A stretch of DNA of 64,000 nucleotides from Chaenocephalus aceratus (taxonomy: Eukaryota; Chordata; Actinopteri; Perciformes; Channichthyidae): positions 806,001 through 870,000 of the forward strand of contig CM043803.1 in NCBI GenBank assembly GCA_023974075.1. The letters run 5' to 3'. The notes under the pieces are model-generated. The model had not been told where the DNA came from. It made no database searches and was given only the letters and a program-made list of their open reading frames with translations. The translations under genes and the position numbers were made by a program. Of the stretch, positions 1 through 64,000 are shown piece by piece; the first letter of the stretch is position 1; the number at the start of each line of letters is the position of its first letter.

Positions 1-213
1 GTGGCGCTGAAGTAGAAAGTATAACATTCCCTATGAAATGTGTAGTTACATCAAAGCACTACCAATAATAACAATAAAGCCTTATCTTATCTTACCAAAA
101 GCAAGCCTGCTGCATAAAGACTAAGTTTAAAGAAGCTCTAAAATATAGAAAGTATTTGATTACATGTATAGATTGAAAGATTTTGAAAGAGGATACTACG
201 AACACAAGTGTAC

Positions 214-295
214 CTGGCTTATGGTGGAGGTTGGCTTTAGATCCACATTTGGCCTGAACGTTGGTCAGGTCGACCTTTTTGTGCACGATCTGAAC
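214..295 (-). CDS. mapt: tau R3 microtubule-binding repeat exon (82 nt)
   Basis: The exon is flanked by a CACAG acceptor and a GTACAC donor. It begins [20 protein letters not shown] and ends HHKP plus one base. The 82-nt length and phase 0-to-1 layout equal human MAPT exon 11. The PHF6 hexapeptide VQIVYK of human tau is VQIVHK here. The single repeat cysteine (KCGS) is kept, and HHKP matches human R3. R4 should follow to the left of the window. Confidence 0.95.
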
Positions 296-1687
296 CTGTG
301 GAGGGGAACACAGAGAGCACAACAAGTCCACTCAAAGTCAAACACAGATATATGAACCCGGTAACATGCAGCTACAGAGGAGCTGCTGCTACAAGCAAAC
401 ACCATCAAGACACACGGGGTTAGAGTTCCAGGTCGTTCTACAGTCTGTGCAGTGTTGATGAAAGAAAGGCAGAACATGATCCAGTTTGAGTGAAGACGTT
501 AAGTGTAACGGATCATATTCTGCATTCTCTCACATGCACTGCTCATGATGTAGCGTGTGCATCACAGAGTCAGGATCCACAACGCGCTCAGCCTCTGCTC
601 TGAGGTCATCAAAGCGCACCACAGCAGGCACAGAGAGGACAGGGACTCTTTGTTACAACTGCTTCTCCTCTGTGTCACAATGAGTGCGCTTCACCACAAG
701 GGAAGTAAGATCATCGTCACTTTCCTGTGCTACACACATCGGACTGGGATGAAGAACAACAGAAACACACGGGTTCATGCATGTTCGTCGAGGGGCCGGT
801 TTGGTTTGGGGAAAGGTTCTGATCAGTCAAAGCGACACGCACAGGTTCAGTGATCAGCGTACAGAGGGGCATGAGCGTTACATAGCGCTGAGAGCTGCCA
901 CGGAGCACTCGAGCAAAGACCCTCACACTTATCAGAACCAGTTCTGGGGTCCAGAGCAGATCCACTACTGGTGATTAAATACAGGAAGTCCAAGTACTAA
1001 TCCCATACTGTGAAAAAACATCTCATTCAAGTCAAAGAATGTAAGTATCAAACATTTAAATAAGTAAAAATGTAAATTAATTAAATTATAATAAAAATGT
1101 AAATTAATATAAGTGTTAAATAAAATGATATTATCATTACTCATGTGCTCATGTACATTGATTCTCACTGTTTTAATTGAGGTGCATTTTATATAAAACA
1201 AATGCTGCAGCCTGACCTTTTTATATTCCATTGTCATTAAAAACAACAATAGATAAAGGTCCCTTTTAAAAGGCTGGAACAATGAAAAAGGAGTTTTAAG
1301 TAATTTAATCAGTAATTCAAATATTACATTTTTTATTTCAATTGACAAATAATTTTTTCTTTAATTGTAAAAACTGTTGCATCATATTTGAAAAAACTCT
1401 CGTATGTTTTATATGTAAACAACATGGTGTAACTACAGCTGGTTTATGAATGCAGGAAAGTGTCAAACATAAGTAACTATGGTTACCCCACTGATCTAGG
1501 GTCAGGTCCCCTCTCATGCTCATGCCTGTGTATCAATGATAACGCTGTTAATAGGAGGAGGTTAGCCGTGTTGGATCACATGGAGGTCAGAGGGAACACA
1601 CAGGAGGCTTCGTCATGCGGACATCCTCCTCAGTGAAGGAAGGGGGCCCCTGCAGTCTGCCAGGGGCCACCCCCCCGATCTACTCAC
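296..1687. other. mapt intron R2d-R3
   Basis: This 1.4-kb intron has no coding exon I can support. Its right end, from about 1540, belongs to the segment duplicated at 2640-2960. Confidence 0.7.
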
Positions 1688-1960
1688 ATTGCCTCCACCC
1701 GCTACGTGTTTCATATTATCTTTGGAGCCGCACCGGGACTGCACACTGCTTAAGTCCAGCTTCTTTTCAACAATTTGAACCTGGAAAGTTGATATGAAAG
1801 ACGGTTATCCTGGAGGAAGAGACAGGGGCAGATCTAGAGAGGGGGGACCAGGGCTCAGTGAAGAGGGGGGTCCCTTTAGTGCAGAGGTGACTGTCTTACT
1901 GGGCAGTGTGACTTCACACATCTCATTCAGAGGTCCATCTTCTTTTCATGTGCTTTAAAT
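1541..1960. repeat. Tandem segmental duplication unit, copy B (with R2d)
   Basis: Exon and intron sequence match about 2650-2975 nearly base for base around the exon, including GTTAGCCGTGTTGGATCACA upstream and GACGGTTATCCTGGAGGA beyond. Small indels occur in the intron parts. Confidence 0.85.
1688..1780 (-). CDS. mapt: tau R2-type repeat exon, copy 4 (R2d)
   Basis: A 93-nt symmetric phase-0 exon with acceptor TTTCCAG and donor GTGAGT. It starts [20 protein letters not shown] and continues [11 protein letters not shown], a tau R2-like repeat with its cysteine. The usual PGGG is AGGG here. It differs from copy 3 (2804-2896) by one synonymous base in a His codon, so the two are a very recent tandem duplication that includes flanking intron. 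Confidence 0.93.
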
Positions 1961-2803
1961 GGAAATCTTTAGTTAGGTGTGATAACAAATGATTAAGAAA
2001 TCAAAAGATACACCTTGCAGTGCTTCAAAGGGGCATGTCCAAAAATGTAAAATAATGAAAGAATGCACACAATACTATCATACTGCATGTGGTGTCTTCA
2101 CGGGCAGGCATTCATACGCTTTACTGTGCACATGCCGACACGGGTCAATAACATGTATGAAATGGGACTTTCACCCTAACCCAACTGACCCTTGTTACTT
2201 AAAGCTTAGGAGTATATCAGTATATCTCAAGTCAAATTGTCCAATTCTTTCCCGAAAGCTTCTTATAAGTGCAGAACGTGCCTGAGAATGTTCATATTTA
2301 CAGAGTTCCTCAGGATCAAAGTAGTCCGGTAATAGTTGTTAGCTGTCCTCAATTTATTTTGTCAAATTACAACTTAAGTGACTAATAATCTCTACTGAGA
2401 ACCACGAAAAAGGCATTACAAATGTCTGCCAACAGACAGAATATTTGCAAATCTAATTGTATAAACTTTTGGTTGATTTAATCTATAACTATTCTTCATG
2501 TATTTTGTAAATATAGCTATTAATATACATATAATTGTAGGAAAGTAAAAAGTAGAATATAAAAATGGATTGTGTGCTATAGCACTGCACTTAGGGACAT
2601 GTGCCAGTGTGCAGGTCTCCTGGAGTCACCACTGCTCATGGCTGTGTACGAATGATACAACTGTTAAGAGGGGTTAGCCGTGTTGGATCACATGGTGGTC
2701 AGAGGGGACACACGCTGAGACCCTCCTCAGTGAAGATGCAGTCTTACAGCAAGGGTTTTGGGCCCCTGCAGTCTGCCAGGGGCCACCCCCCCGATCTACT
2801 CAC

Positions 2804-2896
2804 ATTGCCTCCACCCGCTACATGTTTCATATTATCTTTGGAGCCGCACCGGGACTGCACACTGCTTAAGTCCAGCTTCTTTTCAACAATTTGAAC
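2804..2896 (-). CDS. mapt: tau R2-type repeat exon, copy 3 (R2c)
   Basis: A 93-nt phase-0 exon, donor GTGAGT, acceptor TTTCAG. The protein is identical to copy 4: [20 protein letters not shown] then [11 protein letters not shown]. Its intron environment is shared with copy 4 over several hundred bases. Both splice sites are intact, so it can be included, skipped or alternated with the other R2 copies without changing frame. Confidence 0.93.
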
Positions 2897-5800
2897 CTGA
2901 AAGTTGATATGAAAGACGGTTATCCTGGAGGAGAGACAGGTGAGAGCTGACGGTCCATCTTCTTTCTCGTGTATTTAAAAATAGAGAGCCCTTTCTTTTT
3001 CTTCCTATAGTATTGTAGTGCTTTCAATGCCAGTGGTTCTCAAACTGTTTTCACTCATGTACCCCCTGATCAGCGCAAAAACTATTTGTTAAGGAAAGAA
3101 TGCTTATATAAAGAGGTTCAACAGCGCTGCACCACCAGTGTCTGATTTATAAAAACAACAACCTTGTAACTGAGAAACACTTAAATGCTACATTTCAAAT
3201 GTTTACAATCCATCACTAAATTCAGGGCAAACCCATTTTAACATCATGCGATAACACTGAGACGACTTTAGTTGCATTGAACTGATCTTTTTAATAAGTT
3301 GTACTTACAGTGTAGTGAAACATGGGCTTGTGCTTCACCAGGGCTGCCAACATTTAAGTTCAGCTTGGAGTGAGATTTTTTTTTGGTGAACCGAAAAAAG
3401 AAATGTTCATGTGTACGGTGTTACAAATGTATTGAACATGTACGAACTAGGGTTTCCCATTAATTCACTATTGACTAGCGGTACCGAGTTGGGCCGGTCT
3501 CAGTCCCCCTGTCTGAGGAGCATGCCCCGGGAAGATTTGTTTTTTTAAATATTGAAGTTAAATGAATTAACCTGGTGCATTTTGAGAGCAAAATGAATTT
3601 ATGGATACATCTCTCAACACCCAGATGAAACAGAACTGTAAACAGATTTTCTTTTTCTTTATGGATATTTTACAAATCACTCCCCTTTTAAACTTTATTC
3701 TTGTTTTACTGTCATATAGTATTTCATAACTGTTTTTCATTTATTCTCATAAATGGTGACCAAAACGTTTGAGACCCACTGAGATAACTACACTAAAGTT
3801 AACTATCTAAACACAGAGTCCCTTACCTCACTGAGCTGTAGTTATCAGGACAGGACAGAGCTCTCCCTCTCATTGTTTGAGAAACAGCTTCTAATATGCG
3901 TTAGCGCAGCTAGCTAACCAGATGCTAACAACAACAATGCAAATAGTGAGTTTGGTAGAAATATGCTGTATAATAGTAAAGTTATTTAAGATGATGCCAT
4001 ATTTATTGAAGATGTTACATTATAAATATTCCCCAAAATTATTCAAAAGCATATTCTTCAAAACTCTATATTATTGTATTCTCTTTTTTCGGAGTTGCAC
4101 TTTGCAGACGGTCCCTGAGCACTCATTTCTTCTCCGGCTGCGGATAGAGACATGTGTCCAGCTTGGAGGACGGCGTGTATTGGCTTTTTTTGATCAAAAT
4201 GTGATTGTAGTTCGTTGTCAACCTTACCAGGGTACTTAGGAGACGTAATTTGTGTCTGAATTAACGCGTTAACTTGACAGCCCTAATTTATATACATTTA
4301 TTTTGGACGAAAAGTTAGCGTGAGGAAAGGCAAGTGTGGTGAGTGCGTGAGATATGGGTTAATTGCGTGACTCTCACGCTCAATGCGTGAGTGTTGGCAG
4401 CCCTCACTGAGGATCTTTGTCATTCTCGATGACAGGGAGGCAAACTGCAGTTATTACACTTTGCGTTTTGAGATATGTGTAACTCTGTTAATATAAAACC
4501 CACACTGCTCAAACTTTGTTACTTTTCCTAAAATTGGTATATTTGTTTATTTATTTATTTTGGGGCTATGGGAATGAAGAGAAAAAAATATATGAGCATT
4601 TTATGAGCATGGGATTTTGACCCCTCATATAAACATAATGCATAATGCTGCGACTTTGCGGCCACACGCCGTTGCCAAGCAACGCTTATCGTTTAGGTAT
4701 CCTTTGATAAGCAGGCAGTCATATAATTAACTAGAACTAGCTAGATCTGATAGATTTGGACATAAACGCGAGTGAAGTCTAACCGGACGCGAGAGAGAGA
4801 TCAGATCAGCTGCTGCTGACGGAGAACACGCAGCTCTGCATGATCACAGCTCTGTGACGGACCGGTGAGCCGAGCAAAAATACACTAAGAGTTAGACCTA
4901 ACACACTTAGCTAGTTTATCTACTCTGGAACTAGCTAAACTAGTTATAAATATATTTATTCTTTACTGTCGGGTCACTTATTACAGGTTCAGCGAGCTGC
5001 ACGAGACTGACGGGCTGTCAGGAGAGGGAGAGGAAAAGAGAGCACCCCGTTTATGTTTCCCATTTTATTATCCAGAATTACTGTATACCTTTGAATAAAG
5101 TAGTTAATCTACTATTAGTAGTTTGTGTAAATGCATTAATTATGTTTTTTTTTTCATTAACATAAAATAAATCTCACGTACCCCCTGCAGTACTCCAACG
5201 TACCCCTAGGGGTCCGCGTACCCCCATTTGAGAACCACTGTTCAATGCTAACCCAGACTGAGAGCCAACGTGGAGAGGGGAGAAACGAGAGATGCAAGTT
5301 GGCCTTTAAAGGGGCAAAACCAGAACAATCCACACTGTACTGATCCTTCTTCACTGGGTGTCTTCATGGGCAAATGAACATGTCCATACATGTTGTTTTT
5401 TTGGCATGTGCACGGGTAAAAGATTAAATGTTTTACATTTGAATAAACACTCTATTAGGAGAACCCTTAGTACTTGATTGAGTAAACGTCCTTCAATCAG
5501 CTTGAAAACAGTAGAGAAATAGACACAACGTATGACTGCAGAACTTGCATGAGTATTATAACAAGTACCACATACCACATAGTATAAGTAGTATATAAGT
5601 ACCACATCACCCAAAACCCCAAATGATTGAAAACAATATAAGTGATTGCAAATGATTACAATAAAAACTACAAAGTCCCATTTAATTAAAGTTGTATTAT
5701 CAATGTTTTCTTTTACTTCATCAAAGGGTCAGAACACAGAAACATAATGTATCTGTATAGCATATGTGCTGTACCAAAACGACGCTATGCTTTTCAAAGA

Positions 5801-5904
5801 GACTGACTTGTTGTATTTTTTTAATTGTGAACGTTTCCTCAATGTGTGGTATTATCTATTTCAGCTCAGAAACAAATAAGGAAATGCTTTCCAGGCTTCC
5901 TCAC
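2897..5904. other. mapt intron R2b-R2c
   Basis: A 3-kb intron almost filled by the hAT-like element at 3031-5240, which itself contains other repeat ends. No additional tau exon is seen. Confidence 0.75.
3031..5240. mobile_element. hAT-like DNA element with 8-bp TSD
   Basis: It starts CAGTGGTTCTCAAACTG and ends with the near inverse ATTTGAGAACCACTG. It is flanked by a perfect 8-bp duplication TTCAATGC (3023-3030 and 5241-5248). No transposase reading frame remains, so it is non-autonomous. It contains a second inverted pair, AGGGCTGCCAAC near 3342 and GTTGGCAGCCCT near 4403, suggesting a nested element. Confidence 0.88.
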
Positions 5905-5997
5905 CTTGCCTCCTCCAGGGGTGTGCTTTATGTTGTCCTTAGATCCACAACGAGATGAAACATTAGGTAACTCCAGCTTCTTGTCAAGGATTTGGAC
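5905..5997 (-). CDS. mapt: tau R2-type repeat exon, copy 2 (R2b)
   Basis: A 93-nt phase-0 exon with donor GTGAGG. The protein starts [20 protein letters not shown] and ends [11 protein letters not shown], which is R2-like with a PGGG tail and one cysteine. It is clearly diverged from the other copies, so this duplication is older than the R2c/R2d pair. Confidence 0.92.
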
Positions 5998-6528
5998 CTG
6001 CGAAGGTGTGAGAAGAAGAAATACAAGTCCTTCATTCCATTGAGAATAAGTGCAGGAGGGGATCAGCCCAACATGGAAGACTTAAGATGTTGAAGAGATG
6101 GAGATTAAAGCAGGTTTCATTAAAGCTGCCATCCATAACTTCGTATGTCACATCACATTTACTGCAGACACTACTGGGGGGTTCTCATATACTAAGTGCA
6201 TGTTATTAAATAGGGATAGATAAACATCAAAGTAATACGTGAGTCTACAAAATGACCATATTGTTACAGATGCCAACTTTAACACATTAAAGCAGTGGAC
6301 CTTTGGATAAATGCCCCTTGATCTTTTAGTGAACGAATAGTTAAAACACATGTTTCAGCGTCTACTTGAGCAGATTGAGAAGATTCAGACGTCCATCTTC
6401 TATTACAAAATGGAGAGCACAAAGAAAAGAGAGAGCACTTCCTTCTTTTACCAAAAGCTGTTTTTTGATGATCATAACTGCAGAGATACTCAAGAGTCAG
6501 GTGTTGAGTTCATCCCTCAGTTACTCAC

Positions 6529-6621
6529 ATTGCCGCCACCGGGGACATGTTTCATATTGCCTTTGGAGCCACACTTAGACTGGACACTACTAAAATCCAG
6601 CTTCTGTTCAAGGATTTGTAC
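6529..6621 (-). CDS. mapt: tau R2-type repeat exon, copy 1 (R2a)
   Basis: A 93-nt phase-0 exon, acceptor TTCTTCCAG, donor GTGAGT. It starts [20 protein letters not shown] and ends [11 protein letters not shown]. It is the first R2 after R1 and keeps the SKCGSK and VPGGG motifs of vertebrate R2. Human PHF6* is VQIINK; here the equivalent is VQILEQ. Confidence 0.93.
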
Positions 6622-8350
6622 CTGGAAGAATGGAAATGTCAGCTTTTAGATTTGTGGGTTTGAAACATGTGCTGTGAGAGTAGGACTGAGAGAGCTGTCG
6701 ACCATGCTGTTAACCGTCGTGTTGCTTTGTGTAACATGCAGCTGTGTAACATGCCGCTTCAGGTGATACTACTTCAGAGAGAGGCTTCGGAAAATCTTCC
6801 TCTCATGCCTTCAGTAAACAATAAGTGACATCCTCTCTTCTGTTTATTTGATCTACCATTTAAATGTCAGTGAGATAAGACTTTTTAACTATTTCATTTT
6901 GGTTCCTAAATATACATCACAGAATCCTTTCAATTTGAGCAGATAGATTACATTGATAGATAGATAGAATATTAGACATGTGACCATAGCCTACACTGAA
7001 ATAGAACAAAGACTTTGCAGTGCTAAAACGGACCACACACACAAACACACACACATTCAACACATACACACACATAGACAAGTACATTGTGTTGATCAGA
7101 CAGGACATCAAAAGGCAGATTGGAGTTTTGATTCCAAACATATTTATCAGAGACTCTGGAAGCAGAAGAATGCTGATTGGCTGATTCAAATCTTAGTGGG
7201 TGGAGCCAGATTTTACGCCTTTACGGCCCGTCCACACACAGGCATGAAAAAGATCTTTCAAAGCTTCGCCCATTCACTTGAATGCGGTGACGTAGAAGAT
7301 TTTTAATCTTCGCCGAACTGCATTGTGGGGAGCGGAGCATGGCTTTGCAAGCATCGTGAGCATCAAAAGTTGAGCAATGTTCAACTTTTGATGCTCCCGA
7401 TGCTTTCGAAGCTGGCATCAGCCAATCAAATCCTGTTTATGCAAATCCCGCCAGTACAAGCGCTAGCCAATCAAACCGCGTGCAAGCTGGGAGAGCCAGA
7501 CCGCAGTTCATTTCCTCATATTCCAAATGAGAAATTACGGTATCAAATCACCCGGTTCTTTCCGACCAGAACTATATACCGGGATACAAACCGGAGGAAC
7601 CAGGCATGGAGGGAGGTGGCAGAGACAGTGGGTGAAACTGGTAGGTTTTCGCCTGTTTGGGGAGTTTATATTCAGTTTACTTCGTTTTAACATTGCTATT
7701 GCTTTGTATGCCGGGGGCGGGAGATGCATGTGATTGGTTGTTGGTCGCCTTGGGCGTGTGAAATCGCCAAGCTTCAGACACGCCCAGCATCAAGATTTTT
7801 CATGCCTGTGTGTGGACGGGCCGTTAGTATTTATAAAGATTTTTTTTTTAAACAAGGTATTTTCTTGTTCTACCCCAACAGGTCAGGATGCAAGCCACGT
7901 CGACCTCACATTTTAATCTTTAACAGTTCAATTGGAATTATTTTTGCCAAATTTGAAGAAATTCCCACCCTGCGTTCCTGACATATCGTGTTTATAGGTA
8001 TTAGACGTACAACCGGAAAACGTAATTCCTCGGATGTTTTAAAGGAAAATAAATAAATAAATGCATTGTCAATGTTTTAAAAGATGGAATTACACTATAA
8101 AAGAATGTTGGACCTCAAACAGTACCTTTACATTTCAGCTTAATATATAGGTATTTCTTTCTTTTATCAAGAAACCTTCAGGAACGAGTCAGTGCACATC
8201 TCCCTGGCTGTCCTCATGAGGTTTGAACCTTCCAAACAGTTCTACCTCCAAAGCGTTATCTAAACCTCCCATCTGCAGATCCCAGTGGAGTCTTAAATCG
8301 GCATGCACTATGATGTGCACTCAGTGTAACATCAATGTAAGTTCAGTTAC
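6622..8350. other. mapt intron R1-R2a
   Basis: The intron holds a short CA-rich stretch (7038-7075) and the Harbinger-like MITE at 7224-7823. The rest is unremarkable AT-rich sequence. Confidence 0.7.
7224..7823 (+). mobile_element. PIF/Harbinger-like MITE, copy 1 (600 bp)
   Basis: Terminal inverted repeats begin CGGCCCGTCCACACACAGGC and the other end is the mirror image. A 3-bp TTA duplication flanks it, as PIF/Harbinger elements make. The inside matches the copies at 14,926 and 15,529, including remnants of the MADF/Myb-like exon, but here the frame is disturbed near 7560. Confidence 0.85.
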
Positions 8351-8595
8351 CTTTCCCCCCCCAGGCTGGTGCTTCAGGTTGTCTGTGGAGCCGACCTTGG
8401 ACCTGACATTCTTCAGGTCGGGCATTGGAGCCGCTGCAGCCAGAGGGACGGGGGGGCGGCTCTTCAGCGAGCCCGGGGATTTGGGCGTAGAACGCACCAC
8501 CGCCACTTTCTTCACTTTGTTGACCTCCGTCGCAGCCTTCGCAGAGAGTTGGCTAGAGGGAGATTTAGTGCCGGGGCTGCTATGGCCACTCCCAT
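8351..8595 (-). CDS. mapt: tau proline-rich / R1 repeat exon (245 nt)
   Basis: This exon corresponds to human MAPT exon 9. It reads [16 protein letters not shown] at the start, then [19 protein letters not shown], then the R1 repeat with [15 protein letters not shown] and KHQPGGGK at the donor GTAACT. The KVGS motif, a known regulatory phosphorylation site in tau, is present. It enters in phase 1 and leaves in phase 0, as needed for the following 93-nt repeats. Confidence 0.96.
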
Positions 8596-8790
8596 CTTGA
8601 GCAATCAGAGAAGCAATGAGTCAGAGGTTTTGAAAAAGTCCTCAGTAGAGGATGGAAGTGAAAGAATAAATAAAGATATAATCAGACTAGGTGCTCTGGG
8701 GACTAAAAGCTGACCAGGTTTGATCCAGGACCGGATCAGAATGTGGCAGTGTGCCTAGGGACGCTAAAAGTGATTGCTATTGATTTTTAC

Positions 8791-8829
8791 CTTTTTGATT
8801 TTTTGGAGTGGGAGGTTTCTTGGCACTAG
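8791..8829 (-). CDS. mapt: tau proline-rich micro-exon (39 nt)
   Basis: Between acceptor GATACAG and donor GTAAAA lies a 39-nt exon, phase 1 to 1, coding ASAKKPPTPKNQK. The lysine/proline content and TP motif fit the proline-rich region before R1. The following codon is completed by the R1 exon (G|AT, Asp). Confidence 0.82.
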
Positions 8830-8937
8830 CTGTATCACAACAAATATGACAAATCAAAAGTAATTCTTAAATCTTACACCTTATAAAATGACAAATGATA
8901 ATGAAAAGAATACAAATGAGAAGTGTTGGTTCTGTAC

Positions 8938-8992
8938 CTGCTTGAGCTGCTGATTTTACTCCTTGGGTTTGAGACTTTGCCAGACCGGGACC
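8938..8992 (-). CDS. mapt: tau proline-rich exon (55 nt)
   Basis: A 55-nt exon with acceptor TTGTTCAG and donor GTACAG, phase 0 to 1. It codes GPGLAKSQTQGVKSAAQA. The other two frames do not link to both neighbours, so phase decides the reading. It is basic and low-complexity, like the rest of the region. Confidence 0.8.
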
Positions 8993-9231
8993 CTGAACAA
9001 CAGAGAAGAGACGCTACTTTAACATCAAGAAAGCTGCTTGTATTCAAGTGCAAGTAATCAAAACATGTTTGGAGACAATAATCATAAAACATGAATGTCC
9101 AAATTGGTGTAAAGGATGATTCACTATCAAACAAAGGAATGTTAGGGTGCCTTCTCAAACCAGACAAGGATATTGAGCAGCCATCTTTGACCACCTGACC
9201 CCCGCTCAGCAGCATTCAGAGGTGTACTCAC

Positions 9232-9372
9232 TCCGGGCTGCCGGGGCCCCGGGCTGCTGCTTTTAATGGGGATGGAGCTGGGGCCGTTTCCGGAGGGAGA
9301 GTTTGTTTGGTTGCCCCCGGTGACTGGGGATGGTCTTTTAGGGGAAGAGGTTGGTTTGATAGCAGTTGGGGT
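9232..9372 (-). CDS. mapt: tau proline-rich exon (141 nt)
   Basis: A 47-codon phase 0-0 exon with acceptor CACAAAG and donor GTGAGT. It codes TPTAIKPTSSPKRPSPVTGG at its start, then NQTNSPSG and IPIKSSSPGPRQPG. Ser-Pro and Thr-Pro pairs resemble the proline-directed kinase sites of the tau proline-rich region. Confidence 0.88.
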
Positions 9373-10827
9373 CTTTGTGACGGGGAGGAAAGGAAAAAGG
9401 AATAAAAAAATCAAAAGTTCTAATGACAATGAACATAAAAGAGGGATGAGTGAACAAATGGAAAACGACAGAAAGGAATGAATGTATTTCACAAACAAAA
9501 GGGCAAAGGATTGTTCTGGTTTTATGCAACATGGGTCTTGTTTCTAACGTCTTCTATCAGTTGTACACATGGTATAGATCTGGGGGCACGCGCAGTGTAC
9601 CAACAAATTAAAGTGGGACAGTGAAACAAATGCTCCAAACTATATGATACAAATAAATGCTATTCTTTAATGCAATGCTTCCAACACATTCAAATCACAG
9701 TTAAAAACATATATAATACTTTAACAGCTAATTGTTGTAAGCATTTTAAGGTACTTTTGTATTTGGTTTTGGGGACAACAACGTCAGCATAGTTGCAATG
9801 AGGCAGCTGAATTAAATACAACAAATATATATACTGTACTCCGCTGGAAATAGCAAACACAAACATTTAATGGTGAACAAACGTTGTTGGTGGAGACCAA
9901 AAAGAGGTGAAAACAAACCTGACTGAAAATGTGTGATAATATTGTATATTATATAATATATATTCTGTAACTGATGGATGTTTCATCAAAAAGCTAACAA
10001 GTGCAATATATTATATTTTAAAGCCAATACCATGTCAGTGGTCCAAATTGGTTTTGGTCAAGTCTTCGATTAGAGAAGGATTGTAGTCATGGTTAAAATA
10101 CACTTTGACTGAAATAAACACCAGGGTAGGACTTTTGTAGAAGCATCCATCCTACCCGCTAAGAGCCTTTGTTATTATGATACAGTCTTTTCCAGATTGT
10201 AACCCTCGATTTGTGGAACTCTCGCAAGATGGTTGATGTAAGGCATTGACCTTGTGTAGGAAAGGTCGTCAGGCAAGAGTTCTCGCAAGATTTTCTCACC
10301 TGGAGATCAATTTACAATCTAACCCAGTGCTTCTCAAAGTGTGATCCGCGGACCACTGGTGGTCCGTGAGCGCCCCCTAGTGGTCCGTGAGTATATTGGT
10401 AACATTTCACATTTGAAATACATTTAAGTTGTTCGCACTCTCGCGGGAATATCTCCGCAATGGAACGAGCTTAAGTTTCACTTTCTATTGCATGATAAAG
10501 CCCAGGGCACCTTCGTCACACATGTTGCCACTTGTTTGTACCATTTCCAGGCGATTTATAATCTGTTCTAGAAAAACGATGTGTTTTGGGATATTTGTGG
10601 AGTTAGGTGGTCCGCGAGTGTTTTTTTATTGGTTAAGTGGTCCTTGGTATGAAAAAGTTTGAGAAACACTGCTCTAACCGAATGATTCTTTCTCCAGTGT
10701 TGCCATGTTTCTGAATAAAAGGTACAGTAATAGAGAAAAGATGGACAGAGCTGCAAAATATGATCCAATTTGTAAGAAACCAGAATATTTCCCTAAATAA
10801 AAGAAATGATGATTCTTGGTCACATAC
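9373..10827. other. mapt intron
   Basis: AT-rich intron with one hAT MITE (10,325-10,671). No other exon supported. Confidence 0.65.
10325..10671. mobile_element. hAT MITE, copy 1 (347 bp)
   Basis: Ends CAGTGCTTCTCAAAGT and AAGTTTGAGAAACACTG are near-perfect inverted repeats. The flanking 8-mers ATCTAACC and CTCTAACC match at 7 of 8. A closely similar copy lies at 20,647-21,004. Confidence 0.87.
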
Positions 10828-10862
10828 CTTATCTGCAGAGCCGTTATCGATCTTTGCTTGAG
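10828..10862 (-). CDS. mapt: tau micro-exon (35 nt), human exon-7-like
   Basis: A 35-nt exon with acceptor GTCTACAG and donor GTATGT, entering in phase 1 and leaving in phase 0. With the preceding exon it reads VPIFKAQAKIDNGSADK. This aligns to human tau VPQLKARMVSKSKDGTGSDDK, supporting both the exon and the donor chosen at 11,289. Confidence 0.8.
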
Positions 10863-11288
10863 CTGTAGACAGAAGAGAGAGTGGCAGACTTTAGATAACA
10901 CGTTTATTATCTTTTATGTCTTCCTTATTTCCACCCAGGTGAACTAAATTAAGAAAAGTGTGTGCGGAAACACATTCAAATTAGGCAGAAAACTAAACCA
11001 AATGTTGGTGATATGCAGCATGCATGGCGACACAAAGGGCTTGTGGAAATCAAAAAAGTGGATTTTATTGGGGAACGCATAACCAGCAGAGTGAGCAAAG
11101 ATGGAGCCATGAAAGAAAAAGTGGGGAGGGAGGACAACAAGCTTCTCCTCTGGTACAATAGTTTACGTTCCAATAGAAAATGTCTTAGGGAGAGTGCAGC
11201 ATGGCATACGGTAGAAGCTGCGTTGTAAAAGAAAGAAGTGGAAGGAGGTAACTGAGGAGGGCTCTGGTGAGTATGACAGCAAACAGAC

Positions 11289-11987
11289 CTTTGAAGATAG
11301 GGACCGGCACCATAGACTTTCTGCCCAGAGAGCTTTGGGGGGGAGTTTGGCGGAGCTCAGCGGTACCAGTGGTCATTATGTCTGAGTCATTAGAAATGTC
11401 AGGCTTTGAATAGCCGGCTCTGTGTAACCACGAGTCACTGCTGCTGTTTTCAGTCGCCGTATCGGACGGCATTTTGGTTAAAATGCTGTCCGTGTCAGAA
11501 ATGTTCCTGCCGCCATTAAGATCTTCTGAAGGAGAGTCAGAGTGTGACAGCCTTTGAGCTTGTTGTGTTTCTGCGGACATGCTTTCGAACGTTAAAACGG
11601 CGTCATCTTTTTCAGAGCTGTCTGTCTCTCCTTGATTGACCAACACCTCTTTGTCCCCAATGGACGTCAGGTCTTCCAAAGCAGCGCTCCGAATCAAAGA
11701 CATCCCGGGCAGATTGCTGGTTTCACTCAGGCACTCGGAGGCGTCCAGGCTGATCGCCCGTTGAGAGTCCACGGCTGCAGGGCTCGCCATGTCGTCCCGT
11801 CTTATCTCCGACCCGTGGCTGAGGTCTTCAGAGGCCCATAAAGACTCACCTAGCCTCTTCCCACACTCTTCCACCGCCTCATTTCCTGGGTCCATCGGGC
11901 AGGAAGCTCCCATGGAGTCAATGCCCTCCCTAGTGGCTCCATCGCCCGCACACACAAAGTCACGGCAGTCTCCAGAAGCACGCTTTG
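11289..11987 (-). CDS. mapt: tau large cassette exon (699 nt), exon-4A / big-tau-like
   Basis: A 233-codon, phase 1-1 exon beginning KRASGDCRDFVCAGDG and ending SMVPVPIFK. It is acidic and Ser/Thr-rich, and its position and size resemble the big-tau exon 4A of other vertebrates, although the sequence is not obviously conserved. The acceptor is good (a CTAAC branch-like site then AAATTAG). The donor is weak (AAAG|GTCTGT) but is the only site giving the right phase into the 35-nt exon. Because it is symmetric, skipping it keeps frame. If the donor were not used, translation would run on into a hydrophobic stretch and stop at about 11,185. Confidence 0.83.
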
Positions 11988-12964
11988 CTAATTTGTTAGG
12001 AAAGGAGATTAATGATGACATTCACAGCACTTGTTTTCCATCTCCCCATTGAAACTAAATATATAATTAAAGATGGGACAGAACTGGACAAATGCCGTCC
12101 ATGACCAAAAGTCTATTTGGATATTTCCATAAACAGAAGAACAGAGAGCTAAAAAAAAGTGAGATGTGATCAATGGTGGAAAAAAAACCTTCACATGAAA
12201 TAAAAATGAGATGGAAATGGACATTAATGCATCACATCAGGCTGACAGACAACACATGATGCATTCAAGTGAACAGAATGAACAACAGACGACTAACATC
12301 ATTCCTTTCCATAATAAGAATTAAATACAACAATTATAGAGCTATATAAAGTGTATGCAGTCTGGATTGTGGCACTGCAACAAATATAGACGTTTACAGT
12401 GTACAATAAGAATTATTATAAAAATAAAATAGTATAAAATAATACAAAGGTATAAGTAATAAATTAATACATTAATTCATAAGGAATGTGCATGCATTAA
12501 AAATACAATTACATTTGCAAATCATTTATTATGTTTAATCATTTTGCCTTTGACTTATACATTACATTTTAAATCACAATATTATCTAAAACATGTTGAA
12601 GATGCTTTTTGCTATGTGACAGATGTCTTTTTTTAAAGCTTAAATATTTAATTGAATTCATGTTATGTAAAATGTTGCTTTGCTTTTGCATTTTTATACA
12701 AATAATGGATCAGACATATAAAGTGAAATAGTGCGGTTTGAGTAAATTGTACAATTAATTTTGTGAAGTGTAATGATAATGCTTTTACTTTAATAACTAC
12801 GCATCTAAAATGACCCTTCTCTATGGTTTAATGTATTAGTAAGTACCAATTAAACCCCGTCAGGTATCACATAAAACAGTCCTGGAGTCCTAACTGTCCA
12901 TATCCATCAGCTGCCGTCATTAAATACAGCCCAAGTGCGATCAATCAAATACTTAACAGCCTAC

Positions 12965-12979
12965 CTGTGGAAGCTGCTC

Positions 12980-13009
<30 letters not shown>
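12965..13009 (-). CDS. mapt: tau CAG-repeat exon encoding poly-alanine (45 nt)
   Basis: A 45-nt phase 1-1 exon between an acceptor within a CAG run and donor GTAGGC. Phase continuity from both sides gives alanines followed by GGAAST, not glutamine or serine. Nine CAG units are exonic and the tenth forms the acceptor itself. Poly-alanine is not a feature of mammalian tau that I know of. The exon may be an alternative cassette. Confidence 0.68.
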
Positions 13010-13012
<3 letters not shown>

Positions 13013-14398
13013 AACATGATGAGACAAATGGAAACATATATGAGTAACGACTTTCTGTCATTTTAAGTCATCAATGCAAAGAAATCAATCTCACTGCAAA
13101 GAATTCAATACAAAGCCCACACACAGCATGTCTTCAGTTAATGCAGAAAGCCCAGAGCAAATCAAGGTTACATGTATCATTGAAAACAAAGAGATGAATA
13201 TGCAAACAGTGTTTATGTGAGTGTGACGCTGTGCAGCAGAACCATGTGGTGCTTCAGCTGTTTCTAACATCATTCTGTTGCATCTGTTTAACAGATCACA
13301 GGACGCTTAAATCTGCCTTGAGCTTTGGCGCATTCCCGCCATTCTGATATAGCCAGCATGTAAGCATCTTTTCTGTCCGTTTATGATCATGTGTAGTTCT
13401 AAAAAGGAGCAAGTCATCAACCATTACAGCAAGCATGAAGCCAAGCCAAAGGATAAACCACAAATACAAAAACAGCACTCTTTTCCATTCATGATGCTGA
13501 AAGAAAAAGATAGTAAGCCACATTTAAATCAGTACAAACACAAGAGCAGCTTCGGGTCATACAAATTGAAGAAATTGTTCCACATTTTTGGAAATTCCCA
13601 AACTTGCTTAGAGTTAGATGAGAAAATTGATACCACTCTCACTTCTGCATGTTCAACATGAAGCTACAGCAGCTTAGCACAATGACTGGAAGCACGGGTA
13701 AAAAACTAGCCTAAATAAAGCTTTCTAATAATAAACCCTGCATGATAGGTTACATTTTAGGTACAGTGTGTTGGTTTGTTTAAAGTACACAGATAAAACA
13801 AGATATTTAAAGAATTCTAAAAGACACTTCAGTGTTTTCTGATTCATTGAAAAAATATCTTAAGTTGCCAAACAATGTTAGCCAGTGAGCTTTAGTGTCG
13901 GAGCAATCATCTGCTCCTTAAAACCCACTGTCTGTGTTTTAACATGCTCTTTTGTTTTATTGTTCTGTCTTTTAAATTGTTTTATTTAAGTATTCCAGTA
14001 ATGTGTGTTGCATGTTTTAAATTGATTGTATTTAGTTGTTTAAAAGGAAATGTGTTTTAGGTAATGCTGTCAAAATTATCGCGTTAACGGCGGTAATTAA
14101 TTTTTTGAATTAATTGCGTTAAAATATTTAACGCATTTAACGCATGTGCAGAATGGCCCGCCCCATACGTGCCACCAGTGGCAGCGCCAGGGTATGGCTG
14201 GGGTAGGCTACAGCCATACCAAGAAATGGCTTAGCCCCACCATGAAAAATGATGTTAAAGTAAGCAAAATAAAGTCCACCAACTCGCGGAGTAAATTGCA
14301 CAGACAGCAGTTAGTAAGATTGATTTCAGTAGCCACTTGTCTGGAAATACCGAAGACTAGAAACGGTTTTGAAAACTTTTGTCACGTAGTGATCGTCT

Positions 14399-14815
14399 TA
14401 TCACGATTCTCATGTTATGTCACGTTTGTAGTTTTGTCTGTGTTGGTGTTTTTCTTGTCTTTGGGTTTTATTGTGTAAAGTGTTCACCCCCGTTTCCTGC
14501 CTGTCTGCTTTCTGTCTGTTTCCCTCCCTGATTACCCGATTGTGTTCACCTGTTGTCCTTGTGTTTCTCCTCCCCTGCCCAGCTGTGTCTTGTTCTGTGA
14601 TTACCCTTCTGTGTATTTAGTCTAGTCTTCCCCTGTGTTCCATGTCGGTTCATTGTTTCCCCTCCATGTCATTCCACGGTCTGTGTTCCTTGTGCTGCTC
14701 GTTGGTGTTGGATTTTTGGATTCTGCCTTGTTTTGCCACAGCTTTAATTTATTTAATAAAGCTCGCTTTTCGTTATTCTGCATTTGAGTCCTACCTGCTT
14801 CACCCATTCGTAACA
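14399..14815 (+). mobile_element. Solo LTR (417 bp)
   Basis: It begins TATCACGATTCTCATG and ends CATTCGTAACA, with a perfect 5-bp duplication CGTCT on both sides (14,394-14,398 and 14,816-14,820). The body matches the LTR at 48,329, including the CTTGTGTTTCTCCTCCCCTG block, and a polyadenylation-type AATAAA lies near 14,755. Only one LTR is present, so it is a recombination remnant. Confidence 0.85.
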
Positions 14816-14925
14816 CGTCTTCTCAATAGAACATCTTTGATAATGTCTTCTGGCCAATCAGAATCAAGATAACGGCGTGGTGTTGTCCCGACGGAGAATA
14901 CTTTTGCTGTAGTAGGTGCACATAA

Positions 14926-15525
14926 CGGCCCGTCCACACAGCGGCGTGCGTTGAAGCTTCCAACGCTTCTGCCCATTCACTTTGAATGGGGTGACGTCAC
15001 TTTTAGCCGAACTGTATTTTGGGAAGCGACGTGGAGCGTTGCTGGCGTTACTCGCTTCAAAAGTTGAACAATGTTCAACTTTTGATGCCTCGACGGAGGC
15101 GTCAGCCAATGAAATCCCGTTTATGCAAATCTGCCAGTACAAGCGCTAGCCAATCAAACCGCGTGTATGCTGGGAGAGACTACGCAGGTCATTTCCTCAT
15201 ATTCAAAAAAATGGAGGGAAAATTCATTATAGCGGTAGTGAATCACCCGGTGCTGTATGATCAGTCTCTGTTCACCTACCGGGATACAAACCAGAGGAGC
15301 GAGGCATGGAGGGAGGTGGCAGAGACAGTGGGTGAAATTGGTAGGTGTTCGCCTGTTTTGGGATTTTATATCCAGTTTACTTCGTTTTAACATTGCTATT
15401 GCTTTGTATGCCGGGGGCGGGAGATTCATGTGATTGGTTGTTGGTCGCGTTGCTCGCAAAAAATCCCCAAGCTTCAGATACGCCCACCTCCAAGCGTAAA
15501 CGCACGCTGCTGTGTGGACGCTCCG
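14926..15525 (+). mobile_element. PIF/Harbinger-like MITE, copy 2 (600 bp), with MADF-like exon
   Basis: Ends CGGCCCGTCCACACAGC and its inverse are flanked by TAA on both sides. An open frame around 15,210-15,350 reads NHPVLYDQSLFTYRDTNQ then AWREVAETVG, a MADF/Myb-SANT-like DNA-binding start as found in the accessory protein of Harbinger transposons. It is followed by a GTAGGT donor-like site. Confidence 0.85.
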
Positions 15526-15528
15526 TAA

Positions 15529-16167
15529 CGGAACCTACACACGGCGGCGTGCGTTGCCGCTTGGCGGTGGGCGTGTCTTGAGCTTGGGGAGTCAACGCGA
15601 GCAACAACCAATCACATGAATGTCCCGCCCCGGACATACAAAGCAAAGCATTCATGCTACATCCATGCTGGCTAAATATACTGTCTATGCTTGCTAGCCG
15701 TCCATTCAAACGAAGTACACTGGATATAAACTCCCCAAACAAGCGAAAACCTACCAGTTTCCCCCACTGTCTCTGCCACCTCCCCCCATGCCTGGCTCCT
15801 CCGGTTTGTATCCCTGTATGTAAAGAGGGACTGGTCATAGAGTACCGGGTGATTCCCTACCGCCACGATCATTTTCTCCTCTATTTTTTGACATATGGGA
15901 AATAACTGCGGTCTGGCTCTCCCAACATACACACGGTTTGATTGGCTAGCGCTTGTACTGTCAGATTTGCATAAGCGGGATTTGATTGGCTGACGCCTCC
16001 GTCGAGGCGGCAAAAGTAGAACATTGCTCTACTTTTGCAGCGAGCACCGCGAGAGAAGCTATGCTTTGCTCCCACAATGCAGTTGGGCGAATCGTGATGT
16101 CACCCTATTCAAAGTGAATGGGCAGAAGCGCTGAAGCGGCAACGCACACCGCCGTGTGTAGGGGCCG
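15529..16167 (-). mobile_element. PIF/Harbinger-like MITE, copy 3 (639 bp), inverted
   Basis: It begins directly after the TAA that closes copy 2 and ends with GGGGCCG followed by TAA. Its inside is the reverse complement of copy 2. On the minus strand it codes NHPVLYDQSLFTYRDTNRR then AWGEVAETVG (about 15,770-15,890), the most intact MADF-like exon of the three. Confidence 0.85.
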
Positions 16168-16993
16168 TAACTGGTACGCAGGTACGCATGCGCGGCAACA
16201 ATCTGAAATGCTTACCGTCACTTGTGTCACAAAACGCATTTGCGTACCGACGTACTTGTGAAGCTTTTCCAGAAGGTGGTTAGATCACCCCCCTGTGTTG
16301 ATAGAAATCAACACGTAATGAAATAAGACCCCACGGTTTGATGATTGATAGGTGTGTGGGCCGACTTTCATTTTGACACACAGAACAATGTTATAATAAA
16401 CATACATACATAGGCTACTGTATGTTAAATGGACATATCCGCCTTCTTTCATTTATCTTTCCATTCCCACAACAATATACATAAAGAAATGGCATATGTT
16501 GGACATAGTTTGAATGGTGATTAATCATGATTAATTAATTTTTAAGTTGTGATTAATCTGATTAAAAAATGTAATCGTTTGACAGCCCTAGTTTTAGGTT
16601 GACTTTTAAAATCTGTCCAGGGACTACAGATGAAAAATAGCTTCTTGGCTAACTCTGGCACATTTACAGAAATGTTAATTAATGTGCTCTGTCCCTGTTA
16701 AATAAATGAATAAATCAAATAAAAGTGGTGCTAGAAGAAGGATTTTGTTTTTGGACAGATTTGTGCAAGCAGTTCCCCCGTTTCTTGTCTTCAAGCTAAG
16801 CTAGGCTAAGCTAATTGACGTTAAGCTAACCGGCTGCTGGCTGTAGCTTCCTTTGTTGAATCATACAGACCCGATAGTGGTATCAATCTTCTCATGCAAG
16901 AATGAGAATATATTTCCCAAAATGTCAAACTAGGAAAACAACTAAAAGCGCAAGCGGCTGAAAGAGGCAGGAGCTGAAAGAGCGGAGGCGTAC

Positions 16994-17083
16994 CAAGCTG
17001 CCCCTCGCCTCCACATGAAGTGCTCTCTGTTTCTGAGAGCTCAGGCCCTGCCGCTTCAACACCGGCCTTCTCTGACGTCTCCA
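16994..17083 (-). CDS. mapt: tau acidic N-terminal exon (90 nt)
   Basis: A 90-nt phase 1-1 exon, acceptor ATCCTGCAG, donor GTACGC. It codes VETSEKAGVEAAGPELSETE then STSCGGEGQL. The acidic, alanine-rich composition fits the tau projection domain (human exons 2-4 region). It is symmetric, so it can be skipped in frame like human exons 2 and 3. Confidence 0.8.
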
Positions 17084-18076
17084 CTGCAGGATAAATGGAT
17101 GTCAGTCAGTCAGAAAAATAGGAATAGCTCATCCATAAACATCTCTCTAATTTGACTTACTTTCCTCTGGTTTATTAAAGCTAAATTAGCTCTGAAACGA
17201 CACCTCCTGAGCTCATGCTGTTGTATTTATCACGTTCACAGCCAGGAGCTGTTCAACAGATCAAGGAGTATTTCCACCCGATGACCCTGCTTTCCACTAC
17301 ATCTTAGGACTCGCTGTCACTCTCACTATTTATGATCAAAGCATGCTCCACCCAGGCTGAAGTGGAGCTACTGTGGCTAATTCTCACAGGCATAGAGAGA
17401 CATGACTTCCCCTGTTAGTCACCATGTTAGTGTGTGGCTAGGGAAGAGATGTTGTTCCCTGTGTAGTTTGTCGCACTGTGTTTGTACTGAGAACACAGCT
17501 GCTGTACATGCAGCAGTATGAATGTAACGTGAAGTGCATTTACTTAAGTACTGTCCTTAAGTACACACTTGAGGTACCACTTTCTACTTTTATTCCATTA
17601 CAATTCAGAGGGAAATTGGGGGTATTTGTACTTCACTTATTTATCTGACAGCTTTACAAGTTACTTATTTTTCACAGAAAACACAAGAAATGTATACATT
17701 ATGTTTTGTTAGAAATTAAATGACCGTGCGAACATGTACAGCTGAGAAGCTTCATTGATAAATCAATTAGCCTATTAACAGAAAACTATTTGAATACATG
17801 GGCAATACATATAAGGCACAATAAATAAGAACACAAGCAGAAATATGTAGATTCAAACCAAGACGAGCTGAAAAAATGAAAAGTGTAAAGGTGGGAGAAA
17901 ACCAAGAAACTGAGATTAACATTTCTCGAATGATATCTCTGACAAAAGGAAAAGTTATTGATAAAAAAAGAGAAATGAATTGGAAAAACTGCATACAAAC
18001 TGAAACGTGCTTAATGAAGGTTAAGTTGAGTCAATAAAGTCCGAGCGTCAGACATGAGGCGCGCAGGCGGTCGTAC
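17084..18076. other. mapt intron
   Basis: A 1-kb intron including a short fish-type dispersed repeat near 17,535-17,670 (TACTTAAGTACTG motif). No further exon seen. Confidence 0.6.
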
Positions 18077-18148
18077 CAGGGTGCACCTTGTCGCCACAGA
18101 GCTCAGACACAGGTGTAGCCCCGTTTTCACTGACAGCTGCTTCAGGCT
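18077..18148 (-). CDS. mapt: tau acidic N-terminal exon (72 nt)
   Basis: A 72-nt phase 1-1 exon, acceptor TTATTCCTCAG, donor GTACGA. It codes EPEAAVSENGATPVSELCGD then KVHP, joined upstream to the start exon as GIMK-EPEAAV. It is acidic and low-complexity, as expected for the projection domain. Confidence 0.8.
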
Positions 18149-21100
18149 CTGAGGAATAAAGGTTAACTGAAGGTCAGGCTGGAGGTTCAGCATGAAAGAC
18201 ATTCACTTGAGACACTTGTTTTGAGCTGTTAAATTGAATTAAAATGGTTAAAACCTTTGCGACAGTCACTGTTATTTAGCTGTTAAATCCTGACTCCCTG
18301 TAAATGAGGAAATAAGACAAGAACAAACCATAAAAACACAATGAAACAGGTCTCAAAGTAAAAAATGACCAAATGCTTACATCCTAAATAATAAAATGGT
18401 ATGTTGGGGAAGATTCAATCTGTTAGTACATTATAAACATGCACAAGAAACACTTTCTTTCTTAATTTCCCTCAGCCATATTCACAGAAGCACATAAAAA
18501 TAAAAAAATTAAAAATGTTAACCCATTAGACAATATTCAAAGGCAGAAATCCTGACATTTATTTAAACTAGTGTATCCACACAGTCTTTAAAGTAACTTA
18601 AATCCATTTATAATGAGCTTGGACTGATCAATTTGTCATGAATGTATCATACTATTGGACTTCAAGACTGCATAAGAGTTAGAAAAATAACATTTGTAGT
18701 AATTGTATTTTTTGTGTAATACATCTCGATTATTTCTATATTTGAATGGCCACAATTATAGGAAAAAAAGCTATATGTTAAAATGTATGCTTTGAAAGCA
18801 TGGAGAGTAAACCAACAAATACAATTGTGGGCTGGACAGAAAAATAATAAATTGAAAGTCATGAGAATGCTCCATGGGGGGGAGTTGCAGATTAAGCTGA
18901 TCGTTGGCTGAACATCGATAATTATTTCAAATACAAATGGCACCTTCCACTTTTTTATATATCTATTCTTAAGATATCAATCATAGCCACTTTAACTTTG
19001 GAGAAAATCAACTTTTCAAACTAACAACATCCCATTTTAAGTTGATTACTTATTAAAGGAAAAACATTTTGAAACCATCAGTTATTACAATGTACCGCTC
19101 TACACATCATGTACCAACTATAACCACTCAACTACCTTTATCCTACGAGCACCACACTTTCCAACTACGTTTCCGCTCTAACAGATTGATGACACGCACT
19201 CGGTGTTTCACCATTGACAGACTGCGTGTGCTGCTGCTGCTTCCTGTTTGCATGTGAGAAGATGGGAAGTGGAAGCAGGGAGAACGTCTGCACTAATGAG
19301 GGCTGTAAACTGGGGGAAGCTAGGCTACGCACTAATTAGCCATACGGCGGATATAAGGGATGAGAAAGAGGAAACGGAAACTGATTATTAGCTACTGAAC
19401 AATGTGCCAGGACAGTTATTACTTATTCTATAACTGTGCAACTGAAACATTTGACATTATTTACCCTTTCATAACATGTGCCTTTTTCTGTGCAGCATTA
19501 AAGGCCTGATTGTGTATGGACTGAATTGGCAGCGTGCAGCGCCACAGTCTCGTTCTGACCCAGAGGCCTGGACTACAGAGCACAGTGCAGCTGCAGTCGG
19601 CACTCGAGCATGTCTTGTATCCATTATGTAAAAGTGGGATCAAACAAAGCAGAGTTGAAACTGTGGGGCTCGGCCTCGGCCCCATGATCAGTACCGATCA
19701 CAGACACTTTAAGAAACAGCTCGGAGATTTCAATCTTTTTAAATCCCTCTCTTTGGGAACTTTTAAGAATATGCTCTGTGATTAAAGCGCCAAAAGGTTG
19801 AGTTAAACTCCAACTTGTGAGCCACAAAGATTGAGTCAGCTTGATTAGAAACATGGAACTATCGGCAGATACTAAACATGTCATTATTGGTTTATAACAC
19901 ACTGTAATGTAGCTATAAGCACATATGAAGACAGTTTGAAGTGATTTTTCATAATATGTTTATGGTGTTAATAAAAACTACATGGCTTAATTTTATGTAG
20001 GCATAGTAGACTATTTAACATGCTAATTTATATATGTGCATAAAAACAATCCAGAACTTCTCTTTAATTCATACAATGACATATTTACTTAGACAGCTAG
20101 TCATTATTATCTGTTAAGAACGGTGCATTATTCACTGGTGTCAATACATATAAATAAACTATATTGAAGCAGTTATTATAATCTTTGTAGAGCTTGTTCT
20201 TTTAAGCTAATATATGCTAAAGCGCACATGTTCAATATTAGTAAATGTGTTTCAACTGCAACTGATATAATAAATAAACCATGTTGTGTATTTGTAACAG
20301 CTCACTGACGGAGTGAAGCTGGTGTGTGAGATGCCAGAACATCGGAGCTGACCCATGACCTAATGATGAGAAGATAATATGAATGCTGTCATCCGGATTA
20401 GTCATTATGGCCAGACAGACAACAACAGTGTGTGAAATAGCTCAGCTGCTAATTCATTTGAATGGGGGGAATGATTTGATGAGGCTCCTGCAGAATAACA
20501 CAATGTGACGTCATTTGGCGAGCTGCAGCACTGGCCAATCGAATGGGTGCAAACTTTAAATTAGGAAGTATTTCATTGTTGACTGTGCAGGTGTATTCTA
20601 CTATGGACAAGTGACATTTATTGCCGATCTGAGTATCCCTCTAAATCAGTGCTTCTCAAAGTGTGGTCCGCGGACCACTGGTGGTCCGTGAGCGCCCCCT
20701 AGTGGTCGGTGAGTATATTGGTAACATTTCACATTTGAAATAAATAAATTAATTTAAGTTTTCCGCACTCTCGCGGGAATATCTCTGCAATGGAGCGAGC
20801 TTAAGTTTCACTTTTGATTGCATGATATAGCCCAGCGCAACACCTTCATCACACATGTTGCCGCTTGTTTGTACCATTTTCAGGTGATTTGTAGTCTGTT
20901 CTAAAAAAACGATGTGTTTTTGGATATTTGTGGAGTTAGGTGGTCCGCGAGTGTTTTGTTATTGGTTAAGTGGTCCTTGGTATGAAGAAGTTTGAGAAAC
21001 ACTGCTCTCAATCATCTTCATGATTTTTTTTAAATAGTATACGGTCAGGAATGGATAAAAAAAAACAAGTCAAATATATATTATGGAAGGTTGTCAAGTG

Positions 21101-21375
21101 GACTAAGTACATATTAGACATTTTAACTGACAAAACATATGAGTGTGTATATAATAACATTTATATTATTTCATCCCAATTAAAAGCCTGCTCCTTGTTA
21201 TTTTTATTTTTGTTGTGATATCCGAGGTAAAGACGTACCATGTGCAATTGTAAATAAAAAACGTGTGGAAGAGCCACACTTCAAAGCAAGCCTGTAAGAA
21301 CACAGGGTTGTTTCGGCACAGACTGTAAACCCTTGCGATATTGAGACATATAAATACATTTGACTTATGTCTGAC
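18149..21375. other. mapt intron 1-2
   Basis: A 3.2-kb AT-rich intron. The only recognised element is the hAT MITE at 20,647-21,004. Confidence 0.65.
20647..21004. mobile_element. hAT MITE, copy 2 (358 bp)
   Basis: Same family as 10,325-10,671, with ends CAGTGCTTCTCAAAGT and AAGTTTGAGAAACACTG. Flanking 8-mers are CTCTAAAT and CTCTCAAT (7 of 8 identical). Confidence 0.87.
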
Positions 21376-21490
21376 CTTTCATGATGCCGTTCTCCTGGTG
21401 GTGCTGGTCGCTGATGGTAATGTTGGCTAAGGAGGAGCTCATGGTGTCTGCGGAGGTGTAGCTGTTGGAGGAGTTGTTCGTGTAGTCCAT
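21376..21490 (-). CDS. mapt: tau exon 1, start codon exon
   Basis: The coding part begins at ATG 21,490 and reads MDYTNNSSNSYTSADTMSSS then LANITISDQHHQENGIMK, leaving in phase 1 at donor GTCAGA. The exon itself starts at 21,508 after the acceptor TTCTTCTGCAG, so only 18 nt of 5' UTR are on it and the leader must continue on an upstream exon. The next in-frame ATG is internal, so 21,490 is the natural start. It corresponds to human MAPT exon 1, which also follows a long first intron. Confidence 0.9.
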
Positions 21491-22534
21491 TGCCAGTCGC
21501 AAGTCAGGCTGCAGAAGAACAACACACGCAGAGGAGGACACAGTTAGTCCGGGATGTGGCACGTAACATAATGTCAAGTCATACACTTCAAAGAGCAGCT
21601 GACCCGGATGCCCACCTGGTTTAAGGATTAAAAATGATGAGGACGCACTTCATGGACACTTTGTCTTCCGGCGTGCAACACCAATAAATGTAAACAGACA
21701 CTGAGTCTGTGAAAAATCGGTTATTTATACATCTGACGTGGGATCGGCGCTTCATGTTACAGCCTGACAGACACAAATAGTCCCTTCTAACCATGTGCAC
21801 GCCGTCCTCGCTGTCATGAGCTGCACTTCCTAAACAACCTCCTCTGGACAAGTGCAGCATGTGTTTCATGTAATGTTTCAGCATTATCATCACCGTCATT
21901 AAGATGCTAACACTCAGGGCTGGGGAAGAATTCAGATCATTGGCCCAACGATAAGGACTAACTGTAAAAATGCTCAGATACAAATAATAGCCATGCACTG
22001 AGAATGTTACTTCAGTTCAATTACAGAAGTATTATCATGAAAATGTACCTAAATATAAAGAACTAAAAGTAAAAAAATCATATTCTTTTATTCTTTTAGG
22101 ATTATTTATCAAATGTTCATAACAAGCGTATGAAGTTTTGAGTTTCACCAAAAGTTTGTTTTATGACTCAAATTATTATGGATTAATTTTATGATTATTA
22201 TCTCCATATATACTAGACTAGATAATATTATTGGATTATTAAGAAAATAATACAAATGTGTTTTGCAATTACCCAGGGCCCAAAGTGACAGCTTTAGTAT
22301 GAACAATACATAGAAATTACTAAAATAATTTAAAAAAGGATCACATCTTCAGATTTGAGAATCTTGATCAAAGGCTCAATAAAAAACGTTTTTAATATAA
22401 AATGATTATGTCAATTAATCATACTATCAATCATCTATTTGATTAATCTATAATAAAAAAATTGTATAAACTCTTAATATATATTATGTAATGTGGTAAG
22501 TAACTAAAGCTGTCAAATAATTGTAGTGGAGATT

Positions 22535-22990
22535 TAACACAAGAACCGCCAGAGATTTTTTTATACCTAAAACCGCCACCGGGGTCAAATTGACCCAGCA
22601 TTAGAAAGCATTGATTTTCAAAGTAAAAGTATTGCTTTAAAAAGAAAAATGGTCCTGGTATTGGTATTTTGACAAGCAATTTTGTTAAATTGTTTCGTTT
22701 ATTAACGGTACAACATAGGGTTTCGTGAGGCGGTTGTCGTTGTTGGGTGAAAACTAAACAAAAAAAACGGCGCAAGCAGTCTCCCGTGAGCGCTCCTTCA
22801 CTACAGACTGTCGCTATCAATCTATCTATCTCTCTCTCTCTAAATCTATCTCTTAATCTATAAGGAACTGCAGTAGACAAAAGGCGTTGCTATAGCAACA
22901 CGTCATGTTTGTTTACACGCAAAATCAATAGCGCGAAAAGGGGTGGGGTCAATATGACCCGCTTGGCGGAAATAGGTATAAATGGCAATT
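22535..22990. mobile_element. Possible MITE with imperfect inverted ends
   Basis: ATACCTAAAACCGCCACC then GGGTCAAATTGACCC on the left are mirrored loosely by GGGTCAATATGACCCG then GGCGGAAATAGGTAT on the right. No clear target duplication was found. Confidence 0.4.
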
Positions 22991-23188
22991 CTTTTGCCGA
23001 TGTCTTCAATCTGACTTCATATTAACAATTTTTAACAACATAGGGTGCTACATAACACACTTTCAGGAAAAGTCACGGACTGGGAGACTTTAATATGTTA
23101 TTGAAAAAAAGTTACATACAATAAAAAACAGCTCTGGGTCAAATTACAAAATGTGTTAAATACAAAATACACATTTGAGGTACTTAAG

Positions 23189-23645
23189 TAGGGCTGTGCA
23201 GTTAATCGTATGTTAATCGCAATTACGATTTTGGCCTGCCACAATTACGAAAACAACATCATCGAAAAAAAAGGACAGGTTGTGACAGTGCACTGCAACA
23301 TATTTGATCTCATTTATTTTTTATTTATCATATTTATATATGTTTAGTAGCTTGTGGAAGTGCGCTCCAAAATATTTGTTGAACTTGTTTATTGGTATTT
23401 ATTATTTTGATATTATTTATTTAAATGTAAATATATCATTTATTTTTGTATTGGTTTTTCAGTTGAATTATACGTTCAGGGTAATCAACAAAAAGATACT
23501 GTTCAAATTATTATTTGCATTTGTTTTAAAGTTCAATAAATGGATGTTTTCAAAGTCAATGAATAATCGTATTTAATAATCGTGATATCAATTATTGACC
23601 AAAAATAATCATGATTATGATTTTTGCCATAATCGAGCAGCCCTA
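23189..23645. mobile_element. hAT MITE (457 bp) with perfect 8-bp TSD
   Basis: It starts TAGGGCTGTGCAGTTAATCG and ends ATAATCGAGCAGCCCTA. Perfect flanking duplication TACTTAAG (23,181-23,188 and 23,646-23,653). Confidence 0.9.
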
Positions 23646-24171
23646 TACTTAAGTACAGTACTTTAGATACACTCCACCTCCAATACTGTGTACTGTACAT
23701 CAGGAAGTAAACCTAATATTCCAGATGTGAATTGCATCAAATCTCATCAAAAGAGGATTACATATCAGATGAAACACAAGCCTCGGGTTACATCAACAGT
23801 TTTCACTTTGAATTATACTTTTTTATTATACCAGAAACAGAGGCTGTGCAGAGAGCTTATGGCGTAATCAGTGTCGGCATCCAAACGGCTCTTTCAGTGC
23901 ACTGCACGATGATCTGATTTTCTGGCTTCTGATCAATATTCCCTCTCAAATGATCCCTTTGGTCATGAACGTCACTTTGTGTAAGCTCCTAGCAGTGCTG
24001 CTGAAAAACAAGACACTTATGTTCTGGTTTACTATGCGTTTCGGAATAATCCTGATTAACATTATGGCAATGATTCATCATTGATTAAATGCACGTTTTT
24101 TGATAATGTTTTCAAAGATTGTCACAAGAGTTGTGTATCCATTCAATGTGTGTTGTGTCTCGTCAGATCTG

Positions 24172-24509
24172 TTAGTATTATTTCTCTGTGAGTCTATATT
24201 GTCAAGTCCGTGTCTGCCATTTCCTGTTTTACTTTGTCATTCCCCTTCTCATTTCAGGTAGTTCGATTCCTACCTTGCCTGTTTGTCCACGGACCTGATT
24301 ACCTGCCCCGCCCTTATTGTTTGCACCTGTGGAGTCCCTTGTATGTGTATATATTCTGTGTGTTCCCTGTGCTCAGTGCCAGATCGCTTTGAACCTTGTG
24401 AATGGATTGCCTTGTTTTATCATCACAGTAAAACCTTTTTTTGAATCATCTTTTGTCTCGAGTCGTGCATTTGGGTCCTATCAGTTTTTGTGTGCTCCAG
24501 TCGTAACAC
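24172..24509 (+). mobile_element. Possible solo LTR
   Basis: It ends GCATTTGGGTCCTATC...GTCGTAACA, like the LTRs at 14,399 and 48,329 (which have a TTTGGGTCCTACC block and a TAACA or TATCA end). An AGTAAAAC stretch precedes it. The left boundary and target duplication are not clear. Confidence 0.42.
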
Positions 24510-27500
24510 TGTGCTTTGTTTTGTTTATTAAACAGAATAAGAGTTTATAAAACAAAACGTATTGCTAAAACCTAGGCGTACAACATTTGTTTACATTTGT
24601 TGCAGGTTACAAAACCAGAGCTCATGAGAGTTCTCTGCTCCTCATCTGACTAATTTCCCTAATGGCTTGTGAACTACCGCAAATGTGCACCATATTTTCT
24701 CGCAAGCCAATCAGAGCAGACTGGGTTGTTTCAGGAGGGGCTTAAGAGCCAGGCGCTAAAGCGGAGAAAAGAGTCTTACGAGTTATCCCTTTACCACTTC
24801 CCTTTCATCAGCTCATTGTTGACGGTGTTTCTGGTAGAGAATGCATGAAGTAAGGTCAGTTCAGCGTAAGAGATGTTCAAGTTTGGTTCTACCACAAAAT
24901 GTGTCAGAAAATACCCCACTTGTCTGATGTCTGATGCATCTATGTGTCATGGAAACGCAGTTGCTAACAAGTGACTAAATGAGACTACTAAAACGTCATC
25001 ATGTGGAACATTAGCTGCCTTTAGCTTAGCGGTGATTATGCGGTGATGTTGTTCGTTTATAGCCTAACCACCATAGCTTTTTACTTCTGGCGATTGCAAA
25101 TACACTTCAAAAATCATAAAAATTGATGTTAATATGCAAATCACAGCAGAAATATTCCTGCACTTTTTATACTTTGAAAGTACATTAAGTACATTATGGG
25201 ATAATACTTCTGAACTTTTACATTTGAGTCGGATATGATTTTGAATGCAGGATTTCTAACTTGTACGAGTATTTGAACAGGGTTGAATTGGTCCTTTCCT
25301 TTATGTAAAGGAGTGCCTCAATGCCTCAACTGTTGCCGTGGTTACTCCTCCCAAGAGCTATGCCAAAAGGCACACTTGGCTCAGCTATGTGACCTTCCCT
25401 CTGTGTACATTCATATCTCCTGACCTTGGATGTCTAAACAATGTCCCACATGCCGCACAAACAGCACGAATGGGAGAAAGTGGCAACCAAACAACCAGAG
25501 TAGAAAAACTGAATTGACAACAAAAAGGGAATAATCCACCCATGAAAATAGTCCCCACAAATGCACTATTTCCTCTCTTTGATAATAACTCCAGTGACTT
25601 GTTTAAATACAAAAACACGAAAGAAGAATGATATATTTGTGACCTTTTTAAAGTGTTACATCTCCAAACAAGTCCATCTTTCTGAAAATGTAAAACCTGA
25701 CAATCATACTGAATTGTGGATTTCTGTTTGACAATAGTCATCATTTTTGCTCTATCCAATCAGAAGCAAGCCACATGTCCCGCTCACGTCATTTTCAGTC
25801 GACACAGAAGCAGTGCTTGTTCGTAGCATGACAATAAATCTGCCACTACTGTACAGCTGTATCGATCTCTTCCATGCTTGCCCCCCTTTTCTTGGCCGCG
25901 CCCTTCCGAATTTGTCTGGCACTGGCGCAGGAACACAACGTCCCCATTCTTAATCCTGCGCACAAAGCTCTGATAGGCTCTGCTGGTTTTTCTAAATGGT
26001 TGAAACACCAGATCTACAGTTACTTGATTCACTGAAATAATGGGAGATCTAGGCAGCCATTCATCGGTCTGGAACCAGGCTTAGCTTGGAGCTGAGTGAC
26101 ATAAGAAGCTGATCAATTGTTGGTTTTCGTCTTTTATTGACAATAAGAAAAACATATAAAAACGCAAAAATTATACTTAAATAAATGCATTTAAAAAAAA
26201 TAGCTTACAATATCTTATAAACGCTAGAGCGATGTTTGTGTGTCTCTTAGACATCCTAATGAATAGTGTACTCTCAGTGCTCTGGGACAAATCTGCCATT
26301 GTAGCATTACACATGACAGCATCCAAACAACAAGAAGGCTGCACACTTGCCAACAAAGACAATCCACTCTGAGGAGCGCTCACTCTGCATCCGGGAGCTC
26401 AGGCGGTTAGAGAGCAAACAAACTCAAGGCTGATAAGAACTCAAGCCTTTAGATACATATACTGTATGTACACAGGGATGTAGGTCCATTTGCAGAGTGG
26501 TTGTACAACAGGAAACAGGTGGGAACCACGAGGCTAAGTTGCCCTTTTTATGGGTATATCTGGGATATACACTGACTGTAAAGATAAGAGCTATTATTTT
26601 CATCAACACACCAATCTGTCTCTCGTTGTGTCATGATTTGCTCTGGGTTAATACAAGCACATAAACGTCACCTGCTGCAGAAAAGGAACATGACAGCGCT
26701 CCTGTCGCAGCTTCATGAGGGGGAAAGACTTGAAGGTCTGCTGATGCAGCTTGTTCCTCTCAGGGGCGTGTGGAAATGTAATCTTGGCACAGGCCCACGG
26801 CTCCCGAGCTGACCCGCTAAGAAGGCTCTGCGACGAGCACGGTCAACAGGGATGTTGACACAGCTCCAGGAGCAGCGAGCATGCAGGGGACAAGCAGTCT
26901 GAACTGTGTGTGCTGTCATGCAGCAAACTGGGGCATAATGTTGATGCATCTCAAAGGGCATATCTTCTTACTTTAGAAAGTAGGCGTACTCGCTATACAA
27001 AAGCTGTGAAAGTATCAGAACGCTCAATCCACAAGAATATGCAGACACACTGTGCCTTTAAATGATCCATCAGAACTTCTGCAAGGTTGTAATGTCACAA
27101 CTCTACTGTTTATAGGTAGAGTGCAAATACAGTCATTTACTGGTGGAATGACAGTGCAGGAACGCAGAGAACACTGGCCAATCAGAGCAGACTTGTTTAT
27201 ACTCGGGGGAAGCAATGACACAGATAGCGCCATGCTAAGAGCACGCACAGAGGTGCTTCATGTGCTCAATGCATTATTCCCTAAACACTAAGGTGTGTGT
27301 ATTCAGGGGGAAAGCAAGGGAGTCATTTCATGTAAAAACCATACACCAAATATTCACCCTCAAGAGTCATCTCGTGTCAAACATTCACAGATGTGTAATG
27401 CCCTGATACAATCCCTGTAGAGAATGAAGTCAAGTATTTTAAATTGCAAATGTATTCAAAGGAAACAATGTTGAAAAACCTGCTGGGAAAGTATTTACTT

Positions 27501-27651
27501 AAATGTATGTTTTTAAGACCTCCTGTTTCTAAAGCATTCCAATGAATTGGCCATCTTTGTAAAGTCCTCAGTAAGTCAAGTTAAAAAGATTAGACACATT
27601 CTAAAGGTGCTCTGTTTGTTGTGTCTGGGTCTTTAAAGAGACAGCGCTTAA

Positions 27652-27918
27652 CCCTCCTATTGTCTTCATTTCCCCCCCTTACTTTGGTGTTTGCGGTCAA
27701 ATTGGACCGGTCCTGTTTTAACTGCTATTACATTAACACAAAAACCATTCATCATCACCACATCTCATTAAACACCCTTTCAAACTGTACATATTGTATC
27801 AGACTGCTGGTATACATGAAAAACTGTAATAAATATACAAAGAATAGACACTGAACATGTATTGCGTGTGATCCATGTGGGGGGATGGGCACATAAGAGC
27901 GGGACATTTGTCAAATTG

Positions 27919-27974
<56 letters not shown>

Positions 27975-27981
27975 TGTGCGT

Positions 27982-28017
<36 letters not shown>

Positions 28018-28235
28018 GTTCTATCTGATCCGGATGGTTACTAATTCCTTTTCTTTATGGCGGTCATGTTTGACTGAGAACACCAAGTGGTGATCAGCAA
28101 TTTTACATGTTCAAATGTCTGCTGTGAAGGATATCATAAAGCCTTAATGCAATCGAATGTAAAACAAAAAGTTACGATTGATGTTATGATTGAAGTAGTA
28201 AATCCGTCAGATTTGACCCGAAGACAACAGGAGGG
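27652..28235. mobile_element. piggyBac-like MITE at TTAA
   Basis: Left end TTAACCCTCCTATTGTCTTC and right end GAAGACAACAGGAGGGTTAA are inverted repeats bordered by TTAA, the piggyBac target. GGTCAAATTGGACC and AGATTTGACCCG lie just inside. A GT microsatellite occupies the centre. No transposase. Confidence 0.88.
27922..28013. repeat. (GT)n microsatellite, interrupted
   Basis: Long GT run with GCGC and other interruptions inside the TTAA-bounded MITE. Confidence 0.95.
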
Positions 28236-28542
28236 TTAAATGAAGCATTTCAGACAGAGGATGAATACCGGCAGTATGTGTTTAAATTACATTAAAGCAG
28301 GTCAAAAGTGCTAGTAGAATCGCCAAAGTAAATGAGCATGTTCATTTTAATTTAACACTTTTTAGTTTTGCTCGTTATCATTTGTGAGGGAAATGCTGTA
28401 TAAAGTCTTCTGACAAACCAGCAGTGTTTTTGTAGCCTGACCCTAATTAGGGACCAACAAAAGGAAATATCCTGGCCTTTGGTGCTTACCTTCTGAAAAA
28501 CCTTCTCTTTTTTTTGTATCTGTCTTTTGCAATTCCCTAGAG

Positions 28543-30110
28543 CAGGGGTCTTCAACTAAAATTCAACGAGGTCCAGTTAGAGAAAATGTCCCCATGCAAA
28601 GGTCCGGAACATCAAAATGTCTAACTTGCTTCATGAATTAATGTGATATATATTGAAGTGACCTGTAGCTTTATCAACGTCTGCATGTAATCAACAACTC
28701 ACTGCCAATCAAATAAAGTACAATTCAAAAACAACAATATTTATTGTCAATTAACATTAATAATTCCTTACATTTATTATAGCGCTTTTCCAGTGCTCAA
28801 AGCGCTGTACAAATACACATTACATATATGTTTTATACATGCAATGGTCACTGTGGACAATACCCACAGGAGCAAGTTCAGGTGTCTTGCCCAAGGACAC
28901 AACGGCTTTACAGACGCAGCAGCGGCGGGTTTCACCCCTTGATCTGATGATCATTGCACAGTGCACTGCGCCACACCGTCCATCTTCACGCCTCGAAGTC
29001 ATCGAGACGCTTTTACAAGTACACATTGATATTATACATCCGGGTGAAGTGTCTTGCCCAAGGACACAACGGCCTGACGCAGTGGCGGCAGGAGCGGGTT
29101 TCGAACTGGAGTTCCCCAGCACCCCCCTTGATCTGACCACTGCGCCACCCGCCCCGCAACATTGAACTATACAGTAAATACTGTGGATATGTGTAATGTT
29201 CCTCTCGGGCTGCATTTACAAATAAAATAGAGAAAATAAATAAAATAGCTTTTGAAAATATGTGCATCTTAAAAGTTCTTAATTTTAGATAAATAAAATA
29301 AAGTGTAGCAGCAGCTTGAGTGTCCCTTTTTCTTTGTTAACCGTTTCACATCATGACTTAACAGTTTCAGACGATTATAGAACAATATCAGTCTTTACAC
29401 ATCATAACAATTGAACAGTTTTAAAGTTTCTCTTTCTTTCCCTCTTATATTGCAGTCCCTCACTCACTTTTTTTAAATTCAGTGTAAGAATTGAGCTGGA
29501 GCTTGTCCTGCCAGGAGTTTGTAAATCTGGGCCGACATGGAGTCAGGGCTATTCTCATACACATGCAGGTGCTCATTGGTTACAGTGATGCAAACACAGG
29601 TATGGTGAAAAAAGAGAGAACTATTCGAAGCAGAACAAAACAGTGTAATATACCATCTGACAAAGGCCTGTGCTATAATGCTTCAATTAACTGGCTATTC
29701 TTTATAATATACTCAGATCAATAGGAGACAGAGATGTTAAGTTAAAAATCAAGGGTTTTTATTATTATTTACAGCAGGGGTGGGGAACCTTTTTCCTTTC
29801 AATTTTTACAACATCCTCCGAGGGTCGTACAAATGATTGAACTCAACCTCTGCTTAAAAAAACTAAAATCACAGCCCATTCATTTGGCCTTTCTTTCATT
29901 CTGTGCAAAGAAAAAGCAACCTCTTAATCCAGATATCTCACCATGACTCTCGTATGCATGCATGTGCACGGTGTGGCATGACCACCAAAACAGAAAGATA
30001 TGGACACAAGATGTGTGCAAATGTATTTAGTATCCTATCCATGTGAACATGAATTAAGTGGGGAGGGACCTAACCTCCTCTAGGGGGGTCCGGGGGCATG
30101 CTCCCCGGGG

Positions 30111-30152
<42 letters not shown>

Positions 30153-31005
30153 ATTGAAGTTAAAAGCATCAATCTGGTACACTTTGAGAGCAACATTAAG
30201 AGATCTATGGATACATCTCTCAACACCCATATGAAACAGAACTGTAAGCATATTTTTATTTTTGGATATTTTACAAATCACTCCCATTTTAAACTCTATT
30301 CTTGTTATTTTTAACAACTTTTTTGTTGCTGTCATATAGTATTTTATACCTGTTTTTCATTTAGTCTCATTAATAACTATATTGATCATATCAAGGTGTG
30401 CCTTAACCTCACTGAGCTGAGGTTACTTGAGCCTCTCAGGAGAGAGCTCTCTTCCACCTGGTTGTAGAAAATCTCTTTAAATGTGTTAGCATAGCTAGCT
30501 AACCAGATGCTAATAACAACAGATCGCCACTGTGCTTACAACTAAAGACACAGCCACGCAAACACTGCGGCATGTGTACGGCTCCTTATGGGTATTGCAA
30601 TATTTTAAGGGCTGGAGTGGCGTTCCGGTGCTCTCTGTCAGCACTCCTTTCAGACGAGACATATACCACGTGAAGACACGTTACGCTCGTGTTGTGTTCA
30701 AGGAACCTGTCCTTGGCCAGGAAAAACAGGTACTCGCTTGTTTAATTATTTTTGCGGTCTAGATTTCTTCTTCTTTTTTGAAGTGAGAAGTTGTCCGTCA
30801 GTCAGACTGACGGACGGACTCCCCCCCACCCCCAAAACGAAAACTCTTTGGTTCTCCACGAATTACACAAGTCACCCAAATCAGCGTTAAAAAAGCGGGA
30901 GGAGCCGAAAAATCCCCTATTAATGTATTGATTATAGCTCCGGGTCCGTATAGGTCGGCGTCTGGGTCCGGATCCGGACCGCGGTCCGCCTGTTGCCGAC
31001 CCCTG
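28543..31005. mobile_element. hAT-like element (2.46 kb) with perfect TSD and nested repeats
   Basis: Left end CAGGGGTCTTCAACTA and right end GTTGCCGACCCCTG, with 8-bp duplication CCCTAGAG on both sides (28,535-28,542 and 31,006-31,013). Inside are a repeat with duplicated GTCTTGCCCAAGGACACAAC blocks (28,888 and 29,050), a second hAT-like end CAGGGGTGGGGAACC at 29,776, and a poly-T run at about 30,115-30,148. Confidence 0.8.
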
Positions 31006-32636
31006 CCCTAGAGCAACACTAACCCAATTACCAAGGTGGCGTCTGCAAAATTGCTTGTTTTGTTAAACAAAAAGTCCAAAACCTAAAGATACTCGGTTTA
31101 CCATCATACTAAAAAAAGGAAAAGGGAATCCTTACATTTCAGAGACTAAAGACTTTTGGGGTATTTTTGCTTGAAAAATGATTGAAATGATTAGTCTATT
31201 GTCTAAATGCATTATTCTGAACTGACAATAGTTGACAAATTGATTCGACAGTTTGCATTGAACTTATTGACATTTCGATAATTGATTGTTACTTCTATCA
31301 AACCAAGTAAAAATGGTTAGGGTTAGGGTCACCTTCTGAAATGTAGAACTTTCTGCATTTTTCCTGTATTTTACATGATTAGAAACTGATCAAACCAGAC
31401 ATCTTAAAATGTCATCTATAATTGTGAGTTTCATGTATGGCAGAACAGAAACCTAATATTGTTTTCTTCAGAGGAAGAGGGGGGTTGATGTCAAAGGGTT
31501 TATTTACAAAATGTCAAAAACATTGCAAGTTTAGGTCTTTGAAATCTATTCTGTCTGACCAGCAGTCAAAAGAATAACGATGATCCATTTACATCGACAT
31601 TATACAGAGAAAGCAGCACAAGCTAGGAGCAGGGAATATTTAACATTTTGTCGATTCATTTCATGGCAATTTATTCATCATGTAATTATTTCCGTGCTAA
31701 AACAGATCTAACCCAGAAACAAAGGCGTTTGTCAGCGTGCAGCGCTGCGTGTAGCTCAGCTGAGACGAGGATGCTGCTCTCATGCTTGGCTGCTTCTGTA
31801 TCTCTGACCTACTTTCCTCCATCATTCCCTCTCTCTGTGTTCTCAGCCTCCAGCAGCCTCAGACTGACTCCACCTTCCTATGATGTGGAGGGGCTGAAGG
31901 TGGGGCCCGTTTCCATTTTACCCTCCATCTCTTAACACCGGAGGGAAACATCTTGCAGGGCCGGCATGCACATGGCCGCTGCTAACTTGCTGATTCTCTT
32001 TATTAACCAATAGGATGTTTTTGGCTTGGTTTGTCGATGTTATTGCTAAAATAATTTAAAGTAAAATTGTCTGATTTTCATGATATTTGCTGGAAGGGTG
32101 CAGCATGGACCAAAGAATAATCCATTGGAATTTGGAGAGGATCCAAATCTTTAAACCTGCCGTGTACATACATAATATGTAACCTCTGTTAACTTTGCCA
32201 GATAGCCAGGACATATTTGCTGCATTCATGCGGTTTCGGAATAATACAACAATTTAACAAACACATCCGTGACTACACCAATCTGTCCATAACCAAATCT
32301 CACCTTGCCAGAGCTGCTTTCAATGCTTTATTAATAATGTGGGTTTTATCATTTCAAAAGGTGCTGTTTTTCATTGATTTCTTTTTTTACTGAAATTGAC
32401 CATGTATATGTCTTTGAGTACACTATGTATCAACATGTTGAACGCTCCAAATAAAAAATGATACTACATATATTCTTTGTGGCATAAAGGTTGTTTTCAC
32501 ATTACGAGCTCATAAAGAAACTAAAGAGAGAAGAACGACTTTACAACTCAGGAAATAAGACAGTCTGAGGAGCATTTGAATGCACCATTGGCCTTGACAG
32601 AGGCGTGTGCTTACCAAATGCCTTTCTAGTTCCTAC

Positions 32637-33650
32637 TAGGGGTGTAACGGTTCACAGAAGTCACGGTTCGGTTCGTACCTCGGTTTGGAGGTCACGGTTC
32701 GGTACGGTTCGGTTAAACAACAAAAAAGCAAAAAAAAGTCCCAAATGCATAATTCCAGGTTTGTTGTTATTTATGTTTGAACAGTAGTGCAAGTTTCAGT
32801 TTAAAAATAAAGAACTCTGACATTTTGAATAATTAACCGTATTAAACAGTTAAAAACAAACCATACACAGTACACTCAGATGGCCATATTATCTATAATG
32901 GCTGATTTCAAACAAAAAGGTTTCATCAAGCTGTAAAACTAAAAAGGATGTCTTGAAAATATTACATCATAAATAATAAGAAAGTGTTTCAAGAGTGCAA
33001 AGTCGTTGAAAAACATATGCCAAAAGCTTCCGTTATTTATTTTGGTCTCACTGCTTTCATGCCTATTGGCTTCTTAAAAACAGCGGGGATCAGCTGTTGA
33101 ACTGCTGTTGTCTTTTGCCGGGCTCCGGTGATTGGCAAATCTGGCTGATGCCTTCTGATATGATTTAGCATGTTTGGCGTGTGTTCCCATTAGCATACCG
33201 CACCGCTGTAGAACAATGGCGACACACCGTCCTCGTCCGATCCACCACTCGCACACTTCATCGTTATTGTAGTCCACAGGGAACCCGAAATGTTCCCACA
33301 CAGCTGATTTAAAAGAAGCAGGTGGGTTCTAGCTCCTGTGTGTTATCTGAAATCGCCATACTAACTTTTCTTCTTCTTGTATTTTGTTCGTTTTGTTGTT
33401 GTGTTTCTTCTTGTTCTTCATTTGTTGTTTAAGGGCGGCTGGCAAACAGCTTTTAGGCGCAATACCGCCCCCTGGATTATATATAGTGTAGTGGATACTG
33501 CCCTGAATTACTTTTTTCCCACTCGTAAAAAAAAGGCGTATTCGCCGTGTGACTGCATGTGCCGAACCGTGACGTCCGAACCGTGACGTCCGAACCGTGA
33601 CGTCCGAACCGTGACGGTACGGGACGAATACGGATACCGTTACACCCCTA
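32637..33650. mobile_element. hAT element (1.0 kb) with perfect TSD
   Basis: TAGGGGTGTAACGGTTCAC at the left and ACCGTTACACCCCTA at the right are inverted repeats. GTTCCTAC is duplicated exactly (32,629-32,636 and 33,651-33,658). Near the right end CCGAACCGTGACGT is repeated in tandem (33,558-33,616). No intact transposase is seen. Confidence 0.9.
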
Positions 33651-33897
33651 GTTCCTACCTTTGTTTTCATACCTCCAGGATGTTAACCACACCCTGCTAC
33701 CTTTCCACACATCCTCCTGTCACTCTCTTAAGACACGAAACGTGGAGCAAAATCCAAACTTGCTGTTCGAGTTTGTAGTAAAAGACTAACCACAACATTA
33801 AAAGTTGGAATTCAGAATATGCGCAATTATTCCTGGGTTGTCATGGTGCAGGGCGTTAAGTCATCTCCAGCTGCTGCATGCTTCAATATGTACACAA

Positions 33898-33898
<1 letters not shown>

Positions 33899-33976
<78 letters not shown>
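33899..33976. repeat. (CA)n microsatellite
   Basis: Uninterrupted CA run of about 78 bp. Confidence 0.97.
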
Positions 33977-33978
<2 letters not shown>

Positions 33979-34805
33979 GTCTACTGGGGAACCATCCTTC
34001 ATCAGCATGGTGCCAATTAACTGAGAAGAAGAATGCGGTTTCGCTCCAGCTGTAGCTTAACGAGACGTTGCGATCGGAAAGACGTCAGAGCAGCTTCTTT
34101 CAGCAGACTTTTAGAAGACCCTGTCATACTTTTCTTCGAACACCTGACTGAATGAACATGTGCAAAAGGAGAAGTGTTTTGTTTTGCTGGGGGAGGATCT
34201 TATGAGTCCCAAAAAAGACCCCAGAAGAAGCACATTTGAGATTCGACTAATGATTATTTTCCTTATCGGGTATTGTTTTGGCAATAGAAATTCTGAAAAT
34301 AGTGTCAACATTTCCAAAGATTCGAAATAGTTTGTTGTTCAAAAATATATATTTGGATTACATTAATTAAACAATTAAAAAAGCAGAAAATCTTAAAATT
34401 TGCGAACACCGTAATAATGATATGTTCTGAAGCAGATGTTTGAATCGAAATATCTTCTATAATATCTCGACTGTAGAGAAGTTGCTTGAGTGATGTGGTT
34501 GGTTTTGCTAGCCTAAGCTCCTCAGGCCGAGGCTCCTCAGATGGGGTGAGGTCACCTCTGGTCTCAGGCCAACATGTGGCGGCAGCGCGTCAGTCTTTGC
34601 TAAATAGAGCCTTCAGTGTCGACTCATTTCATAACGCATGACGCTCGGGGACACGTCTCTGAAGCTGATGACTCGATGAAGTCAGCAGCCAAAATCAGAG
34701 GAGGGATTGTTTTAATTAAAAGGCCTGGAATACTACACCGCACCTGCATCTTTCATATATACTAAACCAATAAAGAGACACCGTTTTCAGAATGCTCCAA
34801 CATTT

Positions 34806-35011
34806 ATCAGAGACAGGTGATAGGGGTGGCTTGTGGGGTGAATGGGCATCTATCCATCAGAGGTCAGTGGTTTAATCCCCAGACCCTGCAGTAAACATGT
34901 CATAGTGCCCTTGGGCAAGACACTTAACGCAAAATTGATCCTGTCGGTATGTCTATGAAATGTAAGTGTATATAACTTGCTCTGGATAAAAGCATCAGCT
35001 AAATGACATGT
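34806..35011 (+). mobile_element. tRNA-derived SINE with L2-type tail
   Basis: It contains GTGGTTTAATCCCCAGACC, like a pol III B box, then CCCTTGGGCAAGACACTTAA and the end GGATAAAAGCATCAGCTAAA typical of fish SINEs with a LINE-2-like tail. Boundaries are approximate. Confidence 0.68.
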
Positions 35012-36864
35012 TATAGTACTAAGTGTTCAACTTTCCAACCAAAAGGGGTTGGGTGTTCCCTTCCTGCAGTGTGTTATACAGCTCTTTGTGCATGTCAATG
35101 GTCTGCAAAGGCTCAAATCCCTGTGTTCCCTTTAGAGGGGGTTTCTCTCCCACACACTGCTCCCCTGCCTGAAACGCCTCCATTGGACTCCTTTGTTTAC
35201 TTCCATAACATAGTGACATCACTATGCAACTCTGACGCCTATATTGGCTAGAGCTTTTTGAACATTAAAGCATGGAGACATGTCACATTAGAGCCCATAC
35301 ATACACATATGAACCTGAAAATGAGCATTCCCGGGCACATTTAATATAGATATTTTTGACACCCTGCATGGTCATAATGTATTAATTCCCTCAAGTACAT
35401 TCTGTACCGGCATTGGCAAGCGACACATTTGAGAGACTCTGAACCCATCCTTTCATTTAAACTACAACTTCAGCAGGGAGGGAGGGGTCCATGTAGATGA
35501 CCAGCACATATTTCCAGTAACAACTGATTCCAAAGTTCTGCAGAAACTTGCAGAAAGCATTGTAGCCTCTATCCACACATTAACAAAATGACACTGAGAT
35601 GTCTTTCATTCCTCATCTGGCCTGTCGGAATAGCTTTCAGCTGTGGTTACACACTACAACCAACTACAACATGCCCCTCCCTTCCTTGTAGCACAAATCA
35701 ATGTAACAAGAAACTGGCTCTTCCCATGAGGATGGACAGAGGTGTGTCTGAGGCGAAGAAAGAGACTCACTCAAAATCCATGCACAATGCTATTATCACT
35801 GACGTGCAAAAACAGAGCATTAAGCCTCATAGTCTTTCATGGTGAAAAGCTTCCCATGCACCTTACTCTGCCATCAGATCCTGTCCATTGACCCCGTGCG
35901 GATTAACGCCGAGCCCATATGTGGCACATAAGCATTCATTGCGCTGCTGTGCGCACTCTCCACTGTTGATCAAATGAAAAATGGGCTTGGCATTTGCGCA
36001 GGCGGTGCATCATTGCCAATTCCCAACATAATTGACTCTATTAAAAATGTTGGGATATGAACATACGTGTAAATGATTGCAAAACACCATGGGGGGGTTG
36101 TTTGTCTATTGCTTTAGACGCAGGATTATAGCATAAAAAGGGATGTCTGGTGCATGTACAGCGATTCCAGACACCGTGTAGGCCCTCAGATGCAAGAAAG
36201 AGGAGAAAGATGCAGAATAACGGGAGCGAAAAAAAGCAAGCCACAATCACATCAAATCAGGCGACACAAAGAAACGAAGCAGCTGAATTACATATTAAAA
36301 GGAAAACATTGCATTATTGTGCCCCTGGGATCCGTAAATAATGAGATAATAAATATTCTGACGGATTAGTCTTGTAACCGCGCGCAAAGGCGATCTCCGT
36401 GAAGCTGGGGCGAGAGGAGGACCTGCGAGAGGAGGAGGATGGAGACATTTTTGTTTTTGCACGGAATGAGGAGGAAAAACACGCCGTGTCGGTGAAGGGA
36501 GGCTCCTGGGGAAATGATGGCTGCAACAAAAACACGTTTCTGTGTGTATTGTAGGTGGAGGATCGATGGAGATGTAGATTGCACATGATTTAAATGTAAT
36601 AAAAACCACCCAAATATGACGGTGCTGGAGGGTGTCTGCTTCCTTTTGATGTTAGAAAAATGCATTTCACTCATGTGCATGATATTTCTATAAACGCTCA
36701 GAGGCCCAACCTCTCCCACCTCATGCAAAAAATATTAAGTGAGAAGACGAATGCCGATGGAGAATTACGAAGCAGCGTTGGTCCGCGACTCGCTGCGATG
36801 TTACGGTGTGATTCCCTGGCATTGTGTCGGTGAAATAAAGGAATTATGTCGGGTTTCTTCTTAC

Positions 36865-37020
36865 CTGAGTGCAGACAGCAGTGTTGTGTCTTCAGCAGCA
36901 GTCGCTCAGCGGGCTCTCAGCTTGTCCTCGCGGTGCAGCGGCTGGCCAGAAGGGGCGCTGTGGAGCGGAGGGCTGGCTGTGGTGAAATGCAACCTGCTGC
37001 TGCACAAAGAGCTGAGACTT
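36865..37020 (-). promoter_or_regulatory. mapt: Candidate mapt noncoding exon 0 and promoter region
   Basis: On the minus strand CTGTCTGCACTCAG is followed by GTAAGAAG, a near-consensus splice donor with no matching coding frame. It lies in a locally GC-rich stretch upstream of the start exon. Tau genes have a noncoding exon 0 and a long first intron, so this fits, but the transcription start is not visible. Confidence 0.45.
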
Positions 37021-38239
37021 GGCTGCGACACACGATGATAAACAAAAACACTGTTTATTATATATCCACTTAATATTATATCCAAATCTTTCATTTCTGG
37101 GTTATAGTTTCCTTGTTTAAAAAATTCATTCAGGTTCATTATATGTTTATCAAACAACGTCCATGCACACAAATACATTAATCTAAAAAAGGAACATGTT
37201 AGATTTAGCTAGCTCATTTTCAAACAGTCCCTGTGCAGGTACACACATAACAATAGACAAACACTAATAACACGACTACATAGTCTCTATTGCACTAAGA
37301 GTAATAGAGATATTACAAATTAATAAATTCAATTAAATCAGAAATACTTTATCCTGGAGAAACATGGGTTGTGTGGCATTTTGGAATAAGAAAATTAAAA
37401 GATAAATCATCAAATATATGTATAAACATAAGAAGAAAGAATTTGCAATAACATAAACACGTTGCATAATTATAATGCATACTAAAAAAAAATGTATTCA
37501 TGTTGTCTCCTTTTAATATCTGTACATATATTGTGGTGGATTGAGATATATTAATATTATTTGTATTGATATTAATGTTATCTATTTATGAATATTATTA
37601 ATATTATCATCATTATATTACACTTACATTATGATATGTTATAATTATTAATATTAGTGTTCAATGTGTATTTGTTATCTTACCTTACTGTTTGTAATTT
37701 TGTTTTCACTGGAGCACATGTCTGAAATAAAAAGAGTTTTGATATCAGTTGACAGCAAATGTGTGTGATGTTATTTATAGATTTTAACAGCACATGGGAG
37801 GAAATGTGCCTAAAATAGCCTGAGAGAAAGATAAACACAGGTTTTTGGGATTTCAAAATAAGAGTTTGTTTTTATGTATCCCCAAAATGAAGATAGATAA
37901 AGCAAAGCTGGGCCCAGCACAGAGATTATGTTATTGAACAGCAACCAACAGAAGTGAGTGACTTAAATAAATCAGAACGCCGACCTAATCCACACATAAG
38001 AGGAACATACTAACAGGTTAAACCATTTAACAGACAGGATGGACAAACGCAATAACTGGATTAACCACAAATAAACACTAAACACACTTTGCTACTAACA
38101 CAATATTGACCCTTCAAAAATGAAATCTTAAATGACTTGCAAATAAACAAATAAAAAGCTCTCCTTGGCATTTAACGCGGCTAATTATAACAATTAATCT
38201 GTTAATGCATAAAAATAGCTGAATGTATATATTCAATAG
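37021..38239. other. Intergenic AT-rich stretch
   Basis: No gene or clear repeat boundary seen between the putative tau promoter and the LINE copy. Confidence 0.6.
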
Positions 38240-41200
38240 TACTGTAGGTCATTTTCTTTTTTTTCCTTTAACCTTTATTTAACCAGATAAAAAGCATTGA
38301 GATAAAATCTCATTTACAATGCTGACCTGGCCAAGAAGGCAGCAACATTACACATTTGTACACATAACACAGACATATAAAATACAGAGAACACAACTAA
38401 GTAAACAAAAAACAAAACGAATAGCAGTCGCTACATTGTGCACATTTGGGACAGTAAGAAAGGTACTACTTATTACTGCAAGAGCAGCTGGTGGTAAGGA
38501 CCTCAGACAACTTCAATTTAAAACAGGCTATAGGGACAAGTGCTGTCAGTTTAAGGCGTGATTGAAGGCCATTCCAAAACCAAGGACCATAATTAAAAAT
38601 ACTCCTTTTTCCAGCCTCAGTCCGCACAGCAGGAACCTGGAACCGTATCCAGGCACTGGATCTGAGGTTGTAAGAGTCACAAACTGGTGCAAATCTGGCA
38701 CATATATACAGTGGAAGGTTACCTAAAATGGCTTTATACAATAATAAAAACCAATGCTGCATCCTACGCATACTAAGTGAGGACCATCCATTTAGGCTAT
38801 ACAGTTTGCAATGATGAGTCCTATAGGGTGCATTTGATATATAACACAGTGCAACATGGTAGAGTGGGTCAATTTTGGCCAAAACAGTGGGACAGGCAAA
38901 TCTATAAATGGTATCACCGTCAAGCTGGGACAGGAATAAGCCAGAGACCAACCTTTTACGGGAAGAAGTTGAAAAACAACATTTAAGTCTGTAAAGGAAG
39001 CCAAGAGTGAATTTCAATTTCTTAGTTAGAACTTCGATGTGGTGTTTAAAGTTTAGATTTCTGTCCAACCAAAAGCCCAAATAGTTGTATGTATCGACAA
39101 ACTCAACGGAGACGCCATCAAGGGTGTCAATGGAAAGGCAAGAGGACGCTGACTTGGGAGCAAAGAGCATTGCTTTGGTTTTCTTACTGTTCAATAGCAG
39201 TTTAGAATCAAGAAGCGCATGCTGTAGCGTGATCAATCAGTTTTTAAATTGGAAATGGCCATATCCAGAGAAGGAGCACCTGAGTATGCAATAGTGTCAT
39301 AAGCATACATATGATAGGTAAAAAATTGCATCTGATTACAAATATTGTTTACGTATAATAAAAAGAGCAAGGGCCCCAAAATAGAGCCCTGTGGAACTCC
39401 CTTCTCCAAGATGACAGGGTCAGAGACAGTATTACCCAACCTGACGCATTGAGTACGGTCGGTTAGATAACTTTGAAACCAGCAAATGGCATTATGACCT
39501 AAACGAGACATCAACATAACATTAGACAGAATGTGGTGATCTACAATGTCAAATGCTTTGGCTAAGTCAATAAACAATGCAACACAAACATATTTTTTAT
39601 CCAAAGCCATCCATCCATCTTCTCCCGTTTATCCGTGGTTGGGTCGCGGGGGTAGCAGTTCCAGCAGAGAGCCCCAAACTTTCCTTTCCCTGGCCACATC
39701 AACCAGCTCTGACTGGGGGATCCCAAGGCGCTCCCAGGCGAGCGAAGAGATATAATCCCTCCACCTGGTCCTAGGTCTACCCCTTGGTCTCTTCCCAGCT
39801 TTTATCCAAAGCAGCCTTAATATCATCTAAGACTTTCAGACTGGCAGTCACAGTACTGTGCTTTGATCTGAATCCAGATTGCATAGGGTTAAGGATGTTG
39901 TGTGAATTTAAAAAAGGTTTTAGCTGAGTAGAAACTAGGGACTCAAGAATCTTTGATAACACAGAAAGATTTGAGATAGGACGATAGTTATTCAACTCAG
40001 AGGGATCACCAGCTTTCAAGAGGGGCGATACCAGAGCTTGCTTCCACACAGCTGGCAGTGTGTGAGTGGACAGGGAGAGATTAAAAATATCAGTTACTGG
40101 TTGAGCTATAATGTGAGCTTCAATTTTTAAAAAGAAAGGATCTAGGCCGTCAGGCCCAGCAGACTTGTTAGGGTCAATTGAGTGCAAACCGTGTAAGACT
40201 TCAGAGACCGAGAAAGAAGTGAAATCAAAAACAGGGGAGTTCATCTCTTGACTAGGGCTGTGAGTACGACCATTTAGAGAGTCATGACTTTGCTCATCAA
40301 AAATGTGACCAGCCTTTTTGAAGTGAGCATTACAGGCATTAGACATACCATCTGAATCTGAAATAAAAGAATCACTGACCTTCCGTTTTTGAGGGAAACT
40401 AGAAACCTTCTTGTTCTGAAGTGATTTAATTGTTTTCCAGAACTTAGAATGGTCATTAAAACAATCAGTGGTTAAGCTCAGATAGTAATCAGCTTTAGCT
40501 TTTTTAATAAGGGCTGAACATTTATTCTGAGGACACGGAAAAGAAGCCAGTCATCACTAGTGTTAGACTTTCTAGCTAAGGACTATTACTTATTGCGATC
40601 AGGTCATTCTCTAGTAAACCATGGAGTGTTCCTATTCTTAACTCTGAATTTTCTAAGGGGGGCATGTCTATTAATAATCGATAAAAAGTGATCAATAAAA
40701 AATTGGACGGCAACATCAACAGATTAATGCTATGAAGTGCCATTTAACCTCCGCCAGATCGTGTAGGAAAGCCTGCTCAGAGAAGTGTTTGAAGCAGCGC
40801 CTGAGCACAATAAGGCCCTTGGCTTTGGGCAACTTAGTGCTCCTAATGCAAGCAATAGTGCAATGGTCGCTGATATCATTATGATTAGGAAAAACACCAA
40901 CAGACACATACTTATGAGCTGCATTTGTTAGAATGACATCTATAAGGGTATCGTTATTGGGTTTGGCAGGGTTTATTCTAGTGGGACTATCAATAAGCTG
41001 AGTTAAGTTCAAAGAATCACAAACCTGCTAAAACTGTGAAGATTTATCACTCAGCCAGTCCCAATTTAAATCACTCAATAATATGATTTCAGAAGAAAAC
41101 GTAGACAACAATTCAGTAAGGCTAGTAGTTGCATCCATGATGGCCGATGGAGGCCTATAACAGCCAATAACAGTGAGAGGAGCATTTGCTATAGTTATTT

Positions 41201-41390
41201 GGACTGCTAGCAACTCAAATTGCCTTGGAATTGAAATTGAATGAAGGACAGAGCACTGTAGTTTCTCAGCAGTGTAAAACATAGCAGTTGTAACACCACC
41301 AGCTCTGCCCTTACGATCCGTTCTGAATACATTATATCCATCAATGTGAATAACAGTGTCAGTGACAGACGGTTTATGTGCTAGTTATTA
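38240..41390 (-). mobile_element. Degenerate CR1/L2/Rex-like LINE (endonuclease + reverse transcriptase), interrupted
   Basis: Read on the minus strand, an AP-endonuclease region (about 41,385-40,716, with GGVTTAMFYTAEKLQ, ILLSDLNWDW and ISDHC) is followed by reverse transcriptase: SAGPDGLDPFFLK, NYRPISNLSVLSKILE, VALFIDLAKAFDIVDH, KGVPQGSILGPLLFLLYVN. The active-site box is MYAYDT where YADDT is expected, so one catalytic aspartate is Tyr. The C-terminal part runs to about 38,466 and a 3' tail with TTTAACCTTTATTTAACC follows. Frameshifts and a nested insertion make it inactive. The 5' end is truncated within the endonuclease. Confidence 0.88.
39608..39800 (-). mobile_element. Nested RTE/Rex3-like LINE 3' fragment
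   Basis: It codes the C-terminal end GRPRTRWRDYISSLAWERLG on the minus strand, typical of fish RTE/Rex3 elements, and carries CCATCC units at its 3' end. The 12-bp sequence TTTATCCAAAGC occurs at both edges (39,596-39,607 and 39,801-39,812). The host LINE reading frame resumes on the other side. Confidence 0.88.
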
Positions 41391-41557
41391 AGATATTTCT
41401 ACATTTATTTTTACATTTTATACATGTAATTTATTTATTTAAATAAGGGCACTATCTTTCCATATATAGCAGCGGCCTGACGAAGATTTGCTTAAAATTA
41501 AAAGATAGTGAACATAGTTTCTGATGTAAAATTATGCACAAGGACACATTTTTTGTG

Positions 41558-41705
41558 TCCGGAAGTTTTTCCTTGTACGATGTGAGGGTCTAAGGACAGA
41601 GGGTGTAGTATTGTCATACTGATATTCTGTACAAACTGTGAAGTCCACTAAGACAAATATAACATTTGTGATATTGGGCTATATAAATAAACATTGATTG
41701 ATTGA
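41558..41705 (+). mobile_element. LINE 3'-tail repeat, copy 1
   Basis: GGAAGTTTTTCCTTGTACGA through ATATTGGGCTATATAAATAA and ATTGATTGATTG. The same tail appears at about 45,050-45,240. Confidence 0.72.
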
Positions 41706-41943
41706 CAAGACATACAGTAGTATTTGTAGATACAGCTATAAATACACAGTCATAAAGATTCAATATAGTGTGAAATAGATTATTTGGCAATTTCAAAGCC
41801 ACTTAAAGGAATAAATTATGTAATTGTTCCTAAACATGGCCCCCCATTTACTTCAATTAATTAAAAAAATGTCATTCTTAGTTAACTGTCAAAAATGTTT
41901 CCTTCAGCAATTGGAAGTAACACAGGGTGAGTAATTTCGTTAA

Positions 41944-42882
41944 AGGACACCTATCATGCTATATTTGAACAATATAGTGTAGGGCCATACCTATATCAAG
42001 TATATAAATATAGTTTTTTTTTCAAAATACCAAACAGATCCTGCATTTTAGCCATCCCTCATTTCGCTCTATTTGCTCTTTCCAGCCCTGGGCTGATTCT
42101 GTGACATAGCTTTAATGCAAATGAGCTGCAGCTGACCACGCCCCCCTGCAGGAGAGGGGAGCGTGCTCTGATCAGTTGCTGGGCTGTCAGAAGAGGGGGA
42201 GAAAAAGAGATCTCCGTCCTCCGTGTTTTATTCTTATATGATTATATAGAGTCATTATTCATTTGTTTTAAAGCTCAATAAGTAACAAAGAAGATCTTTG
42301 ACCGGCACTTTTCTAATTTTGTCCAGAGGATTTAAACTTTAACGGACATGTTGACCGGTGAAAACTGAAACTGAAACTCTGCACACGGTCCCCTCGTTCC
42401 TTGGAAGAGGCGGAGAGGTGGGTGTTTGTCATCTGCTGGTGGCAAACCGGAGAGCATTACAGTGCTTGCCTCGACGGGGAGGGATTGCATTGAATTACAG
42501 CAGCAGGAGGCGCAAACGCTTGCCATGCGCGGGAAGTCTTCTTTTCTGCTTTTGTGGCAGACTACAGTGCCACTTACAGGCCTGGCATATGTACTACAGC
42601 GTCTCCAGTGCTTTTGAGCGGCAATGGACGGCTGTGGCCCAACCCCCCATTCCCCTGATAGGTGGAGAGTTGCCCATATAGGCGGAGCTCCTCGTTCCTG
42701 AGGTCAGATAATTTTCAAATCGGTATCAATCTGTATCAGATCCGTTGCAGCCCCGTTTTTAGAGATGTGGGTATGGAGGAAAAGAGAGGGTTGTGTTTTC
42801 TGACACTTGGTGAGTTCCCTAACACATATTCATGTATAAAAGATTTACAAGAGTGCATTTTGCATGATAGGTCCCCTATTCC
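41944..42882. mobile_element. MITE with GGAC(AC)CTATCATGC ends
   Basis: GGACACCTATCATGC on the left and GCATGATAGGTCCCC on the right are inverted repeats about 0.94 kb apart. A related fragment in reverse occurs near 48,160-48,260. Family not recognised. Confidence 0.55.
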
Positions 42883-43089
42883 ATTAAGCGGATAATAAAA
42901 ATGATTATAAATGGCTTTATTTTATAAAATAAAAAACAATGATTTTGTGTGAGAGCTCTGGATTGAACAGTAGCTACAGTAACAGATTGGTGTAGTCAGC
43001 ACACAAAGGTCTTGGCATATACAACATGGAGGCCCGGGGGACTAAACAGTGCACCCTTGTGTCGCTGCTCTTTCACTGCCCTTGCTGTG

Positions 43090-43192
<103 letters not shown>

Positions 43193-44984
43193 CACAGGGT
43201 GCAAACTGTTACACCAAGTTGAGAAACCGTCCGGCACAGTGGAATAAGTGACGCTCAGAAGTGTTTGGGAATGTTGAAGCTATAATCAGGACAAGGTTCT
43301 TTGTTCCTTCTTTCTTTCTTTCTTTTTCCTCCCTTCCTCCCTCCCTCCCTTTCTCCTCTTTGGAGAGTTGCCTAATGCAACAGCTGCCACGAGCTGTGTG
43401 GCTGAAGATGATTGGATTTATCCTGGAGAGAGTTCACTGTGGGCCAGGTGCTGCCGTGGGAATCCTTCTCAGGAGGAAAATCTCCCTTTCACAAATCCTC
43501 ATGTGGTCATCAGTCTGTGAACTGCAGGAGCCACTTCACTGACTGCAGGACATGTCTTTCTTTCCAGGCACATTCAAAAGTGATACAAATGTTGTTTCGA
43601 CAAGAAAATCAAATGTGTGTTGAGATAAGCTTATCTGCTTTCTTCTGAGAGTTAGACTAAAATATCAATATCTCACATAATGTACCTATACAATGAATAT
43701 GAAGCTATTGCTAGCAGCCACTTAACTTAGCTTAGCACACAGACTGGAAACAGCAGAGCAGGCGGCCGGTCATCATAGCCTAGCAACTCATACTACAAAA
43801 CAATCCGTTTTTCAGATATTTATGTACAATGCTTTGGTTTATCACTTACATTTAAATGCAATACATGTGCAGAAACGTAGACATGGGAAATATAAAAATG
43901 TTACACTAATAAATTAGTAACTGGAGCTGTCAACCAAATGAAGTGGAGCAGAAGTAAATTGCTAACAAATGAAAATACTCAAGTAAAGTAAGTAGGCTAC
44001 TAGTACTTGTGGACAGCAAAAGTGCCAACAAGTCTGGAATCAAACACTAGAGGGAGATATTGCAGCAGGAGTTTAAGTCTCACTGATGCGTGAATTCATC
44101 CTATCATTCTGTAAAGACGGTTTATTGTACTGTGTCATGAATATTATAACAAATTACAATTGTTCACTAATGCCTGACATTGACCAATTGAGAAATCAAG
44201 AAAATATTTGGTAGATTAATTGATAATAAAAGTAATTGGTAGCTGCTTCCCAAAGGGAAATGTTGAACTGTAAGTGTTTCAATGGTATATGACAGATTAA
44301 AGAATCACTTTATGTCTTCCATAATGGACTCGCAGTAAAACCATCAGTAAGGCAAGTTTATTAATATGGCACCTTTCAACACAAGGCCATTCAAAGTGCT
44401 TTACAACAATGAAAGACATTAAGAAAATGGCATTTAAAAACAGTCATTAAAAAAAAGTCTTCAGTCTGGATTTAAAAGTAGTCAGAGTTGCAGTACAGCT
44501 TGCTACCCTTTTCCCTCAACCTATCCTAAGGGAGTCCATGAACGTAGACACGTTTAGCTACTATAGGCTTAGACTGTCGAGGGACACCTTACTGTACTTC
44601 TTCCTTCTGTCTGTCTGTACCTGTGTACTCTCATGTTCCGAATAACCCAGCTTCCCCCAAATTTCTTTTTGGTGTCTATCTACGCCGGGATCCTGAGTCC
44701 TGGATCCTGGATCCTGAGTCCTGCATCTTGAATCCTGGATTTCGAGTCATGGCTGAACCTATCAATGTGGTCCTGCCTGAACCTATCACTGTGGTCCTGC
44801 CTGACTCTCGTCATACTACTTCCCTGATGGCTCCCACAGGATTGTAGCTGACATCCTCGTGGATTCATCTTCTTATTATAGACACATGCATTTCCAAACA
44901 TTTGGTCTACCTATGTTGCAAATGTATTATCTCTTCAATTTACACACGGCATCTATTACACGTCTGTCCGTCCTGGGAGAGGGA

Positions 44985-45180
44985 TCCCTCCTCTGTTGCT
45001 CTCCCTGAGGTTTCTCCCATGTTCCCCTTTAAACTGTGGGTTTTCTCCGGAAGTTTTTCCTTGTACGATGTGAGGGTCTAAGGACAGAGGGTGTCGTATT
45101 GTCATACTGATATTCTGTACACACTGTGAAGTCCACTGAGACAAATGTAACATTTGTGATATTGGGCTATATAAATTAAC

Positions 45181-45222
<42 letters not shown>

Positions 45223-45240
45223 CGATTGATCGATCGATCC
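44985..45240 (+). mobile_element. LINE 3'-tail repeat, copy 2, with (GATT)n end
   Basis: CTCCCTGAGGTTTCTCCCAT leads into the same tail as at 41,558. It ends in a GATT/GATC run at about 45,183-45,239, the microsatellite-like 3' end of L2-type elements. Confidence 0.75.
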
Positions 45241-46164
45241 AGGGAAGTACTGCAGGGTTTCACGGCAGGTGTTGTTTTTCTATTAAATATTGCATTATAT
45301 AAACTACAAATCATGGCATGTGGAATAAATACAATAATTAAACTTAATGCAGATTTTAAACCTTTGACCGACATGTTTTGATCATACAATGGTACATTTT
45401 AAGAATTGGGGAAGGAAAACGTTGCAATACACTTTAAGACGTTTATTTTACTTACTTTGTCTCATGTGTCGGTTCATTTCTCCTTCATTTACTAATAGTT
45501 AACATTAGATAAAATAAAACATATTTGTCTTAGTAATCTGGGGAAATGTCATGGTAATATTTATACCTGATTCATCTAAAGCAGTCTGTTATAATGTGTC
45601 CAGTGTGCTGCATTCATATTGCAGTGAATTGAAGTCCCCTTGTTTTCAGCCTTTCCTCCTGCTGTTCAGTTAGTGTCGTGCTGCTCAGGTGATGTCATCC
45701 TCTTAACAGAGAGGTTTGTTTTACAATGCTTCACATCGCTGCAGCTGCACCGAGGAAGCAGTTTACCAATCCTTCATTTGACCAACAGCTTCAATATGAT
45801 GGACGACGGAGAGCGATAGTTTGTTTTTCACTTGACCTTTGAATGATTGAAAGATGGACTCAGTCTGACTGCTGCCGTTTACCTCCTAGTCATCACACGC
45901 TACATGGTAAGTTTGCAACTATCAAAAGGAAATATTGTACAAAATCTGCAACAGTTACTATAAACCGTTATTTATGTATTTGGGAAATGTCCCTAAATGA
46001 TCGTTAGAACAACCATGGGTTACAGTGATGCAGGGGGTGAACACATGTATTACCATGAGATACTGTGCATAACGTTTTGTAGAATGGAATGAAAACTAAG
46101 GAGAGCATCAATTCAATTAACCCGCTTTTTTCTTTGTGCCGATTTTTTTTCTTTTTTCTATCAG

Positions 46165-46279
46165 GCAATGTGAACTCATCCAGAGTGTTTAATTGTTCTT
46201 TATATACAAAATAAAGAAAATGAGTGTAAACTACAGATAAACACGGATGCTTCACTTCAGCCGAGTAATACAAGTGCAG
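46165..46279 (+). pseudogene. Receptor exon 2 remnant (HPEC)
   Basis: A strong acceptor (TTTTTTCTATCAG) precedes the exon and a GTAAAT donor ends it. One frame reads THPECLIVLYIQNKENECKL and continues to NTSA, with the cysteine spacing expected of the hormone-binding domain. In that frame a TGA sits immediately before THPEC inside the exon. It exits in phase 1. Confidence 0.72.
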
Positions 46280-46365
46280 GTAAATGATCCAGGGACACAA
46301 ATAAATCAAGTTCAAAGCATAATAGAAAGATTTTCTCAGTGATTCTTTTGTATTTGAATGTTAAG

Positions 46366-46466
46366 GTTGTGTGACGGAGTGGAGTAGTGTTGGCCGTCTG
46401 CCTCTGAGGGACAGATGATCTCTGTCCACTGTCCTCTGCCCTTACTGCAGCCTGACACTCCTCCAG
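46366..46466 (+). pseudogene. Receptor exon 3 remnant with frameshift (CWP exon)
   Basis: Entering in phase 1 it reads GCVTEWSS, giving the conserved C-x3-W spacing. CWPSASEGQMISVHC is then in a different frame. The exon is 101 nt, about 7 nt shorter than my expectation for the family (near 108 nt), which matches a small frameshifting deletion between W and CWP. Confidence 0.72.
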
Positions 46467-46809
46467 GTAAACGTTCTATATCACAACAGACCATCAAGTC
46501 TGCAGAGTCACCTTTAAAAAGGGATTCTAACAAGAAAATGATCACATTTAAAAGACTGCGTCAATACTAGATGCAATAAAAAAGTCAGTTAAAATGAATG
46601 TTAAATGAATGAAACGTACATTTAAAGACACATTTTCGGCATAAATGCTACTATAATTAAAATAACAATTATTCACAATTTCTCTCTTATATAGTCATTT
46701 GATTCAGTTACCTACATCTATAGCATACAACAATGCTTCATTTCTTTCCAAGGATTTTTTTATTTAAGACTTTAACATCCTAAAGTATCCTGAAACGTTT
46801 CCCTCACAG

Positions 46810-46925
46810 TTCTCATCACGAGGCAGTGTACAGACGGAGGATGGAGTGAGCTCAGCGTGCCGTATTATACAGCCTGTTACTATGAAGGTGAAGAGGAAGA
46901 GGAAGATGGAGACATGGGCAAAGAG
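46810..46925 (+). pseudogene. Receptor exon 4 (CTDGGWSE)
   Basis: 116 nt from acceptor CCTCACAG to donor GTACAG, phase 1 to 0. It reads VLITRQCTDGGWSELSVPYY then TACYYE and a glutamate-rich run of seven acidic residues. The C-x4-WSE motif is the core of the class B extracellular domain. Confidence 0.85.
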
Positions 46926-47044
46926 GTACAGTGGAGAGAGTTCAGCATGCCTTATGATCTGATTCAAATCCCTTCTGCCAGCAGGGAACCAGAGATTCAG
47001 TCCTTTAAGTCTCTGATTAATCAATATTTCATATTTCCCTCCAG

Positions 47045-47139
47045 AAGAACTACTTGATGCCTGAGTTGATCTACAGTGTCGGGTACGGAGCGTCTCTGGC
47101 TGCTCTCTTCATCGCTGTTCTGCTCTTCTGCTGCTTCAG
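47045..47139 (+). pseudogene. Receptor exon 5 (TM1)
   Basis: 95 nt between CCTCCAG and a GTTGCT donor. It reads KNYLMPELIYSVGYGASLAA then LFIAVLLFCCFR, a clear first transmembrane helix of the secretin family (compare IIYTVGxSxSxxAL). Confidence 0.88.
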
Positions 47140-47231
47140 GTTGCTTTATTTTCACATCATAACAACTTAGAGTCAAATCTAGTAATTCAAATGTAATAAC
47201 AAAATGTTTGTGACAATATGTCTCCTCTCAG

Positions 47232-47364
47232 GAGGCTGCTCTGCACGCGCAACTACATCCACCTCCACCTGTGTGCGGGCTTCATGCTGAGGAGTCTCGC
47301 TGTGTTCGTCAAAGATGTCGTGTTGTTTGCCGACAAAAGCACGGACCACTGCACCGTGTCCACA
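47232..47364 (+). pseudogene. Receptor exon 6 (ICL1-TM2)
   Basis: 133 nt, donor GTAAGA. It reads [20 protein letters not shown] then [12 protein letters not shown] and [17 protein letters not shown]-type ICL1 and the FVKD end of TM2 are hallmarks of class B1. STDHCTVST resembles the GHRHR ECL1 (DTDHCSFST). A run of G (47,376-47,401) starts 12 bp past the donor. Confidence 0.9.
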
Positions 47365-47375
47365 GTAAGAACAGT

Positions 47376-47401
47376 GGGGGGGGGGGGGGGGGGGGGGGGG
47401 G
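47376..47401. repeat. Poly-G tract (about 26 bp)
   Basis: G homopolymer in the receptor intron beside the TM2 exon donor. Length is likely unstable or uncertain. Confidence 0.9.
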
Positions 47402-48640
47402 TCGAATGAGGGTGTTTTATTTATGAAGAGTATTTTTTTCATTATCGGCAAATTTGTCTTTGTGTCCTACATTTTGTAGTCATCTATACAAGATGGTTAT
47501 TGGTCAATCTGCCAATTGTTGTGTTTTTTGAGAAATTCAAAATGTCCATGAGCCTAAGATGACTCGATGTCTTATTTCGTCTGGGAAAAGTGCAATCCCA
47601 AATTATTTTGTATGGCGCAAAAAAAACCTCCTATTTCAAAAGTTTTAATCTGAAAATGTTTTGCCCCTTTTTTTATTCAGTAAATGACTGAAACAATAAG
47701 AATCATACAATTTGCCAAGTAGGTTTTTAAATAAAAAACAATTGACTCATAACAAATAAGAAAGTAAGAGAGCAAGTACTGCAAACGCCTCCAAACATTC
47801 ATATAAAATAGAGTACTTGACAATAGAAATATTATAAGGTTGCTAGAAATGAAAATGTGCAAAAGCTCACAGTGTAAAGTATGTAATGTATAAAGTATAA
47901 TGTGCAATGTAAAGAGATCATTGTGAAAAAGATATGCATTATATGCATTCCAATTGAGATTTGAAGTGTATGTTACATTTTGTGAACGGGACAAAAGTCT
48001 ATCTCATAATAGATTCTAATCCTTTTTTTGTCGATTGACTGATTGAAGTTGAGTTTGCATTTAAACGGGCCTACTCTAAAACAATTAGATCATTGTTCAT
48101 TACCATATCGCACTTAAAACCGACCTTGATGTACAAAATATAAAAAACCACTTTCGTGCTTTAAAAGGTCTCTTGCAAAATGCAAAATACACTTTTTGAT
48201 GTCCTTTATATATGTGTCCCAGAAAATACAACCCTCTCTCTTTCCCCCACACCGCACAACCCGTGAGAGAGAAAGCATTTGAGCTCATACTGTTTCAAAA
48301 AAAATCCTTGATGTGGTTTGGAACATAATGTCACGATTATCATGTCATGTCACATTTCTATGTCTAGGTTTGGGTGTTTTTGCTGTTCTCTCTGTCATGT
48401 TTTCCTCTGGTTTATTGTCTGGTCCCTCTCCCTGTGTTTTCCTCTTGTCATTAGTTTCCCTGGTGTGTCTAGTTGTCTGATTGTGTTCACCTGTAGCCCT
48501 TGTGTTTCTCCTCCCCTGCCCGGCTGTTTCTTGTTTTGTGATTACCCCTCCCTGTATTTAGTCTTGTCTCCTCCTGTGTTCAGTGTTGGTGCTTCTTTTG
48601 TTTGTGACCTAGTTCACCGTAGAGTGTTTTGTCTGTCCAA

Positions 48641-49703
48641 GGCTGAAGTCGAATAGTCCATTTAGCTTAGGAACCTTCCTAAAGGAGTGAAATGACCCAG
48701 AAGTCCCTCAGTGGCAGCCATGATAAGTGCCGTTCGAATTCTCTAGAATGATGAGAATGAAAGGAAAGGAGGTTTCAAACTTCCTTTATAACCTCCTTTA
48801 GCTTAGGAACCACTGGACCTCCCTAACCGACAGGAGAAGCGAAAAGGCTGCCCCACAATGCATTGCAGCCGCAGAATTTGCCGTCACTCAACAGTCGGCC
48901 GTTCACGGAAACAACCGATTATGACCGAGAAATGATATCATGAAAGTTACGGTGCTTATTAAGCATTTTAAAACATAGGTGGTAAGTTACCAAAGTGCTT
49001 TGTTTTTAACATTCATCAGTATTATAATCAAAAAGAGAAATATGAACGTTAGTTTTCACTGAAATTATCAAATAAACATTTCAGTCTTTACTGAGCTGTG
49101 TGGGGTTTGTTCAACTTTTAAAAGATGTTTGAATGGCGATATACACAGTGATAGATGTTAAGGACTAACGTTTATAATAAATACATCTGTATTGATTTTA
49201 AGATATTTAGTTCATACAATCATACGTATTGGGATAATTTGTATTAATGTGGACCGGAGGGAGAGGGGGACGACGAGCATCAGTTTCACTTTCCTTTTTA
49301 TTTCAATTCCAACTTTGGTCCTGAAGAATATGTTTCTCTGTTGTCCACGTTCATAAAGCAAAGCAGCAGCATCAGAGCACGGTGCAGAGTCTCTAGATGA
49401 GTTTACAGTAGTCCCTCGTTCTTATTGAGCATCCATGTTGTAGTCCGCTGTATAGAAAACTGTGGTTTCCATAGTTTCCCCACAGCAGCAGACGCACACA
49501 ATGACGTCCGCTGGCGCATCATAAACACGTCGGATAGTGAAAGTGCATTCGGATTCTCTAAAGTACCGCAGTCTCTTCTCCTAAGTCCTTTTGAATTCTC
49601 CTATCCGCTATCCCTTAACCCCGTGACGTTTCACTCAGAGGTCAAGGAATAGACGATAGGGTTAGAACTTAGGAGCTGATTTTTAAACTATCCGACTGCA
49701 GCC
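48641..49703. mobile_element. TIR DNA element nested in the LTR
   Basis: GGCTGAAGTCGAATAGT at the left and ACTATCCGACTGCAGCC at the right are inverted repeats, with CAA on both sides as a possible 3-bp duplication. The LTR sequence continues across the site. No transposase. Confidence 0.7.
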
Positions 49704-49803
49704 CAAGTCTAATTAAGTCCTTGAAATAAAGGTGTTATCAAGTGCTATCTGCGTTTGGGTCCTACCTGCTTCAGTTTGCGTATCAGAAAGCACCAACCAA
49801 GAA

Positions 49804-51090
49804 ATGGGCCCAGCAGATCCGTTCGAGCTGGAATTATTGAATTTTTCCTTTTTTTTGGCTAACTGCTCGGATCGATGGAAGAGAGCACCCGGAGTTCAGC
49901 AGCGAGAGGCTGTGTTGTCGGAGGCGCGCCAGATGGCTAGAGAGAAACCAGGTTTGGTGAAGTTCTTACCTGGCTGGATTTCAAAGATCCTCCCGGTGTG
50001 TGATTCCCGGCCTGCTAGCCCCAGGCATGCTAGCTCCCTGTCTCCCAATTCCCAACCTGGTACCATACGCCTCGCTGGGTTCTGTCTGAAGTCAACCCAT
50101 GCTTCTTCCCCAGTTCCTGGCTCCATGCTCCAGTATCGGCCCACACAGCCATGGTTTCGTGCTCCAGTACCATCCCACACAGCCATGGTTCTGGCTACGG
50201 AACCGGCCCCGGTACCCATGGTCCCGACTCCAGCTCCTCGTCTCCAGTTGGCTGTTCAGCCGACGCCAGCTCCCTGAGTCCTGTCGGCGTACCGGCCGAC
50301 TCCAGCACCTCGTCTCCTGCTGGCTACCCAGCCGATGGCAGCTCCCCGAGTCTTGTCGGCGTACCGGCCGAGTCCAGCACCTCGTCTCCTGCTGGCTCTC
50401 CAGCCGACGCCAGCTCCCCGTGTCCTGTCGGCGTACCGACCGACACAAGTTCCTTCTCAAGACCCATCTCAAGACCCCTCTCAAGTCCCCTTTCAACTTC
50501 CCTCTCCAGTCCCTCCAGTCCCCTCTCAAGTCCCCTCTCAAGTCTCTTCTCGAGATCCCTCTCAAGTCAACTCTCAAATTTCCTCTCGAGTTCCCTCTCG
50601 AGTCCCAACTCCATGTCCTGTGCCGTTGGAGGTCCCGCAGACTGCTCTTCTGCCGGGGGTCCTGCCAACTCCATGTCCTGTGCCGTTGGAGGTCCCGCAG
50701 ACTGCTCTTCTGCCGGGGTCCTGCCAACTCCATGACCTGTGCCGTTGGAGGTTCCGCCGACTGCTCTCCTGCCGGGGGTCCTGCCGGCCCTGTGTCCTCT
50801 TCCGTGGGGAATCTTGCCGACACCTGTCCCACCGGCTCCGGATCCTGTCCGGTCGACACCGGCTCCTGCCCGGCCTCCGGAGCTGTCCGGTCTTCGCCCT
50901 CGAGCCCGGTCCCCTGAGTTCGCCCGCTGTGGTCTTCGCCCCGCCTCTAACTCTGTCTTGCCCCCAGGCCGTCCGCCCGAGACCCCCTCTTCGAACTCTG
51001 CCTTGTCCTGGGCTATCAGCCAAGGCCCGTCCTCCGGAACCCTTCCACCCACCCTGCTGGACGTTGTTGGATTTTTGTTTTGGTGTTTAG
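49804..51090 (+). CDS. Proline/serine-rich gag-like frames of the LTR element
   Basis: A frame starting MGPADPFELELLNFSFF and continuing with a short helical region (QQREAVLSEARQMAREKPGL) runs into long Pro/Ser/Thr-rich sequence built of degenerate repeats (GCCGACGCCAGCTCCC-like units; the CCATGTCCTGTGCCGTTGGA unit occurs twice, with a diverged third). Open frames exist in all three plus frames and on the minus strand because of the repeat composition. At best it is a gag-like protein; I do not assign a function. Confidence 0.4.
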
Positions 51091-51160
51091 GGACGTCTAG
51101 AATCCGTCCCTTGAGGAGGGGGTTCTGTCACGATTATCATGTCATGTCACATTTCTATGG

Positions 51161-51710
51161 CCCTTTCTCATTTCTCAAACTCCCTCGACTCCCTCCTCGA
51201 CTCCTATCCTCGATACTTAGTCCCGCCCCCAGGAGATGCGAGCGGAGGAGCCGAGGAGGGGAACCGAGGAGAGAGGAGGGGAAGCAGCAGGCGGTTAGAG
51301 AAATGAGAACTCCTCTCCTCTGAGCGGTCATTTTAAAGAGACGTCCATTAATGATGACAGGAGGCACAGCAGCCCTCTGTCTGATGGACAGATGTGTTCA
51401 TGATGACTTATATATTTACTTTGATTCATTCACAGTGCGGTATAATGAGACAATAACAGGCTACAGATGCGGACACGCACACACACATATATATGTATAT
51501 ATCTATATAAATATATACAATTTCAGAATCAAACAGTTTCCTTGTCTGTTTTGGGGGCTGGTATTGTGGTGTGAGATCCCTGTGGTTGGTGACGGTGTGC
51601 ACATATTCATTCATTTTTGATTGTTTATGTGGATTTGTAGTCTTTGTGTTACTGTATGTTCAATAAAGGTGTATTTTTGTTAAGTCTTGAGACATTGTCA
51701 CTGTATGTAC
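51161..51710. repeat. Unclassified dispersed repeat
   Basis: It begins CCCTTTCTCATTTCTCAAAC at the break in the 3' LTR, has a purine-rich GAGGAGGGGAACCGAGGAGA segment and AATAAAGG near 51,661. Boundaries and family unknown. Confidence 0.4.
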
Positions 51711-51714
51711 TCGG

Positions 51715-52769
51715 CAGGGCCGATTTTTGGCATAGATCTGGGGGGCGCTGCACTGGTAGCTCTGGGAGGGGAGAAACATTTTTTGACCGTTGGCGCTCAT
51801 CCTAATTTTCAGCCTTGATGTAACAATATTCATAATTAAGTAAATGTAACACCCTTTTTACCCCGGTTACACTTCATTTGCCCTGTACGATGTTGGCTTA
51901 TCAGGTGCTCACAGCCAAAGTGCGAGGGAGAGAGGGCACACCGGTACCGGCGCTGTTGTTATTAGAAGCTGGTGCTAGCTGGTGCTAGCTGGTGCTAGCT
52001 GGTGCTAGCTGGTGCTAGCTGCGCTAACGGATATAAGAAGTAGATGTTTCTACAACCATGGTGGAGGAGAGCTTTCCTGTCAGACTGAGAGTCTCAGTGA
52101 GGTAAAGGACTCTTGAGTGTTTAGATAGTTAATTTTTGTTTAAGTTATCTCAGTGGGTCTCAAATGTTTTGACCACAAATTATGTAAACCCATATTTCCA
52201 AGGCACTCCTTTTATAATTATTAGGATAAATAAAAACAGGTTTGAAATCATTCCAATGTATATACTATAGGACAGTAAACTAAAAATATCGTTTCAAGTT
52301 GGAGATACAAAAATATGCATAAATAAATGTTAACTGGTCAAATAAACAAAAATAAGTTACATTTATTTGTTATTGGCTATGGTAGGTTATTGGTTATGTT
52401 CATATACTTATTTGATTATTAAAATGTAAACCGATCTTTTTCATATGGGTGTTTTAGAGTTGTACCCCCTAGATCAGGTCTCTAGTAATTGTGTGCCCAA
52501 AGTGCACCAGATTGAAGCATTTTACTTTAAAATGTTCAAAATAATCTTCCCGGGGGGGCATACCCCGGGACCCCCCTAGAGGATGTGACGTCCACCCCCC
52601 AATTCAAACATGTTCATATAATACTGAATACATTTGAAGCCATTTTGACGTATATATTACCTATGTCAATAAGTTTCTGTTTTTGTAGTGTATTGTCTTT
52701 TGTAGAGATTTTTAATTTATTCTTTATAAAATCTCGCCTAGGGCAGCAAATTGGCTAGAACCGGCCCTG
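51715..52769. mobile_element. hAT MITE (1.06 kb)
   Basis: Ends CAGGGCCGATTTTTGGC and GCTAGAACCGGCCCTG. Flanking 8-mers GTACTCGG and GTACTAGG (7 of 8). It contains five tandem AGCTGGTGCT units at about 51,967-52,020 and the CTTCCCGGGGGGCATACCCC module shared with other hAT copies here. Confidence 0.85.
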
Positions 52770-52924
52770 GTACTAGGCCTCAAGAGCCTTTCTTGTGCTG
52801 GCAGACACATAGAAACAAATTGGCGGGGCACACTTCGCACGTGCACACACTAAAAAATTAAATGCGCTTCATTATGCTGGGCCCACGTGCCTTAGCACCG
52901 CTGCTATGACTCCATATAGACAGG

Positions 52925-53221
52925 GTCAATTTTCACAAAATCAGAACCCCGAAGGCATTTTGTGTTTATTTATGCCATACAACATTTTCTCGGGGTATTA
53001 AGGGGTGCTGAATCCAAATCTGCTGTATATGAAGCTCAAAAATGTCCCAAAATGCCTCGAAATTGAGAAATCCAACATGGCCGCCACCACCAGCCTGAAA
53101 TCTATTCTAAGTATATATTTTTGACTAAACAAGGTACAAACTTGAATTAAATGTGCTTTTGTAAGTTCTCCTACATGGGCAATCTGATGCCATATTCAGA
53201 TTTGAGATGTAATGTGAATAA
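52925..53221 (+). repeat. Left terminal inverted repeat of the nuclease-encoding element
   Basis: About 290 bp that reappear inverted at 57,190-57,480, including GGCATTTTGTGTTTATTTAT, GGGGTATTAAGGGGTGCTGA, CCAACATGGCCGCCACC and ACTAAACAAGGTACAAACT. The outermost bases could not be aligned with certainty. Confidence 0.87.
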
Positions 53222-53355
53222 ACTGCTTAGATCTCATATATATTGCAAAAATAGTAGTTTTTAACTATGAATAATTACTCGGCTATTATTATTATTATCA
53301 GGCTACTTTTACTTACGTTGTATATTGTTTTGAGGTTAAATGTTTCAAATGTGCT

Positions 53356-56332
53356 GTGATGGAACCTTTGCCTTCCCCACTATTGCCCACCCACCCACAA
53401 AAGCAACAAAACAAACCAAAAAGAGGAATCACAGAGCGCCCATTCAGCGGTGTATTAGCAGAAGACTGTTTCACACAGTCATCTGAACAATGTCCTGCAG
53501 CACAGAAAGCACAAGCTACAGACATGGCCTTCTTCATGTCCAGGACATCTAAAAAGCCAATGCCTTCCTGGATATTGTACAATCAAAAGGCAAGCACAGT
53601 CAACCCAGAGAAAACTACAGTAGGCTACCTACCTATCATCCAGGCTCCTGCATCTGAACTCGATACACTGAACACAGCTATCAAGCGAGTGCTTCATATC
53701 TCCAAATCAATGGAACAACAGCATGTCATTCTGACAGTGGGCGAGGCACTTTATCCGAAGTTGCTAGAACTAAAGTAGTCAGTAGAAGAATACAAGGACG
53801 TGCTTATCCCTTGCCTTGGAGGCCTTCACATTGCCATGAACTTCCTGGGTGTGAAGGGACAACACATGGTTGATTCTGGCCTGAGCGAGCTATGGGTCAA
53901 GTGTGATCTAATGGGAGAAAATGCTGCTCAGCATGTCATGGCAGGAAAGGGGTGCACGTGCCACAAGGACCCACAAACTTACCCTACAGGCTCTTTGGCA
54001 GCTATTGCTCCCACGGCTTTACACATATCTGGATGAGGTTGATGTTACACTGAGAGCTGAACTCTCAGATCTCTGCCAATCCGTAGATGCTGACCACATC
54101 GCGCAGATGGTCGACAAACTGACTACAGACACATTCCAGCAGCCCATGAAAGAGTTTGCTGCATCGCTTGCAGTTGATGACCCGAATGCCGCATTCTGGT
54201 GGGACTACATGACTATGGTCAGCATCGTACTCTGCTTCACAAGAGCGCAGCGTGATGGATTGTGGGATCTCCACCTGTATGCTTTCAAACGTATGCTGCC
54301 CTTCTTCTTCAGGTACGTTCATATAAACGACGCCAGATGGGGTACTGTGTACCTGGCTGAGATGTCTGCTCTCCCACCAGAAATCCTCCTCGAGTTTCAG
54401 AAAGGCAACTTCTTGGTGAAACGCAGTGATCGACGCTTCAATCAGGTTCAGCGGATCAAAGTACTGAGTGGCTAAACGCTACAGGAAAAAAGAGTGGAGG
54501 CTTAGTGGGCATCACCAGGATAGCAACATCTCTCAGTAGATGGACATTGTCGTATAATCTGAGAACAGTCATAGCTTCTCAGACAAAAGAAATGCTGAGA
54601 CTGACAACATATGATGAAGACGATGAGTACACACACACTGAGTGCACAAAGAGTAGAATGGAGAGAGACGACAGGGATGAAAGCAAAATATGTGTATCAT
54701 TGAAAGAGCACTGTGTGTTTCAAGATGGTGGGGACACACTCAAGAACATAATCAACAAGGAAGTGGTCACACCGGAGATTCAAGAATCTCTGCTTGGTGC
54801 AGAACATCTTGGACAGGCACAAATGAAAGTGTTTGTGGACAAACGTCTGTGTGAACCTCCAGCTAGTGACCAGCACTTTGGACTGAAGTCACCCATTCGA
54901 AAGAACAAAGCCAAGACATTTGCCTCTTTGTATGAAGTCGTGCAACTTTCCAAGAACAAGCAAAACACCATGACAGAGGACAGGCAGATTCTACAAAGGC
55001 TAGTCACAGCTTACAGAGCAGGTCGTAAGGTAGACCTGGAAAATGTCCTCCAGCATGAACTCATGCCCATCCCGCCATCTCTGGCCGCAACTAACGGCAG
55101 TCTACATTCCACCAACAAATCTGTTTTAGCAAATATACTGACAAAACATGTCCGAACGCCTGCAGATGTGCCCCTTCAGGAACCCAGCTGCCTGGCTATT
55201 GATGGCCAAGCACTTGTAATGGCACTTGGGAAGCCGCCTGACACTACAACATTTGGCGACTATGCCAACAAGTTTGCTGAGACGGTGTTGAAGATGGGAG
55301 AAGTACCAGAGGGTTGATATAGTCTTTGACAGGTACCGTGACAAATCCATCAAAATGGGCACAAGTAGGAAACGTAAATAGCGTCACCGACCAGTACGCA
55401 GAGAAATCGTTAATGACTCCGTTCCACTTCCAGCAGACTGGTCAAGCTCCATGGCACTGGAAGAGAACAAAGCAGATCTCGCTCGAATACTCTCAAATCC
55501 ATCTGATAGAACACAGCCCAGAAGATGAGCCTGTGGTTGTAATATCGGGTGGGTTTGTTGAAGCAACCACTGTCAAGTCATCAGATCCAGATCTTGATCT
55601 CTCCTCTTCAATGGCTGACCACGAGGAGGCTGATACACGTCTGATTTTGCACTGCATCCAGGCTCCAATGGACACAATAGTTGTGTCAGTGCGTGACACA
55701 GACGTGCTTCTTCTACTTTTAGCACACCATGACAGAATCGGATGTACCCGTCTCTACATTAAAGCCGGGACATCAAAGGATCCAAAGTATTTTCCAGTAC
55801 ATGACATTCGCAAGTTATTATCTGATGATCAAGTGGACACACTCCTTGCCTTCCATGCCATCACTGGCTGTGATAGTGTGTCTCAGTTCAGCGGTCACGG
55901 AAAGAAAACAGCCTGGCAGGTGTTCGAGCAACATCACACCGATCTTACTGGCCTTGTGAAGGGCCCTCTCACAGAAGGTATTGTAACATCAACAGATATC
56001 TTACAGTATCTGTAAGATGTATGGTGTGCCAGAGGTTGATACATGCAACAAAGCAAGAGTTAAGTTGTTTTGCAAAGAGACTCTGCCACCAACCTCAGAT
56101 GCAGTGAGGTTTCATATCATGCGTTTACACTATCAATCGACAATCTGGAACCAAGCTCACCTGCCACATCCTGATCTTCCGTGGATGAAATGGGATGGAT
56201 GCACAAGGAAGGTCAGTTAGTGCCACGGCTACTGTCTTTGCCACCTATGCCTAAAGCCTGCAGGGAGTTTACTTCATGTGGGTGTACCAAGGGATGCCTC
56301 AGCCAACGCTGCAGCTGCAGGTATGTGTAGAG
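53356..56332 (+). pseudogene. Broken transposon protein: N-terminal region, PIN/FEN-like domain, CXC cysteine cluster
   Basis: In order: an N-terminal part with VGYLPIIQAPASELDTLNTA (about 53,620), an in-frame TAG at 53,776, GGLHIAMNFLGVKGQHM, a frameshift near 53,950, a helical middle (YLDEVDVTLRAELSDLCQSV), a stop at 54,472, a further region to 55,317, then after another break DHEEADTRLILHC, VRDTDVLLLLLAHH and AFHAITGCDSVSQFSGHGKK (55,617-55,930). EAD, DTD and GCD followed by a GxGKKTAW helix-hairpin-helix-like motif recall the acidic residues and H2TH of XPG/FEN/PIN nucleases. After a stop at 56,013 and a frameshift near 56,195 the end reads ACREFTSCGCTKGCLSQRCS then CRYV, a CXC/tesmin-like zinc cluster. 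The nuclease reading is my inference from motif spacing. Confidence 0.72.
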
Positions 56333-56817
56333 GATTAGCTGATCAATGTGTACAAGATCGTACAAATATGATAGACTGGTTGAGAATATCAGCCTGCCAG
56401 ACTGCATACTGCTGACTGTTTGTGGTTAACAGATTGTTGAAACCATAACCGGATAATTGTGAACCTATAACTGAGAAAAAAAGTAACAAAGGAACACAAT
56501 AAGTGTAAGGATAACTGTAACGTGTATTCCAATGTACCTGTACTTGTACTGGTCATAATCTGTCTATTATATTAAATTCAGAAAGAGTCACATGGAATGT
56601 ATAGAGGCATGCAACAGCAGGAAACATGACAACACCTGCCGGAACACTGTAGAAGACGCTGCTTTTTAAAAGTGCCTGCCTTTTGGCAATTTCCCAGAGG
56701 GTTTGATGTAAAAAAGGCAGTGTGAACAGGCCCACTCCTTCTTCTTCATTGCCTTAACACTGGATGGCCTGAGAGCTATAATTTGGGTTTATTTATTGTT
56801 TTAATATATTTGTTTTA

Positions 56818-56857
<40 letters not shown>

Positions 56858-56858
56858 T
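56818..56858. repeat. (ATT)n microsatellite
   Basis: Thirteen or so TTA/ATT units between the element gene and its right repeat. Confidence 0.95.
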
Positions 56859-57189
56859 TGTAATCATTGATATATGGTGGTGTTTTATGAGATACTTGAA
56901 TGAGGTTTTTACCATTTCAGTATGATTTGTATTCTTATTGAGTTGAAAATTCCAATACCACCCATGTTCTTACTGTATTGGAGCAAATAAAAGCATCTAT
57001 AGGGCTTTGTTGACGGTACTGTTGCTCCACACTGTAGGCCTAATCGCATCATGTTTACGTTATGGTTTGGTGGCCAAATAAAAATTGTATTAATACACTT
57101 TCTAAGCAAGCCCTGGTTGAGTCTGACAACTTATTTATCACTAATGACCACCTTTTTCACTATACATGTATGATTTCAAGCTGATGATT

Positions 57190-57480
57190 CACATTTGATC
57201 TAAAATCAGGACAGTATATTCAATTCCCCATGTGTGAAAACATATAAAAACACATTTGATTCTAGTTTGTACCTTGTTTAGTCAAAAAGTAATGTACTAA
57301 AATAGATTTCAGCCTGGCGGTGGCGGCCATGTTGGATTTCTCAATTTTGAGGCATTCGGGGAAATTTTTGAGCTTCATATACAGTAGATTTGGATTCAGC
57401 ACCCCTTAATACCCCTAGAAATGTTGTATAGCATAAATAAACACAAAATGCCTTCAGCAGTTTAAATAAGCACATTTTCT
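57190..57480 (-). repeat. Right terminal inverted repeat of the nuclease-encoding element
   Basis: Reverse complement of 52,925-53,221 with roughly 85-90 percent identity by eye over the central 200 bp. Confidence 0.87.
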
Positions 57481-58139
57481 GAAATTCTGCCTAGTCTAAT
57501 AGGGGAAACACTGTATACAGTATGTCTAATAAGTATGTTACAAAATTAAACAGACAACAAACATGTACAGTTAAAAAAAAAACTAAATTAATAACGAGTG
57601 AGCTTTTGAGATTGATTGTTATATTTGGACATGATGCTGTTTCCCCCTTTTTCTTGTCTTTATGCTAAGCTAAGTGACTGGCTGCTAGCTGTAGCTTCAT
57701 ATTTATAGTAGTTTACCTGAAAGTGGGAACAATAATCTCATCAAACTCTCGGCCAAAAGTTTCACCCATACCTTTAATCAAATGTGTTGATTTGTCAGAC
57801 TGATTTTTTAATGGACATATTGTTTTTCATGGATAAATTATTCCTACAGAAGACATTCAATATTAAACAAATGACCATCAAATTGGTACATGTCTCATCA
57901 TTTTAAAGAATGTAATCCAAAACCAAATGTACATTAAATGGTCCTCAAAATGTTGTCTTCAGTAATTGTAATGTTATTTAAAATGCCTGTTTCCTTGTTT
58001 CTTGTCTAACATTGTAATTCATGGTCAACTATGCGCATTTAGCTGCTGTAATGAAGAATCATCTCAGACTTGAAATGAGGAAAGAGCAATATTGCATTGT
58101 GTATTGAGTCTGCAGTAACTGTGATAAAATACTCAACAG

Positions 58140-58231
58140 GTAAACCTTGGGATCTTCCTGAACATCAGCAGGATCATCGTTCAGAAGACAAAGGCCACAC
58201 ATGTGAACCAAAGTGACACCCTGCTGTACAG
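58140..58231 (+). pseudogene. Receptor TM5-ICL3 exon
   Basis: 92 nt, acceptor ACTCAACAG, donor GTAACT. It reads VNLGIFLNISRIIVQKTKAT then HVNQSDTLLY, enters in phase 0 and exits in phase 2. It aligns with human GHRHR VNFGLFLNIIRILVRKL. Because the TM2 exon also leaves in phase 0, direct joining would stay in frame while losing TM3-TM4. Confidence 0.86.
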
Positions 58232-58239
58232 GTAACTCT

Positions 58240-59000
58240 CATCTCTCCTCTGTCAGTGTGTAAAGTGTCCTCTGCTGTCCTCTGTCAGTGTGTAAAGTGT
58301 CCTCTGTCAGTGTGTAAAGTGTCCTCTGCTGTCCTCTGTCAGTGTGTAAAGTGTCCTCTGCTGTCCTCAGTCAGTGTGTAAAGTGTCCTCTGCTGTCCTC
58401 TGTCAGTGTGTAAAGTGTCCTCTGTCAGTGTGTAAAGTGTCCTCTGCTGTCCTCTGTCAGTGTCCTCTGCTGTCCTCAGTCAGTGTGTAAAGTGTCCTCT
58501 GCTGTCCTCTGTCAGTGTGTAAAGTGTCCTCTGTTGTCCTCTGTCAGTGTGTAAAGTGTCCTCTGCTGTCCTCAGTCAGTGTGTAAAATGTCCTCTGTCA
58601 GTGTGTAAAGTGTCCTCTGTTGTCCTCTGTCAGTGTGTAAAGTGTCCTCTGCTGTCCTCAGTCAGTGTGTAAAGTGTCCTCTGCTGTCCTCTGTCAGTGT
58701 GTAAAGTGTCCTCTGCTGTCCTCAGTCAGTGTGTAGAGTGTCCTCTGCTGTCCTCAGTCAGTGTGTAAAGTGTCCTCTGATGTCCTCAGTCAGTGTGTAA
58801 AGTGTCCTCTGATGTCCTCTGTCAGTGTGTAAAGTGTCCTCTGCGGTCCTCTGTCAGTGTGTACATTTTCCTCTGATGTCCTCTGTCAGTGTATAAAGTG
58901 TCCTCTGCTGTCCTCGGTCAGTGTGTAAAGTGTCCTCTGCTGTCCTCTGTCAGTGTGTAAAGTGTCCTCTGTCAGTGTGTAAAGTGTCCTCTGCTGTCCT
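58240..59000 (+). repeat. Minisatellite in receptor intron
   Basis: Tandem units of about 32 bp, built on CCTCTGCTGTCCTCTGTCAG plus TGTGTAAAGTGT, with shorter 18-bp variants. About 25 or more units fill the intron and run right up to the TM6 exon acceptor. Confidence 0.95.
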
Positions 59001-59006
59001 CTGCAG

Positions 59007-59136
59007 GACGCTGCTGCACTCCACCCTGCTGCTCATCCCTCTGTTCGGGGTTCACTACGTGGTGTTTGCTCTGATCCCAGAAGATCTGGGCGTGGGGCCT
59101 CGACTCTACTTTGAGTTAGTTTTAGGCTCCTTCCAG
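59007..59136 (+). pseudogene. Receptor TM6 exon
   Basis: 130 nt, acceptor CCTCTGCAG, donor GTAACA. It reads [20 protein letters not shown] then [20 protein letters not shown] and SFQ. PLFGVHY is the TM6 signature of class B1, and the length is the family standard. Confidence 0.92.
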
Positions 59137-59446
59137 GTAACAGATCTATTATATAAATCTATTCAACAATACTGTATCTGTGGACTATTGGTAAAAGACA
59201 TTTGGGCTGCAACTAATGATCGTTTTTGTTGCCTGAATTTTTTTTCTGATTATTGTTTTGATTAAAGTTTGGTCTAAAAAAGACAATGTATTTGATAATC
59301 TTTTTCTGAAAAAAAGTCATTGTTTTGTCCAACTAGTGGCCCCTATTAGCTGTCATATCAACAGCAACAAACACATGTTAACATTTGGTATGAATTCATA
59401 CATGCAATTACATCACTTTCCTAACTTTTGTTTCCTGTTACTCCAG

Positions 59447-59488
59447 GGTTTTATTGTTGCTCTGCTGTACTGCTATCTAAATGGAGAG
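59447..59488 (+). pseudogene. Receptor TM7 exon (42 nt)
   Basis: 42 nt coding GFIVALLYCYLNGE, the short TM7 exon that is conserved in size across class B1 receptors. Acceptor TTACTCCAG, donor GTAAGA. Confidence 0.92.
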
Positions 59489-59585
59489 GTAAGATAAGTT
59501 TGTATAAAACTAAAATCTCAACTACTGTACAACTCAATCAGTGTCAGAATGAACAGCATTAACAACATCCTTTTTTATCTTTCAG

Positions 59586-59678
59586 GTCCAAAAAGAAATC
59601 CAGAGGACGCTGAGAAGATGGTGGCCTAAGACTGAAACTAACGCCATCAATCTTCCAACACAAGAATATGTCCCCTGA
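59586..59678 (+). pseudogene. Receptor C-terminal exon
   Basis: Reads VQKEIQRTLRRWWPKTETNA then INLPTQEYVP and TGA. VQKEIQRTLRRWW is helix 8. The 30-residue tail is short for the family, but nothing shows it to be broken. Confidence 0.88.
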
Positions 59679-59765
59679 AGTAAAAATATTTTGTACGTTG
59701 TTTGGTGCTTATTAGTTCTCCATTTTTGAAAAAGTCTCTTTGCTATCCAACCACATAAACCATTT

Positions 59766-60763
59766 CATGGGCGTCGCAGCCATTACATGAGGGTGGGACA
59801 AGTCCCCCCACCTTTTAAAAATGATTAGTTTAGACGCCCCCACTTTTACCATGTGGAAAGTCCGTGAATCGGTCTAACCACTCTCTGTAGAGCGCTGTGT
59901 CAGTGCTTCATTATCAAACCCATTCCACTTGCTTATTGTGAGAATGCCCAAATCAATGAAATCCCGTACCATGTTTTCACTGCTACTTTGTACCAAGGCA
60001 GATTCTCAGAGCTGTACACATGAGCTGTACACATGCTGCGTTTTTTGCGTAGCTGTGTCTTTAGTTGTAAGCCCAGTGGCGATCTGTTCATCTGTCATAT
60101 CATACAATAAAGCCATCGAAAAGAATAGGATACAGCATTAAAAGTTATTCTGAGTCTTTGTGTGTCATAGCTTGGCTGTGTTTGTGACACGACGAGCGCA
60201 TTTTGTGTGAGCGAGAGAGAGAGTGAACGAGAGAGCGCTAACGTACATAAGGAGTTGTTTCTACAACAAGGAGGAGGAGAGCTCTCTCCTGTCAGACACA
60301 TCTTATAACCTCAGCTCAGCTAGGTAAAGGACTCTTGAGTGTTTAGATAAGTCTTTAGTCTCTAAGTTATCTCATGTAAACAAGTATTTCCAAGGCACAC
60401 CTTTTATATGATCATTATAAAAAAACAAGAGAATAACAGGTATTAAATAATTCCAACTCATACTATAGGACGGTAAAACAAAAATACAGTTTAAAAGGGG
60501 AGTGATTTGTAAAATATGCATAAAGAAAAAGTAAATCTGTTTCCAGTACTGTTTCACATGGGTGTTGTTGAGAGATGTAGATTTAGTCCCTAACTTTGCT
60601 CTCAAAAAGTGCACCAGATAGAGGCATTTAACTTCAACATTTAAAAAATAAATCTTCCCGGGGAGCATGCCCCCGGATCCCCAAAGAGGAGGTGAGGTCC
60701 ACCACCTGCCCACACCCCCATCAAATTGTCCCACCCACATTGAGGATGCTTCCTACGCCCATG
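59766..60763. mobile_element. hAT element (998 bp) with perfect TSD
   Basis: CATGGGCGTCGCAGC at the left and GCTTCCTACGCCCATG at the right, flanked by AACCATTT on both sides (59,758-59,765 and 60,764-60,771). It inserted less than 100 bp past the receptor stop codon. Confidence 0.9.
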
Positions 60764-60857
60764 AACCATTTATTATTTCACCTTAACATTATCTGTTTAT
60801 TTTTTTTTATTTTATAAAATGCTATTTAATTCATATTAAATTGGATATAGACTAGAG

Positions 60858-63190
60858 CAGGGGTGGCGAACCTAAGGCCTCCGGGCCGTATACGGTCCAC
60901 AAGACCTTTTGTTCCGGCCCTCGAGGTAATTTATAAACACACGCAGAAATAAATCTAGACCGCAAAAAAATTAAACAAGCGAGTGCCTGTTTTTCCTGAC
61001 CAAGGTCAAGGTTCTTGAACACAACACGAGCCTAACGTGTCATCACGTGGTATATGTCTCGTCTGACAGGGGCATGGACAGGGGTGTAGTTCTGCCGGAG
61101 AGCACAGGAACGTCGCTCCGGCACTTCACAAATTGCAGTACCCATAAGGAGCCGTACACATGCCGCAGTTTTTGCGTGGCTGTGTCTTTAGTTGTAAACC
61201 CAGTGGCGATCTGTTCATCTGTCATACTGATGTTATTAATAAACAAGAATACAGTTTGAAAGGGGAGTGATTTGTAAAATATCCATAAATAAAAATAAAA
61301 TCTGCTTACAGTTCTGTTTTATGAAACAGAACTGTAAGCAGAATTTATTTTTATTTTTGAGAGAGATGTATCCATAGATCTCTTAATTTTGCTCTCAAAG
61401 TGCACCAGATTGATGCTTTTGACTTCAACATTTAAAAAAAAATCTTCCCGGGGGAGCATGCCCCCGGACCCCTCATAGAGGATGTGAGGTCCCCCCCCCA
61501 ACTTAAATCATGTTGTTCACATGGATAGGATACTAAGTACATTTGCACTAGAGATGTTAAGATTCACCGATTCGCATCGGTGCACCGGCATAAACGTTCA
61601 AGATGCGAGTGCACCGGTTGAAAGAGTGCACATCGGCTACAGTTTGGGTTGAACCGGGTTGAACTCGCGATGCATCGACTGCGTAGCGTCTTTGCATCGG
61701 TAAAAAAACGATTCATTCATATAAAATCCCCTCATCTTGTCAACGCTCAGCAGAGACGATCTTTGATATTTGCTTCGCCACTACGGAGGCCGAGAGTCTC
61801 AGTTATTAACACACACGGAAGTTGAGGAGAAAGAGAAACACAGCGCACCGAAAAATACCTACAAATCAAACGTTTGGCAACACTTCGGATTGTTCAAGAA
61901 AGACGGTGTAATAATCCTTTATGCTATATAGTTGACCGCAGGTCATGGAGAGTGATAAGGTATCCGTAGACCTTTGTATGAGGTATCTTTATTACTTAAC
62001 AGGTCCACAGCCATGATACATAGATCCGTCCTAGATGCGGGCTTGCATACACACAGTATCACTCCGCAGCCGCACCCCATCAGTAACGTCCTGATGGTAT
62101 ATGTGCGCGGCACTATATACTACAGACGGTCAACTTGAAAAATCGCTCGCAAATTGTTAACGATGCCGAGCCACTTTAAAGTACACAAGTAGTACGAGGA
62201 ACTTAGCGACGCACATAAAGAGGCGACATGGGGTCTGCGGCTGAAAAGAGAAACCTGAAAGTTAGACTATGAGTTAAATCACTCAGTGAGGTGTTCTGTC
62301 AGAGAGAGTGGTGTTTAGTTTACAGCAGCCTGTGACGGCCAATAATAATTTAAATGTCTTCCTTACTGTAAGCAGTTATGAAATACCTGTTTGTGAAAGG
62401 TTATTTGTATTCTTTATTGTTCATATAGAACCCACTGCTTTCTGCTCACTGGTGAGTTAGCCTATGAATGAGTGTTAAGCACATCAGGCTGGCAGCTGTA
62501 TGGGCATGGCACCATGGTAGCTGTTATTTGCACATTGTTAATCATGAGCAATGCATCCGTACATTGTTTAACTGTGAGGTGTTATACAATTGTACTTTAC
62601 TCTGGAGAGCTTTTAAAGCTAAAAAAATAAACGGCATGATGGGATGTGCAGTACCAAATATGTAAAGCACTTTTTTGTTAATGTATGATTTGCTGCATAT
62701 AAGGAATAAAACAAAAATCCTCTGTCGTACCAAATTGAAGTATCATTATTTTTGCATAGTGTTGAATCGCACCGAATCGCATAATGTTGAATCAAATCGT
62801 ATCGAACTGTATCGCAACAGGGGTGAATCGTATCGTATCGTATCGCATCGCCTGGTGTTTCAAATGTATCGTTAATGTATCGTATCGTGGCAACGTATCG
62901 AGATGCGCATCGCATCGGCCTCAGTGATGGAGATGCACATCCCTAATTTGCACACATCTTGTGTCCATATCTTTATGTTTTGGTGGTCATGCCACAACCG
63001 TGCACGCATGCATGCACGAGTCATGGTAAGATATCTGGATTAAGAGGTTGCTTTTTCTTTGCACAGCATGAAAGAAAGGCGAAAATTAATGGGCTGTGAT
63101 TTTAGTTTTTTTTAAGCAGAGGTTGAGTTCAATATTTTGTACGGCCCTCTGAGGATGTTGTAAAAATGTAAATGGCCCTTGAGAGGAAAA
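60858..63190. mobile_element. hAT-related element, interrupted by 61,549-62,945
   Basis: It begins CAGGGGTGGCGAACCTAAGG. Its outer parts are the inverse of sequence at about 29,780-30,960. The right terminus is not clean. The middle is a separate insertion. Confidence 0.6.
61549..62945. mobile_element. Nested hAT element (1.4 kb) with perfect TSD
   Basis: TAGAGATGTTAAGATTCACC at the left and GGAGATGCACATCCCTA at the right, with ATTTGCAC duplicated exactly (61,541-61,548 and 62,946-62,953). The related copy near 30,023 has a single uninterrupted ATTTGCAC in the same context. The right end is rich in ATCG(T/C)ATCG units. Confidence 0.9.
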
Positions 63191-64000
63191 AGGTCAAGTG
63201 AAGTACTCCAGGGTTTCCCACACACAGGCCGTTTCTCAATCGCAAGGATGCTTGCTTTGTAGCACATGTCTTCTGAGTCACTTGCTTCAGAAGCTAGGCA
63301 AGAATCCTTCCTGGCATTCGGAAAACGAAGAGTGGAACAGGCTAGCAAGTGTGCGTCATATGAGAGGCCCCGCCTTACATTTTCCGCCACAGATTTGGGG
63401 AAATTGGTCCGTGCGCAAAGCATTGTGGGGATTTTAAGAACGCAAAGTCTACCCATGTGCAGCCTCGAAATTACCCCCAAACCAAGGACGCGGCCTCGGT
63501 GGAATTCCAAGTATGCTGGAGATTGGAACAGTCCTTCGGCGACACTCGATGACGTAGCATCCTTGAAATATTGGTTTGGAAGCCAGTTTCCAGGGCCGCC
63601 CAGGTATATTAACGGCCGCCCAAGTATATTTCGCGACCCTTTTAGTTTTTTCACTCTCTGAGTGTTTAAATAGTTAACTTAGTCTAAGTTCTCAGTGGGT
63701 CTCAAACGGTTTGGTCACCATTTATGTAAATACATATTTTCATTTTTAAGTTGGTACTGATTAGTCAAATATGCATGAATAATAAAAAAAAAAGTTAACT
63801 AGGTGAAAAAAGGTAAGATACACTTTTAAAACTTGTTGAGAGCTAAAACTAGTCTTTGCTGCTGCCTCAAAGAGGAGAAGGGAGGAGAGGAAGGAGACAG
63901 GAGAGGCTGATTCAGGAGCCCAGACACACTCACAACTATAAATGAACCAAAAATAAATAAATAAACAAGTTTCAGTGTTTTTTCATATTGGAAATGGGAT
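63191..64000. other. Repeat-like flank, unclassified
   Basis: CCGTTTCTCAATCGCAAGGA near 63,229 resembles the start of a fish Harbinger-type MITE, and CTCAGTGGGTCTCAAACGGT near 63,690 resembles hAT internal sequence seen at 52,150. No gene seen. Confidence 0.35.

Follow-up and report, generated by a model that had tools for sequence, protein, structure and literature searches.

AcademX is the lineage of the Academ superfamily whose nuclease is of the XPG type, and Kojima 2020 is reportedly the defining paper. In published excerpts, Academ is listed among the DDD/E superfamilies (PMC9587614), and the target site duplication (TSD) is given as 3 or 4 bp for AcademX and 9 or 10 bp for AcademH, a difference tied to the presence of a nuclease or a helicase (PMC10045372). 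Excerpts also report Academ from zebrafish, medaka and stickleback, not from tetraodon (PMC4746887), and from Xiphophorus (PMC4705583), and give curated bivalve Academ elements a mean length of 5565 bp (PMC10294476). The window analysed here, a 64-kb stretch of the Chaenocephalus aceratus genome, contains what is very probably a cut-and-paste DNA transposon of the AcademX type (Academ superfamily), present as a mutated, non-autonomous copy with an internal deletion.

The whole element lies on the plus strand at 52917..57498 (4582 bp, TAGACAGGG...CCTAGTCTA), with its ends set by comparison of 18 two-ended elements, and is flanked by the TSD ATA at 52914..52916 and 57499..57501. The left terminal inverted repeat (TIR) spans 52917..53250 and the right TIR, in minus orientation, 57153..57498. 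The arms are about 300 bp long; pairwise alignment of 52951-53250 with 57153-57455 gave 84% identity over 305 columns, and a repeat search of the window found TIR blocks that are 93%, 97% and 77% identical. The left TIR has at least 40 matches in the organism's own genome (40 of 68 candidates scored), which include the window and some right arms; among the matches listed, left arms are mostly 93–99% identical and right arms 86–88%. With so many genomic matches, the inverted repeats of the window are not there by chance. A sequence-only reading had placed one plus-strand gene between inverted repeats of about 290 bp, which proves real. Its limits of 52925-57480 were nearly right, the exact ends lying slightly outside them.

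The matches listed include 27 other left arms; 8-kb stretches from 20 of them, together with the window, give 21 copies. Both ends are present in 18 of these, with L039, L041 and L048 having no right end in the stretch. L032 was excluded from the TSD count since its flanks are identical to those of L031, leaving 17 scored copies. An identical 3-bp word flanks the element in all 17, and the control pairing of each left flank with the right flanks of other copies matched over 3 bp in 20 of 272 cases. The element starts with TAGACAGGG in 16 of the 17 and with TGGACAGGG in one, and it ends with CCTAGTCTA, with single-base variants in two.

The window gene is best described against P0001, its closest full-length relative. 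A tblastn search aligned residues 539-1537 of P0001 to the window as eight pieces; for residues 1-538 it found nothing in the 64 kb at E<=1e-3, an absence that the sequence-only reading did not mention. On the plus strand, an internal deletion junction at 53403..53414, where offsets 496 and 3168 of the long genomic copy L050 are joined with about 12 nt between them, is followed by the remnant of a DUF6589-like DDE transposase domain (53419..54588, residues 539-929, in three broken pieces), the frame-broken remnant of a FEN/XPG-fold nuclease domain (55195..56199, about residues 1132-1476) and, at the end of the upstream exon, the first part of a CXC-like cysteine tail (56277..56320). A GT lies about 260 bp upstream of the AG at which the last tblastn piece (residues 1512-1537) starts. 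The cysteine tail is therefore predicted, from tblastn exon breaks read against the sequence, to be split by a GT...AG intron at 56321..56581; in this gene model a last exon at 56582..56669, missed by the sequence-only reading, carries the rest of the tail and the stop codon. The motifs DHEEADTR, DTDVLLLLL and GCDSVSQFSGHGKKTAW and the terminal cysteine cluster are all present on the plus strand as described earlier, and the copy is dead as had been claimed, its reading frame being interrupted by stops and frameshifts. Within the DDE remnant, the first catalytic D is absent with residues 1-538, the second (P0001 D646) reads G, and the E889 region is retained. Pfam returned only two sub-threshold, unrelated rows for the broken gene pieces, and Rfam found no match in the whole window at gathering scores.

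A 992-residue read-through of the window gene, with X at the breaks, was used to collect relatives, as the sequence-only reading had suggested, and recovered 70 among 6952 candidates. Full-length relatives have about 1500-1560 residues. The organisms named are the fish Coilia and Eleginops, the stick insect Dryococelus and one bacterial MAG label, which is possibly a mis-binned contig; a scan of IMG/VR with P0001 gave no relative. Long relatives encode a single protein of about 1540 aa, with a common domain order of two CCHC clusters, a DUF6589-like DDE domain, the FEN/XPG-fold nuclease and the CXC-like tail. The DDE-like domain thus lies upstream of the nuclease, and its D, D and E (D481, D646 and E889 in P0001 numbering) are conserved in the full-length relatives.

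Assignment of the DDE fold rests on a separate model comparison and not on Foldseek, in which the DDE and nuclease models had no match counted at E<=0.001 (the first row of one search stood at 1.0e-03). In that comparison the DUF6589-like domain model agrees best with the P-element, Hermes and RAG transposases, which have an RNase H fold, and together with secondary structure it indicates a large helical insertion. A sequence profile (A1) run against PDB sequences found nothing up to E 10. Pfam DUF6589 (PF20231) scored above its gathering score of 27 bits in one of six relatives and below in three, with no row for P0001 and P0048, and a precomputed DUF6589 annotation exists on 10 of the 70 relatives. 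The modelled fold supports reading the DUF6589-like domain as a P/hAT-type DDE transposase domain. As modelled, it resembles the P element, Hermes (hAT) and RAG1/Transib in placing the helical insertion ahead of the final acidic residue, and it is unlike them in sharing its polypeptide with a nuclease and a CXC-like tail. No paper linking DUF6589 with a transposase was found in the limited literature searched.

Structure model comparison identified a FEN/EXO1/XPG fold at residues 684-1047 of the relative P0035. In a 52-row alignment, with conservation counted over the rows that are not gapped at the position, the acidic positions are D1134 (46/46), D1177 (46/46), E1277 (43/44), D1279 (44/44), D1300 (44/44), D1302 (44/44) and D1359 (43/43), an order that we take to match that of FEN1. 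By modelled fold and acidic set the domain is a member of the FEN/XPG superfamily, with predicted flap/5' nuclease activity. It differs from the FEN1, EXO1 and XPG flap nucleases in being one domain of a transposon protein, and the Pfam scan of six relatives returned no XPG match for it. The C-terminal tail contains nine cysteines whose order and spacing, by eye, presumably resemble those of the Tesmin/TSO1 CXC domain; unlike that domain, it matched no Pfam model in the six-relative scan, and on its own it drew one meaningless row from solved structures (phospholipase A2, E 4.1). The earlier identification of a PIN/FEN-type nuclease with a CXC cysteine tail is upheld. The structure prediction that accompanied it as a proposal agreed on the nuclease and went against that reading upstream, where the relatives have a DDE/RNase H-like domain.

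Comparison of the genomic copies explains why the window copy looks as it does. Residues 1-538 are present only in L050 (7247 bp) among the 21 copies, and in each of the remaining 20, L050 offset 496 meets 3168 (3172 in L038) with about 12-15 nt between. About 2.67 kb of L050 is absent from the window copy, which removes codons 1-538. Since the 20 short copies share one junction, the short form was founded by one deletion, and the window copy looks nuclease-only because the start of its transposase gene was lost in that deletion. L050 is not intact either, since its DDE region carries a frame break of its own that is absent from the 19 rows covering it. In a genome search with residues 1-538, in which 80 of 178 candidates were scored, one match, in L050, reached 70%, and the other 78 among the matches listed are all 49% or less; the search with whole P0001 scored the best 30 of 888 candidates, and further long copies are possible.

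Compared with L050, most short copies have frame-breaking indels in common (L032 is included in these counts), one of 4 nt in 17 of 18 rows and one of 1 nt in 14 of 18. Of 19 rows, 5 differ by 1 nt at one place and 12 at a neighbouring one, and L050 is open in one frame across both. Of the 20 short copies, 18 have tblastn pieces separated by frame breaks or gaps, and L041 and L048 have one partial gene piece only within the stretch fetched. Because the breaks are shared, the short-form reading frame was probably dead before it spread, and the short form was probably unable to make protein while multiplying and was mobilised in trans. Mean divergence is 1.8% among short copies (151 of 171 pairs scored), 1.6% between the window and the others (17 of 18) and 2.7% between short copies and L050, and the low values among copies point to a fairly recent spread. 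Extra segments were observed in L035 (about 290 bp inside the gene) and in L036, L037 and L042 (about 256 bp directly after the left TIR), possibly as later insertions or sub-families.

We filed the element under AcademX by its printed description, namely TSD length and gene make-up, and not by direct comparison with Repbase Academ sequences. A 3-bp TSD, a DDE transposase (by modelled fold) with a nuclease in the relatives and L050, and no helicase in six relatives scanned together fit the Academ superfamily and its AcademX lineage. The window copy departs from AcademX in being internally deleted and frame-broken. AcademH belongs to the same superfamily in the excerpt of PMC10045372 and is ruled out by the 3-bp TSD and by the Pfam scan of those six relatives, which found no helicase at E up to 1. 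No paper joining Academ with XPG and transposon was found in the limited literature searched. A separate, unnamed DDE-plus-XPG superfamily that shares this make-up and TSD is unlikely. It would account for a likeness that is by description, and for Pfam naming neither domain in six relatives beyond DUF6589; against it, TSD length and nuclease match the AcademX description (PMC10045372, in excerpt), Academ is reported from fish in excerpts of PMC4746887 and PMC4705583, and the bivalve mean of 5565 bp (excerpt of PMC10294476) is within the expected range for TIRs and a gene of about 4.6 kb, though L050 is longer.

The central proposal of the sequence-only reading was that a FEN/PIN-fold nuclease mobilises the element in place of a DDE transposase, by an unusual mechanism. 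Its observations were confirmed, and the nuclease is indeed the most recognisable domain of the window copy, with its fold confirmed; the inference itself was wrong and is rejected as very improbable, since relatives and L050 encode the DDE-like domain with its catalytic residues upstream and the short form arose by a deletion and multiplied later. Frame breaks common to most short copies mean that their own product was probably not the driver of spread, and none of the 20 showed an intact nuclease-only gene that could drive its own copies. That a domesticated host gene or captured nuclease gene lies by chance between inverted repeats has a negligible probability: its only support is the single gene between the TIRs; against it, the unit is multi-copy with 3-bp TSDs, and gene parts lie inside the left TIR in 21 of 21 copies examined. 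With the claim of a new transposition mechanism removed, the remaining use of the locus is modest.

In an AcademX-type element, the DDE domain would cut and join the transposon ends, and the nuclease may process a single-stranded flap or gap arising from excision or target joining, which may help to define the 3-bp duplication. DNA binding would fall to the N-terminal clusters and the CXC tail, and short copies would be moved by full-length relatives and not by their own product. We put forward only tentatively the stronger version, in which a single AcademX polypeptide has two active nucleases, a DDE domain of the P-element/hAT type (the DUF6589 fold, unnamed so far) that cuts and joins and a FEN/XPG domain that trims the flap, so that the transposase and not host repair would fix the 3-bp duplication.

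A distant locus of the same genome, L051, was picked from the matches to residues 1-538. Its open frame, at least 1182 residues long, scores 23.7 bits for DUF6589, below the 27-bit threshold, and is followed by the motifs VVVDVM, CCDRY, QQEADTR, NDTD and GRDTTS in unchanged order. This shared architecture suggests that transposase and nuclease have been kept joined over a long time. With the acidic set nearly invariant beside the DDE domain and these motifs in L051, a role of the nuclease in transposition becomes testable. L051 (55-945 and 855-4400) appears as a second, distant transposase-plus-nuclease lineage, with CxxC...HxxC-like clusters in its upstream frame.

Elsewhere in the window, overlapping long open frames on both strands at 49717-51323 form a low-complexity, Pro/Ser-rich repetitive stretch, one frame of which was scanned and had no Pfam match at E<=0.01. 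A 278-codon open frame on the minus strand at 11185-12021, without a Pfam match, could be a host gene exon. A broken reverse transcriptase gene, also on the minus strand, lies at 38466-40550 (Pfam RVT_1 in two pieces, E 9.9e-15 and 9.4e-08) and probably derives from a non-LTR element.
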